64,000 bases of DNA, taken from Phycisphaeraceae bacterium D3-23. Its GTDB lineage: Bacteria > Planctomycetota > Phycisphaerae > Phycisphaerales > Phycisphaeraceae. The stretch covers positions 4,216,001-4,280,000 of the forward strand of contig CP114179.1 of NCBI GenBank assembly GCA_039555135.1. The letters are read 5' to 3'. Shown in pieces: positions 1 to 64,000 of this stretch; the first letter of the stretch is position 1, and each line of letters begins with the position of its first letter. The notes beneath the pieces were generated by a model. That model had not been told where the DNA came from. It searched no databases and worked only from the letters and a program-made list of their open reading frames with translations. The position numbers were made by a program, and so were the translations under genes.

Positions 1-1050
1 GACGCGTTTGACCGCTACTGGCGCTTCTACGAATCCCCCGAGGGCGACGGTGAAGCGCTGCTCCGGCTGGGCATCCTGCTGTCGCGCCACCGCAACGGGG
101 CGCGGCTGTCGGGCGCTGCGTTCGACGAGGCGCTGCAAGCCGACGCGTCGCTGGCGGAACAGATTGAGCAGGCCCGCCGGGGCGAAGCGCCGGGCGAGGG
201 GCCGCGTTTCGTCGGCATCGCCGACCCGACGATGTGGGGCGAACTCGACGACGAGCTCATGGGCCAGAGCGTCGAGCAACTCCGCGCGTTCTGTAGCCGG
301 ACACAGGAGCAGCTGGAGCTCGACTTGAGTTTGTACGAATCACCGCGCTTCATGATCTGCACCGACCTCGATGCCGAGCAGGTCGAGCGGTGGGGCGAGA
401 AACTCAGCGAGACCTACCGCGCCTGCGCCGAGCTCTTGGGCGAAGACCCGGACGGCAACCTCTTCCGCGGCAGGTGTCTCATCATGGTGTTCGGAGAACG
501 CGCGGACTACCTGCGGTTTCAGCAGGTCATGCACGACACGGATGCCTTCCACGCCGGCGGGCTTTGCCACGGGTTCGGCAACGGCTTTGTGCATATCGCC
601 GTGACGCGTCGGCCCTCGCAGCGCGAGACGTCGCACGTCATCATGCACGAAGTCGTCCACGGCTTCCTGCACCGCTACCGCTCGCCGGTGCATATCCCGG
701 CCTGGGTCAACGAGGGGCTCGCCGAGTACATCGCGCATATGGTCGAGCCGCCGACGGGGGCCGGGCTTTACCGCCGGGCGCTACTGCGTCTGGAGGGCGA
801 GCAGGGGCTTGGCGACGACTTTTTCGAGGGCGAGGACTTGCAGGCGTGGCAGTACGACGTGGCCGGGGCGTTGACGCAGTACATGCTCGAACGCAGCGTC
901 GATCGGTACGCGGTCTTGATCGATGGGATCAAGGACGGCTCGCCCTGGGGCGAAGCGCTTGAGGAGGCCTACCGCATGGAGCACCGTCGGCTGGCGATGC
1001 GGTTCAAGCGTCGGCTTGACCAGGAACTCAACCGGCAGCTCGACCCGTAG
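1..1050 (+). CDS. Gluzincin-like metallopeptidase domain protein, 5' truncated
   Basis: The frame is open from the first base, so the N-terminus lies outside the window; about 349 residues are visible. The C-terminal half has a zinc-protease signature: HEVVH at nucleotides 646-660, followed about 20 residues later by WVNEGLAEY, whose Glu would be the third metal ligand. This spacing matches the gluzincin/peptidase-MA arrangement of planctomycete proteins of the DUF1570 type. No membrane segment is visible in the part present. The gene ends 18 bases before coaE, but coaE appears to have its own start signal, so cotranscription is uncertain. The substrate is unknown. An internal ATG at 232 is an unlikely start because coding character continues upstream of it. 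Confidence 0.75.
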   Translation, partial: DAFDRYWRFYESPEGDGEALLRLGILLSRHRNGARLSGAAFDEALQADASLAEQIEQARRGEAPGEGPRFVGIADPTMWGELDDELMGQSVEQLRAFCSRTQEQLELDLSLYESPRFMICTDLDAEQVERWGEKLSETYRACAELLGEDPDGNLFRGRCLIMVFGERADYLRFQQVMHDTDAFHAGGLCHGFGNGFVHIAVTRRPSQRETSHVIMHEVVHGFLHRYRSPVHIPAWVNEGLAEYIAHMVEPPTGAGLYRRALLRLEGEQGLGDDFFEGEDLQAWQYDVAGALTQYMLERSVDRYAVLIDGIKDGSPWGEALEEAYRMEHRRLAMRFKRRLDQELNRQLDP

Positions 1051-1056
1051 CCCGGC

Positions 1057-1062
1057 TATCAT
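1057..1062 (+). promoter_or_regulatory. -10-like hexamer TATCAT just before coaE
   Basis: TATCAT lies exactly 6 nt before the coaE ATG at 1069. A start site about 7 nt after the hexamer would fall on the ATG, giving a leaderless mRNA. No good -35 hexamer is visible. Confidence 0.4.
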
Positions 1063-1068
1063 GCGTTG

Positions 1069-1728
1069 ATGGCTCGGCGAGGTGGACAACCTGAAAAACG
1101 ACTCCCGGTGATCGGCCTGCTCGGCGCGCCGGGCTCGGGCAAGAGTACGGTCGCGCGGATGTTTGAGAGCGAACACTGCGAAGTGATTGATGCCGATCAG
1201 TTAGCGCGCGAGGCCTTGGATGACCATGAAATCCGAGACACATTGGTCGCGTGGTGGGGGAGTCGGGTCGCTTCGGGCGGGCAGATCGACCGGAAGGTCA
1301 TTGGGGAGATTGTCTTTGCCGATCCGAAGCAACGTCGTCGACTCGAAGGCCTGATCCATCCCTACGTGAATCGGCGGCGTGAAGAACTCCACGGTCAAAT
1401 TTTGAGTGATTGGCCCGAGCCGGTGTTTGCCATCGTCGAGGACTGCCCGCTGCTGCTCGAAGCCGGGCTTGATGGGGGCTGCGACTACCTGGTCTATATC
1501 GATTGTCCGCTGGAATTACGGCAGCAGCGGGTATTGGAGTCGCGGGGCTGGTCGGCCGATGTATTGGCGGCACGCGAGGCCGCGCAGTGGCCACTTGACA
1601 CCAAGCGGGCCCGGGCGGACTATACTGTTTCAAGCGTTGGCGACAGATTGGCGATCCAGGCCCAGGTCGACAGCGTACTCACCGATATCCGACAGTCTTT
1701 TGCCCGGGTGCGTGCGTCCGGGCGCTGA
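1069..1728 (+). CDS. coaE: Dephospho-CoA kinase
   Basis: Catalyses the last step of coenzyme A synthesis, ATP-dependent phosphorylation of the 3'-hydroxyl of dephospho-CoA, in the cytosol. The 219-residue protein has the P-loop GAPGSGKST near residue 20, a DADQLAREA segment and an HPYV motif, all typical of CoaE, and a normal length. I start at ATG 1069; an in-frame TTG at 1066 would add one residue. There is no Shine-Dalgarno sequence, but TATCAT sits 6 nt upstream, consistent with leaderless translation. The preceding enzyme of the pathway, CoaD, is encoded at the far end of the window (61715-62287), so the two are not an operon. Confidence 0.93.
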   Translation: MARRGGQPEKRLPVIGLLGAPGSGKSTVARMFESEHCEVIDADQLAREALDDHEIRDTLVAWWGSRVASGGQIDRKVIGEIVFADPKQRRRLEGLIHPYVNRRREELHGQILSDWPEPVFAIVEDCPLLLEAGLDGGCDYLVYIDCPLELRQQRVLESRGWSADVLAAREAAQWPLDTKRARADYTVSSVGDRLAIQAQVDSVLTDIRQSFARVRASGR

Positions 1729-1894
1729 GCGGTTCCGGTCATCCCTTTGGCTCGCAGGCCAACCCTTTTATTAGACCATCCGTTTCCTTTGACGCGCTTC
1801 TTGCGCACCCCCTCCACGTTTTCCCCCACCCCATCCTGCACGCGATCGGCCCCTCCGGCCCCCGCGCTGCACGGCCGATCCGGAGATTCACACC

Positions 1895-3319
1895 ATGGCT
1901 GCAAAGTCACCCCGTAAGAAAAAAACTACTAAGAAATCCACCAAGAAGACCGCCGACAGTACGGCCGTCGAAGAACAGGATGCGCCCCACGACCCGCAGA
2001 CCGATGCGGAGATGGACGCCGAGACCCAGGCCCGCTACGAGGACGCCAAGCACAGCGACCTCACGGTCCAGGACCTCCAGGCGATGGACATCGAAGAGCT
2101 CCACGAGGTCGCCAAGCTCGAAGAGATCGCGGACTATGCGAACCTCAGCAAGCAGGACCTGATCTTCAAGATCCTGCAGACCCACATCGCCGGCCAGGGC
2201 CTGATGTACGGCGAGGGCGTCCTCGAAGTCCTGCCCGACGGGTTCGGCTTCCTGCGCAGCCCCGAATTCTCCTACCTCGCCTGCCCGGACGATATCTACG
2301 TCAGCCCGTCGCAGATCCGCCGGTTCGGGCTCAAGGTCGGCCACGTCGTGCAGGGCACCATCCGCCCGCCCAAAGAGAGCGAACGCTACTTCGCGCTGCT
2401 CCGCGTCGACGCGATCAACGGCCAGTCACCCGACCAGGGCACCGACCTGTTGCCCTTCGAAGACCTGACGCCGCTGCACCCGACCGAGCGCTACATCATG
2501 GAGACGACCGAGGACAGCATCGAGATGCGGATCGTCGACCTTGTCACCCCGATCGGCCGGGGCCAACGCGCTCTTATCGTCGCGCCGCCGCGCACCGGCA
2601 AGACCGTTCTGCTCCAGAAGATGGCCAAGTCCATCATCACCAACTACCCCGAGTCCAAGGTCTTCGTCCTGCTGATCGACGAACGGCCCGAGGAAGTCAC
2701 CGACTTCAAAGCCAACGTCCCGTCCAAGGTCGAGGTCGTGGCGTCGACGTTTGACGAGAACACCTCGCGGCACGTCCAGGTCTGCGAGATGGTCATGGAA
2801 AAAGCCCGCCGCATGGTCGAGTACGGCGAGCATGTTGTCATCCTCATGGACTCCATCACCCGCATGGCCCGGGCGTACAACGCCGAGATGCCCCACAGCG
2901 GCAAGATCCTCACCGGCGGGCTCGACTCCAACGCGCTGCAACGCCCCAAGAAGTTCTTCGGCAGCGCCCGCGCGATCGAGGACGGCGGCTCGCTCACCAT
3001 CATCGGCACCGCACTGGTCGATACCGGCTCCAAGGCCGACGACATCATCTTTGAGGAATTCAAGGGCACGGGCAACGCCGAGCTGCACCTGGACCGCCGA
3101 CTTGTCGAGAAACGCATCTACCCCGCGATCGACATCTCCGCCTCGGGCACCCGCCGCGAGGAACTCTTGATGGACGAGCAGGAGCTCAAGCTCGTCTACC
3201 GCCTGCGCAAGGTGCTTGCGGACATGAACGTCGTCGAGGCGATGGAACTCCTGAAAGGCCGGCTGGGCAAGGCCCGCACCAACGCGGAGTTCCTGCTGAC
3301 GATGTCGATGGAGGGGTAG
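1895..3319 (+). CDS. rho: Transcription termination factor Rho
   Basis: Hexameric RNA-dependent ATPase that ends transcription at Rho-dependent sites. The 474-residue protein starts with a Lys-rich segment (residues 1-20) and an acidic stretch (about 24-55), an extension absent from E. coli Rho. The Rho N-terminal helical domain follows (about 55-100), then the cold-shock-like RNA-binding domain (about 103-175, with GFGFLRS). The ATPase core has Walker A APPRTGKT near residue 230 and Walker [11 protein letters not shown] near 258. The P-loop reads PPRTGKT where E. coli has PPKAGKT. The gene stands alone after a 166-nt gap and is followed by the lemA/M48 pair in the same direction. Confidence 0.96.
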
Positions 3320-3543
3320 CGCTCGCCCGCTCGTCGAACCCGCATCCATGTGCTTACGCCAAGGCCTGAGTCCGCGAAGGCCCGGATCGTGCCGCAATTC
3401 CGCGATCCCTTTTGCGGCTGTGCCCCACTTGTGCGACAGTACCTACTCAACATTCCCAGCGCTGCGACACGCGCATCGGGGATACTGTCTCCGCACCCGG
3501 GCACGAAGCCCGGCCCATCCGATCCATCCAAGAGGAACTCCCC

Positions 3544-4140
3544 ATGCCTTACCTGATCGCCGGAATCGTACTCGCCGTCGTCGTGGTGATACTCATCATC
3601 TGGGTCGTCAAGATCTACAACCGCCTTGTGCAGCTGCGTGAGCGATGCAAGAACTCGTTCTCCCAGATCGACGTCCAGCTCAAGCGACGCCACGACCTGA
3701 TCCCGAACCTCGTTGAGACGGCTAAGGGCTACATGGCCCATGAGAAGGACACCCTGGAGGCCGTGCTCCAGGCCCGCGCCAGCGCGACGCAGGCGCAGAT
3801 CAACGTCAACGGCGACCCGACCAACGCCAAAGAGATGGCCAAGCTCGCACAGGCCGAGGGCCAGCTCACCGGTGCGCTGGGCCGACTTATGGCCGTCGCC
3901 GAGGCCTACCCCGACCTCAAGGCCAACGAGAACATGATGCAGCTCAGCGAAGAGCTCACGACCACCGAGAACAAGGTCGCGTTCTCCCGACAGGCCTACA
4001 ACGACGGCGTCCTCACCTACAACGAATACAAGAAGACCTTCCCGCCCGTCATCTTCGCCAACATGTTCGGCTTCGACGATGCGGAATACTTCGAGATCGA
4101 AGAGCCCGCGCAGCGCGAAGCACCGAAGGTGTCGTTCTAA
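3544..4140 (+). CDS. lemA: LemA family membrane protein
   Basis: A 198-residue protein of the LemA family: one N-terminal membrane helix (about residues 3-25) followed by a helical domain with the conserved segment RRHDLIPNLVETAKGY. The family role is not firmly known; the protein is often encoded beside an M48/HtpX-type peptidase, as here. I start at ATG 3544, preceded by AAGAGGAA about 8 nt upstream. The longer open frame from 3412 would add residues that do not look like LemA. A nested palindromic repeat (4168-4268) separates it from the peptidase gene downstream. Membrane envelope quality control is an inference from context. Confidence 0.92.
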   Translation: MPYLIAGIVLAVVVVILIIWVVKIYNRLVQLRERCKNSFSQIDVQLKRRHDLIPNLVETAKGYMAHEKDTLEAVLQARASATQAQINVNGDPTNAKEMAKLAQAEGQLTGALGRLMAVAEAYPDLKANENMMQLSEELTTTENKVAFSRQAYNDGVLTYNEYKKTFPPVIFANMFGFDDAEYFEIEEPAQREAPKVSF

Positions 4141-4167
4141 GGGTTCATCCAAACGTGAGTTCGGCAG

Positions 4168-4268
4168 GTAGGGCAGGCATTCCTGCCTGTCACAGGCCGA
4201 AGGCCTGATCGATCACCGGGCACCGAATCTCGGCTGCGCCGAAAGACAGGCAGGAATGCCTGCCCTAC
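4168..4268. repeat. Nested palindromic repeat, family A copy 1
   Basis: Perfect 24-bp inverted repeat (4168-4191 and 4245-4268). Each arm contains its own hairpin (GGCAGG-CATT-CCTGCC). Two further hairpins lie between the arms: CAGGCC-GAA-GGCCTG (4193-4207) and CGGC-TGC-GCCG (4231-4241). Further copies lie at 13839-13935, 29913-30042 and 58892-59036, with single arms at 11300-11322 and 58125-58148. It occupies the lemA/M48 intergenic space. Confidence 0.85.
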
Positions 4269-4280
4269 GAACCGCTCCCC

Positions 4281-6356
4281 ATGGCCGCTGACTTTTTCGA
4301 ACAACAACACGTCGCCCGCAAGAAGACCGGCCGGCTGGTCATCCTCCTCATCCTCGCGATGGTCGGGATCGTAGTGGTGACCTACCCGATCATCGCCATC
4401 GCGCTGATGCTCCTCACCGGCGCGGGCAGCGACCCGCAGACCGCGCAGGGCCAGGCCCCACAGGGGCTCGGGTTCTGGAACCCCGAGGTGTTCGCGCTCG
4501 TTACGATCGGCACGCTCGCGGTCACGTCGCTCAGCTCGCTCTACAAGATCTCGGCGCTCAAGAGCGGCGGCGGCGGGATGGTCGCGTCCTCGCTGGGTGG
4601 AGTGCCGGTCGACCCGGACACGCGCGACCCCCAGGCCCGCAAGCTGCTCAACGTCGTCGAGGAGATGGCGATTGCGTCGGGTATCCCGGTCCCGCCGGTG
4701 TACCTGCTCGAACAGGAGCGCGGGATCAACGCGTTCGCGGCCGGGTACAAGCCCGACGATGCCGTGATCGGCGTGACGCGCGGCGCGGTCGAGCAGCTTA
4801 CGCGCGACGAGTTGCAGGGCGTCATCGCCCACGAGTTCAGTCACATCCTTAACGGCGATATGCGGCTGAATATCCGCCTCATGGGCATCATCTTCGGCAT
4901 CCTCGTGCTCGGCGTGCTCGGCCGGCTGGCGATGCGCGCCGCGTTCTATTCCAGCGTCGGGCGCAGCAAGAAGAACGGCCAGGCCACGATCGTCATCATC
5001 GTCGTCGGCATCCTGCTCATCATCATCGGCGCGATCGGCGTGTTCTTCGGCAAGCTGATCAAGGCAGCCGTCTCGCGCCAGCGCGAATTCCTCGCGGACG
5101 CCTCGGCGGTGCAGTTCACCCGTAACCCCGACGGCATCGGCAGCGCGCTCAAGACCCTGGCGGCCCACAGCTACGGCGCACACATCGAAAACCCTCACGC
5201 GGAAGAGTCGGCGCATATGTTCTTCGGCTCGGCCGTGAGCAGTTGGCTGGGCGGCGCGATGGCAACCCACCCGCCGCTGCCCGACCGGATCAAGCGCGTC
5301 GACCCGTCGTGGGACGGCACGCTGCCCGACCTCAGCAAGAAGCGCCTGCGCCAGCAGTCCAAGCAAGATAAACGCAAGGCGGGCCAGTCGGCCGACGGGA
5401 TCGACCTGATCCCCGGGACCGACGGCATCCCGGGGATGCCGGGCGGCATGCTGGGCACGGTGGTGACCGGGGCCGTCATCGCCGACGCCGCAGGCGCGTC
5501 AGGCCAGCGGCCGCCCAGCGCCGGCGCGCCAGCCGAGGGCGCCGCGCTCGACAGCGTCGGCCAGCTCGACGATGCGCACATCGCCTACGCACGCGAACTC
5601 ATCGCAAGCATCCCGGGCCCCCTGCGTGAGGCCGCGCGTCAGCCCTACGGCGCACGCGCCGTGGTGTTTGTCGTGCTGCTCGACGGCGAAGAGGCGGTCC
5701 GAAACAAGCAGTTTGCGCACCTCGAGCAGCACGCCGAGGGCACGATCGCCGATCTGACGCGCAGCTTGTCGGCCGCGGCGCAGCAGCTCCCGCGCGAGGC
5801 GCGCCTGTCGCTGGTCGATCTGTGCGTGCCTGCCCTGCAGCAGATGTCGCCCAAGCAGTACGAGGTGTTCAAGCGGAACCTCGACGCGATGATCGAGGCG
5901 GACGAGCGCGTCGATCTGTTTGAGTGGACGCTGCGTCGTCTGCTGACGCGGCATCTTGAGGCGCACCTGTTTCGGCCCAGCGACCCGAAGGTCCACTACT
6001 ACGCGATCAAGCCCGTGGCCGAGCACTGCGCGGTGCTGCTCTCGACCCTCGCGCGGGTGGGGAGCAAGGACGAGGACGAGGTCTGTGAGGCCTACACCGC
6101 CGGGGCGGGTGTGCTCGGGCTGGAGGGGATCGACCTGATGCCCCGCGATTGTTGCCGGCTCAGCTCGGTGGCGAGTGGGTTCGATGAGCTTACGAAACTC
6201 AGTCCGCGCGAGAAGAAGAAGCTGCTGCGCAGCTGTGCGGTGGTCATCGCGGCGGACGGCAAAATCACCGTCTCCGAGGGGGAATTGATGCGGGCGGTGG
6301 CCGATTCGCTGGATTGCCCGATGCCGCCGCTGCTTCCGGGCCAGAAGCTGATTTAG
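4281..6356 (+). CDS. M48 (HtpX/Ste24-like) membrane metallopeptidase with C-terminal extension
   Basis: A 691-residue membrane protease. Two N-terminal membrane helices (about 19-45 and 70-87) precede the zinc site HEFSH at residues 184-188. Two more helices (about 197-218 and 233-256) follow, then the M48 segment with the third ligand (REFLADASAV). After about residue 340 there is a linker rich in Gly, Pro and Asp and a C-terminal domain of about 250 residues ending in a helical segment with DGKITVSEGE, resembling a TerB-like fold. That extension makes it much longer than HtpX (about 290). Pairing with lemA is common for this family. It probably cleaves membrane proteins; the substrate is unknown. 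Start ATG 4281, just after the repeat. Confidence 0.88.
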   Translation: MAADFFEQQHVARKKTGRLVILLILAMVGIVVVTYPIIAIALMLLTGAGSDPQTAQGQAPQGLGFWNPEVFALVTIGTLAVTSLSSLYKISALKSGGGGMVASSLGGVPVDPDTRDPQARKLLNVVEEMAIASGIPVPPVYLLEQERGINAFAAGYKPDDAVIGVTRGAVEQLTRDELQGVIAHEFSHILNGDMRLNIRLMGIIFGILVLGVLGRLAMRAAFYSSVGRSKKNGQATIVIIVVGILLIIIGAIGVFFGKLIKAAVSRQREFLADASAVQFTRNPDGIGSALKTLAAHSYGAHIENPHAEESAHMFFGSAVSSWLGGAMATHPPLPDRIKRVDPSWDGTLPDLSKKRLRQQSKQDKRKAGQSADGIDLIPGTDGIPGMPGGMLGTVVTGAVIADAAGASGQRPPSAGAPAEGAALDSVGQLDDAHIAYARELIASIPGPLREAARQPYGARAVVFVVLLDGEEAVRNKQFAHLEQHAEGTIADLTRSLSAAAQQLPREARLSLVDLCVPALQQMSPKQYEVFKRNLDAMIEADERVDLFEWTLRRLLTRHLEAHLFRPSDPKVHYYAIKPVAEHCAVLLSTLARVGSKDEDEVCEAYTAGAGVLGLEGIDLMPRDCCRLSSVASGFDELTKLSPREKKKLLRSCAVVIAADGKITVSEGELMRAVADSLDCPMPPLLPGQKLI

Positions 6357-6428
6357 TGCAAGATACTAATGTATAAGGTTTTACGACGCGTCTTGGTTGC
6401 GGTACCGATATTCGTGGAAAATTGTGAT

Positions 6429-6443
6429 AAGTTTTGACAACTT
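6429..6443. promoter_or_regulatory. Candidate operator of the microcompartment operon
   Basis: Palindrome AAGTT-TTGAC-AACTT overlapping the -35 hexamer of the promoter before pduL. TTGTGA also occurs as a direct repeat at 6423 and 6444, 21 nt apart, two helical turns. The DeoR-family regulator encoded at the end of the operon (13947-14756) is the obvious candidate to bind here; this is inferred from position only. Confidence 0.45.
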
Positions 6444-6462
6444 GTGAAATCAACGCTACTCT
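6434..6462 (+). promoter_or_regulatory. Promoter of the microcompartment operon
   Basis: A perfect -35 hexamer TTGACA (6434-6439), a 17-nt spacer and a weak -10 TACTCT (6457-6462). It lies in an AT-rich patch between the M48 peptidase and pduL, 36 nt before the pduL start. A weak -10 under a consensus -35 that overlaps a palindrome suits a regulated promoter. Confidence 0.55.
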
Positions 6463-6497
6463 TCTCCCGATAGAAGTGCCACGCACGTTGAGTCACC

Positions 6498-7190
6498 ATG
6501 CCGCCCAGCACCATCCAGCGCGACCACATCGAGCAGCTCGTCCGCGAGGCCCTGCGCAGCCGGCTTGGCGCGGGCGATGCGGGTGCGTCGCAGCAGGCAC
6601 CCGCTTCCGGCGGCGGGCCTAACCCGCTGGTTGTGAATGTCTCGGCCCGGCATGTCCACGTCACGCAAGCCGACCTCGAAGCGCTCTTCGGCCCCGGCGC
6701 GCAGCTCACCAAACTCAAAGACCTCTACCAAGATGGCGAGTTCGCAAGCGAACAGCAAGTCAACCTCATCGGCCCGCGTAACCGGATGATCCCCGGCATC
6801 CGGATCCTCGGCCCGACCCGCAACTACACGCAGGTCGAGCTCTCCTACACCGACGGCATCTACATGGGCATCGACCTCCCGCTCCGCATCAGCGGCAACC
6901 ACGAAGGTACGCCCGGCGGTGTCCTCGTCGGGCCGCACGGCTCGGTCACGCTACGCCAGGGCGTCATCCGCGCCGAGCGTCATGTCCACATGGGCCCGGC
7001 CGACCTCGCGCACTTCGGCGTGAAGGACGGCGACCAGATGAAGCTCAGAATCGAAGGGCCCTGCGGCGTGACGCTCGATAAGCTGCGCGTCCGCGAGCAC
7101 CCGAAGGTCAAACTCGAAATCCACATCGATACGGACGAAGGCAACGCGTGCCACCTGTCGTCGGCCACGCACATGGAACTGATTAAGTAA
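6498..7190 (+). CDS. pduL: Microcompartment phosphotransacylase (PduL type)
   Basis: Converts acyl-CoA and phosphate to acyl-phosphate and CoA, recycling CoA inside a bacterial microcompartment. The 230-residue protein has two PduL half-domains with the zinc motifs HVHV (residues 52-55) and HVHM (162-165), plus GPRNRMIPG and [11 protein letters not shown]. Residues 5-23 ([18 protein letters not shown]) form a predicted amphipathic helix, followed by a Gly/Ala/Pro linker to about residue 42; this is the arrangement of an encapsulation peptide that brings cargo to the shell. It is the first gene of the operon. It would act between the aldehyde dehydrogenase (9848-11293) and the kinase homologue (7952-9142). 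Confidence 0.95.
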
Positions 7191-7223
7191 CCGCGACTCA
7201 ACACCGAAACCAAACCCCCGCTA

Positions 7224-7237
7224 AGCCGCAAGCGGCT
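7224..7237 (+). other. Small hairpin before the first shell gene
   Basis: AGCCGC-AA-GCGGCT, immediately upstream of the AAGGAG ribosome-binding site of the BMC-H gene at 7255. It may affect mRNA stability or ribosome access; no T-tract follows. Confidence 0.35.
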
Positions 7238-7254
7238 GCGCAAGGAGACCCACG

Positions 7255-7539
7255 ATGAAACAGGCACTCGGCATGATCGAAACCAAAGGCGTCGTCGCGA
7301 TGATCGAGGCGTGCGACGCGATGCTCAAGACCGCGAGCGTCGAGATGCTCGGCTGGGACAAGGCCGGCGCGGGGCTTGTCACCGCGTTCGTCGGCGGGGA
7401 TGTCGCGGCGGTCAAGGCCGCGATCGACGCCGGCGCGGACGCCGGTGGCCGCGTCGGCCAGGTCGTCAGCGTCCAGGTCATCCCGCGTCCCCACGAAGAC
7501 GTCGCCGGTATGTTGCCCAAGCCGAAAAAGACCGGCTGA
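7255..7539 (+). CDS. BMC-H hexameric shell protein 1
   Basis: A 94-residue single-BMC-domain protein (Pfam BMC, PduA/CcmK fold) that would form hexagonal tiles of the compartment shell. Typical features are the opening ALGMIETKG, the internal [13 protein letters not shown] and the end [13 protein letters not shown]. The pore-loop region reads WDKAGAG. A Pro/Lys-rich tail of about 10 residues sets it apart from the two other BMC-H proteins in the operon. AAGGAG stands 9 nt before the start. It is cotranscribed with pduL upstream and a second BMC-H 56 nt downstream. Confidence 0.95.
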
Positions 7540-7595
7540 TCCCTACCCATTGAAACACCCCACTTTGCCGTAGGAATCACGGCAGGAGCTTCCCC

Positions 7596-7859
7596 ATGAG
7601 CGCAATCGGAATGATCGAAACACGCGGGCACGTCGGCGTCGTCGAGGCGACCGACGCGATGCTCAAGGCCGCCAGCGTCGAGCTGGTCCGTACCATCCCC
7701 ATCGGCGGCGGACTGATCACCGTCGTCGTCAAGGGCGATGTCGGCAGCGTCAAGGCCGCGATCGATGCGGGCGCAGAAGCCGCGGGCCGCGTCGGCGAAC
7801 TCGTCGCCGCACACCTGATCCCCCGCCCCCACGAATCCCTCCTCGCCACCTTCAGCTAA
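7596..7859 (+). CDS. BMC-H hexameric shell protein 2
   Basis: An 87-residue BMC-domain shell protein, clearly a paralogue of the neighbour at 7255. It opens with [10 protein letters not shown] and has [19 protein letters not shown]. The pore-loop region differs (PIGGG instead of KAGAG), so the hexamer pore probably has different size or charge. GGCAGGAG about 8 nt before ATG 7596 is the ribosome-binding site. A perfect 10-bp hairpin (7895-7918) lies between this gene and the kinase homologue, so shell and enzyme genes may be expressed at different levels from one transcript. Confidence 0.95.
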
Positions 7860-7894
7860 CGCACAAGACCGCACCGTGTCCGCGCACCGGCGCG

Positions 7895-7918
7895 GCCTGG
7901 TTGCTTCAGCAACCAGGC
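7895..7918 (+). other. Intercistronic hairpin, TTCA loop
   Basis: Perfect 10-bp stem GCCTGGTTGC / GCAACCAGGC with loop TTCA between the second BMC-H gene and the acetate-kinase homologue. No T-tract follows, so it is probably an mRNA-stability or processing element rather than a terminator. A sister hairpin with the same loop lies at 9451-9472. Confidence 0.6.
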
Positions 7919-7951
7919 ATCCGCGTTTGTCCAAACCCACCCGCTCAAGCC

Positions 7952-9142
7952 ATGCTTATCTTCGTCGCCAACCTGGGCTCCACCAGCTTCAAGTACAAGC
8001 TCTACGACATGCCGTCGCAGCGCGTGCTGGCGAGTGGTGCGTCCGACCGCATCGGCGAAGCAAGCGGCGCGTGGTCGGTGTCGGGCCAGGGCGTTGACGA
8101 CAGCGGTGAAGCCGAGCAGCGCGACCACAAGGCGTCGATCGAGCTGCACCTGGCCAAGCTCGTCGGCCACGGCGTGATCGACGCGCCCGAGTCCATCGAC
8201 GCGATCGGGTTCAAGGCCGTGCACGGCGGCCCGATCAGCGGCGCGGTGCGCGTCAACGACACCGTGCTCGACACGATGCGATCGCTTTACCCGCTCGCCC
8301 CGGCGCACAACCCGCCGTACGTCGAGGCGATGCTGAGCTTCCGCGAAGCGCTCCCGGGGGCCGAGCAGGTTGCGGCGTTCGAGACCGGTTTCCACGCCGA
8401 CATCCCGCTCGCCCGGCAGGTCTACGGCGTGCCCTACGCCTGGTACAACAAACACGGCGTCCGCCGCTACGGCTTCCACGGCGCGAGCAACGCCTACGTC
8501 GCCGGGCGCGTGGCCGAGCTCGCGCCCGCCTGCAAGCGCATCATCAACCTCCACCTTGGCGGGTCGTGCAGTGTCTGCGCGATTCAAGACGGCAAGAGCG
8601 TCGCCCACTCGATGGGCGCGACCCCGCAGACCGGCGTGTTCCACGCGAACCGCGCCGGTGAGTTCGACCCCTTCGCCGTGCTCGCGCTGCGCGACGCGGG
8701 GCTCGATGACGACGCGATCTACAAGGGGCTGGGCAAGCAGGGCGGGCTCCTCGGCATCTCCGGCGTCGGGGCCGATCTCCGCGACATCCGCGCCGCGGCC
8801 GAGCAAGGCAGTACCCGCGCGCAGCTCGCGATCGATGCGTTTGTCGAAAGCTGCCGGCACTACTTGGGCGCATACCTCGCGGTGCTCGGCGGCGTCGATG
8901 CTGTCACCTTCACCGCCGGCATCGGGCAGTACGAACCCACGATACGCGCCGCGATCTGCGCCAACCTCGACTTCGCCGGCATCGCGCTCGACCCGCAACG
9001 CAACGCCGACGCCACCGGCAAAACCGATCAACGCCTCGACGACCCCGCCAGCGATGGCGCACAAGTCTGGGTCGTCCCCACCAACGAAGAACTCGTCGTC
9101 GCCCGCCAGACCGCGGACGTCCTGAACCAAGTCACCGTCTAG
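7952..9142 (+). CDS. ackA: Acetate/propionate kinase homologue of the microcompartment
   Basis: Expected to transfer the phosphate of acyl-phosphate to ADP, giving acid and ATP, the energy-yielding step after PduL. The 396-residue length fits the ASKHA acetate kinase family. Recognisable blocks are ANLGSTSFKYKL (1st phosphate motif), AVHGG (90-93), RRYGFHG (171-177), NLHLGG (199-204), FTAGIG and PTNEELVVAR near the end. Several usually strict positions differ. The Arg of HRVVHGG (Arg91 in Methanosarcina) is Lys88 in GFKAVHGG, the FHGTSH His is Asn180, and GIGEN is GIGQY. The His, Arg (in ANRAG) and Glu (TNEEL) catalytic positions remain. It may be a diverged, compartment-specific kinase. Start ATG 7952; no clear ribosome-binding site. 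Confidence 0.85.
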   Translation: MLIFVANLGSTSFKYKLYDMPSQRVLASGASDRIGEASGAWSVSGQGVDDSGEAEQRDHKASIELHLAKLVGHGVIDAPESIDAIGFKAVHGGPISGAVRVNDTVLDTMRSLYPLAPAHNPPYVEAMLSFREALPGAEQVAAFETGFHADIPLARQVYGVPYAWYNKHGVRRYGFHGASNAYVAGRVAELAPACKRIINLHLGGSCSVCAIQDGKSVAHSMGATPQTGVFHANRAGEFDPFAVLALRDAGLDDDAIYKGLGKQGGLLGISGVGADLRDIRAAAEQGSTRAQLAIDAFVESCRHYLGAYLAVLGGVDAVTFTAGIGQYEPTIRAAICANLDFAGIALDPQRNADATGKTDQRLDDPASDGAQVWVVPTNEELVVARQTADVLNQVTV

Positions 9143-9179
9143 CCCGGCGAATACCGCCGCGCACCCCTGGAGCAACACC

Positions 9180-9443
9180 ATGGCCATCCAAGCCCTCGGA
9201 CTGATCGAAACCAAAGGCATCGTCGCCGCCGTCGTCGCGACCGACGCCGCGCTCAAGGCCGCGGATGTCAAGTACGTCAAGCAGGACAAGGTCGGCAGCG
9301 GCTTCGTCGCCGTCACCCTGTCGGGCGATGTCGCCTCGGTCCAGGCCGCCGTCGACGCCGGCGCGAACGCCGCGGGCCAGGTCGGCGAAGTCGTCAGCGT
9401 CCACGTCATCCCCCGCCCGCAGGAAGGCGTCGCGTCGGTCTGA
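9180..9443 (+). CDS. BMC-H hexameric shell protein 3
   Basis: Third BMC-H of the operon, 87 residues, with QALGLIETKG at the start, VQAAVDAGANAAGQVGEVV and an end with IPRPQEG. Its pore loop reads KVGSG, close to PduA (KIGSG), and differs from KAGAG and PIGGG in the other two. CTGGAG about 9 nt upstream is the probable ribosome-binding site. It is separated from the first two BMC-H genes by the kinase homologue and followed by a hairpin (9451-9472) and the first BMC-P gene. Confidence 0.95.
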   Translation: MAIQALGLIETKGIVAAVVATDAALKAADVKYVKQDKVGSGFVAVTLSGDVASVQAAVDAGANAAGQVGEVVSVHVIPRPQEGVASV

Positions 9444-9450
9444 TCCAAGG

Positions 9451-9472
9451 CCTTGTGGCTTCAGCCACAAGG
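9451..9472 (+). other. Intercistronic hairpin, TTCA loop
   Basis: Perfect 9-bp stem CCTTGTGGC / GCCACAAGG with loop TTCA between BMC-H 3 and the first BMC-P gene. It has the same loop and layout as 7895-7918 but a different stem sequence in which both arms changed together. No T-tract follows. Confidence 0.6.
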
Positions 9473-9510
9473 AGCCCCACCGTTGTTTGTCTTAACCAAG
9501 GACCCCCGCC

Positions 9511-9828
9511 ATGTTCATCGGACGCGTCCAGGGCCACATCGTCAGCAGCGCCAAAGACGAACAGATCGTCGGCCACAAGCTGCTCATGATCGAGCCCTTG
9601 AAGATCGGCTACTCGGCCCCCGGAAACGAGGGCACTGCGTCTGGCTTCGAGCCGACCGGCCGGGCCATCGTCGCGCTCGACAAGGTCGGCGCGGGCGAGG
9701 GCCAGCTCGTCCTCATCACCCAGGGCTCGAGCGCTCGTATGGCGAAGGGCTGCGGCGATGCGCCGATCGACGCCGTCGTCGTCGGCATCGTGGATTCCGC
9801 CGTCGCCGACGGCAAGCAGCTCGCCTGA
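9511..9828 (+). CDS. BMC-P pentameric vertex protein 1 (EutN/CcmL family)
   Basis: A 105-residue EutN/CcmL-family protein, predicted to form pentamers that close the vertices of the shell. It begins MFIGRVQGHIVSS, continues with GHKLLMIEPL, then IVALDKVGAGEGQLVLITQG, the Gly-rich conserved core, and ends with DAVVVGIVDS. It is the first of three different BMC-P genes in the operon. It directly precedes the aldehyde dehydrogenase with a 19-nt gap. Confidence 0.95.
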   Translation: MFIGRVQGHIVSSAKDEQIVGHKLLMIEPLKIGYSAPGNEGTASGFEPTGRAIVALDKVGAGEGQLVLITQGSSARMAKGCGDAPIDAVVVGIVDSAVADGKQLA

Positions 9829-9847
9829 ATTTTGTAACGAGAGACCC

Positions 9848-11293
9848 ATGAGCGCTACCGATACAAAACTGATCCACGACGTCGTCACCGAGGTGCTCTC
9901 GCGACTCAACGCGGGCGGCGCACCGGCCGCGACCAAGCCCGCGACATCGTTCGGCAGCGGCGCGTCCGGCACCGACGGCATCTTCGCCGACGTCGACCAG
10001 GCCGTGCAGGCGGCCAGCGATGCGCAGCAACAGCTCGCCACCGCCGGCCTCGACGTGCGCGACGGCATCGTCAAACTCATCAAGACCATCGCCGCCGACA
10101 ACGCGCAACAGTGGGGCGAGTTCGAACTCAATGAAACTAAGGTCGGGCGGCTCGACCACAAGATCGCCAAGCTTGAGCTGCTCGAGCGCGTCCCCGGCGT
10201 CGAGTTCCTCCGTGCCAAAGCCACCGTCGCGCACTCCGGCGACGAAGGCATCGCCCTCGACGAGGCCGCGCCCTTCGGCGTCATCGGCTGCATCACCCCC
10301 GTCACCCACTCGATCCCCACCATGACCGCCAACGCGATCAACATGATCGCCTCGGGCAACGCCATGGTCGTCAACCCGCACCCCTCGGGCACGAAGTCGG
10401 CCGTGCTCGCGGCAAAAACCTACAACGCCGCCATCCGCAAGCAGTTCGGCATCGGCCCGCTGTGCTGCGTCATCGAGCCGCCCTCGCTCGATTCGGCAAA
10501 AGCCATCTTCGCCCACCGCGGCATCCCGCTGCTCGTCGTCACGGGCGGCCCGGCCGTCGCACGGGTCGCGCTCAAGCAGCCCAAACGCGCCATCGTCGCG
10601 GGCCCCGGCAACCCGCCGGTCGTCATCGACGAAACCGCCGACCTCGACAACGCCGCAAAGTCGATCATCGCGGGCGGCGCGTTTGACAATAACCTGCTGT
10701 GCATCGGTGAAAAAGAGTGCTTTGTCGTTGATAGCGTGTTCGACAAGATGATGGACGCGATGTCGCGCGCCGGGGCCGCCCGGCTCAACGACGCCCAGGT
10801 CGTCCGGCTCACCGACGCCGCGATGGACTGGAAGAAAGACCACCACGTCGTCAACGCCGAGTTCATCGGCAAGGACGCGCCCGTCCTCGCCGACGCCGCG
10901 GGGCTCAGCGTCGGCAACGACGTCGACCTGCTCTTCGGCGAGACCGACGAAACCAACCCGTTCGTGCCCGTCGAGCAGATGATGCCCTTCGTGCCTTTCG
11001 TGCGCTGCCGCGACTTTGACGCCGCACTCAAGCTCGCGCTCAAGCACGAGCACGGCTTTGGCCACACCGCCATCATCCACTCCAACCACCTCGAGCACAT
11101 CACCCGCATGGGCCGCGAGATGAACACCACCATCTTCGTCGCCAACGGCCCGTGTACCGCCGGGCTGGGCTCGGGCGGCGAGGGCTACGCCAGCTACTCC
11201 ATCGCTACGCCCACGGGCGAGGGCATCACCACCCCCCTGACCTTCACACGCTTCCGGCGAAACACCATCGCCGGTTCGCTCCGGATAGTTTGA
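9848..11293 (+). CDS. CoA-acylating aldehyde dehydrogenase of the microcompartment
   Basis: Oxidises an aldehyde to acyl-CoA with NAD+ and CoA; in PV compartments the substrate is expected to be lactaldehyde. The 481-residue protein is PduP/EutE-like. The catalytic cysteine is Cys285 in NNLLCIGEK, with the nucleotide-site segments VIGCITPVTH and GPGNPPVVID. Residues 3-21 (ATDTKLIHDVVTEVLSRLN) form a predicted amphipathic helix followed by a Gly/Ala/Pro linker, an encapsulation peptide like that of PduL. I start at ATG 9848; the frame opens earlier but overlaps the BMC-P gene. A single arm of repeat family A lies just downstream. Confidence 0.95.
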   Translation: MSATDTKLIHDVVTEVLSRLNAGGAPAATKPATSFGSGASGTDGIFADVDQAVQAASDAQQQLATAGLDVRDGIVKLIKTIAADNAQQWGEFELNETKVGRLDHKIAKLELLERVPGVEFLRAKATVAHSGDEGIALDEAAPFGVIGCITPVTHSIPTMTANAINMIASGNAMVVNPHPSGTKSAVLAAKTYNAAIRKQFGIGPLCCVIEPPSLDSAKAIFAHRGIPLLVVTGGPAVARVALKQPKRAIVAGPGNPPVVIDETADLDNAAKSIIAGGAFDNNLLCIGEKECFVVDSVFDKMMDAMSRAGAARLNDAQVVRLTDAAMDWKKDHHVVNAEFIGKDAPVLADAAGLSVGNDVDLLFGETDETNPFVPVEQMMPFVPFVRCRDFDAALKLALKHEHGFGHTAIIHSNHLEHITRMGREMNTTIFVANGPCTAGLGSGGEGYASYSIATPTGEGITTPLTFTRFRRNTIAGSLRIV

Positions 11294-11299
11294 ACCCAT

Positions 11300-11322
11300 C
11301 ACAGGCAGGATGCCTGTACCAC
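11300..11322. repeat. Single arm of repeat family A
   Basis: ACAGGCAGGATGCCTGTACC matches one hairpin arm of family A, here alone, between the aldehyde dehydrogenase and second BMC-P genes. Confidence 0.6.
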
Positions 11323-11334
11323 CTTGAACCGACC

Positions 11335-11655
11335 ATGCTCCAAGCCACCGTCATCGGCCGCGCCACCTCGACCCGCAAGCACAAATCGCTTGCCGGGCAG
11401 CGGCTGCTCGTCTGCCAGCCGCTCAAGGTGGACGGCAGCGCGGACGGCGATGTCTTCCTCGCGCTCGACCGACACGGCGCAGCACAGGGCGACCGCGTGC
11501 TGCTCTCCAGCGACGGCCGGGGGCTCCGCGAACTACTGGGTAAGCAAAACACGCCCGCCCGCTGGTGGACGCTCGGCATCGTCGACGAAGGCCAGCCCTA
11601 CGGCCCAACCCCGGAACTTCTCGCTGCGCAGTCGACTGCCGAAGGGAGGGCGTGA
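11335..11655 (+). CDS. BMC-P pentameric vertex protein 2 (EutN/CcmL family)
   Basis: A 106-residue EutN/CcmL-family protein starting MLQATVIGRATSTRKHKSL, with AGQRLLVCQPL, DRHGAAQGDRVLLSSDG and the closing segment TLGIVDEG. It is more divergent than BMC-P 1 and carries an extra tail (PYGPTPELLAAQ). It follows the aldehyde dehydrogenase by 41 nt across a repeat arm. The next BMC-P gene starts only one base after its stop codon, so the two are translationally close. Three distinct BMC-P proteins are a known mark of PV-type shells, which lack tandem-domain BMC-T proteins; none is seen here. Confidence 0.92.
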   Translation: MLQATVIGRATSTRKHKSLAGQRLLVCQPLKVDGSADGDVFLALDRHGAAQGDRVLLSSDGRGLRELLGKQNTPARWWTLGIVDEGQPYGPTPELLAAQSTAEGRA

Positions 11656-11656
11656 T

Positions 11657-11959
11657 ATGCGCATCGCCCGCGTGAAAGGCACCGTGATACTTGTGCCGCG
11701 CCTACCTGAACTGAAGGACGGCCGACTCGTCATCGTCGAAACCCTCGACGGCCAAGCGCTCGCGGGCCACGCCGACACTGCGCCGCGCGCGACGCCGATG
11801 CCGCAGGCGCTCGTGGTCTACGACGAGCTCGGCGCAGCCGAGGGCCAGCTCATCGCGCTCAGCGAGGGCGGCGAAGCGACCCAGCCCTTCCGACCCGACC
11901 GCGTGCCCGTCGACGCCTACTGCGCCGCCATCCTCGATTCGATCGACCTAAAGGACTAA
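11657..11959 (+). CDS. BMC-P pentameric vertex protein 3 (EutN/CcmL family)
   Basis: A 100-residue EutN/CcmL-family protein starting MRIARVKGTVILVPRLPEL, with GRLVIVETLDGQ, ALVVYDELGAAEGQLIALSEG and a final AAILDSIDL. ATG 11657 lies one base after the previous stop, and GGGAGGG about 8 nt upstream is the ribosome-binding site inside the end of the upstream gene. It is followed by the aldolase gene with only 5 nt between them, so the three are tightly coupled. Confidence 0.92.
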   Translation: MRIARVKGTVILVPRLPELKDGRLVIVETLDGQALAGHADTAPRATPMPQALVVYDELGAAEGQLIALSEGGEATQPFRPDRVPVDAYCAAILDSIDLKD

Positions 11960-11964
11960 ACACC

Positions 11965-12876
11965 ATGCAGCACACTTCGCTGTGGCAACTGAAAAAAGAG
12001 ATGTGCGAGTACGGCAAGCGCATCTGGCAACGCGGCTACTGCGCGGGCAACGAGGGCAACCACTCCGTCCGCGTCCCCGGCTGCCGACCCGGCCAAGAGC
12101 GTTTCCTCTGCACGCCGACAGGCATCTCCAAGGGCTTCCTCGACCCCGGCGACATCTGCGTCGTCGACAGCGCAGGCAAGCAGGTCGAGCGCAACGCCAA
12201 GGGGCGCAAGCGGTCGAGCGAGGTGCTGGTGCATCTGGCGATCTACAAGAAGCGGCCAGACATTAATGCCGTGATCCACAGCCACCCGCCGCACGCGGTC
12301 GCGTTCTGTCTCGCGGGGATCGAGGTGCCCCACTCGATCCACCCCGAGGCCGAGGTGTTCCTTGGGAAGATCGTCCACGCCGACTACGCGACGCCCGGCA
12401 CACAGGCGCTTCCCGACAGCTTCATCAATAAGCTCAACCAGGAATCGAACACCGTCCTCATGGGCAACCACGGCTCGGTCAGTTTCGCCGACACCCTGGA
12501 GATCGCGTACTACCGGCTGGAGATCCTCGACAACTACTGCAAGCAGCTGTTGCTCGCGCGGTCGCTGGGCCAGGTCAAGGTGCTCGACCCCGGCCAGATG
12601 TCCGAACTGCTCGAAGTCAAAGAGAGGTTCGGCTTCCCAGACGAACGCAAGGCGTGCGCGCTGGAGGGGTGTGTGGGGACGGAGGACCAGCCGTTCCTGG
12701 CCAACTTCGGGATGAATACGCCCAGTGCGCAGTGCGCGTGTGATGGCGGCCCGGTAAGTTGTGGGTGTGATACTTCCGGGGGCGGCGGCGCGAAGCCGCA
12801 AGCGGCGGCGGGCGGGGATTACGAGAAGTTGGTGCAGGCGATCACGGACCAGATCATGGCCGGGCTCAATCAATAG
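11965..12876 (+). CDS. Class II aldolase (fuculose/rhamnulose-1-phosphate type) with C-terminal targeting tail
   Basis: Zinc aldolase expected to cleave a deoxyketose-1-phosphate into dihydroxyacetone phosphate and lactaldehyde. In 303 residues the aldolase II domain (about 1-230) shows GNEGNHSVR, a likely catalytic Glu86 in SSEVLVH, zinc ligands in HSHPPH (105-110) and a further His169 in GNHGS. After it comes a Cys-rich stretch (about 255-270, with CACDGG and CGCDTSG), a Gly/Ala linker and a terminal amphipathic helix (residues 285-303, YEKLVQAITDQIMAGLNQ). That helix looks like an encapsulation peptide at the C-terminus rather than the N-terminus. The sugar isomerase and kinase of the pathway are not in this window. 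Confidence 0.92.
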   Translation: MQHTSLWQLKKEMCEYGKRIWQRGYCAGNEGNHSVRVPGCRPGQERFLCTPTGISKGFLDPGDICVVDSAGKQVERNAKGRKRSSEVLVHLAIYKKRPDINAVIHSHPPHAVAFCLAGIEVPHSIHPEAEVFLGKIVHADYATPGTQALPDSFINKLNQESNTVLMGNHGSVSFADTLEIAYYRLEILDNYCKQLLLARSLGQVKVLDPGQMSELLEVKERFGFPDERKACALEGCVGTEDQPFLANFGMNTPSAQCACDGGPVSCGCDTSGGGGAKPQAAAGGDYEKLVQAITDQIMAGLNQ

Positions 12877-12905
12877 ACACGCGATACGCAATCGGAAGCA
12901 ACACC

Positions 12906-13829
12906 ATGGGATTCAAGGTCGCCATCATCGGTGGTGGGGGGCGGGTCGGCTCGAACGCCGCGTTCGCGCTGCAACTCGGGAAGATCGTGCGCGAGATCGC
13001 GCTGGTCGATGTCAACGCCGACCTCGCCGCGGGCGAGGCGCTGGACCTGCTGCACGGGGCATCGTTCTGCGCCGACCAGGTCATCACCGCGGGCTCATCC
13101 GAGATCGCGGCGGATGCGGATGTCGTTTGCATCACCGCGGGTTCGCGCCGCAAGCCCGACGAGTCACGCCTCGACCTCATCAACCGCAACGTCTCGATCT
13201 TCCGCGGAATCCTCGACGACCTGCGCGGGGTTGGGCTCAAGCAAGACGCGGTTATCTTCGTTGTCTCAAACCCCGTCGATGTGCTGACCCGCCTCGCACG
13301 TGAGCATCTGGACTGGTGCCCGCAGCGCGTGGTCGGGCTGGGGACCGTGCTCGACACCGCCCGCTTCTGCTCGATGATCGCGGACGAGAAAAACCTGCCC
13401 GCCTCGCAGGTCCGAGCGCTGATCCTCGGCGAGCACGGCGACTCCATGACACCGATCTGGTCCAGTGCCCAGGTCGGCGGCGTCGCGCTGACCTCCATCA
13501 TGAACCCCAACGAGCAGCGGCAGGTCTTCGAACGCACCCGCGGCAGCGGGGCGGAAGTCATCAAGCGCAAGGGCGGCGCGGGCTATGCCGTAGGGCTCAC
13601 GATCGCGGAGGTGATCCACGCGATCGCGCTCGACCAGCGTCGCGTGTTGCCTGTGAGTTCGCAGCTTTCGGGGCAGTACGGCGTGCGCGGTGTCGCGATG
13701 AGCATCCCCACCGTCGTCGGCCGCGACGGCGCCTTGGGCCACCACACCCCCGAGCTCTGGCCCAAGGAAGTCGCGGGCCTCCAGCAGTCCGCCCGGGCGC
13801 TCGACGCGACGTGGAAACAGCTGGGCTAG
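12906..13829 (+). CDS. Lactate/malate dehydrogenase family protein
   Basis: NAD(H)-dependent 2-hydroxyacid dehydrogenase, 307 residues, with Rossmann motif GGGGRVGSNAA (residues 9-19), LDTARF (149-154) and the catalytic His177 in GEHGDSM. The substrate-loop segment is GSRRKPDESR. The residue equivalent to Gln102 of lactate dehydrogenases is Arg82, which in this superfamily is the malate dehydrogenase signature; the true substrate is therefore open. PV compartment loci regularly carry a gene of this family, and NAD+ recycling for the aldehyde dehydrogenase is the usual proposal. No clear targeting peptide is visible. It starts 29 nt after the aldolase. Confidence 0.88.
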   Translation: MGFKVAIIGGGGRVGSNAAFALQLGKIVREIALVDVNADLAAGEALDLLHGASFCADQVITAGSSEIAADADVVCITAGSRRKPDESRLDLINRNVSIFRGILDDLRGVGLKQDAVIFVVSNPVDVLTRLAREHLDWCPQRVVGLGTVLDTARFCSMIADEKNLPASQVRALILGEHGDSMTPIWSSAQVGGVALTSIMNPNEQRQVFERTRGSGAEVIKRKGGAGYAVGLTIAEVIHAIALDQRRVLPVSSQLSGQYGVRGVAMSIPTVVGRDGALGHHTPELWPKEVAGLQQSARALDATWKQLG

Positions 13830-13838
13830 GCGACGGCA

Positions 13839-13935
13839 GTGGGGCAGACATTCCTGTCTGCCATCCGGCGAAGCCGGAACGAGAACCAGGCAGGTCAGGC
13901 CTTCGGCCTGCGGCAGACAGGAATGTCTGCCCCAC
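13839..13935. repeat. Nested palindromic repeat, family A copy 2
   Basis: Perfect 24-bp inverted repeat (13839-13862 and 13912-13935), with inner hairpins CCGGC-GAA-GCCGG and CAGGCC-TTC-GGCCTG. Compared with copy 1, the arm hairpin changed GCAGGC/GCCTG to GCAGAC/GTCTG, so both strands of the stem changed together. It separates the dehydrogenase from the DeoR regulator. Confidence 0.85.
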
Positions 13936-13946
13936 GGAAGAATCAC

Positions 13947-14756
13947 ATGCTCATCGTCGATCGCCAGCAGCGCCTTCTCGATATCCTTCAGCAGCACCGC
14001 AGCGCGCAGCTTGACGACCTGGCCGAGCAGCTCGGCGTCTCGGCGTCCACCGTCCGGCGCGACCTCGAAGCCCTCGAAAAAACCGGCAGCGTGCAACGCA
14101 CCCACGGCGGCGCGGTCTTCACCGGCTCATCCCACATCCGTCCCGCCAGCTTCGCGCTGGCCACGCGCATGACCGAGCACGTCCCCGCCAAGGAGGCCAT
14201 CGGCAAGTACGCCGCGTCGCTCGTCCGGCCCAACATGACCGTGCTCATGGACGGCGGCTCGACCGTCATCCTCGCCGCCAAGCAGATCACCGCCCGGCCG
14301 ATCCAGATCGTCACGACCTCCCTCTCCATCGCACAGCTCTTTCACGAGGACGACCAGGCCGAGGTCATCCTCGTCGGTGGCACGGTCTACCCGCGCACCG
14401 AGGTGACGTTCGGCCCGCTCACCCTCGCGACGCTCGCCGACCTGCACGCCGACCTCCTGCTCTTCAGCTTGGCCGGGATCGAGATGGACGACCCGGCCGA
14501 GGGGGCCGGGCCGACCGTCGGGGCCTTCAACATCAACCTCGATATGTCGAACGTCGAGCAGGCGATGGTCCGTCGATCGGCGCGCAGCGTGATGCTGATG
14601 GACGCGAGCAAGTTCGGCCGCAAGAGTCTGGTCCGCACCTGCGGCGTGGCCGAGGTCGATCAGGTCGTGACCGACGCGGCGGTGCCCGAGGTCTGGCTTG
14701 GCCGGATCGGCCCGAAGCTGGTCGTGGTGGGAGCCGATGGTGAGCCGGTCCAATAA
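13947..14756 (+). CDS. DeoR family transcriptional regulator
   Basis: A 269-residue DeoR/GlpR-type regulator. An N-terminal winged helix-turn-helix (about 5-60) contains RQQRLLDILQQ, LAEQLGVSASTVRRDLEAL and the wing THGGAVF. A C-terminal sugar-phosphate-sensing domain (about 75-255) has DGGSTVILAAK and VGGTVYPRTE. DeoR proteins usually repress sugar-catabolic operons and release on binding a phosphorylated sugar, so it probably controls the microcompartment operon, perhaps through the palindrome at 6429-6443. I start at ATG 13947, with GGAAG 6 nt upstream; the frame is open further upstream but runs through the repeat element. Confidence 0.92.
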   Translation: MLIVDRQQRLLDILQQHRSAQLDDLAEQLGVSASTVRRDLEALEKTGSVQRTHGGAVFTGSSHIRPASFALATRMTEHVPAKEAIGKYAASLVRPNMTVLMDGGSTVILAAKQITARPIQIVTTSLSIAQLFHEDDQAEVILVGGTVYPRTEVTFGPLTLATLADLHADLLLFSLAGIEMDDPAEGAGPTVGAFNINLDMSNVEQAMVRRSARSVMLMDASKFGRKSLVRTCGVAEVDQVVTDAAVPEVWLGRIGPKLVVVGADGEPVQ

Positions 14757-14863
14757 AGTCGCAATTCCCGGCCCGGCAGCCCACACAAGCGGCCAAGAAT
14801 CGCGCATAATGCCGTGAACGGACTGTCCGCACACCTTCCCCATCCAACTTTGGAGCTTTCGCT

Positions 14864-15274
14864 ATGAGAAAAGCATGGACCGCTCTCTCCGCCCTAGCAC
14901 TCTTCGCCGCCGTCGGCTGCCAGGAAGACCCCGAGCCCGTCAGCCAAGTGCCCGGCCCCACGCCCTACGACAGCAGCTACGACAACCTGGGCCCCGTCGC
15001 CCTCGACAACGGCCAGCAAAACGCTGGCCCCTACGACTCGGGTGCCGCTGCGGGGCCATATAACGGCAACGCGAACACCGGCGGCGCGGCAGCCGGCGTC
15101 CCCGGCGTCGGCGCCACCCCCGGTGGCACCTACGTCATCCAGAAGGGCGACACCCTCTGGTCAATCGCCTCCCGCGTTTACGGCGACGGCCAGAAACATG
15201 TCGATATCGTCCGCGCCAACCCGGGCCTCGACCCGCAGCGCATGGCGATCGGCCAGGAAATCAACCTGCCGTGA
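14864..15274 (+). CDS. LysM domain lipoprotein
   Basis: A 136-residue predicted lipoprotein. The signal peptide ends in the lipobox LFAAVGC, with Cys19 as the lipidation site. A linker rich in Pro, Gly, Asn and Tyr (about 20-85) leads to one LysM domain (about 88-135) with GTYVIQKGDTLWSIASRVYG. LysM domains bind peptidoglycan-like glycans, so the protein probably links the membrane to the wall or sacculus; no catalytic domain is present. TTGGAG 9 nt upstream is the ribosome-binding site, and CATAAT at 14805-14810 could be its -10 element. A strong terminator follows at 15308-15342. Confidence 0.88.
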   Translation: MRKAWTALSALALFAAVGCQEDPEPVSQVPGPTPYDSSYDNLGPVALDNGQQNAGPYDSGAAAGPYNGNANTGGAAAGVPGVGATPGGTYVIQKGDTLWSIASRVYGDGQKHVDIVRANPGLDPQRMAIGQEINLP

Positions 15275-15307
15275 TACGGTGACGGATCGCTTCAACTCAA
15301 ACGCAAA

Positions 15308-15342
15308 CAGCACCCGTCCAGATGGCGGGTGCTGTCTTTTTT
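15308..15342 (+). terminator. Rho-independent terminator after the LysM lipoprotein gene
   Basis: Perfect 9-bp stem CAGCACCCG / CGGGTGCTG (15308-15316 and 15326-15334) followed by TCTTTTTT. Confidence 0.9.
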
Positions 15343-15422
15343 ACGCTGGCATCTCATATTTCGCTGGGGACGCGCAGCGTCCTGTTTTGCACCGCACACG
15401 AATCTTCCGGGCCTTCGCGGAT

Positions 15423-16118
15423 TCAGGCCATGGTGTGGGGTGGGTTTGATGCCCGCGGTTGGTCGTCCCGCCACGTGACGTCGCCCTCAACTGCGGCCTC
15501 CAGTAAGCGTATGTAGTGCGTGCGTCGGATCTCGACGACGCCGAACTGTTCGAGGTGTGGGTTGACGAACTGCACATCGAACAGCGTGTACCCGCGCTTC
15601 CGCAGGTGTTCGACGAGATGGACGAGCGCGATCTGAGAGGCGTAGGGCTTACGGGAGAACATCGACTCGCCGAAGAACGCGCCGCCCAGCGCGAGGCCGT
15701 AGATCCCGCCGACGAGTTCGCCATTGTCCCAGCACTCGGCGCTGTGCGCGTAGCCGAGCCGATGCAGATCGGCAAAGACCTCTGCGACGGCCGGGCTGAT
15801 CCAGGTCTCGCCATCGTCGTTGGCGCGGGGCAGCGCACACGCCGCGATCACCTCGGCAAAGGCATGGTCCTGCGTGAGGACGAACTTGGTAGTGCGCACC
15901 CGTTTGGCAAGCGATCGGCGGACACGGAATGCGCCAAGCGGGTCGCCCTCGGCGATCGGGATCACGGCGCGCGGGTCCGGGCTGTACCACTGGACGGGCC
16001 CGGACCGGCCGTCGGCCATCGGGAACGCCCCCGCCAGGTACGCGCGGACAATCAGCCCCGGCGTCAAGGCCTCGGCTTCTTCCGCATCGTCTGGCTCGGT
16101 GGGATCGGGCGTGGGCAT
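15423..16118 (-). CDS. aat: Leucyl/phenylalanyl-tRNA-protein transferase
   Basis: Transfers Leu or Phe from aminoacyl-tRNA to the N-terminus of proteins, marking them for degradation by the N-end rule (ClpS/ClpAP) pathway. The 231-residue protein has AYLAGAFPMAD near its start, the block WYSPDPRAVIP, CWDNGELVGGIYG and GGAFFGESMFS, then LFDVQFVNPHLEQFG, all diagnostic of Aat. I start at ATG 16118; the open frame extends to 16196 but the extra residues are not family-like. It is convergent with the LysM gene and divergent from tRNA-Phe. Confidence 0.95.
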   Translation of the reverse strand: MPTPDPTEPDDAEEAEALTPGLIVRAYLAGAFPMADGRSGPVQWYSPDPRAVIPIAEGDPLGAFRVRRSLAKRVRTTKFVLTQDHAFAEVIAACALPRANDDGETWISPAVAEVFADLHRLGYAHSAECWDNGELVGGIYGLALGGAFFGESMFSRKPYASQIALVHLVEHLRKRGYTLFDVQFVNPHLEQFGVVEIRRTHYIRLLEAAVEGDVTWRDDQPRASNPPHTMA

Positions 16119-16200
16119 CGGTTTTGGAGGTCCGCTGTTTGACAGTCCGCGACGACACGGTACGCTTACGCCACCCAGCCGCAAGGGCGGCGACATCTTG

Positions 16201-16273
16201 GGCCAGGTAGCTCAGTTGGTAGAGCACGGCATTGAAAATGCCGGTGTCCCCGGTTCAAGTCCGGGTCTGGCCA
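16201..16273 (+). tRNA. tRNA-Phe (anticodon GAA)
   Basis: A 73-nt cloverleaf. The acceptor stem GGCCAGG pairs with TCTGGCC (one G-T pair). The anticodon stem is CGGCA/TGCCG with loop TTGAAAA, anticodon GAA at 16234-16236. The T-loop is TTCAAGT and the discriminator base is A at 16273. The 3' CCA is not encoded (CTCC follows). Confidence 0.97.
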
Positions 16274-16282
16274 CTCCCGAAT

Positions 16283-16319
16283 CGCCCGCCCGGTCTCCCC
16301 GTGGCGGGCGGTCCTTTTT
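16283..16319 (+). terminator. Rho-independent terminator after tRNA-Phe
   Basis: 8-bp stem CGCCCGCC / GGCGGGCG (16283-16290 and 16303-16310), then GTCCTTTTT. It isolates the tRNA transcript from the ribosomal-protein operon. Confidence 0.85.
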
Positions 16320-16334
16320 CCAGGCCGGGCCGTA

Positions 16335-16364
16335 TTGGCATCCCGACGCCGGGGACGTTATACT
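16335..16364 (+). promoter_or_regulatory. Promoter of the rplKAJL operon
   Basis: -35 TTGGCA (16335-16340), 18-nt spacer, -10 TATACT (16359-16364). The expected transcript would have a leader of about 105 nt before rplK at 16477. Confidence 0.65.
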
Positions 16365-16476
16365 GCTCGGCTCGCTATCCAGCGACCGCCCCGCCCCAAC
16401 CCGGGGCCCGTAAACCCTAAACGCAACCCCGTGACCGTGCCGTTTCAACGCACGCTCGCAGCGAAGGATTGATCCG

Positions 16477-16905
16477 ATGGCCAAGAAAGAAATCACCACG
16501 GTCTTCAAGATCCAGGCACCCGGCGGCACCGCCACCCCGGCCCCGCCCATCGGCCCGGCACTGGGTGCCAACGGCGTCAACCCCGGCCAGTTCATCCAGC
16601 AATTCAACGCCGCCACCGCTCACCTCAAGGGCAAGCCCGTCGGCTGCGTGATCACGGTCTATAAGGACCGCTCCTTCGATTTCGAAGTCAAGAGCCCGCC
16701 CGCCGCCGTCCTCATCAAGGAAGCCGCCGGCATCGAGAAGGGCTCGGGCGTCCCCCACACCGACAAGGTCGGCAAGATCACCCAGGAACAGATCCGCGGC
16801 ATCGTCGCCGAGAAGGGCGCCGAGCTCAACGGCCAGACCGAAGAAGCCAAGATGCGCATCATCGCCGGCACCGCCCGCTCGATGGGCGTCGACGTCGTCG
16901 ACTAA
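16477..16905 (+). CDS. rplK: Large ribosomal subunit protein L11
   Basis: Binds 23S rRNA at the GTPase-associated centre of the 50S subunit. 142 residues, the usual length. PGGTATPAPPIGPALGANG at the N-terminus carries the Pro-rich segment bound by thiopeptide antibiotics. The RNA-binding C-terminal domain ends with IIAGTARSMGVDV. GAAGGA 9 nt upstream is the ribosome-binding site. Unusually, secE and nusG are not upstream; tRNA-Phe and a terminator are. It appears to start the operon from the promoter at 16335. Confidence 0.97.
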   Translation: MAKKEITTVFKIQAPGGTATPAPPIGPALGANGVNPGQFIQQFNAATAHLKGKPVGCVITVYKDRSFDFEVKSPPAAVLIKEAAGIEKGSGVPHTDKVGKITQEQIRGIVAEKGAELNGQTEEAKMRIIAGTARSMGVDVVD

Positions 16906-16992
16906 CAAAAACATCTAGGCAAGGGACTTAGGTCCCTTGGCCCAATACATTCAACACGGGCTTACCACGAGCCCCAAATCGTGGGAGACGCA

Positions 16993-17032
16993 CCCGCCGC
17001 ATCCCAGACCATGTACAGGTCCCGGAGGCGGG
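16993..17032 (+). promoter_or_regulatory. Structured leader before rplA
   Basis: Nested stems CCCGCC (16993-16998) / GGCGGG (17027-17032) enclosing GACC-ATGTACA-GGTC (17007-17021), with an asymmetric internal loop, about 20 nt before the rplA start. Such a helix-loop-helix just before the L1 gene could be an L1 autoregulatory site, since L1 represses its own operon in many bacteria. The match to a known L1 site is not clear. Confidence 0.35.
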
Positions 17033-17051
17033 CAACTCGAAAGGAAACCCG

Positions 17052-17735
17052 ATGTCTCGCAAAAAAGGCAAGCGCTATACCGCCGACACCGCGAAGCGCA
17101 ATGACGAAGCCCTCTCGCTTGAAGAAGCCGTCGCGAAGGTCAAGTCCTTCAGCCCCGGCAAGTTCGACCAGACCGTCGAGCTCGTGATGCACCTGGGCAT
17201 CGACCCCAAGCAGGCCGACCAGGCCCTGCGTGGCTCGATCTCGCTGCCCCACGGCGTGGGCGGCGCGGCCAAGCGCGTGATCGCGTTTGTGTCGGACGAC
17301 AAGGTCGATGCCGCGAAGGAAGCCGGCGCGATCGAAGCCGGCGCCGAGGAACTCGTCAAGAAGATCGAAAAGGGCTGGCTCGACTTTGATGTCGCCGTCG
17401 CCGAGCCCGCCATGATGCGGGTCGTCGCCAAGCTCGGCCGCCAGTTGGGCCCCAAGGGCCTGATGCCCTCGCCCAAGGCCGGCACCGTTGACGCCAACGT
17501 TCCCCAGGCCGTCGCCGCATTCGCCGCCGGCAAGGTCGAGTACCGAAACGACTCGGGCGGCAACATCCACACCCCGGTCGGCAAGCACAGCTTCGACGCC
17601 GCCAAGCTCGTCGAAAATGCCGAGACGATGATCAACCACATCGTCAAGCTCAAGCCCGCCGCCTCCAAGGGCCAGTACGTCAAGCGCGTCTCCCTCTCGG
17701 CGACCATGACCCCGTCCGTCCATGTGAACATCTAA
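17052..17735 (+). CDS. rplA: Large ribosomal subunit protein L1
   Basis: Forms the L1 stalk of the 50S subunit and, in many bacteria, represses translation of its own operon. 227 residues, normal length. It has the signature LGRQLGPKGLMPSPKAGTV and the final block VSLSATMTPSVHVNI. GAAAGGAAA about 8 nt before the ATG is the ribosome-binding site. It is separated from rplK by 146 nt, which hold a hairpin without a T-tract (16919-16940) and the structured leader at 16993-17032. Confidence 0.97.
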   Translation: MSRKKGKRYTADTAKRNDEALSLEEAVAKVKSFSPGKFDQTVELVMHLGIDPKQADQALRGSISLPHGVGGAAKRVIAFVSDDKVDAAKEAGAIEAGAEELVKKIEKGWLDFDVAVAEPAMMRVVAKLGRQLGPKGLMPSPKAGTVDANVPQAVAAFAAGKVEYRNDSGGNIHTPVGKHSFDAAKLVENAETMINHIVKLKPAASKGQYVKRVSLSATMTPSVHVNI

Positions 17736-17810
17736 CAACCTGCGTCGGCCCGGCCGCATCCCCGCGATCGCCCGCCCAGCCCACGCAAACACGAAAGGAA
17801 CGGGCCCCCC

Positions 17811-18362
17811 ATGAGCAAGCCCATCAAAAACCTGATCGCCAAGGCCTACGCCCAACGCTTCGAAGGCGTCACCGGCGCGGTCCTCGTCGATATCCGCGGC
17901 GTCGAAGCCAACGACAACAACGCGCTCCGCAACGAGCTCGCGACCAAGCAAATCAAGATCACCGTCGTCAAGAACTCACTCGCGAAAAAGGCATTCGAGG
18001 GCAGCGACCTCGAAGGCCTCAACGACCTGATCGACGGCCCGTCGGCCATGGCCTATCCCGTCAGCGACGACATCAGCGCCGTCACCGTCGCCCGTGAGCT
18101 CATGGACTGGGCCAAGAAGCTCGAGCACCTCGAGTTCCGCGGCGCGATCCTCGACGGCATCCAGTTCGGTCCCGACGAGATCAAGAAGCTCTCCGAGTAC
18201 CCGACCAAGGAAGAGGCACACGCCAAAGTCGTCACGATGCTCCTCTCGCCCGGCAAGAACCTCGCCGGCGCGATCAAGAGCCCGGCCAGCAACATCGCCG
18301 GCATCCTCAAAACGATTCAGGAAAAACTCGAGGCCGGCGAAACCATCGCCAAGGCGTCGTAA
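17811..18362 (+). CDS. rplJ: Large ribosomal subunit protein L10
   Basis: Anchors the L7/L12 dimers on the 50S subunit. The 183-residue protein has the L10 N-terminal globular domain, with TVVKNSLAKKAFEG and PSAMAYP. Helical segments near the C-terminus (about 150-180, IAGILKTIQEKLEAGE) form the L7/L12-binding helix. AAAGGAA lies 12 nt upstream of the ATG. It stands between rplA and rplL in the normal order. Confidence 0.96.
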   Translation: MSKPIKNLIAKAYAQRFEGVTGAVLVDIRGVEANDNNALRNELATKQIKITVVKNSLAKKAFEGSDLEGLNDLIDGPSAMAYPVSDDISAVTVARELMDWAKKLEHLEFRGAILDGIQFGPDEIKKLSEYPTKEEAHAKVVTMLLSPGKNLAGAIKSPASNIAGILKTIQEKLEAGETIAKAS

Positions 18363-18473
18363 ACTCACTGCCCTCACTTTTTGACAACCCCCGCAAGCGA
18401 CTGGCCCCCGGGTTAAAGACGGACGCTGTGTCCCGACCTCTCGCAAGCGACTTGTAACCCAAGGATTCGAATT

Positions 18474-18872
18474 ATGTCCGAAGAAGCAACCGTTGAAGTC
18501 ACCGCCGAAATCAAAGGCCTCGCCGAGTCGATCGTCGGCCTGTCCCTCAAGGACGCCGTCGACCTGGCCGACTACCTCAAGGCCGAGTACGGCATCGAGC
18601 CCGCCGCCGGCGGTGGCGGCATGATGGTGGCCGCCGCGCCAGCCGAAGAAGCCGAAGAAAAGTCCGAGTTCGACGTCGTCCTCAAGGCCGCCGGCGACCA
18701 GAAGATCAAGGTCATCAAGGCCGTCCGCGAAGCCACCGGGCTCGGGCTCAAGGAAGCCAAGGAACTCGTCGACGGTGCCCCCAGCACCCTCAAGGAAGGC
18801 CTGCCCAAGGAAGAGGCCGAAGCCCTCGCCGCGAGCATCAAGGAAGTCGGCGGCGACTGCGAACTCAAGTAG
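18474..18872 (+). CDS. rplL: Large ribosomal subunit protein L7/L12
   Basis: Acidic stalk protein that recruits translation factors. 132 residues: an N-terminal dimerisation domain, an Ala/Gly/Glu-rich hinge (about 43-63) and the C-terminal domain with [37 protein letters not shown] and VEGAP-type segment [17 protein letters not shown] 10 nt upstream is the ribosome-binding site. The operon ends here with a strong terminator; rpoB and rpoC do not follow, unlike in most bacteria. Confidence 0.97.
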
Positions 18873-18901
18873 CACCCGGCCACGCCATCTTGTCTCACAC
18901 G

Positions 18902-18934
18902 CAACCCCCGCTAGCTGCGGGGGTTGTTTTTTTC
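18902..18934 (+). terminator. Rho-independent terminator after rplL
   Basis: Perfect 10-bp stem CAACCCCCGC / GCGGGGGTTG (18902-18911 and 18917-18926), then TTTTTTTCTT. Confidence 0.93.
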
Positions 18935-18951
18935 TTGGCCTATGGTGGAGT

Positions 18952-19159
18952 TTTACCGCAGAGTGCGCGGAGGACGCAGGGGGTTGAAAAGGGATACCCA
19001 TGAATCTTGATTCAACTTCGTTTGACCAAGTCGTGATAGACCATTCCATCTTGAATCTGCCCCATCCGTGATCCCATCGCCTCCCAGATCTTCGCCCATC
19101 TGTGAAATCTGTGGACCCTCCCTTCCGGCCTCCGCGTCCTCCGCGCACTCTGCGGTAAA
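18952..19159. repeat. MITE-like element with 26-bp terminal inverted repeats, copy 1
   Basis: Fills the 319-nt gap between rplL and the helicase gene. The ends (18952-18977 and 19134-19159) are perfect 26-bp inverted repeats starting TTTACCGCAGAGTGCGCGGA. There is no open frame inside. An inner segment (19086-19114) resembles the terminal repeat of the similar 210-bp element at 23156-23365, so the two seem to be related mosaics. Confidence 0.75.
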
Positions 19160-19179
19160 TCGCCGCACCACGACCCCGA

Positions 19180-19185
19180 TAGAAT
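19180..19185 (+). promoter_or_regulatory. -10-like hexamer TAGAAT before the helicase gene
   Basis: TAGAAT lies 6 nt before ATG 19192, the spacing expected for a leaderless transcript. No clear -35 is visible. Confidence 0.4.
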
Positions 19186-19191
19186 GCCCCC

Positions 19192-21264
19192 ATGCCCCTT
19201 GACTTCAGCCACATCCTGGGCCCCGAAGGCCCCGTCGCCAAACGACTGGGCGAGGGCTACGAGCAGCGCCCCCAGCAGCGCCAGATGGTCGAGGCCGTCG
19301 CGCATGCGCTCGACACCGGCGGCAAGATTGTCGTCGAGGCCGGCACGGGCGTCGGTAAATCCTTCGCGTACCTGCTGCCCGTGATCGACCACATCGCACG
19401 CTTCCAGGAAGACAAGGACCAGAAGCGGCGCGTCGTGGTTTCGACCCACACCATCGCGCTCCAAGAGCAGATTATCAACAAGGACATCCCGCTTCTGCAG
19501 GCGGTAACGCCGACGGAGTTCTCGGCCGTGCTCGTCAAGGGCCGGGGCAACTACGTCTCGCTCCGCCGGATGAACCGGACCTGGGAGCGCCAGGCGACGC
19601 TGTTCAGCGAGGGCAAAGAGTTCAACACGATCGACCGGATCGCGCAATGGGCGCGCAGCACAGACGACGGCTCGCTCGCCACGCTCCCGCAGCTCGAAGC
19701 CCCCTCCGTCTGGTCCGAGGTGCAGAGCGACAGTGAAGACTGCCTGGGCAAGCGCTGCCCGACGTTCGACAAGTGCTTCTACCAGTCCGCCCGCCGACGC
19801 ATGATGAACGCGGACGTGCTTGTCGTGAACCACGCGCTGTTCTTCGCCGACCTCGCGCTCAAGGCACAGGGCTTCGGCGTGCTCCCGCCCTATGACGCCG
19901 TTGTCCTTGACGAGGCCCACACAATCGAAGACGTCGCGAGCGACCACTTCGGCCTGAGCGCGAGCAAGTACCAGGTCCACTACCTGCTGTCGCGGCTCCT
20001 GCAGGCCCGCGGCAGCCGTGGCGTATTGACGGCGCTGCAGAACAAGATCAAGCCCGACCTCTTTAACCGCGCGGCCAACGCCGTCGAAAACGCCCGCCTC
20101 GCGGCCGAGCAGTTCTTCGACGAGCTAATGCACTGGTACGAGGCCCGCGGCCCCCGCAACGGCCGGCTGCGCGAGCCCGCGCCGATCGACAACCCCGTCT
20201 CGCCCATGCTCATCGAGCTGTCGCTGATGCTCAAGCGGGTGCAGGACGACCTCGAAGGCGACGAGGACCGCATGGAGATCGGGGGCTACGCGGACCGCGC
20301 GGGCGGGCTGGGCGATTCGATCAAGGCGCTGGCGGAGCAGACCCTGAGCGACAGCGTGTACTGGCTCGAAGTGTCGCAGCGCGGCCGATTCAAGCGCATC
20401 AAGCTCTGCGCGAGCCCCATCGAGGTCGGCGGGCTGCTGCGCGACCGTCTCTTTACCGCGACGACCTCCCGCAAAGACCCGCTGCCCGTCATCCTCACCA
20501 GCGCCACCCTCGCGACGCAGCGCACGGACGAAGACCACGCCCAAGATGCTTCGCCCTTCAAGCACTTCATGCAGCGTGTCGGCTGCGACGACTCGCAGGC
20601 GCTACTGCTGGGTTCGCCGTTCGACTACGGAAAACAGGCAGAGCTTTACCTTTGCGATGGGCTCCCCGAGCCGACCGCGCCGCTGTTCATACCGCGCGCG
20701 GCCCAGACGGCTCTGCGCCACCTCGACGAGACCGACGGCGGGGCGTTTATCCTCTTCACCAGCTACAAGATGCTGCGTGACATGGCCGACCGGCTGCGCC
20801 CCGAGCTCGCGTCGCGCGGGATGCCGCTTCTGGTCCAGGGTGATGGCACGCAGCGCAGCGAGCTGCTCGCACAGTTCCGCCACAACCCGCGCAGCGTCCT
20901 GCTCGGCGCCGACAGCTTCTGGCAGGGCGTCGATGTGCGCGGGGAAGCGCTACGCTGCGTCATGATCACGCGCCTGCCGTTCGCCGTGCCCGACCGCCCG
21001 CTCATCGAAGCCCGCTGCGAACGCATCAAGCAGCGCGGTGGCAGCCCGTTCGGCGAGTACTCCCTCCCCGAGGCGATCCTCAAATTCAAGCAGGGCTTTG
21101 GCCGGCTCATCCGCAGCAAAAGCGACCGCGGCCGCGTCGTCGTCCTCGACCCGCGCGTCGTCACCAAGCCCTACGGCCGACGATTTATCGCCGCGCTGCC
21201 GCAGCTCCCGATCGAACGCGACCCCGCGCCGGCCGCGCACGACAGCCACGATTACGAACAATGA
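19192..21264 (+). CDS. dinG: DinG/XPD-family ATP-dependent DNA helicase
   Basis: Superfamily 2 helicase of the Rad3/XPD/DinG group, probably 5'-3' and active in repair or R-loop removal. The 690-residue protein has Walker [10 protein letters not shown] (residues 49-57), motif Ia [11 protein letters not shown], the DEAH box [11 protein letters not shown], and C-terminal motifs [11 protein letters not shown] and [16 protein letters not shown]. The iron-sulfur site keeps three cysteines (DCLGKRC and DKC, about residues 184-197). The position of the first cysteine of the usual four, in KGRxNYLC, is Ser123 (KGRGNYVS). The cluster may be absent or use the Ser. It stands alone between a MITE-like element and the aquaporin gene. 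Confidence 0.9.
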
Positions 21265-21350
21265 ACAACCCGCGGCCTACAGCGCTGGTCTTGGACGGTT
21301 AGAGATACGTGAACGACCAGCGTCCGTAGGCCACCGGCTGTCTGAGAGGT

Positions 21351-21356
21351 TACTAT
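21351..21356 (+). promoter_or_regulatory. -10-like hexamer TACTAT before the aquaporin gene
   Basis: TACTAT lies 7 nt before ATG 21364; a start site about 7 nt after the hexamer would be at or next to the ATG. Confidence 0.4.
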
Positions 21357-21363
21357 TCCGCTC

Positions 21364-22062
21364 ATGCAGACCGCACTTCCCCGCCGTACCGCCGCCGAGT
21401 TCGTCGGCACGTTCTTCCTCGTCTTCGTCGGCTGCGGGTCGATGGCCATCAACGCACAGACCGGCGGCGTCGTCGGACACCTCGGCATCGGCCTGTCGTG
21501 GGGCCTCATCGTCATGGCCATGATCTACGCCATCGGCGAATCGTCCGGCGCCCACATCAACCCGGCCGTAACGATCGCCTTCGCCGCGGCGAAACGCTTC
21601 CCCAAAGAAGAAGTCCCCGTCTACATCATCGCCCAGCTCATAGGCGGGCTCGGCGGGGCGGTTGTCTTGCGCCTGCTTTTCCCGGCCGTCGACGACCTGG
21701 GCCAGACCTTCCCCGCGGGCTCGCACCTCCAGTCGGCCGTGCTCGAACTGCTGCTCACGTTCATCCTGATGTTCGTCATCCTCGGCGTGTGCAGCGGCGC
21801 GAAGGAGAAGGGGCTCCTCGCCGGCGTCGCCATCGGCGGGGTCGTCGGGATGGAGGCCATCTTCGCCGGCCCGATTTGCCGGGCGTCGATGAACCCCGCC
21901 CGCTCGATCGCGCCCGCGCTCGTCTCACTTAACGGCGCAGCGCTCGCGTCGCTCTGGCTCTACATCGTCGCGCCGATCCTCGGGGCCCTCTTGGCCGTCG
22001 GCGTCTTCCGCATCACCCACGCCCCCCAAAGCTCGGGCCGCGACCCGGGCGACGACACATGA
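21364..22062 (+). CDS. MIP/aquaporin-family channel, probably for arsenite export
   Basis: A 232-residue six-helix channel of the major intrinsic protein family. Both pore motifs are present: NPA at residues 66-68 (HINPAVT) and 177-179 (SMNPARS), with the selectivity-filter Arg180. The stop codon overlaps the start of an arsenate reductase gene (ATGA), so the two are translationally coupled. The same pairing is known as AqpS-ArsC in Sinorhizobium meliloti, where arsenate is reduced and arsenite leaves through the channel. An arsenic role here is inferred from that overlap; on sequence alone it could be an ordinary water channel. No arsR, arsB or acr3 is nearby. Confidence 0.88.
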   Translation: MQTALPRRTAAEFVGTFFLVFVGCGSMAINAQTGGVVGHLGIGLSWGLIVMAMIYAIGESSGAHINPAVTIAFAAAKRFPKEEVPVYIIAQLIGGLGGAVVLRLLFPAVDDLGQTFPAGSHLQSAVLELLLTFILMFVILGVCSGAKEKGLLAGVAIGGVVGMEAIFAGPICRASMNPARSIAPALVSLNGAALASLWLYIVAPILGALLAVGVFRITHAPQSSGRDPGDDT

Positions 22063-22505
22063 ACAACGACAACACCCCCAAAAATCGCTATCTCGTCCTC
22101 TGCACCGGCAACCGCTGCCGATCGCAGATGGCCCACGGCTACCTCGCCCACCTCGGCGGCGACCGTGTCGAAGTCCGATCCGCCGGCACGATACCCAAGG
22201 GCGTCCACCCGCTCGCGATCGAGATGATGAACGAGATCGGCATCGACATCTCGGCCCACACCTCAGACCATGTCGATATCTACCGCGACGAGGCGTTCGA
22301 CTGTGTCGTCACCGTCTGCGACAGCGCGAAGGAGGCCTGCCCGGTCTTCCCCGGCGCAGCGCGGACGCTGCATCAGGGCTTCGAGGACCCGGACGATGAG
22401 GCGCTTGCTGCGCGGGACCCCGAGCAGTTCGCCGAGCGGTTCCGCCGGATCCGTGATGAGATCGGGGCCTGGGCGGAAGGTTTCCTGGCTGCGGAAGGCA
22501 CGTGA
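22059..22505 (+). CDS. arsC: Arsenate reductase, thioredoxin-coupled LMW-phosphatase type
   Basis: Reduces arsenate to arsenite in the cytosol. 148 residues with a low-molecular-weight tyrosine phosphatase fold. The P-loop is CTGNRCRS (Cys15, Arg21, CX5R). Two further cysteines in the redox loop TVCDSAKEACP (Cys87 and Cys94, CX6C) match the Cys82/Cys89 pair of Staphylococcus ArsC, which distinguishes it from an ordinary phosphatase. The ATG overlaps the stop codon of the aquaporin gene. It converges with the nitroreductase gene, with 3 nt between the stop codons. Confidence 0.93.
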   Translation: MNNDNTPKNRYLVLCTGNRCRSQMAHGYLAHLGGDRVEVRSAGTIPKGVHPLAIEMMNEIGIDISAHTSDHVDIYRDEAFDCVVTVCDSAKEACPVFPGAARTLHQGFEDPDDEALAARDPEQFAERFRRIRDEIGAWAEGFLAAEGT

Positions 22506-22508
22506 TGT

Positions 22509-23117
22509 TCAGCCGATCAGCCCACTCGCCTTGCCGAAGGTGCCTGTGAAGACGAAGTCACCGAAGGGCAGCCGCTCGCGTGGAGCTTTTTCGGCATCGC
22601 GGGCCCAGTCCTGCTCCAGCGTGTCCGCATCGCCGGGGTAGCCGACGGCGATCGCGGTCTGGGGGGCGAACCCGTCGGGCACGTTGTAGGTCTCGCGCAC
22701 CTTGTCGAGGTCGACGCCCGCCATCTGGTGGGTCGCCAGCCCGAGCGCGGCCGCTTGCAGCGTGAGGTGCGCCGCGGCCTGGCCCAGGTCGTGCAGCGCG
22801 ACGCGGTTGTCGTTGCCGTTCTTCTTGAAGGATGTGCTGCACACGGTCAGCACCAGCACCGGCGCGGCCTTGGCCCAGGCCTGGTTCGCCTCGACCAGGC
22901 AGTTGAGCGCCTTGTCGTACTCGGCCGAGTCGTCGTGCTTGCTCGCGAGGATGAACCGCCAAGGCTGCTCGTTAAACGCCGAGGCCGCCCAACGCGCCGC
23001 ATCGAAGAGCGATCCGAGTTTCTCGCGCTCAACCGGCGTGTCCGCAAACGCCCGCGGGCTCCAACGGTCACGGATGGCATCGATCACGGGGAACTCGGTA
23101 TTGGCGGGCTTCTTCAT
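22509..23117 (-). CDS. Nitroreductase family protein
   Basis: FMN-dependent NAD(P)H oxidoreductase of the nitroreductase family, 202 residues. FMN-binding features are RWSPRAF near the N-terminus, AARWAASAFNEQPWRF (about 40-55), and the central helix HDLGQAAAHLTLQAAALGLATHQM. The C-terminal AIAVGYPGD is the usual family end. The substrate cannot be read from sequence. On the minus strand, TAGAAT (23124-23129) lies 6 nt before the ATG, again fitting a leaderless start. It is convergent with arsC, so an arsenic link is not implied. Confidence 0.9.
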   Translation of the reverse strand: MKKPANTEFPVIDAIRDRWSPRAFADTPVEREKLGSLFDAARWAASAFNEQPWRFILASKHDDSAEYDKALNCLVEANQAWAKAAPVLVLTVCSTSFKKNGNDNRVALHDLGQAAAHLTLQAAALGLATHQMAGVDLDKVRETYNVPDGFAPQTAIAVGYPGDADTLEQDWARDAEKAPRERLPFGDFVFTGTFGKASGLIG

Positions 23118-23123
23118 GGCGGG

Positions 23124-23129
23124 ATTCTA
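23124..23129 (-). promoter_or_regulatory. -10-like hexamer TAGAAT before the nitroreductase gene
   Basis: On the minus strand TAGAAT is followed by 6 nt and the ATG at 23117. Confidence 0.4.
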
Positions 23130-23155
23130 ACGCAAGGTGTGGGGGGAGGGACAGG

Positions 23156-23365
23156 CCGCAGATTTCGCAGATGGCGCAGATTTAGGAAAGCCATCAAGAC
23201 AATCTAAGGAAGCCAGGAAGTTAGGAAGCAAAGAAACGCGGAGTTTTAGAACTGAGCCCAACGTTTGATCCCATTCCTGCATTCCTCACCTCCTGCCTTC
23301 CTTAGATTGCCTTTCGTCTGCTTCCCCCAGTCTTGCCGAATCTGCGCCATCTGCGAAATCTGCGG
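23156..23365. repeat. MITE-like element with 27-bp terminal inverted repeats, copy 2
   Basis: Perfect 27-bp inverted repeats at 23156-23182 and 23339-23365 (starting CCGCAGATTTCGCAGATGGC), and an inner pair CAATCTAAGGAAG / CTTCCTTAGATTG (about 23200-23212 and 23297-23309). It is almost the same size (210 bp) as 18952-19159 and shares sequence blocks with it. The right end adjoins the 3' end of the HEAT-like gene. No open frame inside. Confidence 0.75.
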
Positions 23366-25522
23366 CTACTCCGCCTCCGGCCCGCCCGGCCACCAGCCGG
23401 CCTCTAATCGCCAGCGGTTGACCTGCACCCACTGCCGCATCACCTCGAACTGGAACGACTGCGCGCCCGGGTCGCCCCAGAGCCAGAGGTCGAGGTCCGG
23501 GTCGGGCACCAGCCGGCTGAACACGTGCCACCAGCGCTGCGTGACGAACAGGTCGTACAGGTCGAGCTGTGTATCACCTGCGCCGGCGGGGTTGTCGAAC
23601 AGGTAGTACAGCGCCGCCGGCCTATGCATATGCAGCAGACACATCAGCACCGTCGAGGTTGGCAGCCGATCGTCTTCGAGCATCGCCTCGGCCTCGGGGA
23701 TGAAGTCATCACCCAGGTCGCCGCGCATCCACAGCGCGAGCTTCAGCAGCGCGATCTGCTCGTAGCGGTCCTCGTGGTCGGGCGCGGTCTCGGCGATGTC
23801 GAGGAGGGTGGTGAGCGCGTCGACAGGTTTGAGGCCGAGGTCGGCGAGTTGGGCGTCTGTCATCGCGCGGAGTTCTTCGGCCGAGAGGTCGTTTGTTGAT
23901 TCGGTTGCGAGCCCCTCGATCAGTACGGGGGTGGACTTCGTCATGCCGGCAAGGATCGCGGCGGCGAGCACCGCCTCGGTTTGTCGCGAGCGAAGCGACT
24001 CGTTGATGAAGCCGAGGGTGTCTGCACTCTCTGCTGCGGCATACACCGCGAGGTCGCGGGCGGGCGAGGTGTAGGCCGCAAAAACATCACGATAGAGGGT
24101 GGGAGACTCATCACTTTTGAGTAGGCCGCCTGCGAGGCGGGCGATTGTTGGCCAATTAGGGTCAACTTCAAACATGTCAACGCGTTGGCCGATGTATGCG
24201 TGATGCAGTAAGCCTTCAAGGTATGCGAGTAGCCGCTGCTCAAAGTAAGGAGCTTCCAGGTCGTCAGGTGGGAAGATACGCCCAGAAACCCATCGGCCAG
24301 CAAAGTGCAGGTGTGGCTGTGCTGCGGTGGCGCTGGGGCGAACGAGGTAGGGTTCGATCGCGGTAAACTCTCCGTTGTCATAGTCACGCGAGACGAGGAT
24401 CGCTCGCCATAACGCGACTTCATCTGCTTCCGGGCCGGCATCGACGATCGCCTTGATCGCGACGTCTTCCTGTTGCACACCGGCGAACTGCCTGCGGCGC
24501 TGGCACAAGGCAAGGGTGCCGGCGGCTCGATAGCCGTCGGTCTCCATCGCATCGAACGCCGGGAGCAGGTGGTCGGGGTTGGTCTTCACGACGGCCCACA
24601 GCATTGCCTCGGCGATGGTCGGCTTGACGCTGCGCCAGTCGGCGCTGAAACCCGAGAGGGGGTTGATTAGGCCCAGCGTGATCCAGGCGCGGCGGGCGAG
24701 GGTTTCGTTTTCGTCGGTGGTGAGCGTGATGAGGACTTGCTCGTAGGGGACCGGGTCGTCGGCGAGCATCGCGTAGCCGGCGGCGACGTCGAGGGTTTTG
24801 CCGCGGACGGTGGGGTTGTCGCTCTGCGCGAGTCGCGCGAGGCCTGCGGCGAGGTCGGGGGCGTTGACGCGGTCGGGGAAGTCGCCCAGCAGGTTGGCGG
24901 CGCGGAGCTGGGACTGGGGCGCGGTGCTGTGCGAGAGCAGCACGGCCCAGCGCAGCCAGGCGTCGGCCGGGACCGACTCGCGCAGCCAGAGGAATTTGGC
25001 GTCGTAGAACTCGACGGCCTGGATGAACCGTCGATCGTCGGGGTCGTCGAGTACTCGGTGTAGCGAGTTGAGGACGATTTGGTTTTCGCCGACGCCGAGC
25101 TGCACGAGACGGTCGTAGACGACAAACTTCTGGGTGAAGTCGACGCGATCGATCAGGCTCCTGCCGGCACCGATCACGAGGATGGGGACCTGTTCATCGT
25201 TGTTGCGGTAGGACTGGCCCAGCGCCCAGAGCAGTTCGGTGGCGCGTTCGGGGGGGAGCGTATTGATCCGCCGGACGGCGGCTTTGCGTACGGACTGCTC
25301 ATCGGGCGCGTGGCTGTACACGTATTGCAGCCCGCTTTCGAACACCTGCGGGTCGGGGCTGTCGAGCTTCTGGAGCTGCTGGTGCCGGATGAGGCGCTGG
25401 CCGACGATGTAGGAGAGCGGGAGGGCGATGACGAACACGGCCGCGAGGGTGATCGCGTGGCGCACGAGGAGGGGGAGGCGTCGTTTGGGTTTTCGGCTGT
25501 TCGTGGTGTGGGTTGTGGCCAT
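23366..25522 (-). CDS. Membrane-anchored HEAT-repeat-like protein of unknown function
   Basis: A 718-residue protein I do not recognise. After a basic N-terminus (residues 10-20) there is one membrane helix (about 20-40, ITLAAVFVIALPLSYIVGQ). The rest is a long alpha-helical, Leu/Ala-rich region with irregular HEAT-like helix pairs (for example LLGDFPDRVNAPDLAAGLARLAQSDN), likely facing outward. The middle of the gene (about 24100-24500) is less GC-rich than its surroundings. I start at ATG 25522; the longer frame to 25624 would run through the enolase terminator. That terminator hairpin ends one base before this ATG, leaving no ribosome-binding site. It is downstream of eno in the same direction. 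Confidence 0.7.
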   Translation of the reverse strand: MATTHTTNSRKPKRRLPLLVRHAITLAAVFVIALPLSYIVGQRLIRHQQLQKLDSPDPQVFESGLQYVYSHAPDEQSVRKAAVRRINTLPPERATELLWALGQSYRNNDEQVPILVIGAGRSLIDRVDFTQKFVVYDRLVQLGVGENQIVLNSLHRVLDDPDDRRFIQAVEFYDAKFLWLRESVPADAWLRWAVLLSHSTAPQSQLRAANLLGDFPDRVNAPDLAAGLARLAQSDNPTVRGKTLDVAAGYAMLADDPVPYEQVLITLTTDENETLARRAWITLGLINPLSGFSADWRSVKPTIAEAMLWAVVKTNPDHLLPAFDAMETDGYRAAGTLALCQRRRQFAGVQQEDVAIKAIVDAGPEADEVALWRAILVSRDYDNGEFTAIEPYLVRPSATAAQPHLHFAGRWVSGRIFPPDDLEAPYFEQRLLAYLEGLLHHAYIGQRVDMFEVDPNWPTIARLAGGLLKSDESPTLYRDVFAAYTSPARDLAVYAAAESADTLGFINESLRSRQTEAVLAAAILAGMTKSTPVLIEGLATESTNDLSAEELRAMTDAQLADLGLKPVDALTTLLDIAETAPDHEDRYEQIALLKLALWMRGDLGDDFIPEAEAMLEDDRLPTSTVLMCLLHMHRPAALYYLFDNPAGAGDTQLDLYDLFVTQRWWHVFSRLVPDPDLDLWLWGDPGAQSFQFEVMRQWVQVNRWRLEAGWWPGGPEAE

Positions 25523-25523
25523 G

Positions 25524-25546
25524 AAAAAACCCCGCGGGTGCGGGGT
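25524..25546 (-). terminator. Terminator hairpin abutting the next start codon
   Basis: On the minus strand, CCCCGC-ACCC-GCGGGG followed by TTTTTTC and then the ATG of the HEAT-like gene. It is probably the terminator of enolase, 243 nt downstream of that stop. TACAAT (25547-25552, minus) lies directly before the stem and could instead start a transcript that begins in the hairpin. Confidence 0.75.
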
Positions 25547-25789
25547 ATTGTAAGGCACGGTTGTGTTCGGGATGCATGTTTTGAATAGCCGCGTTGCTAC
25601 GCAACACCGGGGCGGGACCGGCATCGTGTAGCGATGCGGCTATGGGGGAGGTCGCTGTATGCTGTCACGCGCAACGGTCAAGTTTCATCCGCACACAGCA
25701 GCCCTGCGGACAGGGCAGTTGTGTGGCACCCGATCGTTGGTATCGCTTGGTGGGTATCGCTCGCGGACTCGCTCCACCCACCCTACGAA

Positions 25790-27154
<1,365 letters not shown>

Positions 27155-27203
27155 TTAGCAGAATCGGGGTTTCATCGAAGCCCACCCATTGCATCGGTGG
27201 GGA

Positions 27204-27224
27204 CCCACGGATGCAATCCGTGGG
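27204..27224. repeat. Short palindrome, family B (CCCACGGA-5-TCCGTGGG)
   Basis: CCCACGGA-TGCAA-TCCGTGGG, preceded by a variant CCCA/TGGG palindrome at 27181-27201. The identical hairpin occurs at 61667-61687, and variants at 41428-41448 (where it forms the fbp terminator) and 56858-56878. Confidence 0.7.
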
Positions 27225-27235
27225 CTTCGCGCAGG

Positions 27236-27269
27236 AAAAAGCACGGGCACCTTGCGGTACCCGTGCTTG
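27236..27269 (-). terminator. Rho-independent terminator after rpmH
   Basis: On the minus strand, stem AGCACGGGTACC / GGTGCCCGTGCT (12 pairs including one mismatch-type wobble) with loop GCAA, followed by TTTTCC. Confidence 0.85.
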
Positions 27270-27297
27270 TGAAGGTCGTGGGTTTTGCGTGGCCGGC

Positions 27298-27447
27298 TTA
27301 GAAGCTGCGGCGCACCGTGACGGACCTGCCGACGCGGCGTTTGCGGTTGATGAGTTTGCGGCCGGCCTTGGAGCGCATCCGGGCGCGGAAGCCGAACTTG
27401 CGGGCACGCTTGATCAGGGAGCGGCGCTTGGGGTAATGGGTCGACAT
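27298..27447 (-). CDS. rpmH: Large ribosomal subunit protein L34
   Basis: A 49-residue, very basic protein of the 50S subunit, translated from the minus strand: it begins MSTHYPKRRSLIKRARKFG and continues with FRARMRSKAGRKLINRKRR, the L34 signature. It has a short C-terminal extension (VGRSVTVRRSF). AGGAA 9 nt upstream is the ribosome-binding site. The gene begins 44 nt after the stop of the propeller gene and ends in a good terminator. The usual neighbours rnpA, yidC and dnaA are not present, so it is an isolated rpmH. Confidence 0.95.
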   Translation of the reverse strand: MSTHYPKRRSLIKRARKFGFRARMRSKAGRKLINRKRRVGRSVTVRRSF

Positions 27448-27491
27448 GGCTTAGGTTCCTGTATCACACGGGGGCCGTCCGGGCCGCCGTT

Positions 27492-29882
27492 TTACTCTTC
27501 GATGCTGACGATCACCTGCCGGTAGGCGGTGTTCCCGCGGGCGTCGATGACGCGCAGAGCGACCACATGGTCGCCCGGGGAAAGATCGGAGATTGTAACG
27601 CTCCAGGGCTCGCTTGTCGAGTCGTAGATCAGGTCCGTGGGGAGGGAGGCGGCGTATTCATCGCTGCCGTCCAGGGCGTAGCCGATCGACCGGATGCCGG
27701 AGAGGGCGTCGCTGGCGGTGGCGGTGAGGGTGACGGTATCGCCCTGGACTTGGGCTTCGAGCTCGCCCAGGGCCGGGGGGGTGTTATCGACGAGGACGGC
27801 GTCGCTGACGCGTCGGCCGGTCATGGCCATATCGCCGGGGTTATCCAGCCGGTCGTCGGCGGTGACGCGGAGGGTGTACCAGCCGTCGGGGACGTGCTGG
27901 GTGGCCCACTCGTAGCTCGTGCCCGTGAGGTCCTGGGCCAGCGGGAGGTAGCGGTCGGCCCCGGCGGGCTTGATCTCAAGGTTGTAGACGACGCGGTCGC
28001 CGTTGTCGTCGGTGGCCTGCCAGTTGGCGGTGAGCTTGGGGTTGGGGTCGCTGCCGGGTGCGCCGGGGGCGGGGGTGGTGATGGTGAGTGCGGCGACCTG
28101 CGGGGGCATGTTGGGGGCGACGTAGGCGAGATCGACCTGGTCGACGACCGGGGTCGCGGTGCCCGTGCCGGTGAGGGTGAGCCGGTACTGGAGGTAGCGG
28201 GCCGGAGCGTTGTCGGCCTTGATCTCGCGGGGCTGGAGGGCGTGGGCGTCGGCGTCATGCTGGAGTGTGCCGGCGTTCTGCCACTGGGACCAGGCGGCGA
28301 GCTCGGGGTCGCCGACGTTGCCCGTTCGGGTCTCGACGCGGACGGCGCAGCCGGCGGGGATGTCGGCGGTGAGCTTGAGCGTGCCGAACATGCTGACCTG
28401 GCCGGCGTCGAGGATGTTGCTGGTGAATTGGCCCGACTCGGCGAGCTGGTCGCCCAGCAGGGTGAGCGAGGCGGGGGCCGCGCCGCCGACGAGGATGCCG
28501 CCTTCGGTGACGGCGAGCGCGGGGGCGAGTTGGCTGTCGAGGTCGGCGAGGACGGTGGTCTCGCGGAGGTCGGGGTCGATGCGGAAGACCTGGCCCTCGT
28601 TGCCGGTGGCGACGATGAGGTCGCCTTCGGGCGTGGGGGCGATGGCGAGGATCATGGCGGACTCGCGGAAGACCTCGCTGACGAAGCCCTGCGGGTCGAT
28701 GCGGTAGACGGCGTTGCCGGGCTTGTTGCCGCCCGAGGGCGCGGCGGGGCGGGCGCGGGAGGGGCGGTTGTCGGCGGCGGCGCCGGCGTTGTTGTTGCCG
28801 CCGCCTGCGTCGAGGCCGCCGCCGAGTTCGCCCGACTCGCGGGCGACGCGGAGGCGTTCGCGCAGGGCCTCACGCAGGCGGTCGTAGTCCTCGGGGGTGG
28901 GCTCGGCGGGCGCTTCTTCAACGGGCTCTGCTTCGGGCTCTTCTTCGGGCTGGGCTTGCGGGGCGGGCTCGGGTTCGGGCTGTGGCTCCGCCTCGGGCTC
29001 GGCGGGCTCCTCGGGTCGGCCGTTCTCCTGCGCGTTGGCGGCGGCGAGCCGGCCTGGCCGGGCCTGGTCGGCCGCGGCGGTGCCGGCGTAGACCGTGCCG
29101 TCGTCCATCACGACCAGCGCGCCGATCTCCGCCTCGGGGGCGTCGTAGAGGACGAAGGGTTCCCAAGTCGCTGAGTCGGCGTCGATCTCGGTCAGGCGGT
29201 AGACGAGCCCATCGGTATCCGTGCCGGCGTAGATCGCCCCGTCAGGCCCCATCGCGAGGGTGAGGATGTTGGATTGCGTCGCTTCGAGGATGACGCTGAT
29301 GGCTTCGCCCCGCGCGACGTTGCCGTTGGGGTCGTTCATCGTCATCAACACCTTGCCTTCGGGCCCGGTGGCCGCGAAGACCATCAGCCCGGCCGTGAGC
29401 GTGTCCCAGATGTATCGCACGCCTTCAAACTCGGCGATGGTCCGCAGATCGCCGTCGCCACCCAGCACCGCCAGCCGGCTGTTCTCGCCACTGATCGCCA
29501 CCATCAGTCCACCGTTGACTTCGTCGAGTGCAAAGACCTGCTCGTCGTCGCTCAGTTCTGCGACGACCTCAACCGTGTCGCCCTGCAACTTCAGGACTTT
29601 CGCCTCGGGCCCGACCGAGACATAGTTCGCGTTGCCGATCGTCACGATGTCGTGGATGTGCGTCACGCCCTCGGGCAGCCCGTCGATCGTGGTCGTCTGC
29701 GACGACAGCCGGATGTCGCCGAGATTGGTGACGACGGTGCCAAACGGGTCGCCGCCGGCGAAGTCGGCTTCGCTGGTGTGGGACCACTGCTGGGGCTGGA
29801 TCGCGAACGTGGCCGAGCAGACCGCCAGCGGGGCGAGCGCGGCGGCGAGGAGGAGGTGGGTTGTTTTGATGCGGTGTTTCAT
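27492..29882 (-). CDS. Secreted beta-propeller protein with Fn3/Ig-like C-terminus
   Basis: A 796-residue exported protein. Signal peptide at residues 1-28 (LLLAAALAPLAVCSATFA). The N-terminal part (about 35-280) and the segment after the linker (about 400-500) look like blades of a beta-propeller, with repeated motifs such as GPDGAIYAGTDTDGLVYRL and EGDLIVATGNEGQVFRIDP. Between them lies a low-complexity insert rich in Pro, Glu and Ala, then Gly and Asn (about 290-390). The C-terminus holds a discoidin-like region, a fibronectin type III-like domain and a final Ig-like domain ending GNTAYRQVIVSIEE. Function unknown; carbohydrate or cell-surface binding is plausible. I start at ATG 29882; the frame upstream crosses a repeat. 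Confidence 0.75.
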   Translation of the reverse strand: MKHRIKTTHLLLAAALAPLAVCSATFAIQPQQWSHTSEADFAGGDPFGTVVTNLGDIRLSSQTTTIDGLPEGVTHIHDIVTIGNANYVSVGPEAKVLKLQGDTVEVVAELSDDEQVFALDEVNGGLMVAISGENSRLAVLGGDGDLRTIAEFEGVRYIWDTLTAGLMVFAATGPEGKVLMTMNDPNGNVARGEAISVILEATQSNILTLAMGPDGAIYAGTDTDGLVYRLTEIDADSATWEPFVLYDAPEAEIGALVVMDDGTVYAGTAAADQARPGRLAAANAQENGRPEEPAEPEAEPQPEPEPAPQAQPEEEPEAEPVEEAPAEPTPEDYDRLREALRERLRVARESGELGGGLDAGGGNNNAGAAADNRPSRARPAAPSGGNKPGNAVYRIDPQGFVSEVFRESAMILAIAPTPEGDLIVATGNEGQVFRIDPDLRETTVLADLDSQLAPALAVTEGGILVGGAAPASLTLLGDQLAESGQFTSNILDAGQVSMFGTLKLTADIPAGCAVRVETRTGNVGDPELAAWSQWQNAGTLQHDADAHALQPREIKADNAPARYLQYRLTLTGTGTATPVVDQVDLAYVAPNMPPQVAALTITTPAPGAPGSDPNPKLTANWQATDDNGDRVVYNLEIKPAGADRYLPLAQDLTGTSYEWATQHVPDGWYTLRVTADDRLDNPGDMAMTGRRVSDAVLVDNTPPALGELEAQVQGDTVTLTATASDALSGIRSIGYALDGSDEYAASLPTDLIYDSTSEPWSVTISDLSPGDHVVALRVIDARGNTAYRQVIVSIEE

Positions 29883-29912
29883 GGCGGGGTTTCTGCCTCT
29901 CGTTTTCTTCCG

Positions 29913-30042
29913 GTAGGACAGGCATTCCGGCCTGTCACAGGCCGAAGGCCTGATGTCTTGGGTTGTTTGTTTCGGCTGCGCCGAATGACAGGCGGGACGT
30001 CTATCCCACCGTGGGTATAACAGGCAGGAACGCCTGTCCTGC
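29913..30042. repeat. Nested palindromic repeat, family A copy 3
   Basis: Ends in inverted GTAGGACAGGC / GCCTGTCCTGC arms and contains CAGGCC-GAA-GGCCTG and CGGC-TGC-GCCG as in copy 1, plus an extra partial arm (GACAGGCGGGAC). Slightly degenerate. It fills the gap between the S55 lipoprotein and propeller genes. Confidence 0.75.
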
Positions 30043-30049
30043 TTATGCG

Positions 30050-32017
30050 TCATCTTGCCCCAACTGGCTGCTTGACTTGCAGACGCACGTTCGCGCTGCC
30101 GACGATGACACGCTGCATCGGGATCGTTTCGGTATGGAACTGCTGGATCGGTTGGGTTTGCGTCGCGCCGGCCGAGAGGATCGCGGCGCGGCTGCCGGGG
30201 AGGGCGGGCATGTCGTTACCGTCGATCGAGACACCGGTCGTAACCGAGGGCACCGCGACGTAGATCGCGCGGGGCGAGAAGCCGTTGATCACCTTGAGCG
30301 CCGCGAGTAGGTCATCGACCGACTCGATGTCCGCAAGCCCCGGCTGCATCGCCAGGGCCAGCGGCGTGTACGTCGCGGCGTCGCCGAGGATGATCTGCAG
30401 GTCGCCATCACGCGCATCCTCGGGGACCTGGACCTGGATCGTGTGGTGGACCGGCTCTTGTTCCGGGGCCATGAGTTCGAGCGTGATGTTGACGGTGTCG
30501 CCCGGTGCGGCGCTGGTGCGGTCGGCCCGTGCGGAGAGGACCTCGTACCCATCGAGCCCGTAATCCATATCAACCGTGAGTTCGATGCCTTCGAGCGTGA
30601 CCTCTTCGAACGGGTTTTGCGTGACCGCGCCGACGAGTTGTGCGACCATGCCCGCCGCGGCGTTCGCGCCGCCACCGACCGCCTCGGTCTCAAGGTCGAT
30701 CGACCGGTCGCCGGAGAATGTCGCGACGCCGTTGACACGCACCGTGTGCTCCATCGGAGCGCCCTGGATCGTGGTGATGCTCTGTTGTACCACGGCCGCG
30801 GCGAGCTGGGCCGTCAGCGTCGGATGGTTCAAGACCTCGTAGTTGTACTCACGCGACGGCTGGCCCTCGATGTTGACCGTGACTTTGACAGGTGCGGTCT
30901 CGAAGTCGCGCTCGTCCGTGCCAGCCACCGCGGCCTGCTCGTCCTGCAGGATCGTGCCCGCGATGGCGAGCGTCCCGCCGCGCTTGTAGCTGATCGTGCG
31001 GAGCGAGACGATGAAGTGGACGTAGCCGGTCGCCATGGGGATGGCCGTGACCCCGACACCGTCCATCGCGTGGCCAAACGCGAGCACCGTGCCGTCGGGC
31101 AGGACATCGGTGACCGTGCCGATGCCCATGAGGTCGGCGTCGCCGGTGGCGAAGGGTGTGACGAGCGCCGAGCCGGGCTCAAGCTCGACGTCCTCGGTCT
31201 CGAACCCGCGCGGCGGCGTGCCGCCCAGCGCCTGCGGGTCGGCGGCGAAGGGCGCGATGCCCATCGGCGCAAGCGACGGCGCGAGCAGCGCCGCGATGTC
31301 GTTATTCGCGACCGACATCGGCACCATCATCCGCGACGCCAGCCCGCGCCCGTCGGGGCCGGCGGGCATCCGACGGGTCTGCCGTGCGCTCGCCGGGGTG
31401 ATGCCCTCATATAGATCGCGTGTCAGTTCGAGCTGCGTCATCTGGTGCGTGCCCAAGCCAAGCGTTGTGCCCGCTTCGACGAGTCCATCCATCAGCGCCA
31501 GCCCGCCGCCAGCCGGGGGCCGGTAGCTCATCTCCGGCCGGTCGTCTGCGTTCGCGCGCTGGCCGACCGCGCGCATGTGTTCGATGGGCTGGACGCCGAC
31601 GACGCACTCGTTCGTGCTGCCGTAGCCGAACGCGAACGCGCCGATGAGCTTGCCGCCCTCGCCGATCACGTGCTCTTCGCCGTCGTCGTCCCAGAGATAG
31701 ATCGGCGAGCCCGACATCCCCTGCACGGGGCCCGTCCGGATCATGCGCTCGTCGGTACAGCGCACCCAGATGACCGACATACCCGGCGTCTCGTTCGCGT
31801 TGATCGACACGACCTCGACGTTGAACGGCTCGATCTGTGTCCCGTGGAACACGGTCATCCCATAGCCCTTCATGCCGACGACGACCTCGGGCACGGTCAG
31901 GATCGGCTGGGGCTCGGCGGGCGGCCCGGCGGCCGCGCGGCAGGCGGGCAGCGCCACGAGCAGGCAAAGGATCATCGCAACAACAAGGCCCGGACGGCTG
32001 GGGGCAGGGTTCTTCAT
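30050..32017 (-). CDS. SpoIVB-like S55 peptidase-domain lipoprotein
   Basis: A 655-residue predicted lipoprotein: basic start, hydrophobic helix (about 10-25) and lipobox VALPAC with Cys26. A domain resembling SpoIVB peptidase S55 follows: VVVGMKGYGMTVFHGT, the Ser motif GMSGSPI (residues 100-106) and VVGVQPIEHM. The C-terminal half has Ig-like beta-rich segments ending VRLQVKQP. SpoIVB signals across the forespore membrane in Bacillus, but no sporulation genes are seen here, so it must do something else in the envelope. On the minus strand TTGTCA-17-TACGCT lies 6 nt before ATG 32017, giving a predicted leaderless mRNA. It is divergent from rnc. Confidence 0.82.
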   Translation of the reverse strand: MKNPAPSRPGLVVAMILCLLVALPACRAAAGPPAEPQPILTVPEVVVGMKGYGMTVFHGTQIEPFNVEVVSINANETPGMSVIWVRCTDERMIRTGPVQGMSGSPIYLWDDDGEEHVIGEGGKLIGAFAFGYGSTNECVVGVQPIEHMRAVGQRANADDRPEMSYRPPAGGGLALMDGLVEAGTTLGLGTHQMTQLELTRDLYEGITPASARQTRRMPAGPDGRGLASRMMVPMSVANNDIAALLAPSLAPMGIAPFAADPQALGGTPPRGFETEDVELEPGSALVTPFATGDADLMGIGTVTDVLPDGTVLAFGHAMDGVGVTAIPMATGYVHFIVSLRTISYKRGGTLAIAGTILQDEQAAVAGTDERDFETAPVKVTVNIEGQPSREYNYEVLNHPTLTAQLAAAVVQQSITTIQGAPMEHTVRVNGVATFSGDRSIDLETEAVGGGANAAAGMVAQLVGAVTQNPFEEVTLEGIELTVDMDYGLDGYEVLSARADRTSAAPGDTVNITLELMAPEQEPVHHTIQVQVPEDARDGDLQIILGDAATYTPLALAMQPGLADIESVDDLLAALKVINGFSPRAIYVAVPSVTTGVSIDGNDMPALPGSRAAILSAGATQTQPIQQFHTETIPMQRVIVGSANVRLQVKQPVGAR

Positions 32018-32023
32018 AAAAGC

Positions 32024-32052
32024 AGCGTATGTCGGCGGGAAATGATTGACAA
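32024..32052 (-). promoter_or_regulatory. Promoter of the S55 lipoprotein gene
   Basis: Minus strand: -35 TTGTCA (32052-32047), 17-nt spacer, -10 TACGCT (32029-32024), then 6 nt to the ATG. Its -35 overlaps that of the divergent rnc promoter. Confidence 0.6.
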
Positions 32053-32074
32053 CCACCCGCCCGACTTGGATACT
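32046..32074 (+). promoter_or_regulatory. Promoter of rnc
   Basis: -35 TTGACA (32046-32051), 17-nt spacer, -10 GATACT (32069-32074). Predicted leader of about 165 nt before rnc. It shares its -35 region with the divergent promoter at 32024-32052. Confidence 0.55.
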
Positions 32075-32244
32075 TAGGGGAGATAAACGCTGCCGCCGCG
32101 GTGGTTTGGGTCGACCGTTTGATTGACGGCCCGCCAGACCCCCGCCACGGCACCGATCCGAGCCCGGCGAACCGGGCCCGATCAGTCGGCGCACCCCCTG
32201 CGCCGATCGGGAATATCCAATCACCCCTTCCCGCCGGTGCCCTC

Positions 32245-33048
32245 ATGATTGAACAAGCCGCCGAAGTGCTCGGCTACCGTTTCAAAGACCCGTCGCTCCT
32301 TGAGGAAGCGCTCACCCACGCCTCCTCCGCCGGCTCGCGCCGCGACTCCAACGAACGCATGGAGTTCTTCGGCGACGCCATCCTCGGCAGCGTCGTCTGC
32401 GAATACCTCTACCACACCTTCCCCGACCTGATGGAAGGCGACCTCACCAAGATCAAGAGCGCCGTCGTCAGCCGACGCGTCTGCGCGATCATCAGCGAAG
32501 CCATCGACCTCTCGGGCATGCTCAACCTCGGCAAGGGTATGGCCGGCCGCAAGGGGCTTCCCAGCAGTGTCGCCGCGGCTGTACTCGAATCGGTCATCGC
32601 CGCGATCTACCTCGACGGTGGGCTCGAACCCACACGCGATTTCATCCTCGCGCAGCTCAAGCCCTACATTCACGAGGCCGCCGAGTCGGCGCACCAGCAC
32701 AACTTCAAGAGCGTGCTCCAGCAGATCGCGCAGAAGCACCTGCCCCACAACCCCAACTACGTCCTGCTCGACGAGAAGGGCCCGGACCACGCCAAGGCCT
32801 TCGAGGTCTGTGTGCAGCTCGACGGCCGAAACTTCGGCTCGGCTTGGGCGAACTCAAAGAAAGAGGCCGAGCAGCAGGCCGCGCTCAAGGCACTGCTCGA
32901 ACTCGATCTCGCGACGAAGCACCCGGACACCGAGCAGGTACTGATCGAGGAGGTCGACGAGGCCGAGGATTTCGCTCAGCGGCTGGTGGTGGAAGAGATT
33001 ATCGACGAGTTGGTCGAAGAGGACGAGGACGCAGGCGAAGTCGCATAA
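32245..33048 (+). CDS. rnc: Ribonuclease III
   Basis: Cleaves double-stranded RNA in rRNA maturation and mRNA decay. 267 residues. The catalytic domain (about 1-150) has the signature NERMEFFGDAILG with metal-binding Glu40 and Asp44, and the second acidic cluster in AAVLESVIAAIYLDGG. A double-stranded RNA-binding domain follows (about 153-222, with NSKKEAEQQAALKALL). The last 40 residues are a very acidic tail (EEVDEAEDFAQ, VEEDEDAGE) not found in E. coli RNase III. I start at ATG 32245; the open frame from 32101 lacks family similarity. A promoter lies at 32046-32074, so an unusually long leader is expected. Confidence 0.95.
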   Translation: MIEQAAEVLGYRFKDPSLLEEALTHASSAGSRRDSNERMEFFGDAILGSVVCEYLYHTFPDLMEGDLTKIKSAVVSRRVCAIISEAIDLSGMLNLGKGMAGRKGLPSSVAAAVLESVIAAIYLDGGLEPTRDFILAQLKPYIHEAAESAHQHNFKSVLQQIAQKHLPHNPNYVLLDEKGPDHAKAFEVCVQLDGRNFGSAWANSKKEAEQQAALKALLELDLATKHPDTEQVLIEEVDEAEDFAQRLVVEEIIDELVEEDEDAGEVA

Positions 33049-33181
33049 CAGCTTGCAGTGCGTTTAGCCGCCATCCAACCGGCGGCGGCTGGATCAGCCT
33101 GCATCATTGTCGCCCAATTCCGGCTCCCCATCCGAGGGGCAGGGAGTAAAGGCAATCCGACTACCATTGATGCAAACTGCT

Positions 33182-33430
33182 TTACCCGCGCAGCGCGGCC
33201 TCCGCCTCTGCCCAGTTCGCGTTGTCCTGCCCGACGGGTCGGCCTTTGGCGACCCAGATTTCGTGGGCCTTCGCGGCGATCTGATCGTGGGTCGGCGCGG
33301 CGGGCGTCTTGGGCGACTCAACGACGACCGGTTTGCTGAGGACGGGCGCGGGCTTGCGGCCCGCCGTCGCTTTGGGCTTGGGCTTCGCCGGTGCTTTGGC
33401 TTTTGATTTCGCGTTCCTTGATTTGCTCAT
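33182..33430 (-). CDS. DUF2934 family protein
   Basis: An 82-residue protein: a Lys/Ala/Pro-rich basic N-terminus (residues 1-35, with KSKAKAPAKPKPKATAGRK) followed by a DUF2934 motif (about 47-80, THDQIAAKAHEIWVAKGRPV then NWAEAEAAL). The basic segment could bind nucleic acid. The function of DUF2934 is unknown. AAGGAGCC 8 nt before the ATG is a strong ribosome-binding site and decides this start over the longer open frame. It stands alone between rnc and the VWA operon. Confidence 0.8.
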   Translation of the reverse strand: MSKSRNAKSKAKAPAKPKPKATAGRKPAPVLSKPVVVESPKTPAAPTHDQIAAKAHEIWVAKGRPVGQDNANWAEAEAALRG

Positions 33431-33709
33431 GGCAGGCTCCTTCCTTGAGAGTGGGGCGATGTGGTGTGAGCTCGGTCGCCAGGCGGCGGGTGCGAGCGTC
33501 TCCCCACTTGCCCCAGCATAACGGCAGCGTGTGAATACAAGGCGCATTTCTTCATCATAATTCCATGTGTTTTTTACAAGACACCCGATGGGTATTCTGG
33601 CGGCGCGGGCTTTGCCTGCATGGATTGCAGCCAATCCACCGCGTCAGCTAAGCTGCGGCGTGCGGCGAAGCCCGTGCCTTTGAGACGATCGCTATCTCTG
33701 CAAAACCCG

Positions 33710-35755
33710 ATGCCCACCCAACCGATCGCCATGCTGACGATGCTGAGCCCCGTATGGCTGATGGGCCTCGCGGCCGCGGTCGGGCTGCCCGTCGCGGCGC
33801 ACCTGCTCAGCCGAGTTCGCTATCGGCAGGTCGCTTTCCCCGCGACACGCTTCGTCGAGCAGGCCGTCGTCGAAACCGCGCAGGTTAACCGCCCACGCCA
33901 CCTCTGGCTGATGTTGCTGCGCATCCTTGCTCTGGCGTGCGTCGTCTTTGCGTTTACAAGGCCGCAGTGGGAGGCCGCCGCCGCCACGCCAGCGACCACA
34001 GACGGTGAGGCGTTGGTCATCATCCTCGACGCGTCCGCCTCGATGCGGCGCACCGAACGCGGCGCGACTCTGTTCGACCAGGCCCGCCGGCGTGCGATCG
34101 CGGCGATCGAGTCGCTCGAGCCCGCGCGCGACACGGCCGTGGTCATCCTTGCCGACCGCTCGCCCCGGATGCTGCTGCCCGAGCCCACCGCGAACCGCGC
34201 CCTCTTGCGCGAACGACTCGCGCAGGCCGAGTGTACATACGAGACCGCCGATCTCGCCGGGGCCGTGGCATTGGCGCAAGCGGTGCTTCAAGATCAGGGC
34301 CGGGCCGGGCGTATCCTCGTCATTAGTGATGGCCAGGCGACCCGCCGGTCGGCCGAGCACTTGGCGGATCACGCGCCGGGGGTTGCGATCACCGAACATC
34401 GCGTCGGTGCCGAGCTAGCCGACAATGTCGCGGTCCACTTGGTCGATGTGTCGCCGTACCCGCCGGTGCTCGGCCGTGAAGCCACGCTTAGCGTCGAGCT
34501 CATCCACTTTGGCCAAACCGCCAAGCCGATCACGCTGCACGCCGAGGGTGCGGGCGATCGCGCATCGTTATCGCTCACGCTCCAGCCCGGCGCCGCGACG
34601 ACACAGACGGTTACGCTGACACCGACCCAACTCGGCACGCAGGCGGTCCGCGTCTGGATCGACACGGGCGACGTGTTCGACCTCGATGACGAAGCCGGGG
34701 TAGTCGTCGAGACCGCATTTGCTCGGGAGGTCCATCTGTTCAGCGATGCGGCACTCGGTGAAGACACGACCGCTTCGCGGATCGCGTTGGCGCTGGCGCC
34801 CAGGCGCGACGACGCGGCGGCTGTCCGTGTGCAACGCGACGAACCGCACTTGTTGGCGTCTAGTCCAGAGCCGTCGCCCGTGACACTTGGCTGCTGGGTG
34901 CTGACCGGGATCGAGCAGTTGCCCGGGGAAATCGAAGGCGCGATGCGCCGACACCTCGAAGCGGGCGGCGGCGTTGTATGGGTCGTGGACACCCCGGCCG
35001 CGCGGCGTGTGGCGCAAGGCCTCGCGTTTTCGGGGCTGCGATTCTCAGACGCTTCGGTGAGTGATGCCGTCGTCACGGCGGTGCGCTTCGACCACTCCGT
35101 CCTCGCCGTATTCGAGGGCCCCGCACGGGCTTCGCTCGTGGGGCAACGCTTGGCGGGCGTTGCCGACGCGCAGGAAAGCGATACCGCCGAGGTCTTGATG
35201 CGATCCGCCGACGGCCGGCCGATCCTCGCGCTTCAGCGCGTCGGGCGCGGCCGACTGATCATAGTCAACGCCGACCTCACACCATCAAAGACCGATTTCG
35301 CCTCGCAGCCCGCGTTCGTGGCATGGGTCAACGAACTCGTCGCGTTCGCCGCGCCTGGCCCCTTGCTGCCCCTGCCGCTGCACCCCGGCGACCCGCTGCC
35401 GCAGTCCCTTATGAACCAGCACACACTACGCCCCCCGGACCATGGCAACACAGCACACGACAGCGACAATCGAATTGCAGCGCCGGGGCTGTACCAGGGC
35501 CTCGATGCCGATGGCAATCTCGTCGCCGGTGTATACGCACAGCTCGACCCGGCCGAGTCCAATTTTACGCAGGCCCCTGAGATCCACGCGCCGCCTTCGT
35601 CGTTGGACGTGCAGGGCGGCGTATCATCTCTGACACATGCAGGCGGACGCAGGCCCATCGAGCTCTGGCCGATCTGCATCGTCGGCGCCCTCCTGTTCGT
35701 CGGCCTCGAATCTCTCTCGCTCATGTCGTTCGCACGGCGGGGGGGCGGGGCATGA
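33710..35755 (+). CDS. BatA-like membrane protein with von Willebrand factor A domain
   Basis: A 681-residue protein with the N-terminal aerotolerance/BatA region: two membrane helices (about 12-30 and 63-82), with FPATRFVEQA between them and RPRHLWLMLLRILAL. A von Willebrand factor A domain (about 98-270) follows, with intact metal site DASASM. The middle and C-terminal parts resemble a glutamine-amidotransferase-like sensor fold, and one membrane helix closes the chain (about 650-670). The stop overlaps the next gene (ATGATG/TGA). In planctomycetes such genes normally follow moxR and DUF58 genes; neither is visible here. Start ATG 33710; ATG 33731 is also possible. Confidence 0.82.
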   Translation: MPTQPIAMLTMLSPVWLMGLAAAVGLPVAAHLLSRVRYRQVAFPATRFVEQAVVETAQVNRPRHLWLMLLRILALACVVFAFTRPQWEAAAATPATTDGEALVIILDASASMRRTERGATLFDQARRRAIAAIESLEPARDTAVVILADRSPRMLLPEPTANRALLRERLAQAECTYETADLAGAVALAQAVLQDQGRAGRILVISDGQATRRSAEHLADHAPGVAITEHRVGAELADNVAVHLVDVSPYPPVLGREATLSVELIHFGQTAKPITLHAEGAGDRASLSLTLQPGAATTQTVTLTPTQLGTQAVRVWIDTGDVFDLDDEAGVVVETAFAREVHLFSDAALGEDTTASRIALALAPRRDDAAAVRVQRDEPHLLASSPEPSPVTLGCWVLTGIEQLPGEIEGAMRRHLEAGGGVVWVVDTPAARRVAQGLAFSGLRFSDASVSDAVVTAVRFDHSVLAVFEGPARASLVGQRLAGVADAQESDTAEVLMRSADGRPILALQRVGRGRLIIVNADLTPSKTDFASQPAFVAWVNELVAFAAPGPLLPLPLHPGDPLPQSLMNQHTLRPPDHGNTAHDSDNRIAAPGLYQGLDADGNLVAGVYAQLDPAESNFTQAPEIHAPPSSLDVQGGVSSLTHAGGRRPIELWPICIVGALLFVGLESLSLMSFARRGGGA

Positions 35756-37947
35756 TGCTGACGAACGCGCTGTTCTTCCGCCCGCCGATGGGGTGGCCCT
35801 TGACCTTGACGCTTCTGACAGTGGTCGTAAGCGTCGTGCTCTGGCAGGCGATGCGCAGCGGCCGTTTGCGCTGGGCCCTGCTGCTTCGACTCGCAGCGCT
35901 TGCGCTACTTGGCTGGGTATTGCTTGGGCCGAGTACGCATGAAACAACAAGCGAAACCGACCCGGCCCGTCCCAAGCTCGTCCTGCTGGTCGATACCTCC
36001 CTGTCGATGGCGGAGCAAGACGTCGCGCTGCCCGACCAGGCCGGCGAAGTCTCGCGGCTGGATGCGCTCCGCGCGACCTGGCTGTCGCAGGCGACGCTCG
36101 ATCGACTCCACGAAGAGGCGGACGTCGAACTGGTCGCGTTCGACCAGCAGGTCTGGCCCACGACCGAGTGGCGTCTCGAAGCGATCGGCAAGGCCACGCA
36201 CCTCCACGACGCGGCGGCCCGCTACCACGACGCGGCGCTCGTCGTCCTCAGCGACGGCCACGACACGAGCGAAGCTCAGGCGGTCACGTCGCAAACCGGC
36301 GCGAAGCGTGTCGCCTTCGCCGTCCCTGTCGGCGCGACGCAGGGTGCGCCGGACGTCGCGTTGCAGGCCTGGGCCATGAGTGACCGCTTGTTTGATGGCC
36401 AATCGACACAGATCGAGGTGCAGGTCTATCAGCGCGGCCTATCCGACCGCCGCGCGAGCGTCGAGCTGTTGCACGACGGTCTCGCCATCGAAACGCAAGA
36501 CATCGTGCTTGGCAGCGTGCTCCAGCAGGTGGTGTTTGAGGTGCAGCCCGGGCTCCCGCCACGCACGCCGACGCAGGTCCACGGCTACACCTGCCGGGTC
36601 GTCGTCGCCGACACGGATGAGGCGCACACCGCCAATAACCGCGAGGATGTGTTTATCCAGGTGACGCGCGAGAAGACACGCGTGTTGCTGGTCGAGGGCG
36701 ACCCGTCGTGGGACACGCGCGCGCTCGGCCGGTTGCTTGGCACACACCCGGGCTTCGACCTCTCGGCGGTGTACGCGCTGGGCGACCGCCGACGAATCAC
36801 GTTGCGTGGCGAAGAAAGCAACGATGTCGATCTGTTGACGCCCGAAGCGCTGGCGCGGTTTGATGTGGTCGTGCTGGGTCGGCGTGTCGATCGCCTTGTC
36901 GATCCGGCCTGGGCAGAGGCGCTGGCCACGTTTGTCGAGCAAGGCGGCGCGGCCGTCTTCGCCAAGGGCCGACCGATCGAGCCGACGAACGAAACACGAC
37001 GGGCGATGCTCAATACGATCGAGTCGATCAGCCCCGCACGTTTCGGTGAGCGCACGTTCGCCGACCTCCGGCTGGCGGTCAGCGACGAGGGGCGCGGCAA
37101 CCCATTGACGGCGCTGGGCGGCGAAGACGTCATCAGCCGGCTGCCCGGGATGGTCGCGGCGACGCGTGTCGAGGGCCGGCGTGCCGCATCGGTCGTGCTA
37201 CTCGAAGAGGCAAGCGGCGGTCCCGACGCGGCAGCGGTCTCGACGCTGCGGGTAGGCCGTGGCGTGGCGCTGGCGGTCTTCAGCGAGGGGCTTTGGCGCT
37301 GGGAGCTGTTGCCGACGCATTTGGCCGAGCATGAGTCGGTCTACGCCGTGTTCTGGACCCGCGCGATGCAGTGGCTCGCGGCGGGGGGAGAGTTCCTACC
37401 GGGGCAGGACGTTTCGCTGGCGCTCGATCGGCTTACGGTTGAGCCCGGCGGCGCGGTTGATGCGCAGGTCACGATGCGGTACGCAGAACTCAACGGTGTG
37501 CGCGCCGCACTCCGGCTGGTCGCGCCCGATGGCAGTGTGACGACACACGAGCCGAGCGCAAACGACACAGCAGGTGCGAACGCGGCGCGTTTCACACCCG
37601 ATCAACTGGGCGTCTACCGCGTCGAGCTTACCGTCCCCGGCCGACCCGACCTCGTCGATCCGGCCCACCCTGTGACGGCCCGGTTCTCCGTCGTCGATCG
37701 CTCGCCCGAGCTGCGCGACACCGCCGCACGCCCCGAGGTGTTGCAGCAACTCGCGGAGTCGCGCGGTGGGCGCTGCCTCGCGCTCGACGAGGTTGAGCCC
37801 GTGCTTGAACATCTCCGCGAGCTCCGCGCGACGCGCACGGCCGAGGACATCCCGGTGTACCGCTTCGCGACCTGGCCCGTGTTTACGCTGATTTTTGCCG
37901 GACTGGGCATCGAATGGCTGCTGCGTCGGCGGGGGGGCATGCTATGA
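35752..37947 (+). CDS. Membrane VWA-domain/amidotransferase-like protein
   Basis: A 731-residue membrane protein. Two N-terminal helices (about 15-32 and 42-60) precede a compact VWA-like domain with metal site DTSLSM (about 80-86) and ALVVLSDGHDTSEA. An Ig-like region follows, then a class I glutamine-amidotransferase-like domain (about 310-550, from TRVLLVEGDPSWDTRALGRL). A final membrane helix (about 705-722) ends in RRRGG. It starts within the stop of the previous gene and its own stop overlaps the next (ATGA), so all four genes 33710-40297 form one coupled operon. Role unknown; a MoxR-type chaperone or envelope complex is usually proposed. Confidence 0.8.
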   Translation: MMLTNALFFRPPMGWPLTLTLLTVVVSVVLWQAMRSGRLRWALLLRLAALALLGWVLLGPSTHETTSETDPARPKLVLLVDTSLSMAEQDVALPDQAGEVSRLDALRATWLSQATLDRLHEEADVELVAFDQQVWPTTEWRLEAIGKATHLHDAAARYHDAALVVLSDGHDTSEAQAVTSQTGAKRVAFAVPVGATQGAPDVALQAWAMSDRLFDGQSTQIEVQVYQRGLSDRRASVELLHDGLAIETQDIVLGSVLQQVVFEVQPGLPPRTPTQVHGYTCRVVVADTDEAHTANNREDVFIQVTREKTRVLLVEGDPSWDTRALGRLLGTHPGFDLSAVYALGDRRRITLRGEESNDVDLLTPEALARFDVVVLGRRVDRLVDPAWAEALATFVEQGGAAVFAKGRPIEPTNETRRAMLNTIESISPARFGERTFADLRLAVSDEGRGNPLTALGGEDVISRLPGMVAATRVEGRRAASVVLLEEASGGPDAAAVSTLRVGRGVALAVFSEGLWRWELLPTHLAEHESVYAVFWTRAMQWLAAGGEFLPGQDVSLALDRLTVEPGGAVDAQVTMRYAELNGVRAALRLVAPDGSVTTHEPSANDTAGANAARFTPDQLGVYRVELTVPGRPDLVDPAHPVTARFSVVDRSPELRDTAARPEVLQQLAESRGGRCLALDEVEPVLEHLRELRATRTAEDIPVYRFATWPVFTLIFAGLGIEWLLRRRGGML

Positions 37948-39590
37948 CGATGCTTCCTCGTGCCGCTTCAGTCGCGAATGAAACAAACGAAGCCGCTTCG
38001 CGCGCTTTGCCGCTGACGGTCGGCCGCGTGCAGCGTCGGCTATCCCGGCTGGCGGCCGCGTCGCGTCTGCTGCGTGTCGCTGCGCTCTGGCTGGCGTTGA
38101 ACGGTGTCACGGTGCTGCTCGATGCGCTCTGGCCCCTGGGCGCGGCCGAGCGCTGGGCCTTGCTGGTGCTTGTCGTTCTTGCGGCACTAACGGGTGTTGG
38201 ATGGGCGGTATACCCGCGAACAGAGCGCAGGCAGGACCGCCTGCAAAGTGCATCCCGCATCGACCTACAGCTCGGGCTTGGTCCCGAGCCGGTCGTGACG
38301 GCGCTGACGCTTGACGACCTCTCGCCCTCGCCGGATGAACTCACCGATGCGCTCCGCGCCCGCGCCCAGGCGCAGGGCCGGGCCGCCGCGCAGCCCGCGC
38401 AGCCCCGGCGTGTCGCGCCGCTATCACTGCTCAATCGGCCAGCGTGCTGGCTGGGGTATGCGGTGGGGGGCTGGTTGCTGCTGGCGCTGATGATGCCGGC
38501 GCTGCCCGGCCGGGGATTGATGCGGCTGTTCTTACCGGGCCAGGATGTCGCGCCCTACAACGCCGTGACGTTTGACGTGTCGTGGACGCCCCAATCGCCG
38601 ACGTCGGGCGAGACGGTGACGGTGTTGGCGACCGCGCAGGGGCGTGTGCCCGAGACGGTGGAGGCCGTGCTGCTCGATGACAACCTTGAGCCGATCGAGC
38701 GACGGGAGATGACACCGATTGCGGCGGGGTATGAGCTCGTGTTCGGTGACCTGCGCGAGCCGGTGACGTTTCATCTTGAGGCCTTTGGCCGGCGCACGGT
38801 GCGCTACACGATCACGCCCGCGCCGCTGCCCGCGCCGCCGGTGGACGAGACAATTTCGCAGGGCTCCGATGCCAGCGGCGCGACAGATCCCGCAGACAAC
38901 GACCCGGGGGCCGCTGCGCAGACCGGCGACGGCCCGCCCTCCACCGGCAACCCCACGGACACGGCGCTCGACGGCGCGATGGGCCAACTCGCGGGGCTGG
39001 TGAATGACCTGGCCGCGTTGGCGGAGCGTCTGGTGGATGCGGGCGAGGGCGCCGAGTCGTCGGCAGCGATCGGCGAAGCGATGGACCGGCTCAACCTGGA
39101 TGCTGTTGCGCTGGCCGAGCAGTTGGATGCGTCGGCGGCCGACGGGGATACAGGCCTGGCCGAGGCGCTGGGAGAACTCGCTCAGGCGCTGCGTTCGCTG
39201 GAGGTCGCGGGGTTGGGTTCGCCGGTGCAAGGGGGCTCGGATGACGAAACAAGCGCGGCCGATCAGCTGTGGCGAGACGCCGCCGCACAGGCCGCGCAGA
39301 ACGACGCCGCGCGGCTCGCACAAGGGTTAGGCGAAGCGCAAAACGCCATCGCGTCGGGCCTCAGCAACCGCTCGGGCAGCGACCCGCCGCCCGACCCCCG
39401 AGACCCGCGGGCGACAGGCGGCTACGATGAGACAGTGGGCAGCGGCGACGCCGGCGTGCTGCCCGATGCGCTGATACGCCAAGTCCCGCCGCGCTACCGT
39501 GAGCAGACCGCCGACTATTTCAGTCGACTCGCGGAGGATGCCGACTCAGGCACCGATCAAGTCTCCGACCCCAACGAGGAATCGCCATGA
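37944..39590 (+). CDS. Membrane protein with coiled-coil, VWA operon third gene
   Basis: A 548-residue protein. Three membrane helices lie in the N-terminal third (about 45-62, 66-92 and 175-195), after a basic segment. An Ig-like stretch (about 205-285) follows, then a low-complexity linker rich in Asp, Pro and Gly (about 295-345). A long Ala/Leu/Glu-rich helical region (about 345-480) is probably coiled-coil. The end has PPRYREQTADYFSRLAED, a motif I associate with planctomycete homologues in this operon type. ATG 37944 overlaps the previous stop and the next gene overlaps its stop. No enzymatic motif seen. Confidence 0.75.
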   Translation: MTMLPRAASVANETNEAASRALPLTVGRVQRRLSRLAAASRLLRVAALWLALNGVTVLLDALWPLGAAERWALLVLVVLAALTGVGWAVYPRTERRQDRLQSASRIDLQLGLGPEPVVTALTLDDLSPSPDELTDALRARAQAQGRAAAQPAQPRRVAPLSLLNRPACWLGYAVGGWLLLALMMPALPGRGLMRLFLPGQDVAPYNAVTFDVSWTPQSPTSGETVTVLATAQGRVPETVEAVLLDDNLEPIERREMTPIAAGYELVFGDLREPVTFHLEAFGRRTVRYTITPAPLPAPPVDETISQGSDASGATDPADNDPGAAAQTGDGPPSTGNPTDTALDGAMGQLAGLVNDLAALAERLVDAGEGAESSAAIGEAMDRLNLDAVALAEQLDASAADGDTGLAEALGELAQALRSLEVAGLGSPVQGGSDDETSAADQLWRDAAAQAAQNDAARLAQGLGEAQNAIASGLSNRSGSDPPPDPRDPRATGGYDETVGSGDAGVLPDALIRQVPPRYREQTADYFSRLAEDADSGTDQVSDPNEESP

Positions 39591-40297
39591 CCCCGCGCCC
39601 GCTCTTCACGTGCCTGCTCACCGCGGTGGCTTCGCTGACGATTGTGTTCGCGTCGCTCGTCGCGCCTGCACAAGATGCCTCCCCCGAAGCAACGCCTGAA
39701 GTGACACCACCCGACGGCATCGTCGTTGCCAACCTCGTCTACGCCGAGGGCCGCACCGGCGTCTGCTTCGCCGAGCAGTTCCTTTCGACTTACGCACGCG
39801 AAACCGGGCAGGAGGTCGAGCGCTCCTTTGTCGCGGTCCAGCTTGGCGAGGACAAGCTCTTCGACCACCCGTTCGTCGTGCTCAGTGGTGAGAAGGCGTT
39901 TACGCTGACGCGGGCCGAGAAAGACAACCTCAAGGCCTACCTCGACCGCGGCGGGTTCGTCCTCGCCTCGGCGGGCTGCTCGAACCGCGCATGGGGCGAC
40001 AGCTTCCTGGCCTTGATGGATGAGCTCTACGGCGACGATGCGCTCACGCCGATCGACACCGGGCACGCGCTGTTCCACACGCTCTACGACATCGACACCG
40101 TCGAGGTCCGCCGAGCGACCGGCGGCCCGGCGCTCTACGGGCTCGAAGTGGACGGCCGGATGCGCCTCGTGTTCACGCCGATCGGGCTCAATGACACGGC
40201 CAACGCGGGCGGGGGCTGCTGCTGCTGCGGGGGTAGCGAGATCCGTAACGCCCGGCTGATCAACGCGAACATCCTGGCGTACGCGCTCACGCACTGA
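39587..40297 (+). CDS. DUF4159 domain protein, exported
   Basis: A 236-residue protein with a signal peptide (about 1-28, VASLTIVFASLVAPAQ) and a DUF4159 domain (about 45-235). The domain has the segments LFDHPFVVLSGEKAFTL and LKAYLDRGGFVLASAGC, with a flavodoxin/amidotransferase-like fold expected. Near the end there is a run of four cysteines in GGGCCCCGGSEIRNARLINANI; the following ARLINANILAYALTH is the usual DUF4159 end. The cysteine run suggests a metal or redox site but this is speculation. It is the last gene of the coupled operon that starts at 33710. Confidence 0.85.
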   Translation: MTPRPLFTCLLTAVASLTIVFASLVAPAQDASPEATPEVTPPDGIVVANLVYAEGRTGVCFAEQFLSTYARETGQEVERSFVAVQLGEDKLFDHPFVVLSGEKAFTLTRAEKDNLKAYLDRGGFVLASAGCSNRAWGDSFLALMDELYGDDALTPIDTGHALFHTLYDIDTVEVRRATGGPALYGLEVDGRMRLVFTPIGLNDTANAGGGCCCCGGSEIRNARLINANILAYALTH

Positions 40298-40383
40298 CCG
40301 GATCGATCCGATCTCTCTTGTAGCCGAGCAATCGCCGCGCGGATGCGGTATCGTGCGCGGCCCCATAACACGGAGACGCAGCG

Positions 40384-41397
40384 ATGGCGATCAAACGCGA
40401 CGGCCACTACATCACCTTCGGCCAGCACATCCAGGAACAACAACAACAGTTTCCCAACGCCTCGGGCCAGTTCTCCTGGCTCATGTCCGGCATCACGCTC
40501 GCGACGAAGATGATCGCGTCCTACGTCCGACGGGCCGGGCTCATCGATGTCTGGGGCGACGAGGGCGGCACCAACGTCCAGGGCGAAGAGGTCAAGAAAC
40601 TCGACATCATCGCCAACGACGCGCTCAAGCGGACGCTCGGCTACCGCGGCAACGCCGGCATCATCGCTTCGGAAGAAGACGACGAGCCCCGCGTCCTCCA
40701 GGAGGTCGACGAGGACGACTCCTACATCATCATGTTCGACCCGCTCGACGGCTCGTCCAATATCGATGTCAACGTCTCGGTCGGCACGATCTTTACGATT
40801 TTCCGCAACCCCAAGGAGATCAAGGGTGCCGAGAAGAGCGTGCTCCAGCCCGGGGCCGAGCAGGTCGCGTCGGGCTATGTGCTCTACGGCTCATCGACCG
40901 TACTCGTTTACACCTGCGGCAACGGCGTACATCAGTTCACGCTCGACACGCAGTTCGGCGCGTACCTGCTGACGCGCGAGAACATCCAGATGCCCGAGCA
41001 CTCGGGGACGTACTCCGTCAACGAGGCGTACCTGCACACCTTCCCCGAGCCCTACCAGCGCTATCTCGGCTGGGCCAAGCACTCCGAGGGCGGCGGCTAC
41101 TCGTCGCGGTACGTTGGGTCGCTGGTCGCGGACTTCCACCGCATCCTCATCAAGGGCGGCATCTTCATGTACCCACCGACCGCGAAACAGCCCGGCGGCA
41201 AGCTGCGGCTGATGTACGAGTGCAACCCGCTCGCCTTCATCGCCGAGCAGGCCGGCGGTAAGGCCTATGGCGCAGACGGCAAGCGCATCATGGAGCTGAT
41301 GCCCAAGGACGTCCACGACCGCACCCCGCTCGTGATCGGCAGCTCGCGGAACGTCGAGGAAGCGATGCGGTTCATCAACGAGCCGGTCCGGGCGTAG
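40384..41397 (+). CDS. fbp: Fructose-1,6-bisphosphatase, class I
   Basis: Hydrolyses fructose 1,6-bisphosphate to fructose 6-phosphate in gluconeogenesis. 337 residues, the normal class I length. It carries the metal-binding motif FDPLDGSSNID, SEEDDEP before it, and the substrate-binding block GGKLRLMYECNPLAFIAEQAGGKA written here in part as LRLMYECNPLAFIAEQ. GGAGA 9 nt before the ATG is the ribosome-binding site. It is a single-gene unit: 86 nt follow the VWA operon and a terminator made of a family B palindrome follows at 41426. Confidence 0.97.
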   Translation: MAIKRDGHYITFGQHIQEQQQQFPNASGQFSWLMSGITLATKMIASYVRRAGLIDVWGDEGGTNVQGEEVKKLDIIANDALKRTLGYRGNAGIIASEEDDEPRVLQEVDEDDSYIIMFDPLDGSSNIDVNVSVGTIFTIFRNPKEIKGAEKSVLQPGAEQVASGYVLYGSSTVLVYTCGNGVHQFTLDTQFGAYLLTRENIQMPEHSGTYSVNEAYLHTFPEPYQRYLGWAKHSEGGGYSSRYVGSLVADFHRILIKGGIFMYPPTAKQPGGKLRLMYECNPLAFIAEQAGGKAYGADGKRIMELMPKDVHDRTPLVIGSSRNVEEAMRFINEPVRA

Positions 41398-41425
41398 CCC
41401 GTAACCCACCACTGATACATCCCGA

Positions 41426-41454
41426 ACCCCACGGATTCCGTCCGTGGGTTTTTC
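41426..41454 (+). terminator. Terminator after fbp, built from a family B palindrome
   Basis: CCCACGGA-TTCCG-TCCGTGGG (41428-41448) followed by TTTTTC. The stem is the same as in the repeats at 27204 and 61667, where no T-tract follows. Confidence 0.8.
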
Positions 41455-41554
41455 ATAGGTATTCCGCCCAGCCTGCGATAAGATAAAGATACCCAGTGTT
41501 TCATGTCCATGTTTCGCGTAGCACTCCCTTCGTCAATGACGCCAGGAAACCATC

Positions 41555-42340
41555 ATGCGACGCCGCGCCTTTACCCTCATCGAACTCCTGGTCGTGATTT
41601 CCATCATCGCGCTGCTGATCGCGATCCTCCTGCCCGCGCTGGGCTCGGCACGCCAGGCCGCGAAGATGACCCAGTGCCAGTCCAACCTTAAACAGTTTGC
41701 GGTCGGCTGGGCGGCGTTCTCCACCGACAACAAGGACGCGATCATCGGTGCCGAGGACTACCTCGACATCCACGCCAACGGGATCGGCCCCGACATCACC
41801 GGCTTCACACCGCGCAACAACTGGGTGCAGCGGCAGGACCGCTCGGGATCGCCCACCGAGTTCCGCAGCGACCTCGAGCGCGGCGCGATGTGGGACTACA
41901 TGCAGGAGGCGGAAGATGTCTACCTCTGCCCCTCCGACACACGTGACTACATCCGCAGCTACTCGATCAACAACTTCCTCAACGGCTGGATCCCCGGCTG
42001 GACCGGCGGGATGATCGACCCGGCCCGCGAGGGGGACCTGATCCCCAAGCCGACCGAGACCTTCCTCATGCTCGACGAGGCCGACCCGCGCGGCGCGGTG
42101 ATCAACAGCTACGAGGGCACCGCCTGGGGCTCTAGCCAGCAGTACACTTGGAGCGACTGGCCTGTCGACTTCCACTTCACCGGCACTCCCCTGAGCTTCG
42201 CCGACGGGCACGTCGAGTTCTACCGCGTGGTGGACCCGCAGACGCTGGCGATCTCGTCCTTCGGTGTCAACCTGCCGGGCAACCGCGACTGGGAATACTT
42301 CGCCGACCACCGCAACCCCGGCCGCCCGGGCAACCCGTGA
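41555..42340 (+). CDS. Prepilin-type N-terminal methylation protein with H-X9-DG domain
   Basis: A 261-residue type II secretion/pilin-like pseudopilin. The class III leader [19 protein letters not shown] is cut before Phe by the prepilin peptidase, and the same helix (about 6-30) anchors the protein. The C-terminal domain has an H-X9-DG-type end ([13 protein letters not shown]), a family expanded in planctomycetes. CAGGAAA 8 nt before the ATG is the ribosome-binding site. No other secretion genes are near, so it is a stand-alone member; the role of this family is not settled. Confidence 0.9.
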
Positions 42341-42481
42341 GTCATAGACGAGAACCCCGACCCGCCGGCGGCCTACGAACGCTGGCCTTGATGCGTTATG
42401 ACTAGCGTGACCGACGGACTTCCCTTGGCCCCGGCTGGACAGGCGCGGCATACGCATCCTTCCCGCGCGTGGCCGATGGGC

Positions 42482-42487
42482 TATCAT
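42482..42487 (+). promoter_or_regulatory. -10-like hexamer TATCAT before ribF
   Basis: TATCAT lies 8 nt before TTG 42496, which supports TTG as a leaderless start of ribF. No clear -35. Confidence 0.35.
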
Positions 42488-42495
42488 CCCCCTCC

Positions 42496-43440
42496 TTGAG
42501 CCCGAAGAACATCATCACGGTCGGCAACTTCGACGGTGTCCACCTCGGGCACCAGGCGATCGTGCGTGCCGCGCGCGAGCGGGCGGGCCCGATCGACGGC
42601 TGCGGCGTACTGGCGGTGACGTTTGACCCGCCGCCGATCGCGGTGCTCAAGCCGCGGGGCGCGCCGCTGCAGGTCGCATCGCTGGCGGACCGCGAGCGCT
42701 GGCTGCGCGCGGCCGGGGCCGACCGGGTCGAAGTGCTCACGCCCGACCCGGCGATGCTGGGGCTGAGCGCCCAGGCGTTTATCGAGCGTCTCGTGGCCGA
42801 TCACGGCGCGGTCGGTTTCGTCGAGGGCGAAGACTTCCGCTTCGGCAAGGGGCGCGGCGGCGACATGGCGGTGCTGCGCGCCATGGGCGATGCACACGGC
42901 TTCGCCGTCCACACGCTGGGCCGTCTCGAAGCGCCCCTGAGCGACGGGACCAACGCCCCGGTGAGCAGCTCGCTGGTGCGCGGGCTGATCGGGCGCGGCC
43001 GTGTCGAAGATACGGCGGTCTGCCTGGGTCGGCCGTGGGAAGTGACGGGCCTGGTCGTCAAGGGCGAGCAGCGCGGCCGGACGATCAACATCCCCACCGC
43101 GAACCTCGACCCCGCCTGCTACACGGGGCTCGTCGTGCCCATGGACGGCGTCTACGCCGGGGCCGCGACGCTCGACGACGGCACCCTCTACCCTGCGGCA
43201 ATCAGCGTAGGCAACAAGCCCACGTTCGGCGGGCAGGTACAGACGATCGAGGCGCACCTCGTTGGGTTTACGCCGGATAATCCGGATGCACTATACGGCC
43301 GGCCGATGACCTTACGCTTTGCCCGATGGGTCCGTGAGCAGTACCCTTTCGCAAATGCCGATGAACTGGTGACTCAGCTTCGGCGCGATATCGACCAGGC
43401 CCAGGCCTGGCACCGCGACGCGGCGCGGCAGCCGTCCTAG
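42496..43440 (+). CDS. ribF: Bifunctional riboflavin kinase/FAD synthetase
   Basis: Phosphorylates riboflavin to FMN and adenylates FMN to FAD. The 314-residue protein has the nucleotidyltransferase domain (about 1-180), with ITVGNFDGVHLGHQ and SSSLVRGLIGRG. The C-terminal riboflavin kinase domain (about 185-305) has GRTINIPTANL and NKPTFGG. The start is not certain. TTG 42496 gives an N-terminus right before the first motif and has TATCAT 8 nt upstream; GTG 42469 would add nine residues without a ribosome-binding site. The DHH phosphoesterase gene follows after 8 nt. Confidence 0.93.
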   Translation: MSPKNIITVGNFDGVHLGHQAIVRAARERAGPIDGCGVLAVTFDPPPIAVLKPRGAPLQVASLADRERWLRAAGADRVEVLTPDPAMLGLSAQAFIERLVADHGAVGFVEGEDFRFGKGRGGDMAVLRAMGDAHGFAVHTLGRLEAPLSDGTNAPVSSSLVRGLIGRGRVEDTAVCLGRPWEVTGLVVKGEQRGRTINIPTANLDPACYTGLVVPMDGVYAGAATLDDGTLYPAAISVGNKPTFGGQVQTIEAHLVGFTPDNPDALYGRPMTLRFARWVREQYPFANADELVTQLRRDIDQAQAWHRDAARQPS

Positions 43441-43448
43441 TGTGACCC

Positions 43449-44540
43449 GTGCCGCGAAGACCGACCGCCGCCAACCCCCGAGCGTTTTTGCCCGACTACA
43501 CCTCGAATCTTGACCTCGCCCAGGCCGCCGCGCTGCTCAAAGACGAGCGCGGATCGATCTGCGTCTTGACGCACACCAAGCCCGACGGCGACGCGGCCGG
43601 CTCCGTCGTCGCGCTGGTCACCGCGCTGCGGGCGATGGGCAAGAACGCACGCGGGCTGCTGGTCGAGCCCATCCTGCCGTCGCTCGAACCCCTCGCGCAG
43701 ACGCCGGGCATCGACCTCTACGACACCGAGCGCACGCTGCCCGCCGCCGACCGCTTCGTGATTGTCGATACCGGCGCCTGGTCGCAGATCGGGCCGCTCG
43801 CCGCGCTGGTCAAGCCCCGTGTCCGGGCGACACTGATCCTTGACCACCACCTGGCCGGCGATATCGATGCGGGCTACAAGTTCATCGACTCGACCGCCGC
43901 CGCCGCCGCCGAGATCGTCGCCGAGCTGATCCCGCTGCTGGTGGACGCGAAATCCCTGCCCCCCGACACGAAACAGACGATCCACGAGGCGCTCTTCACC
44001 GGCATCGCCTCCGACACCGGGTGGTTCAAGTTCTCCAACGCCACGCCCCGCACCCTCCGCCTCGCCGCCGACCTGCTCGAAGACGGCGTCGACCACGCCG
44101 ACCTCTACGGCCGACTGGAACAGTGCGAACGCGTCGAGAAGCTCGCGCTCCTCATCCGCGCCGTCGGTTCGCTCCAGCTCCTGGCCGACGGCCGGGCCGC
44201 GGTGATGACGCTGCGCTGCGCCGACTTCGAGGAGACCGGCGCAAGGCCCGAAGAGACCGAACGCCTCATCGACATCCCCCAGCAGGTCGGCACGATCCAG
44301 GTCATCGCACTCATCAGCGAGGTCCGCACCCCCGAGGGCGCCCAGACCCGGATCAGCTTCCGCAGCAAGCACGCCCCTGACGCGGTCAACGTCTCCGAGC
44401 TCGCCGGTCAGTTCGGCGGGGGTGGCCACGCCCGCGCGGCGGGGGCCCGGCTGGATGAGCCCGTCGATGCCGTCGCCCCACGGATCATCGAAGCGATCAC
44501 CCGGGCGGTGCAGATCACGTCTCATACGCCTGACGGTTGA
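43449..44540 (+). CDS. DHH-family phosphoesterase, NrnA-like
   Basis: A 363-residue protein of the NrnA/RecJ-like DHH family, which degrades short oligoribonucleotides and/or dephosphorylates 3'-phosphoadenosine 5'-phosphate. Metal-site motifs are THTKPDGDAAGS near residue 42 (the DxD motif), the signature LDHHLAGD and ASDTGWFKFSNATP. The C-terminal DHHA1 domain has QFGGGGHARAAGA. I start at GTG 43449, eight bases after ribF, so the two genes probably form an operon. No ribosome-binding site is evident. Ribosome binding and rbfA, the frequent neighbours of ribF/nrnA, are not visible. Confidence 0.9.
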   Translation: MPRRPTAANPRAFLPDYTSNLDLAQAAALLKDERGSICVLTHTKPDGDAAGSVVALVTALRAMGKNARGLLVEPILPSLEPLAQTPGIDLYDTERTLPAADRFVIVDTGAWSQIGPLAALVKPRVRATLILDHHLAGDIDAGYKFIDSTAAAAAEIVAELIPLLVDAKSLPPDTKQTIHEALFTGIASDTGWFKFSNATPRTLRLAADLLEDGVDHADLYGRLEQCERVEKLALLIRAVGSLQLLADGRAAVMTLRCADFEETGARPEETERLIDIPQQVGTIQVIALISEVRTPEGAQTRISFRSKHAPDAVNVSELAGQFGGGGHARAAGARLDEPVDAVAPRIIEAITRAVQITSHTPDG

Positions 44541-44661
44541 AAACCTGACGGATCGCGACGTTCAAAAACGTTACCAGTGTGGGAAAGTTGTCGCCTGCCC
44601 GATGCGGGGTGTCGGCAAGGCTCAACTCACTAATTTTTCCTACATTTAGCCATCCCGCCCC

Positions 44662-44689
44662 TTGCATCCACTAGATGTAGCGGTATAGT
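44662..44689 (+). promoter_or_regulatory. Promoter of dcd
   Basis: -35 TTGCAT (44662-44667), 16-nt spacer, -10 TATAGT (44684-44689), in the 242-nt gap after the DHH gene; predicted leader of about 87 nt. Confidence 0.55.
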
Positions 44690-44782
44690 GCCTTGAACGC
44701 AGGTCATCTCACTGCGGTTCAGTGCCACGATTTCTAACCGAGCGGACCCCGGGACCTCCCCGGACCGAGGACGAAAAGCAGC

Positions 44783-45355
44783 GTGCCCGTACTTAGCGAC
44801 CACCAGATCCGCGACGCCCTTGCCGTCGAGCCCTTCGAGCCCGCCGTGAAACGTGAGGGCAAGATCTCCTACGGCGTGTCGAGCTACGGCTACGACGTCC
44901 GCGTCGGATCGCTCTTCAAGATCTTCACCAACGCGCCGCTCGACGGCGGCGCTTCGATCGTCGACCCCAAAAAATTCGACGACCGAAACTTCGTCACTGT
45001 CGACACCGACACGACCGGCAAGGACCACGTCATCATCCCGCCCAACAGCTTCGCGCTGTGCGAGACGGTCGAGACCTTCCGCATCCCGCGCGATGTGCTC
45101 GTGATTTGTGTCGGCAAGAGCACCTACGCCCGCTGCGGCATTATCGTGAACGTGACGCCGCTCGAGCCCGAGTGGCGCGGCAAGGTGACGATCGAGATCA
45201 GCAACACGACCCCGCTGCCCGCAAAAATATACGCCCACGAGGGCATCGCGCAGATGATCTTCCTGCGGGCCGAGAAGCCGTGCGAGATCAGCTACGCGGA
45301 CAAGAACGGGAAGTACCAGGACCAGTCGGGTCTGGTGCTGCCGAAGGTGGATTGA
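44783..45355 (+). CDS. dcd: dCTP deaminase
   Basis: Deaminates dCTP to dUTP, feeding thymidylate synthesis. The 190-residue trimeric enzyme of the dUTPase-like fold has [14 protein letters not shown] near residue 30, the active-site block [19 protein letters not shown] and a C-terminal [20 protein letters not shown]. This family also contains bifunctional deaminase/dUTPases; the sequence cannot exclude that. It starts with GTG 44783, with GGACGAAAAG upstream as a weak ribosome-binding site, and has a promoter at 44662. A structured intergenic region follows. Confidence 0.95.
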
Positions 45356-45471
45356 ACCCAAACGCGATTCAAGGATTCGGTGATTCGACAACTCGGCTTA
45401 TGCATGACTGCATGAGGGAATCGGGCGTGGCACACCTCAGGACGAGGCATGATGACACGGATTGGCGGGGC

Positions 45472-45621
45472 GGGCCTTAGGCGTCTCGCTTCAGGGCATG
45501 GAGCCCGGTCGGGGCGCTGCTCCGAAAGGCCCAACCCGCTGCCTGGCCAGGGCTGGCCAAACGCTCGCTTCCTTCTCCCTCCCCCTCCCCGGGATGCCCA
45601 CCAGCCCGGGGAGGGTTTTTT
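45472..45621 (+). ncRNA. Candidate structured RNA with its own terminator
   Basis: In the 336-nt gap between dcd and the sulfatase gene. A stem GGGCCTT (45472-45478) / AAGGCCC (45526-45532) encloses two hairpins: GGGC-ATGGA-GCCC (45494-45506) and TCGGGGC-GCT-GCTCCGA (45509-45525). After it come TGGCCA-GGGC-TGGCCA (45544-45559) and the terminator at 45583. No open frame explains it. It does not show the conserved loops of SRP RNA, RNase P RNA or tmRNA. It could be a small RNA, or the structured 3' end of the dcd transcript. Confidence 0.4.
45583..45621 (+). terminator. Strong Rho-independent terminator
   Basis: Perfect 11-bp stem CCCTCCCCGGG / CCCGGGGAGGG (45583-45593 and 45605-45615), then TTTTTT. 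It ends either the dcd transcript, 228 nt after the stop, or the candidate RNA. Confidence 0.9.
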
Positions 45622-45691
45622 GTGCGCAGAGGCGGCGTAGCAAGGTCTACGTTGCATGATTCCGGATTGCGAAACAACACGCGTTGATTGA

Positions 45692-47212
45692 TTACCGCGC
45701 GACCGGCGCTTCGCGGATCGCCTCAAGCCGCTCGCGCATCGTGCGGACGCGGTCGGGGTGTTCGTCGGCGAGGTTCGTCGTCTCGCCGGGGTCTTCGGCC
45801 AGGTTGTACAGCCCGCCGGGCTCGGGGAGCTCGGCGCGGCGCCACGGGCCGAGCCCCTCGCGGGTTCGGCCGGGCGGGATGTATTTCCAGTGGCCGATGC
45901 GGATCGCGATCCGACCCGCGTGTTCGATGATGTGGTCCCGGCCGATCTCGGACCGACCCAGCAGTGCGGCAAGCACATCCGCGCTGTCGGGGCACTGGAC
46001 AGCCTCGAGCGTCTGCCCCGTCATCGCCGCGAATGATGCGCCGAAATCCACCTGACTCACCAGCGCGTCGCTCACACCGGGCTCGACGGTTCCGGGCCAG
46101 CTCACGATGAACGGCACACGCGTCCCGCCCTCAAACAGCGAGTACTTCCCGCCGCGCAGCGGGCCCGACGGCGTGTGGTCGCCCAATAACTCGTTGGCCT
46201 GGTCCTTGTAGCCGTCGTCGAGCACCGGGCCGTTGTCGCTGGTGAGGATGATGAGCGTGTCCTCAGTGAGCCCGAGCGTTTCGAGTTTCTGCATCACCTG
46301 GCCCACGCACCAGTCGAACTGCACAATCGAGTCGCCGCGCGGGCCCTGGCCCGAGACGCCGGCGAAGCGCGGGTGGGGCAGGCGCGGGACGTGGTTGTCG
46401 TGCGTCGCGAAGTAGAGGAAGAACGGGGCGTCTTGATTGTCCTCTATAAAGTCGAGCGCCTTGGTGGTGAAGTCGTCGGCCATCGCCTCGTCGTCCCAGA
46501 GCGCCGCCGCGCCGCCGGTCATGTAGCCGATGCGACCGACGCGATTAACCACAGCGGCGTTGTGGCCGTGGGACCAGTCCATGACCAGGGTGTCGCGGTC
46601 GCGCCGCCCGTCGGGCTCGCCGGGGAAGTTTTGCCCGCCGTAGCGGACGCGGATCGGGTCGTCGGGGTCGAGCCCGACGACGTGTCGCCCCTCGATGTAG
46701 ACGCAGGGCACACGGTCGCCCGTCGCGGCCATGATGAACTGGTAGTCGAACCCGATGTCGAGCGGGGCGGGGGTGATCTCGCCGTTCCAGTCGACGGGGT
46801 CCTGGCGCGAGCCCAGCCCGAGGTGCCACTTGCCCACGACGCCGGTCACGTAGCCCGCGTCCTGCATGAGGGAAGCGACGGTCGGGCTGCCCGGCGCGAT
46901 GACCATGGCCGCGTCGCCGCGCGCGATGCCCGTGCCCTGCTGGCGGAAGGCGTACATCCCCGTGAGCATCGCGAACCGGCTGGGCGTGCAGGTCGCCGAC
47001 GGGCAGTAGCCGTTGGTGAAGCGCAGCCCCTGCTCGGCGAGCGCGTCGACGTTCGGTGTCGGGATCGTCCCGCCGTAGCACCCGAAGTCGCCGTAGCCGA
47101 TGTCGTCGGCGTAGATGATGATGACGTTGGGCGTGTCTTGGGCCGCAGCCGCTGCCGCGAGGACGAGCGCCAGCGCGAAACAAACAGCGAGACGACAGCC
47201 ATCCATCAGCAT
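45692..47212 (-). CDS. Secreted sulfatase (arylsulfatase family, type I)
   Basis: Hydrolyses sulfate esters, probably on algal polysaccharide. The 506-residue protein has a signal peptide (about 1-25, LAVCFALALVLAAAAAAQ). The metal-binding start of the fold is NVIIIYADDIGYGDFGCYG, and the sulfatase signature CTPSR (residues 75-79) contains the Cys converted to formylglycine. Further motifs are GKWHLG and TSDNGPV. Start ATG 47212, with GGAG 7 nt upstream; ATG 47206 is an alternative. The gene begins 16 nt after the stop of the heme lipoprotein gene, so the two are cotranscribed. No formylglycine-generating enzyme gene is in the window. Confidence 0.93.
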   Translation of the reverse strand: MLMDGCRLAVCFALALVLAAAAAAQDTPNVIIIYADDIGYGDFGCYGGTIPTPNVDALAEQGLRFTNGYCPSATCTPSRFAMLTGMYAFRQQGTGIARGDAAMVIAPGSPTVASLMQDAGYVTGVVGKWHLGLGSRQDPVDWNGEITPAPLDIGFDYQFIMAATGDRVPCVYIEGRHVVGLDPDDPIRVRYGGQNFPGEPDGRRDRDTLVMDWSHGHNAAVVNRVGRIGYMTGGAAALWDDEAMADDFTTKALDFIEDNQDAPFFLYFATHDNHVPRLPHPRFAGVSGQGPRGDSIVQFDWCVGQVMQKLETLGLTEDTLIILTSDNGPVLDDGYKDQANELLGDHTPSGPLRGGKYSLFEGGTRVPFIVSWPGTVEPGVSDALVSQVDFGASFAAMTGQTLEAVQCPDSADVLAALLGRSEIGRDHIIEHAGRIAIRIGHWKYIPPGRTREGLGPWRRAELPEPGGLYNLAEDPGETTNLADEHPDRVRTMRERLEAIREAPVAR

Positions 47213-47228
47213 CACAAAACTCCGGGGG

Positions 47229-49922
47229 TTACTCGGCAAACATCGCGTGGTCGGCATCGCCGGCGGACATCAAGTACGCGATCAGATCACGCAGCTCGTC
47301 CGGGTTCATCGGGTCGACCAGCCCGGTCTGCATGGGCGAGACGGGTGAGAACACGATCGAGGCGATGTCGCCGCGCGGCAGGTCCATGGTCTGCGACAGG
47401 TCGGTGTTGCTCGTGGCGATACGGACGAGTTCGTCATTCTGCAGGACAATCCGGCCGACGCGTTCTTCGCCGTTGTTGAGTGTGACGATCGACTGCGCGT
47501 ACTGGTCGGTGATGTCGCGGCTGGGCTCGACGATGTGTGTGATGAGGTCGCTGAGCGAGTAGGTACCGCTGACGGTCGAGAGGTCCGGGCCGATCGCGCC
47601 GCCGTCGCCGGCGAAGCGGTGGCACTGGGCGCAGAGCGCGGACTGGTAGAGCTCGGCCCCGCGCTCGAAGCTGCGCCCGGTGAGTTTGCCCTCGACGGCG
47701 TTGACGGCCTCGGCCGTGGTCCACGCACGGCCCGGGCCCAGCGGCGCGCCGGGGGGCGGGTCGTTGGCGTCGGGGTTGGGCAGCGTCGCGATGTAGGCGT
47801 CCATCGCGGCGCGCTGGGCGGGCGGGCAGGCGTCCAGGGCTTGCTGCTGGATCTGGTCGACGAAGCCGCGGTAGCTGTTGCCGCCATCGGCGCGCATCGC
47901 GCGGTTGAGCCAGAGGAAGTACGAGCGTCGCTGGGCCTCGGTCCAGCCGGTCTGAAGGTTTCGGAGCATGAACGCGAAGTTGAGCTTTCGCGTGGGCGGT
48001 GGGTTGTGGAGCATCTGACCGATCGCGCCGCCGTACTGGTCGCTGCGCGCGACGAGGTGGGCCCAGTTGGGGGGCTGCGGCGAGCCGGGCGCGGTCATGA
48101 GCGCGAGCGACTTGTCGATTACGTTCGGGCTTTCGAGGTAGATGAGCAGCCGGGCGAGCTCGGCGTTGACGTCTGCGTGGTTGCTGGGGAATCGCGGGTC
48201 AATTGCATCGATCATCGTCTGCTTCTGGCTCGCATCAGGCGGCGCGAGGCGGATAAACGCGAGTTGGTAGACACGCAGGAGAGACAGGCGTTGCTGGGGC
48301 GAGAGGGACTCGTCTTCGAGCCGAAGTGCAGCGGTGACTAGCGCGGGCTGGTCGTCGGCGCTTCCCAGCCGGGCGAGCGCGAGCAGCGCCTCGATCGACG
48401 CGGCGGGGTTCGTTTCATCGAGCGCTCGTTGCCGCCAGCGTTCGATGGGCTGGTGCTCGAGCGCGGTCCGCGCGGCGTATCGGACGAATCGGTCCTTGTG
48501 GCCCAGCGCGGGCCAGAGCGTGTCGATCGCCTCGGCGGGGGCGTCGGCGGTATGGAGCGCTTCGAGCTGATGGCGCAGCTTCGCCTCGGCCGAAGGCGCG
48601 GGCGGTGCAGGAGCCGGAGAGGTATCGCGGACGCCGAAGTAGTGGACGCGGTAGAGGCGGGACTGGGTCCGTCGGCCGCCGGTGGCGAAGTACATTGCGC
48701 CGTCCTCACCGATCACCGCATCGGTCAGCGGGAGTGGCTTGGACGCGACAAACTCTTCGACCTCGGCGCCGTAGGTCGCGCCGTCGGGCGAAAGGTGCAG
48801 GGCGTACATTGTGCCGAAGGTCCAGTCGAGGATGAACAGCGCGTCTTGGTAGGCGTGTGGGAAGGCTGCGCCGGTGCCGAACACGACACCCGTCGGCGAG
48901 CCCGGGCCGATATCGACCACCGGCGGGAGCGAGTCGGGGTAGTAGGTCGGCCACTTGCCCGTGCCGCTGCGCCAGCCGAACTCGCTGCCGCTTACGGCGT
49001 GGCACACGCGCGTCGGCCGATACCACGGCGCGCCCATGTCCCACTCCATGTCCGCGTCGTAGGTGAACAGTTCGCCCGCGCGGTTGAGCGCGATGTCGTA
49101 CTGATTGCGGTAGCCGATACTGATGAGCTCGACATCGCTGCCGTCGGGGCTGACTTCGAGGATGAACCCGCCGGGGGCGAGCTTGCCCGCGGCGTGGCCG
49201 TTGGCGTCCCACTCGCGCTTCAAGAGGTGGTCTTCGCCCCAGACCTGCGGGACGCGACTGCTCGTGATCGGCGGCAGGTCGATGTGGTTGCCGCAGCAGA
49301 CGATGAGCGATTCGCCGTCGTGCGACACGATGATGGCGTGCTGGCCGTGCTCGCCGCCGCCCTGCATGATCGGCAGCACGTGATCGGACTGGTCGAGCGT
49401 GCCGTCGCCGTCGCTGTCGGTCACGCGGAACATGCCCTTGCCCGACACCATGACGTAAAGCGAATCGAACGCCCAGCACAGCCCCTGCGCCCCGCCGAGG
49501 TTGAGCCCGAGGGACTCGACCTGTGTATCCGTTTCGTATTCGCCGACAGGTGCGGGGGTGACCCGGTAGACCTCGCCGTACTGGTCGGCCGCGAAGAGCG
49601 TGTTCCCCGGACCCGCCGCGAGCGCGACCCACGACCCCTGGGTCTCGCCCGGGACGTCGTAGAGCACCTCGGCTTGGAAGCCCGGCGGCACCGCGACACC
49701 AAGGTCTGCACGCGGGTTTACCGGCGCGTCGGGCTCGACGATGGCCTCTTCGACCTCGGAGGTGTCGGCGTTATCGTCGGCGGGCCCATCTTTGCCGCGC
49801 TCAGAGCCGCCGCCGCAGCCGACGATGTTGACTAGCGGGATGCCGATCATGAATGCGATGGCAGCGCTGCGCGCGGTGGTGTCCAAGGCACTGACCAGAG
49901 TGTGCTTCACGGTGTGGATCAT
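47229..49922 (-). CDS. PVC-type beta-propeller/HEAT/cytochrome c lipoprotein
   Basis: An 897-residue protein of the membrane-bound dehydrogenase type found in Pirellula/Verrucomicrobium relatives. It is a predicted lipoprotein (LVNIVGC, Cys36, then an acidic linker). A glucose/sorbosone-dehydrogenase-like propeller follows (about 75-430), then a HEAT-like region (about 445-690). The C-terminal heme-binding cytochrome c domain has CAQCH at 764-768, with a likely Met ligand near PMQTGL. It probably oxidises a sugar-like substrate in the periplasm and passes electrons to heme. The adjacent sulfatase suggests a role in sulfated-glycan use. Confidence 0.88.
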   Translation of the reverse strand: MIHTVKHTLVSALDTTARSAAIAFMIGIPLVNIVGCGGGSERGKDGPADDNADTSEVEEAIVEPDAPVNPRADLGVAVPPGFQAEVLYDVPGETQGSWVALAAGPGNTLFAADQYGEVYRVTPAPVGEYETDTQVESLGLNLGGAQGLCWAFDSLYVMVSGKGMFRVTDSDGDGTLDQSDHVLPIMQGGGEHGQHAIIVSHDGESLIVCCGNHIDLPPITSSRVPQVWGEDHLLKREWDANGHAAGKLAPGGFILEVSPDGSDVELISIGYRNQYDIALNRAGELFTYDADMEWDMGAPWYRPTRVCHAVSGSEFGWRSGTGKWPTYYPDSLPPVVDIGPGSPTGVVFGTGAAFPHAYQDALFILDWTFGTMYALHLSPDGATYGAEVEEFVASKPLPLTDAVIGEDGAMYFATGGRRTQSRLYRVHYFGVRDTSPAPAPPAPSAEAKLRHQLEALHTADAPAEAIDTLWPALGHKDRFVRYAARTALEHQPIERWRQRALDETNPAASIEALLALARLGSADDQPALVTAALRLEDESLSPQQRLSLLRVYQLAFIRLAPPDASQKQTMIDAIDPRFPSNHADVNAELARLLIYLESPNVIDKSLALMTAPGSPQPPNWAHLVARSDQYGGAIGQMLHNPPPTRKLNFAFMLRNLQTGWTEAQRRSYFLWLNRAMRADGGNSYRGFVDQIQQQALDACPPAQRAAMDAYIATLPNPDANDPPPGAPLGPGRAWTTAEAVNAVEGKLTGRSFERGAELYQSALCAQCHRFAGDGGAIGPDLSTVSGTYSLSDLITHIVEPSRDITDQYAQSIVTLNNGEERVGRIVLQNDELVRIATSNTDLSQTMDLPRGDIASIVFSPVSPMQTGLVDPMNPDELRDLIAYLMSAGDADHAMFAE

Positions 49923-50030
49923 GATTGGTGGGCTCGAGAAAGGAACTGCGAGTTGAAAAGGAGAACGCCGGGGCTCGGCATCGGCTGCTATTCTAAGACA
50001 ATCGAGTCCCGTACGGCGTCGTACCTTACT

Positions 50031-52325
50031 ATGACCGAGTCACGCCCAAACGATCGCACGGCCAACAGCGCAACCACCACTCGGTGGCTTCTGCTCATGG
50101 CCGGGACGCTGGTCGCGGTCCCCGCATTACTCCCGCTGGTCGTCGGGTTCCTGCCGCGCCTCTACTTTGAGACCGATCCGCGACACGCGTACGACCCGAC
50201 GATGTTCACGATGTTCGGCCCAGCCGGGGCGGTGGTGCTGCACACGGTGAGCATCGCCTGCGCATGGTTAGCAATGACGATCGCGGTGGCGCTGGGCGGA
50301 ACGCTCCGGAAGGCCGTACTCTTGCTTGCGGGCGTCGGCGCGGCCGCCGCGGTGTGGCAGGGGCTCCAGCACGCGGAGAACCTCGCCACGATGTCGGCCT
50401 GGATCGCGGGTGTTGCGCTGGCCGTCGCGGCGGCGCATGTCGGTCATTTTGTGGTCGCACGGCGCTGGATGGCCGCGCTGGTGATTGCGATGCTCGTACC
50501 CGTTGGATTGCAGGCGGGCTATGACGTGCTCGTGCAGAAGCCGCGCGATATCGCGTGGTGGCATGCGAACGAGGCGGAGGTCCTCGAGCAGCGCGGCATC
50601 GAGGCGGGCTCGGCGCAGCACCAATTGCTCGAACGCCGGGCCTTGTCGAACGACGCGACCGGGGCGTTTGGCTTTTCAAACGCGCTGGGCACCCTGGCGG
50701 CGGGCGGCGCGGTGCTTGCGTTGTGCGTTGGGGTCGGCGGGGCGCTGTCACGCCGCGAGCGTGGCCAGCCCGCGGTGATCCTTGCACTGATGGCGGGTGG
50801 GTGCGGGGTCTCGGCGGTGTGGTTCACACACTCCACCGGGTCACTGGGGGCGTTGTTGATCGGGCTGGCGATCGCGGGGGTGACGGCTTTACTGCTGCGG
50901 ACACGAGCACGCAAGGTAGCCCCGCCGCTCGCGCTCTGCACGTTGGCGATCCCGATTATCGCAGTGCTTGTGCGTAGCGTGTTGGGGCCGCCGGACTCGA
51001 TGGCCGGGGAGCGAAGTCTGCTTTTTAGGTTCCACTACTGGGAGGCCAGCGCACGGCTGTTCGTAGAGGGGATGCCGGGCTCCGCATTCGTCGGTGTGGG
51101 GCCGCACGGCTTTGCACAGGGCTACCTGATGCACAAAAACCCACTCAACCCCGAGAACGTTGGAAGTGCGCACAACGTCCTGGTCGATCTGGCCGCGATG
51201 CTTGGGCTGGGCGGCGTCGCGTGGTCCGCGCTCGTGCTGGGCTTCCTGTTTTTTGCGGGGCGCGCAGTGTATGGAGAGACAGAGAAAAACTACATTCCCA
51301 AAGCGGCACGCAACGGTGAATCGGGTAAGACACCCGGCGTGCCACTGCTGCGTCGGCCGCACGTGATCGCGGCGTGCACCTGTGCTGCCGTCCTCTTCGG
51401 CACGCAGTACGCGCTGCAGTCGGCGATGATGGACGCGGAACTGGCGCTGGTCTGGCTCGCGGGGCTGGTGGGCTTTGTGGCAGTGGCGTCGGCGGTTGGG
51501 GCGTGGGAGCGGCTCCCGCCGGTCGCGCTGCGCTTGGGGCTGCTCGGCTTAGCCGTTGCGGTGCTGGTGCAGAGCCAATTCGACATGGCGTTTGCGCTGA
51601 TGGCGACGGCGGGGCCCGCGTGGTTCTTCGTTGGGCTGTCAGGCGCGGGGGAAGACACCGCGCCGAACGTGCGCCCACGCTTTGAGGGCATCGGCGGGGC
51701 GGTGCTGGCAAGCGGCGTGGTCTTGGCCGTGCTGTTCGCAGTGGCATTCGCATCGCCGATGGTTCGGCATCAGTCCCAACTCGCCAAGGCCAGTCGATGG
51801 CTTTCGATCGAACGGCCCTACGAGGCGCTCGCCGCATTGGAAGAAGCCCAGGCGATCCTGCCCAGCGACCCGTCGGCGCTGCGGTGGATCGTCGCGCTGC
51901 GGCGAGACGAGATGCTTGCGCTCGCGTCGCACGGCGATAAAGACGGCGCGCGGCGTGCCTACGGCCTCGCGCTCCGACCGATCATGGCACAGTACGAGCT
52001 GGGGCATGTGTCAGTATCGACCGACCGCCTGCACATCGGCCTGCTGCGCGAGGCGTCGGTGGTGCTCGATGAACCCCAGCTCCGTGACGAGGCGATCAAG
52101 CTGCAACGCGCACTCGCCGAGCGTGCCCCGCACAGCTTGCAGGATGCGGTCACGCTTGGCGACATGCTCTGGGACCGCGGCGACCGTGCTGAGGCAAGAC
52201 TCGCCTACAAGCGCGCGCTGCGCATCGACGAAGACCTCTACCTGGACACCGCGATGCAGTTCGACCCGCCGCAGCGCGAACGCATCCAGGCCCGGCTGCA
52301 AGAGCCGGATGCAGGCGACTCGTAA
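50031..52325 (+). CDS. O-antigen ligase/polymerase-like membrane protein with C-terminal helical repeats
   Basis: A 764-residue multi-spanning protein: about 12 membrane helices up to residue 590. The Wzy_C-type periplasmic block has RFHYWEASARLFVEG, VGVGPHGFAQGY and GSAHNVLVDLAAMLGLGG, the conserved Arg/His/Gly pattern of O-antigen ligases. The C-terminal 170 residues are TPR-like helices (EALAALEEAQAILPSDPSA and DRAEARLAYKRALRIDEDL). It would join or polymerise a lipid-linked glycan at the outer face of the cytoplasmic membrane. I start at ATG 50031; the longer frame overlaps the divergent heme gene. No glycosyltransferase genes are near, so its partner pathway is unseen. Confidence 0.8.
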   Translation: MTESRPNDRTANSATTTRWLLLMAGTLVAVPALLPLVVGFLPRLYFETDPRHAYDPTMFTMFGPAGAVVLHTVSIACAWLAMTIAVALGGTLRKAVLLLAGVGAAAAVWQGLQHAENLATMSAWIAGVALAVAAAHVGHFVVARRWMAALVIAMLVPVGLQAGYDVLVQKPRDIAWWHANEAEVLEQRGIEAGSAQHQLLERRALSNDATGAFGFSNALGTLAAGGAVLALCVGVGGALSRRERGQPAVILALMAGGCGVSAVWFTHSTGSLGALLIGLAIAGVTALLLRTRARKVAPPLALCTLAIPIIAVLVRSVLGPPDSMAGERSLLFRFHYWEASARLFVEGMPGSAFVGVGPHGFAQGYLMHKNPLNPENVGSAHNVLVDLAAMLGLGGVAWSALVLGFLFFAGRAVYGETEKNYIPKAARNGESGKTPGVPLLRRPHVIAACTCAAVLFGTQYALQSAMMDAELALVWLAGLVGFVAVASAVGAWERLPPVALRLGLLGLAVAVLVQSQFDMAFALMATAGPAWFFVGLSGAGEDTAPNVRPRFEGIGGAVLASGVVLAVLFAVAFASPMVRHQSQLAKASRWLSIERPYEALAALEEAQAILPSDPSALRWIVALRRDEMLALASHGDKDGARRAYGLALRPIMAQYELGHVSVSTDRLHIGLLREASVVLDEPQLRDEAIKLQRALAERAPHSLQDAVTLGDMLWDRGDRAEARLAYKRALRIDEDLYLDTAMQFDPPQRERIQARLQEPDAGDS

Positions 52326-52345
52326 ACCTGTAACGCTTTCGATCT

Positions 52346-53296
52346 TCAACCCGCCGTGCGCGTGCTGACGACGGCACACCCTGTCGCCTCGGCGACGTTT
52401 CGAGCCATCGAGTCGGCTTCATGGGACGGCATCTTCCCATCGAGCACACAAAACACAGCCGACCCCGACCCCGTGATATGCGGGGAGAGCCCCAGAACGT
52501 GCGCCTTATCAAGCACCTGCTGCAAATCGGGTTGGACCGTGCAGGCGGGCTTCGCCAAGTCGTTGAACAGCGGCGAGCGCGGCGTCAGCGATTGGTTCAC
52601 GAGGTCCCAAACCCGATCGGCATCGGGTTCGCGCGGTGCCGACGGCCCGTCGGCTTCATCAAACGCGCGGTATACCGCCGGCGTCGAGCATCCAAACGGC
52701 GGCAGGATCAAAAGCAGCGGTGTCCGCGGCTGCACGGGCAACGGCTCGATCCGCTCGCCGGTCCCCGTCACGACCGCGCCCGACCCGATGAGCTGGGTGG
52801 AGAGCTGGAACATCACATCACTGCCGAGTCGCGACGCGATACGCATCAGCGTCGAGCCGTCCATCTCCAGGCCGAACACCATGTTGAGCCCGACCAGCAT
52901 CCCCGCCGCGTCGGCCGACCCGCCGCCTAACCCCGCACCCGCCGGGATGCGCTTTTCGATGTCTACTTCCATCGGCAGGTCTCGTATGCCGCGTTCCTCA
53001 ACGGCGCAAAACGCGCGATATGCTAAGTCTGATTCCAGCGGCCAGTCCACCGGCTGCCGAACAGGCGCATCCTCCGCAAACCTGACCTTGAATGTGTCTG
53101 GCGCACCCGGCTCAAAGGACCGCCGGATCGTCAGCGTATCGCTCAGCACGATCGGCACCATCCAACTCGCGATCGGGTGCATCCCGTCGGCGTGCGGCGC
53201 ACCAACCGACAGCGCCAAGTTGACCTTCGCCGGGCATTGCACCCGCACCGTCCGGTCATCGATCCACTCGGGTTTTGTCGGTATCGGGTCCGGCAT
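52346..53296 (-). CDS. ispE: 4-diphosphocytidyl-2-C-methyl-D-erythritol kinase
   Basis: GHMP-family kinase of the non-mevalonate isoprenoid pathway. The 316-residue protein has CPAKVNLALSVG with the catalytic Lys, the ATP loop PAGAGLGGGSADAAG (about 117-131), the GSDVMF motif with the catalytic Asp, and a C-terminal GSGSAVFCV loop. The chain is slightly longer than the usual 280-300 residues. TACGCT (53303-53308, minus) lies 6 nt before the ATG, consistent with a leaderless start. It is convergent with the O-antigen ligase-like gene and transcribed away from it. Confidence 0.93.
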   Translation of the reverse strand: MPDPIPTKPEWIDDRTVRVQCPAKVNLALSVGAPHADGMHPIASWMVPIVLSDTLTIRRSFEPGAPDTFKVRFAEDAPVRQPVDWPLESDLAYRAFCAVEERGIRDLPMEVDIEKRIPAGAGLGGGSADAAGMLVGLNMVFGLEMDGSTLMRIASRLGSDVMFQLSTQLIGSGAVVTGTGERIEPLPVQPRTPLLLILPPFGCSTPAVYRAFDEADGPSAPREPDADRVWDLVNQSLTPRSPLFNDLAKPACTVQPDLQQVLDKAHVLGLSPHITGSGSAVFCVLDGKMPSHEADSMARNVAEATGCAVVSTRTAG

Positions 53297-53302
53297 CGGA
53301 AC

Positions 53303-53308
53303 AGCGTA
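53303..53308 (-). promoter_or_regulatory. -10-like hexamer TACGCT before ispE
   Basis: Minus strand; 6 nt before the ATG at 53296. The same hexamer and spacing occur before the S55 lipoprotein gene. Confidence 0.35.
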
Positions 53309-53368
53309 TCGCGGCCGATCGGGCCGTGCTGATAAACTCGGTTGGCTGCACCGATGTGCCGCGTTCAG

Positions 53369-54112
53369 CTACAACAGCGTCAGGTCTTCGGCACCCGAGA
53401 TGCGCGCAGCCGCCTGAGCGGCCTGGCCTACCGCGGCTGTTGCGGTGTCGCTGTCTTGCGATCGCACAATCTCAGACGCAACCGCTTCCTGCCTCGGCGC
53501 ACCGGGCAGGTCGAGCATCGTCACCGCCTGCTCCGGGGTAAGTCCGAGCATGATGAGGCCGTGGAGCTGCGCCCACAGCGCCTTGGCGCGGGCCTGGTCG
53601 TTGAGCGACTCCGCCCAGCCGGCGATGACTCGCCGAACGACCGCGGGCACCGCCTCGCCCAGCTGCTGCTTGCCGACGCTGGCGAGCCAGAACATCAGCC
53701 GGTACAGCTCGGGCTGTTCGGACGCGACCCGGGCGTACATCAGGACCGAGGTCCGAACGCCGCTGCGCAGCTCTGCGTGGTCGGCCACCGACGCGAAACG
53801 CCGCTGACACACGCCGTCGAGCAGGGCCCGTTTATCCGGGAAATACCGGTAGATCGAGCCCACCGCGCAGTCGAGCTGACGCGCGATGGCGCGGATCGTC
53901 GCGCCGTCGTAGCCCTTCTCGCGCAGCACACGCGCAGTGGCATCAAGCACCTGCGACTCGTCGAGGCACGTCGGCGGCTTCTTGGGCTGGTCAGGGGGAT
54001 CGCTTCCCGCAGCCGAGGCAACGCCCGGCAAAACGGTCGGCGGGGACGGGGAAACACCGGCGAGCTTGAGCACGGTGTGTTGATCGGGGCTGGCGCATCC
54101 TGCGTCATTCAT
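53369..54112 (-). CDS. TetR family transcriptional regulator
   Basis: A 247-residue regulator. A disordered N-terminal extension (about 1-48, rich in Pro and Ser) precedes the TetR DNA-binding domain (about 52-100), with TARVLREKGYDGATIRAIA and the recognition helix VGSIYRYFPDKRALLDGV. The C-terminal ligand domain (about 105-215) is helical with WLASVGKQQLGE. I start at ATG 54112, with the strong site GGAGGTGAACC; the frame to 54259 is open but not conserved-looking. A perfect inverted repeat lies over that ribosome-binding site (54116-54133), so it probably represses itself. The target besides itself is unknown; ispE lies downstream in the same direction. Confidence 0.88.
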   Translation of the reverse strand: MNDAGCASPDQHTVLKLAGVSPSPPTVLPGVASAAGSDPPDQPKKPPTCLDESQVLDATARVLREKGYDGATIRAIARQLDCAVGSIYRYFPDKRALLDGVCQRRFASVADHAELRSGVRTSVLMYARVASEQPELYRLMFWLASVGKQQLGEAVPAVVRRVIAGWAESLNDQARAKALWAQLHGLIMLGLTPEQAVTMLDLPGAPRQEAVASEIVRSQDSDTATAAVGQAAQAAARISGAEDLTLL

Positions 54113-54115
54113 AAG

Positions 54116-54133
54116 GTTCACCTCCCTGTGAAC
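54116..54133. promoter_or_regulatory. Candidate TetR operator over the ribosome-binding site
   Basis: Perfect inverted repeat GTTCAC-CTCCCT-GTGAAC just before the TetR gene start. On the minus strand it includes the Shine-Dalgarno GGAGGTGAAC. Spacing and symmetry fit a TetR-family operator. Confidence 0.5.
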
Positions 54134-54164
54134 ACCGTTAGTTTGCCCGACTTGCCATCCCCCG

Positions 54165-55043
54165 TCAAGTGTGTGGATTGAGATGTTTATCTGCCTCCGA
54201 CGGATCCGCCCCGCACTCCGGGCAGGGCTTGTCGGGGTTGCCACGGAGGTCGTAGCCACACGATTCGCATCGGCCGGGCCAGGTGGTTGCGAGGGTCCCT
54301 CGGCGCAGTTCGATCAGCAGGCAGGCGAAGGCCGAGAGGAGCGCAAGGCAGAGGATCAGAAACGCAGGCAGCAGGCCCGAGTATTGAAGTTTGTGCCACG
54401 GAATGGGGAGGTGCCATTTCCAGGACAGCCAATCCTGTACGCGCCTGGCCGTGTAGCAGAGGAGCAACATCAGGCATGTCATGCCGATGATGAGTGGGTA
54501 GGGAGAACTCGATTTGCGGACTGCGGGCAAAAACAGCAAAAGCCCCAAACAGGCAACCCACGCCATGCCGATTGGCCAGAAGCGCGGCGGGCCCAGCCCG
54601 GTGAGGTTGATGAACAGCGGCGAAGTGTTGTCGTGGTAGTACGCAACGTCGTACCAGACGCCGGTGACATCGGCGATTATAAGCATGGCCGACAACGCGA
54701 GTGCCGCCCACAGGATGGCCGCCGCGATGATACGCCAGCGGTTATGATCGTCGTCGATCCTGTTCGCACGTCGCGAAATGCCGAGACAGCACACCATCGG
54801 CGCGAAGAGGACCGTTAGCAGGAAAGTCAACGCCAGCCCAGCTTCGAGCGGTTGGAGGGTTCTATCGTTGTAGTAGCCCGACAGCACACCCACTGCACGC
54901 AGGATGCCCCACTCAAACCAATGGAGATGTGCCGAGATGATGTTACCGAGCGTAACGCAGACAAAGAGCACCACTAAAGCGGTGAAGATCGCGTGGTGCC
55001 GGGCGACTGAACGGAAAAACCATTGATTGATTCTGCGCGTCAT
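54165..55043 (-). CDS. Integral membrane protein with C-terminal zinc ribbon
   Basis: A 292-residue protein with six or seven predicted membrane helices (about 18-38, 66-88, 102-126, 152-172, 182-200, 222-244). At the end is a cytosolic zinc ribbon, CESCGYDLRGNPDKPCPECG, with two CxxC pairs (about 262-281). This combination is common in planctomycetes and of unknown function. AAATTG-type consensus signals are not seen, but GGAGG before the ATG is a good ribosome-binding site. It lies between ilvD and the TetR gene on the same strand. Its sequence is less GC-rich than its neighbours. Confidence 0.82.
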   Translation of the reverse strand: MTRRINQWFFRSVARHHAIFTALVVLFVCVTLGNIISAHLHWFEWGILRAVGVLSGYYNDRTLQPLEAGLALTFLLTVLFAPMVCCLGISRRANRIDDDHNRWRIIAAAILWAALALSAMLIIADVTGVWYDVAYYHDNTSPLFINLTGLGPPRFWPIGMAWVACLGLLLFLPAVRKSSSPYPLIIGMTCLMLLLCYTARRVQDWLSWKWHLPIPWHKLQYSGLLPAFLILCLALLSAFACLLIELRRGTLATTWPGRCESCGYDLRGNPDKPCPECGADPSEADKHLNPHT

Positions 55044-55084
55044 GCGGCCTCCAAACTCTTATGTAGGCCATCAACGCCAGCGTT

Positions 55085-56779
<1,695 letters not shown>

Positions 56780-56857
56780 AGGGTTTTCACAGTCTGCGCA
56801 AGGCATAGATATAAACGAAACCTCGCATTGTAATCCAACACATCAGCGACGGCGAAG

Positions 56858-56878
56858 CCCACAGATTACATCTGTGGG
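56858..56878. repeat. Short palindrome, family B variant
   Basis: CCCACAGA-TTACA-TCTGTGGG between the M20 peptidase and ilvD genes. It is a family B stem with a compensatory G-C to A-T change relative to CCCACGGA/TCCGTGGG. No T-tract. Confidence 0.65.
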
Positions 56879-56904
56879 TGACACGGACATGCTATGGCCG
56901 TGCT

Positions 56905-58110
56905 TTAGGCCATGAGTTCTGAAAACTCCATCTGCATGATCGACGCATACACCTTCGCGCCCTGCTCGATCTCTTTCACCGACACCCACTCGTCCTTCGT
57001 GTGCGCGGGGTAGGGGCTGCCCGGGCCGAAGACGAGTGTGGGGAGCCCGGCATTGGCGAGGTAGCTGGCGTGGGTGGCGAAGGGGGCGCCGACGGTGGGG
57101 CGGCGGACGCCGTGCTCGGCCATCGCGTGCTTGACCAGCGGCAAGATCTGCGCACTGGACTCGGGCAGCAGCGGGGGGTGGTGGACCCGGACATGGATGT
57201 CGTAACGGAAGCCCGCGTCCTCGCCGGCGAGTTCATCCAGCAACGCCCTGACCTCGGTCAACACACCGCCTGGCGAATCGGGTGCGGGCTCGCCGGGGAC
57301 GATGCGGCGGTCGACCTCGGCGACGCAGCGCTCAGGGATAATGTTGGGCGCGCTGCCGCCGGAGATCAGGTTGACGCTGCAGGCCGCGTGGCCGGTGAGC
57401 GGGTGCTCGACATCGAGCGGATCGATGTAGCGTTCATGCAAGAGCGCAAGCGCCTTGACCATGTCGGCGATCGCGCTGCGGCCCTCGCTGGGGACGGACG
57501 AGTGCGCGGCCTTGCCGTGCGTCGTGATCTCGAAGCGCACGCAGCCGTTATGCGCCACGACGGGCGTGTGCTCGGTCGGCTCACCCACAACCACAAGGTC
57601 GGGCGACCAGGCCAGCCGGGGCAAGTCGTGCTTCACAAAGCTCTGGATGCCGGTCATCGCGATCTCTTCATCGGTGCTGAAGAGCAGGGCGATGTTGTTG
57701 GGCCTTTCGCTGCCGAGCTGGTATTGATGCAGGGCCCAGAGCATCGCCGCCCCGGTGCCCTTGGTGTCGCACGTGCCCCGGCCCAGCACGTTGCCATCGA
57801 AAAGCTCGCCACCGAACGGGTCAATCGTCATTCCCTCGGCCGTGACGGTGTCCATGTGGCTATCAAACAGAATCCACGGCCGATCCTCGCCCACGCGGTG
57901 CGTAATGAGCAGCTGGTCCGACCGGCCCTCGCCAAAGCCCTGCACGGGCAAAAGCTCGGTCTCCATCATCCAGGTCGAGGCGAGCCGCGTCAACATCGCG
58001 GCGAGCTCGTCTTCCGCGCACGCTCGGCCCGTGACCTTGCCATTCACGCTGTCGATGCGCACCATCGCCTGCAATAACTCGATCACGTTCGCGGGGGGCG
58101 TTTGGGGCAT
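56905..58110 (-). CDS. M20 family metallopeptidase/deacylase (ArgE/DapE-like)
   Basis: A 401-residue zinc hydrolase of the ArgE/DapE/CPG2 family. Zinc-ligand motifs are DSHMDTV (near residue 85), GRGTCDTKG, and STDEEIAMTG with the catalytic Glu. A dimerisation domain follows (about 175-290, from HNGCVRFEITTHGKAAHSS). The C-terminus has FGPGSPYPAHTKDEWVSV with the last His ligand. Substrate cannot be told apart: N-acetylornithine, succinyl-diaminopimelate or a peptide. On the minus strand, TACACT (58117-58122) lies 6 nt before ATG 58110. Confidence 0.9.
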   Translation of the reverse strand: MPQTPPANVIELLQAMVRIDSVNGKVTGRACAEDELAAMLTRLASTWMMETELLPVQGFGEGRSDQLLITHRVGEDRPWILFDSHMDTVTAEGMTIDPFGGELFDGNVLGRGTCDTKGTGAAMLWALHQYQLGSERPNNIALLFSTDEEIAMTGIQSFVKHDLPRLAWSPDLVVVGEPTEHTPVVAHNGCVRFEITTHGKAAHSSVPSEGRSAIADMVKALALLHERYIDPLDVEHPLTGHAACSVNLISGGSAPNIIPERCVAEVDRRIVPGEPAPDSPGGVLTEVRALLDELAGEDAGFRYDIHVRVHHPPLLPESSAQILPLVKHAMAEHGVRRPTVGAPFATHASYLANAGLPTLVFGPGSPYPAHTKDEWVSVKEIEQGAKVYASIMQMEFSELMA

Positions 58111-58116
58111 AGCGGT

Positions 58117-58122
58117 AGTGTA
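58117..58122 (-). promoter_or_regulatory. -10-like hexamer TACACT before the M20 gene
   Basis: Minus strand; 6 nt before the ATG at 58110, leaderless-type spacing. Confidence 0.4.
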
Positions 58123-58124
58123 CG

Positions 58125-58148
58125 GTGGGACAGGCATCCTGCCTGTCA
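58125..58148. repeat. Single arm of repeat family A
   Basis: GTGGGACAGGCATCCTGCCT plus TGTC, one family A arm in the divergent region between the M20 peptidase and kinase genes. Confidence 0.6.
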
Positions 58149-58157
58149 ACCAGGCGA

Positions 58158-58163
58158 TAGACT
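58158..58163 (+). promoter_or_regulatory. -10-like hexamer TAGACT before the kinase gene
   Basis: 6 nt before GTG 58170; leaderless-type spacing and support for the GTG start. Confidence 0.4.
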
Positions 58164-58169
58164 GCCGCA

Positions 58170-58895
58170 GTGCAGCACGCGCCCCCATCTCGTCCCGACG
58201 ATGCAGGCAAAGACGGCCCGCTCACCCTCGACCCGCGCGGCATCGCCACCCTCGCCGCTGAGTTGCAGCAGCACGCCAAACGCCACCCGCACCGACGCAC
58301 CCTCGCCGCGATCGCCGGGCTCCCCGGCTCAGGCAAGAGCACGCTCGCCCGCGCGCTGTGCATCCACCTCAACCGCAGCGAACCCGGCTCGGCCGCGCTG
58401 ATCGCGCTCGACGGGTTCCACCTGCCCAACGAAGCACTCGCCGCACGCAACCTGCTCGACCGCAAGGGCGCGCCGCAGACCTTCGACGCGCTGGGCTACT
58501 TCAAGCTTATCGCCCACGCGGTCGAACTTGGCTCGGCAATGCAAGTCCCCGCCTACGACCGCAAACTCCATGCCCCGGTCTACACCGGCAACCCCGAGCA
58601 CACGATCACATGCGATACCCGCTACGTGCTTACCGAGGGCAACTACCTGCTGCTCGACGAGCTGCCCTGGACCGCGATCGACGACCTCGCGGCCGCGCGG
58701 TGGTTCCTCGATACGCCTACCAAACAGGCCGAGGCCTGGCTGGTGCGCCGGCACATCGCGACGGGGCGGTCGATCGAAGAGGCCCAGCAGCGTGTCGCGC
58801 AGAATGACCGGCTGAACGCCGAGCTCGTCACGCAGCGCAGCCGACACGCGGACCGGGTGTTGTGTTGGCCGGAGAAGATGTTGGATGAAAAGTAG
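58170..58895 (+). CDS. P-loop nucleoside/sugar kinase-like protein (YggC/uridine kinase family)
   Basis: A 241-residue P-loop NTPase with Walker A AGLPGSGKST (residues 49-58), LIALDGFHLPNE as the second acidic motif and DTPTKQAEAWLVRRHIATG as the lid region. This matches the uridine kinase/pantothenate kinase-like family that includes E. coli YggC and fructose kinases; the substrate is not clear. It starts with GTG 58170, with TAGACT 6 nt upstream. Its TAG stop codon (58893-58895) is supplied by the first bases of a family A repeat (58892-59036), so the repeat may have set the present C-terminus. Confidence 0.82.
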   Translation: MQHAPPSRPDDAGKDGPLTLDPRGIATLAAELQQHAKRHPHRRTLAAIAGLPGSGKSTLARALCIHLNRSEPGSAALIALDGFHLPNEALAARNLLDRKGAPQTFDALGYFKLIAHAVELGSAMQVPAYDRKLHAPVYTGNPEHTITCDTRYVLTEGNYLLLDELPWTAIDDLAAARWFLDTPTKQAEAWLVRRHIATGRSIEEAQQRVAQNDRLNAELVTQRSRHADRVLCWPEKMLDEK

Positions 58896-59036
58896 GACAG
58901 GCATTCCTGCCTGTGATTCGTTTAAGCCGAATCATATCGGAGCACGAAGCGTGAGCGAGTGATCGCGCGACCCAACGGGCTAACACTCGTTCACGCTTCG
59001 TGCTCCGAAGGTGACAGGCAGGAAAGCCTGTCCTAC
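58892..59036. repeat. Nested palindromic repeat, family A copy 4 with inner palindrome
   Basis: Outer inverted arms GTAGGACAGGCATTCCTGCC and the matching end with GCAGGAAAGCCTGTCCTAC enclose a second inverted repeat of about 25 bp, CGGAGCACGAAGCGTGAGCG (about 58938-58962) paired with CGCTTCGTGCTCCGA-type sequence (about 58987-59010). It lies between the kinase and metallo-beta-lactamase-fold genes. Confidence 0.75.
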
Positions 59037-59042
59037 GGAATG

Positions 59043-59714
59043 CTAAAACGGCCGCTTCACCGGGTTCAGCACCACGTTGTCGTGCCCGGGCACGATGACC
59101 TCCGCGATCTCGACGGCCTCCTTGAAACTCTCCTGCGCCTGCTCGATATCGACACACCCGCGCAGCACCCGGCCGCGCTCGAGGTGCTCGATCGTCGGGA
59201 CCGCATCGCCCGCGATCAGCGTCGTGCGCGTCGGGTGCGTCAGAAGCAGCCCGCAAGTCCCGGGCGTGAAGCCGTAGAGCGGGAACAGGTCCACCTGATC
59301 GGCGACCTTGTCGGGCGCGACCTGACACTTCCTAAGGATCGCGATCTCCTGCTGCAGGATCTTGCGGACATCGTCGTCCTGGCTCTCATCAAACGTCTCG
59401 ACAAGCTGGACACCGACCGCTTCGCGTTCGCGTTCGGAGATCAACCAACGCGCATCGGGAAACGCGGCGATCCCCATGCGGTGGGCGGGGCGGAAGTTGG
59501 TGAGGAAGACATCGGTGATGTCCTCGGGCGCGAGCCCGCTGCGCTCGGCGAGCCGCGCGGCGATGGCCTGGGGCGGGAGGCCTGGGTCGACGAGGATGCG
59601 CTGCTTCTTGGTGGTGATGAGCGTGGTCGTGGCGTGCGGCGTGCGCGCGGGGCCCTGGTGCTGCCAGAGGTCGTTGACGCTGAGCGCGCCGATGCTGATG
59701 ATGCGGTAGTCCAT
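59043..59714 (-). CDS. Metallo-beta-lactamase-fold protein lacking most metal ligands
   Basis: A 223-residue protein with the MBL fold: ILVDPGLPPQAIAARL at the start, GFTPGTCGLLLTH, TLIAGDAVPTIEHL and VEIAEVIVPGHDNVV at the end. The place of the metal motif HxHxDH reads LTNFRPAHRMG (residues 71-81), so three of the four ligands (first His, second His and Asp) are Asn73, Arg75 and Ala77. The central PGH is PGT. The later Asp (AGD) and final His (PGHD) remain. It is therefore probably not a normal zinc hydrolase. I start at ATG 59714, 23 nt after the VOC gene, likely the same operon. Confidence 0.8.
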   Translation of the reverse strand: MDYRIISIGALSVNDLWQHQGPARTPHATTTLITTKKQRILVDPGLPPQAIAARLAERSGLAPEDITDVFLTNFRPAHRMGIAAFPDARWLISEREREAVGVQLVETFDESQDDDVRKILQQEIAILRKCQVAPDKVADQVDLFPLYGFTPGTCGLLLTHPTRTTLIAGDAVPTIEHLERGRVLRGCVDIEQAQESFKEAVEIAEVIVPGHDNVVLNPVKRPF

Positions 59715-59737
59715 CGGTGTCTTTGTGTTGTGTGGTG

Positions 59738-60121
59738 TTAGTGGTCGCGTTGGCTGAACCCGTCGCCGTCGGCGATGAATTCGAGGCGGTTGCCGAACGG
59801 GTCGTCGGTGTAGAACCGGCGTCGGCCGGGCACGGCGTCTTCCCAGTCCACGCGGTACCCCGCTGCTTCGAGCTGCCCAACGAGCGCGTCGAAGTCGTCG
59901 ACACAAAACGCAAGGTGAGCCTTCTTTTGCGGGCGGAAGTCGTCTTCGACGCCGAGGTGGACCGAGACCTTGCCGGCCCGGAACCAGCAGCCGCCGCGCG
60001 CAGCATAGAGGCCGGGCTTGGGTTCTTCGTGCATGCCGAGCAGGCCCGTGAAGTAGAGACGGGCTTTATCTTCGTTGCCCGGCGGCATGGCGAGTTGGGC
60101 GTGGTCGAGGAGGGTGATCAT
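59738..60121 (-). CDS. VOC (glyoxalase/dioxygenase superfamily) protein
   Basis: A 127-residue single-subunit VOC protein with two beta-alpha-beta-beta-beta modules: DHAQLAMPPGNEDKARLYFT at the start and HLAFCVDDFDALVGQLEAAGY in the middle, ending RRRFYTDDPFGNRLEFIADG. Metal ligands of the family can be placed at His in LDHAQL, His in AHLAF and Glu in LEFIAD. Substrate unknown; small size suits a dimeric lyase or resistance-type protein. I start at ATG 60121. It is directly upstream of the MBL-fold gene on the same strand. Confidence 0.85.
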   Translation of the reverse strand: MITLLDHAQLAMPPGNEDKARLYFTGLLGMHEEPKPGLYAARGGCWFRAGKVSVHLGVEDDFRPQKKAHLAFCVDDFDALVGQLEAAGYRVDWEDAVPGRRRFYTDDPFGNRLEFIADGDGFSQRDH

Positions 60122-60138
60122 GGGTTGCGTCGTGGGTT

Positions 60139-60212
60139 GGGTGCCACACAGCGTAGCTGTGTGCCCATGTCGGGTGCGGGTAGAGCGCACATAGCTTCGC
60201 TATGTGGCACCC
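60139..60212. repeat. Double-hairpin inverted repeat, family D
   Basis: Outer arms GGGTGCCACA (60139-60148) / TGTGGCACCC (60203-60212). Each half is itself a hairpin, CACAGC-GTA-GCTGTG and CATAGC-TTC-GCTATG. The halves differ by paired changes (C-G to T-A), so each stem is kept. It lies in the helicase/VOC gap. Confidence 0.7.
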
Positions 60213-60217
60213 TTGTA

Positions 60218-61564
<1,347 letters not shown>

Positions 61565-61666
61565 GGGGTTCCTTTGGCGGGGCGTTAGCGGCATCGGCCG
61601 CAGGCATCCCCACTCGTCGCAAGGCAGAATGAAGTGCGAGATTATACACGGCAAGGCGCTACAACA

Positions 61667-61687
61667 CCCACGGATGCAATCCGTGGG
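61667..61687. repeat. Short palindrome, family B
   Basis: CCCACGGA-TGCAA-TCCGTGGG, identical to 27204-27224, between the helicase and coaD genes. Confidence 0.7.
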
Positions 61688-61714
61688 CTTGAGTTACATG
61701 TAGAAATGCAGGCG

Positions 61715-62287
61715 CTACTCGCCCTTGAGGTGGTCGATGTGCTGCCAGGGGAGGGTGCCGCCGAGGTCGTCTTTGCGCTCTTTGAGCTTCTCGAGCACCT
61801 TGCCCGGGATCAGCGGGAGCAGGCGGTCGATCTCCCCGCCGGCCGCGATCTGCTTAATGAGGGTCGAGCTGGTGAAGCCGTAGGTCTCGCCAGACATGAC
61901 GAAGACGGTCTCGATATCGGCGATCGAGCGGTTGGTCAGCGCGAGCTGGAACTCGAAGTTAAGGTCCGTGACGTTGCGCAGGCCACGGAGGATGGCGGTC
62001 GCGCCGATGCTGCGGGCGTAGTCGACGGTGAGGCCTTCGTAAGCGGCGACCTCGACGTGCGGCTCGCACTGCTCGGCGATGAGCTCGCCGATCATCTCGA
62101 TGCGTTCTTCGATCGTGAAGATCGCGCGCTTCGCGGGGTTGGTGCCGACCGCAACGATCAGCCGGTCGAACAGGCGCTGGCCCCGGCCGATGACGTCGAG
62201 GTGGCCGTTGGTGATCGGATCGAACGTGCCGGGGAACAGCCCGATCTTCTCCGGCTTGTCGCGCGGTGGGTTGGCGTTTTCGCTCAT
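61715..62287 (-). CDS. coaD: Phosphopantetheine adenylyltransferase
   Basis: Adenylates 4'-phosphopantetheine to dephospho-CoA, the step before CoaE. The 190-residue hexameric nucleotidyltransferase has the T/HxGH signature in GTFDPITNGHLD (about 19-30), a Lys in RGLRNVTDLNFEFQ and the nucleotide loop GFTSSTLIKQIA. It has an extra C-terminal segment of about 25 residues beyond the usual 160. On the minus strand TATACT (62294-62299) is exactly 6 nt before the ATG, the clearest leaderless-type promoter here. Confidence 0.95.
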   Translation of the reverse strand: MSENANPPRDKPEKIGLFPGTFDPITNGHLDVIGRGQRLFDRLIVAVGTNPAKRAIFTIEERIEMIGELIAEQCEPHVEVAAYEGLTVDYARSIGATAILRGLRNVTDLNFEFQLALTNRSIADIETVFVMSGETYGFTSSTLIKQIAAGGEIDRLLPLIPGKVLEKLKERKDDLGGTLPWQHIDHLKGE

Positions 62288-62293
62288 AGGCCG

Positions 62294-62299
62294 AGTATA
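62294..62299 (-). promoter_or_regulatory. -10-like hexamer TATACT before coaD
   Basis: Minus strand; near-consensus TATACT with 6 nt to the ATG. Strongest member of the leaderless-type set by sequence, though no -35 is obvious. Confidence 0.5.
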
Positions 62300-62475
62300 G
62301 CAGCCCCCAGGGCCCCTCCGCGCGGTTGGGGCACGACCCAGCCGTCACACCCGATACGCCCGGCCCAGCCGACGCCGTGGCCGCGATTTTTCCGGACGTT
62401 GGGCTGGCCTCGTCGGCGGTTGAATCGGTTACTTCCCCTGAACCAAGACGGCAACGACAACACAACTACGCGACG

Positions 62476-62559
62476 ATGGCCACCCAAAAACCCGCGAGTA
62501 CAAGCACGCACCCAACACCCGCCGACCCCGGCGACGAACACGACAACACGGCCGGCTAA
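62476..62559 (+). CDS. Possible 27-residue small protein
   Basis: ATG 62476 to TAA 62559 encodes MATQKPASTSTHPTPADPGD followed by EHDNTAG, a hydrophilic, probably disordered peptide. Its only support is the good terminator that begins 27 nt after its stop, with no other gene on that strand upstream. There is no clear ribosome-binding site. It could equally be part of a non-coding transcript. Confidence 0.2.
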   Translation: MATQKPASTSTHPTPADPGDEHDNTAG

Positions 62560-62585
62560 CGCCGACCTTCACCGACCCTGGATCG

Positions 62586-62623
62586 GGTCTCGCTCCGGTT
62601 GCCTCCCCGGACGAGACCTTTTT
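62586..62623 (+). terminator. Rho-independent terminator without an obvious gene upstream
   Basis: Stem GGTCTCG-C-TCCGG / CCGGA-CGAGACC (12 bp with one bulged C), loop TTGCCTCC, then TTTTTC. On the plus strand no established gene lies between it and the kinase at 58170-58895. Confidence 0.75.
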
Positions 62624-62843
62624 CTTTCGCGACGCCCCGCCCACCCGGCGGGGCGTCGCATTGTTCCTGAGTTGGCTGCTGCCGATTACCCTCGGCCTCA
62701 TCGCGGCCAGCCCTACTGTGCAGAAGCGCTGCCCGTGTCACCCAGCTGCCAACACATGCGGGTAAAATCATCGAAGCCGCCCTGCGATCCAGTGGGTTGG
62801 GGCGCGCCTTTCTTCCGTGCTTGTAACAACCGATGGGAGCCCT

Positions 62844-64000
62844 ATGCACGCCAGCTCGATGCAATCCAAACCGGTCGACCGGGTGGTCGTTTTGGGCGGA
62901 GGCAGCGCGGGGCTGATGGCCGCGATGACCCTCAAGCAGAAGCTGCCCACCCTGGACGTGACGGTGCTGCGGAGTCCGGGCATCGGGATCATCGGCGTGG
63001 GCGAGGGGACCGCGCTGGGCTTCACCCGGCACCTGTTCGAGTATCTCCAGATCGACCCCAACGCCTTTTACCGCGAGGCCGAGCCGACCTGGAAGCTGGG
63101 GATCAAGTTCCTGTGGGGCAAGCGCGATTACTTTTACTACGCGTTCGGGCCGGAGTACGACCGTCAGCTACCCGGCATGCCGCGCCCGATGGGGTACTAC
63201 TGCGGCGAGACCGATTCGCTCGCGAACGTCGGCCCGTTCTCTGCGTTTATGGACTCGGACTTCGCCTTCATGCGCCACGCCAGCGGGCGTCCCGAGATGC
63301 ACAACCACTTGGCGTTCCACTTCGAGAACAAGAAGCTGGCGGCCTGGCTCGAGCAGTGCTGCCGCAAGCTGAAGGTCGGCTTCATGGAGGCGACCATCCA
63401 GGAGGTCTCGGTCGGCGAGGCCGGGGTAGAGGCGTTGCACGCCGACGACGGCCGCAAGATCAAGGCCGACCTCTATGTCGATGCGTCGGGGTTCCGCTCC
63501 GAGCTTCTGGGGCGTGCGCTTGATGTCCCGTTTATCAGCTATGCCGACGCGCTGTTCTGTGACCGTGCGGTGCTCGGCGGCTGGGCCCGCACCGATGAGC
63601 CGGTCCACCCCTACACCACGAGCGAGACCATGGAGGCGGGCTGGTGCTGGCAGATCGACCACGAACGGATCATCAACCGCGGCTATGTCTATAGCTCGGC
63701 GTTTATCAGCGACGAGGACGCGGAGGCCGAGTTCCGCAAAGCCAACCCGAAGGTGGAGGGGCCTTCGCGTATCGTCAAGTTCCGTTCGGGCCGGTACGCG
63801 GAAACCTGGGTGAAGAACGTCGTCGGGGTGGGCAACGCCTCGGGGTTCGTCGAGCCGTTGGAGGCGACCGCGTTGCAGGTGATCGCGATGACCTCGCAGG
63901 GCGTCGCGAGCATGCTCGCCGAGGGCGGCGGCCGCGTCACGCAGAGCCTCCGGCGTCAGCTCAACCGTTTCAACGCACGCAACTGGGACTCGATCCGCGA
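62844..64000 (+). CDS. FAD-dependent tryptophan halogenase-like protein, 3' truncated
   Basis: Flavin-dependent halogenase family (PrnA/RebH-like). The open frame runs to the window edge, with 385 codons visible and no stop. The FAD motif is GGGSAGLMAA (about 18-27). The lysine expected to carry the halogen is Lys84 in TWKLGIKF. GWCWQID matches the family's WxWxIP motif except that Pro is Asp. GFVEPLEATALQ contains the expected Glu of the active site. The substrate is not known; non-tryptophan substrates are common. GGGAG lies 4 nt before ATG 62844. No flavin reductase partner is visible here. Confidence 0.85.
   Translation, partial: MHASSMQSKPVDRVVVLGGGSAGLMAAMTLKQKLPTLDVTVLRSPGIGIIGVGEGTALGFTRHLFEYLQIDPNAFYREAEPTWKLGIKFLWGKRDYFYYAFGPEYDRQLPGMPRPMGYYCGETDSLANVGPFSAFMDSDFAFMRHASGRPEMHNHLAFHFENKKLAAWLEQCCRKLKVGFMEATIQEVSVGEAGVEALHADDGRKIKADLYVDASGFRSELLGRALDVPFISYADALFCDRAVLGGWARTDEPVHPYTTSETMEAGWCWQIDHERIINRGYVYSSAFISDEDAEAEFRKANPKVEGPSRIVKFRSGRYAETWVKNVVGVGNASGFVEPLEATALQVIAMTSQGVASMLAEGGGRVTQSLRRQLNRFNARNWDSIR

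What the first reader, a model, noticed from the sequence alone, without database searches (positions are those of the whole stretch)
45472..45621. Candidate undescribed structured RNA between dcd and the sulfatase
A closing stem with two internal hairpins, a third hairpin and a strong terminator fall in a gap with no open frame. The features of SRP RNA, RNase P RNA, tmRNA and 6S RNA were not seen.
Basis: seen in the sequence. Interest (0 to 1): 0.6.

Follow-up and report, generated by a model that had tools for sequence, protein, structure and literature searches.

The report
Predicted CsrA-binding small RNA in Phycisphaerales
The gap after dcd holds a real small-RNA gene, conserved across a whole order of Planctomycetota and usually sitting just behind a ribonucleotide-reductase gene, whose hairpin loops carry the binding sequence of the global regulator CsrA, a kind of RNA so far established only in Gammaproteobacteria.

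Summary
The gene runs about 45422-45621. Its most conserved part is a 16-nt C/U tract (45567-45582) plus a terminator with a CCCACCA loop. A covariance model of that core hits 32 of 51 family genomes strongly; a broader one hits 159 of 201 genomes of the order. In nearly all strong family hits, and in 46 of 75 weak hits outside the family, it sits just 3' of nrdJ on the same strand; only the window's genus has dcd there instead.

The variable 5' half is strongly enriched for ANGGA, the CsrA site, in hairpin loops: 33 seen against 5.1 expected in 38 loci, repeated in 39 independent loci. In the window this is GGGC-AUGGA-GCCC (45494-45506). CsrA is in 41 of 41 relatives, FliW in 39, Hfq in none, and csrA leaders carry the same hairpins.

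Best reading: a low-valency CsrA-binding sRNA, probably a CsrA antagonist, with a C/U-rich tail of unknown targets. Transcription and CsrA binding are untested. No Rfam family matches. The known anti-correlation of FliW with BarA-UvrY makes this a testable surprise.

The parts
45422..45621 (+). predicted sRNA gene (about 200 nt; the 5' end is inferred from the closing helix and the start of inter-species similarity)
   Evidence: the 5' end has not been mapped
45422..45428 (+). 5' arm of the closing helix CGGGCGU
   Evidence: pairs with 45561-45567. It becomes GAGCGU/ACGCUC in G001 and G002. Other genera use GGAAGCGG with CCGCUUCC
45457..45461 (+). ACGGA, CsrA-type site, predicted unpaired
   Evidence: ACGGA kept in G002, and G001 has AAGGA at the aligned place
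45494..45506 (+). hairpin GGGC-AUGGA-GCCC, CsrA-type binding hairpin
   Evidence: The loop is AAGGA in G002; G001 and G003 have CGCG-ACGGAN-CGCG instead
45545..45560 (+). hairpin TGGCCAGGGCTGGCCA
   Evidence: GGCC...GGCC kept in many family genomes
45561..45567 (+). 3' arm of the closing helix ACGCUCG
45567..45582 (+). C/U-rich tract GCUUCCUUCUCCCUCC, the most conserved element; complementary to Shine-Dalgarno-like sequence
45583..45621 (+). intrinsic terminator, 11-bp stem, loop containing CCCACCA, U6
   Evidence: compensatory changes at 6 of 10 stem pairs
44783..45355 (+). dcd, dCTP deaminase, upstream neighbour in this genus only
   Evidence: TIGR02274, 152 bits

Best explanation
The locus encodes a stand-alone or 3'-UTR-derived small RNA of about 200 nt that binds CsrA. 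Shown by computation: a conserved RNA gene made of a fast-evolving 5' domain that keeps re-forming hairpins with ANGGA in the loop, a C/U-rich single-stranded tract, and a terminator. Inferred: CsrA dimers bind the ANGGA hairpins; when the RNA is abundant it draws CsrA away from mRNAs (a low-valency sponge, typically 2-4 ANGGA per homologue), so CsrA activity responds to transcription of the nrdJ (or dcd) region. Inferred with less confidence: the C/U tract pairs with Shine-Dalgarno-like sequences of mRNAs, which would make it a dual-function RNA, as reported for the base-pairing, CsrA-binding sRNA McaS.
For: The core model hits 32 of 51 family genomes at E<=2e-7; the broader model hits 159 of 201 order genomes at E<=1e-3. 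Position is conserved: nrdJ is immediately upstream in all strong family loci except the four dcd loci of genus g1. Outside the family, 46 of 75 hits lie within 1.5 kb 3' of nrdJ, same strand, where chance predicts about 0.02 (the chance figure is my estimate). Among new hits of the second model, 12 of 21 do. ANGGA: 94 seen against 39.1 +- 6.1 in shuffles; inside hairpin loops 33 against 5.1 +- 2.4, maximum 14 of 300 runs. A.GGA ranks first of 256 patterns in loops; the reverse strand gives 3 and the downstream flank 2. Independent set: 73 against 32.7 +- 5.0, in loops 15 against 4.9 +- 2.1, maximum 11. One locus per genus: 63 against 27.1 +- 4.9, in loops 23 against 3.8 +- 2.0, maximum 11 of 500. 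Negative control, similar C/U-tail loci not beside nrdJ: 14 against 16.6. CsrA in 41 of 41 relatives, Hfq in 0 of 41. The genome's CsrA keeps L4 and R44, and its leader has GAC-AAGGAU-GUC; 16 of 21 csrA leaders have an upstream ANGGA hairpin. SELEX consensus RUACARGGAUGU with GGA in a hairpin loop: PMC7652899.
Against: No transcript data and no binding data. The window's own copy has only two clear ANGGA sites plus one at the 5' edge, far fewer than CsrB. 14 of 38 homologues have no ANGGA in a loop with a stem of 4 bp or more. In the independent set A.GGA is third, not first, among loop patterns. In the negative control the loop-borne count (6 against 2.4 +- 1.5) is somewhat raised although the total is not. 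A coding stretch inside nrdJ also has many loop-borne ANGGA (16 of 51), probably because conserved coding sites repeat among relatives. Covariation in the aligned hairpin is modest. FliW is present in 39 of 41 relatives, and sRNA-based and FliW-based control of CsrA have been thought to exclude each other (PMC4682653).
Confidence: 0.66

Rival explanations
1. It is mainly a base-pairing sRNA: the C/U tract blocks Shine-Dalgarno sequences, and CsrA, if it binds, only stabilises or chaperones it, as CsrA does for SR1 in B. subtilis.
For: The C/U tract is the most conserved part. Hfq is absent. CsrA promotes SR1-ahrC pairing (PMC7652899). Other RNAs in family f3 carry a similar C/U tail without ANGGA enrichment, which suggests that the tail is a module of its own.
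Against: Predicted pairing with start regions is not specific: in the window 7 of 42 ORF starts reach -10 kcal/mol, and csrA1 (-9.9) does not stand out. The tract varies in sequence outside the family. It does not explain the recurrent ANGGA loops.
Confidence: 0.17
2. It is a 3'-UTR element of nrdJ or dcd that controls that mRNA in cis (stability or termination), with CsrA as the effector, and no free sRNA.
For: Same-strand position right behind nrdJ across the order; in genus g9 the first conserved RNA sequence starts only about 10-20 nt after the nrdJ stop.
Against: The RNA persists behind dcd in genus g1: G000, G002 and G003 lack nrdJ, and G001 keeps nrdJ elsewhere. G002 keeps the downstream neighbours of the nrdJ genomes. 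G027 has extra copies away from nrdJ.
Confidence: 0.12
3. It is just a strong terminator with conserved C/U-rich flank; the rest is unconstrained intergenic sequence.
For: Weak overall folding z-scores; rapid turnover of the 5' half.
Against: ANGGA enrichment, in total and in loops, in two independent sets and in the one-per-genus set; no enrichment of total ANGGA in the control loci; ANGGA hairpins re-formed with different stems in G001 and G003.
Confidence: 0.05

Closest known systems
CsrB/CsrC and RsmX/RsmY/RsmZ sRNAs (Gammaproteobacteria)
   Same: GGA motifs of the ANGGA type presented in hairpin loops, a stand-alone gene with an intrinsic terminator, and CsrA in the genome
   Different: Fewer sites, an added conserved C/U tract, linkage to nrdJ, another phylum with FliW, and no Rfam match
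McaS (E. coli)
   Same: Few GGA sites combined with a base-pairing role; reported to antagonise CsrA when overexpressed (PMC7652899)
   Different: McaS works in a bacterium with Hfq; no Rfam match to it here; targets here are unknown
SR1 (B. subtilis)
   Same: CsrA meets a base-pairing sRNA in trans
   Different: In SR1 CsrA promotes sRNA-mRNA pairing; no Rfam match here, and SR1 also encodes a peptide (PMC8501984 abstract)
sX13 (Rfam RF02232)
   Same: C-rich sRNA with a GC-rich terminator
   Different: Only 14.5 bits against a gathering score of 50

Membership tests
CsrB/CsrC/RsmX/Y/Z as Rfam families | match to the covariance model | tested here: not met
   no hit at gathering or relaxed thresholds in the window or 16 homologues
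CsrA-binding sRNA (functional class) | ANGGA motifs in hairpin loops beyond chance | tested here: met
CsrA-binding sRNA (functional class) | CsrA with its RNA-binding residues in the same genome | tested here: met
CsrA-binding sRNA (functional class) | expressed as a small RNA | not testable with these tools
   no transcriptome available
CsrA-binding sRNA (functional class) | binds and antagonises CsrA | not testable with these tools
   needs EMSA, CLIP or genetics
CsrB/RsmY-type sRNAs | transcribed by a BarA-UvrY / GacS-GacA system | not tested
   no search for GacA-type regulators or their upstream sites was made
SRP RNA, RNase P RNA, tmRNA, 6S RNA | match to the Rfam models | tested here: not met
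sX13-type C-rich sRNA | match to RF02232 | tested here: not met
   14.5 bits against 50
5' leader regulator (riboswitch or attenuator) | a downstream gene on the same strand that it could control | tested here: not met
   the next gene (the sulfatase ORF 45692-47257) is on the other strand

The most novel reading that the evidence does not exclude
In Phycisphaerales, which lack Hfq, CsrA serves both as a target and as a matchmaker for a dual-function sRNA. The ANGGA hairpins recruit CsrA, the C/U tail pairs with ribosome-binding sites, and linkage to nrdJ or dcd ties the Csr network to dNTP synthesis, alongside FliW control. It would be a second, RNA-based arm of CsrA control in bacteria thought to use FliW.
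Probability: 0.22. Interest if true: 0.85.

Novelty: new variant of a known kind. Interest (0 to 1): 0.72.

Why it matters
RNA antagonists of CsrA have been placed in Gammaproteobacteria, with FliW proposed as the antagonist elsewhere, Planctomycetes named among them; whether FliW-encoding species also use inhibitory sRNAs was left open (PMC4682653). This RNA is a concrete, conserved candidate in FliW-bearing bacteria. It makes that question directly testable, and it would be, as far as the searches here show, the first CsrA-binding sRNA family proposed for Planctomycetota.

Tried and rejected
Known Rfam RNAs: rejected. Riboswitch or leader: rejected, since the downstream gene is antisense. 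'Just the dcd 3' UTR': rejected as an identity by the nrdJ-linked homologues. Unusual folding energy as evidence: not supported. csrA mRNA as a specific target of the C/U tail: a 7-8 bp match exists but it is no better than many ORF starts. A second copy in the own genome (G000:C1:1918058-1918110, 30.9 bits): judged a chance terminator match. A viral or mobile origin: no viral contig has the motif. Weak model hits in two genomes outside the order (G247, G376): not followed up, probably chance. A set of C/U-tail RNAs away from nrdJ in family f3 proved to be different RNAs without enrichment of total ANGGA, and served as a negative control. Literature searches found no report of such an RNA in Planctomycetota; only open-licence papers were searchable.

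Full report
Observation. The evidence therefore has to come from comparison, not from stability.

Homologues. A DNA search of 60 relatives gave strong hits that all covered the 3' part, around window 45543-45622. Aligned, they share GCTTCCTTCTCCCTCC followed by a terminator whose loop contains CCCACCA. A covariance model of this core (R1) hit 32 of 51 family genomes at E<=2e-7, as a rule one strong hit per genome, and 125 of 201 genomes of the order at E<=1e-3. A second model built from 50 diverse members (R2) hit 159 of 201. In 392 genomes of the phylum, 21 had hits at 1e-5, all but two inside the order. An exact motif scan of named genomes returned only Planctomycetota, nearly all labelled Phycisphaerales, Phycisphaeraceae or Phycisphaera, and no viral contigs.

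Neighbourhood. In the family loci the gene directly upstream on the same strand is nrdJ, the B12-dependent ribonucleotide reductase (identified), ending in CYKCxNCGxSMGCS. The exceptions are the four dcd loci of genus g1, including the window. Three of those four genomes lack nrdJ; G001 keeps it on another contig, and the window's genome has a class I type alpha subunit instead. G002 keeps the same downstream genes as nrdJ genomes, an approximately 750-aa membrane/TPR-like protein and ispE (my reading of the sequences), so the RNA stayed while the upstream gene changed. Outside the family, 46 of 75 R1 hits with a listed nrdJ position lie within 1.5 kb 3' of it on the same strand, and 12 of 21 new R2 hits do. 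Chance would give about 0.02 of 75, by my estimate from genome size.

The CsrA signature. The 5' half differs in sequence between genera but is full of ANGGA. In 38 loci there are 94 (shuffles 39.1 +- 6.1) and 33 lie in loops of hairpins with at least 4 bp (shuffles 5.1 +- 2.4, maximum 14 of 300). Among all 256 patterns of that form A.GGA is the most frequent in loops, 33 against 19 for the next, which may share the same loops, and a median of 3; the reverse strand and the downstream flank give 3 and 2. The test was repeated on 39 loci of other families not used to form the idea: 73 against 32.7 +- 5.0, and 15 in loops against 4.9 +- 2.1. With one locus per genus: 63 against 27.1 and 23 against 3.8, neither reached in 500 shuffles. 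RNAs with a similar C/U tail that are not next to nrdJ show no enrichment of ANGGA (14 against 16.6 +- 3.8), although their loop-borne count (6 against 2.4 +- 1.5) is at the upper edge of the shuffles. Examples: GGGC-AUGGA-GCCC in the window, GGGC-AAGGA-GCCC in G002, CGCG-ACGGAA-CGCG in G003, GGCGUU-ACGGAG-AAUGCC in G034, and CGGGGUC-ACGGAAU-GAUCCCG in G187. Formal covariation on the aligned hairpin is modest: 82% of cells paired against 33-57% for slid versions, three pairs changed on both sides. The terminator has six such pairs.

The protein side. CsrA was found in 41 of 41 relatives, FliW in 39 and Hfq in none. The window genome's CsrA keeps L4 and R44, the residues highlighted in PMC7652899. 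Its own leader carries GAC-AAGGAU-GUC, close to the SELEX consensus RUACARGGAUGU, and 16 of 21 csrA leaders examined have an ANGGA hairpin upstream of the ribosome-binding site. So the same signal is apparently in use for csrA autoregulation in these bacteria.

Mechanism. The most economical reading is an RNA that binds CsrA through two to four sites and so titrates it, produced from the nrdJ or dcd region. The conserved C/U tract probably pairs with purine-rich ribosome-binding sequence; no specific target could be shown. Steps shown: gene, conservation, position, motif enrichment, presence of CsrA. Steps inferred: transcription, binding, sequestration, base pairing.

Known or new. No Rfam family matches, and the paper searches found no such RNA, though subscription papers were not searchable. 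It works like a Csr/Rsm-type RNA but is not a member of any described family. FliW and the BarA-UvrY/sRNA route have been reported as strongly anti-correlated, and Planctomycetes were placed on the FliW side (PMC4682653); a CsrA-binding RNA here would change that picture.

Limits. Sequences are related, so the shuffle statistics overstate independence; the one-per-genus and second-set tests address this only in part. The 5' end is inferred. The window's own copy has only two clear sites inside the RNA.

Noticed in passing
L244-L249 and L254-L260 (family f3 genomes): Other RNAs that share a C/U-rich tail (GCCCTTTTCCCTCCCTCCG or close) before a GC-rich terminator, away from nrdJ and without enrichment of total ANGGA; possibly one or more further sRNA families with the same tail module. 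L250-L253 carry another variant (CATCTTTCTCCCCTCCGCC).
   Followed up: partly
L162 (G000:C1:1437600-1438200) and L205-L224: csrA leaders of the order carry an ANGGA hairpin upstream of a ribosome-binding site that is usually AAGGAAGGAG, in 16 of 21 genomes, suggesting autoregulation.
   Followed up: partly
G000:C1:1921000-1923000 (L164): The window's genome lacks nrdJ and has a class I type ribonucleotide reductase alpha subunit; G002 and G003 of the genus also lack nrdJ, while G001 keeps it away from the RNA.
   Followed up: partly
L084 (G027:C34), also L108 and L109: G027 has a second copy of the C/U tract and terminator about 520 nt further along, and weaker copies elsewhere.
   Followed up: no
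L007 1586-1666: A long palindromic stretch (AGCGGGTGACGCGCAGCG...) just after the RNA in G003 gives spurious microRNA hits in Rfam on both strands.
   Followed up: no
G000 csrA2 (L163): A second, divergent CsrA of 72 aa is encoded apart from the fliW-csrA1 pair, and most relatives also have two; which one would bind this RNA is open.
   Followed up: no
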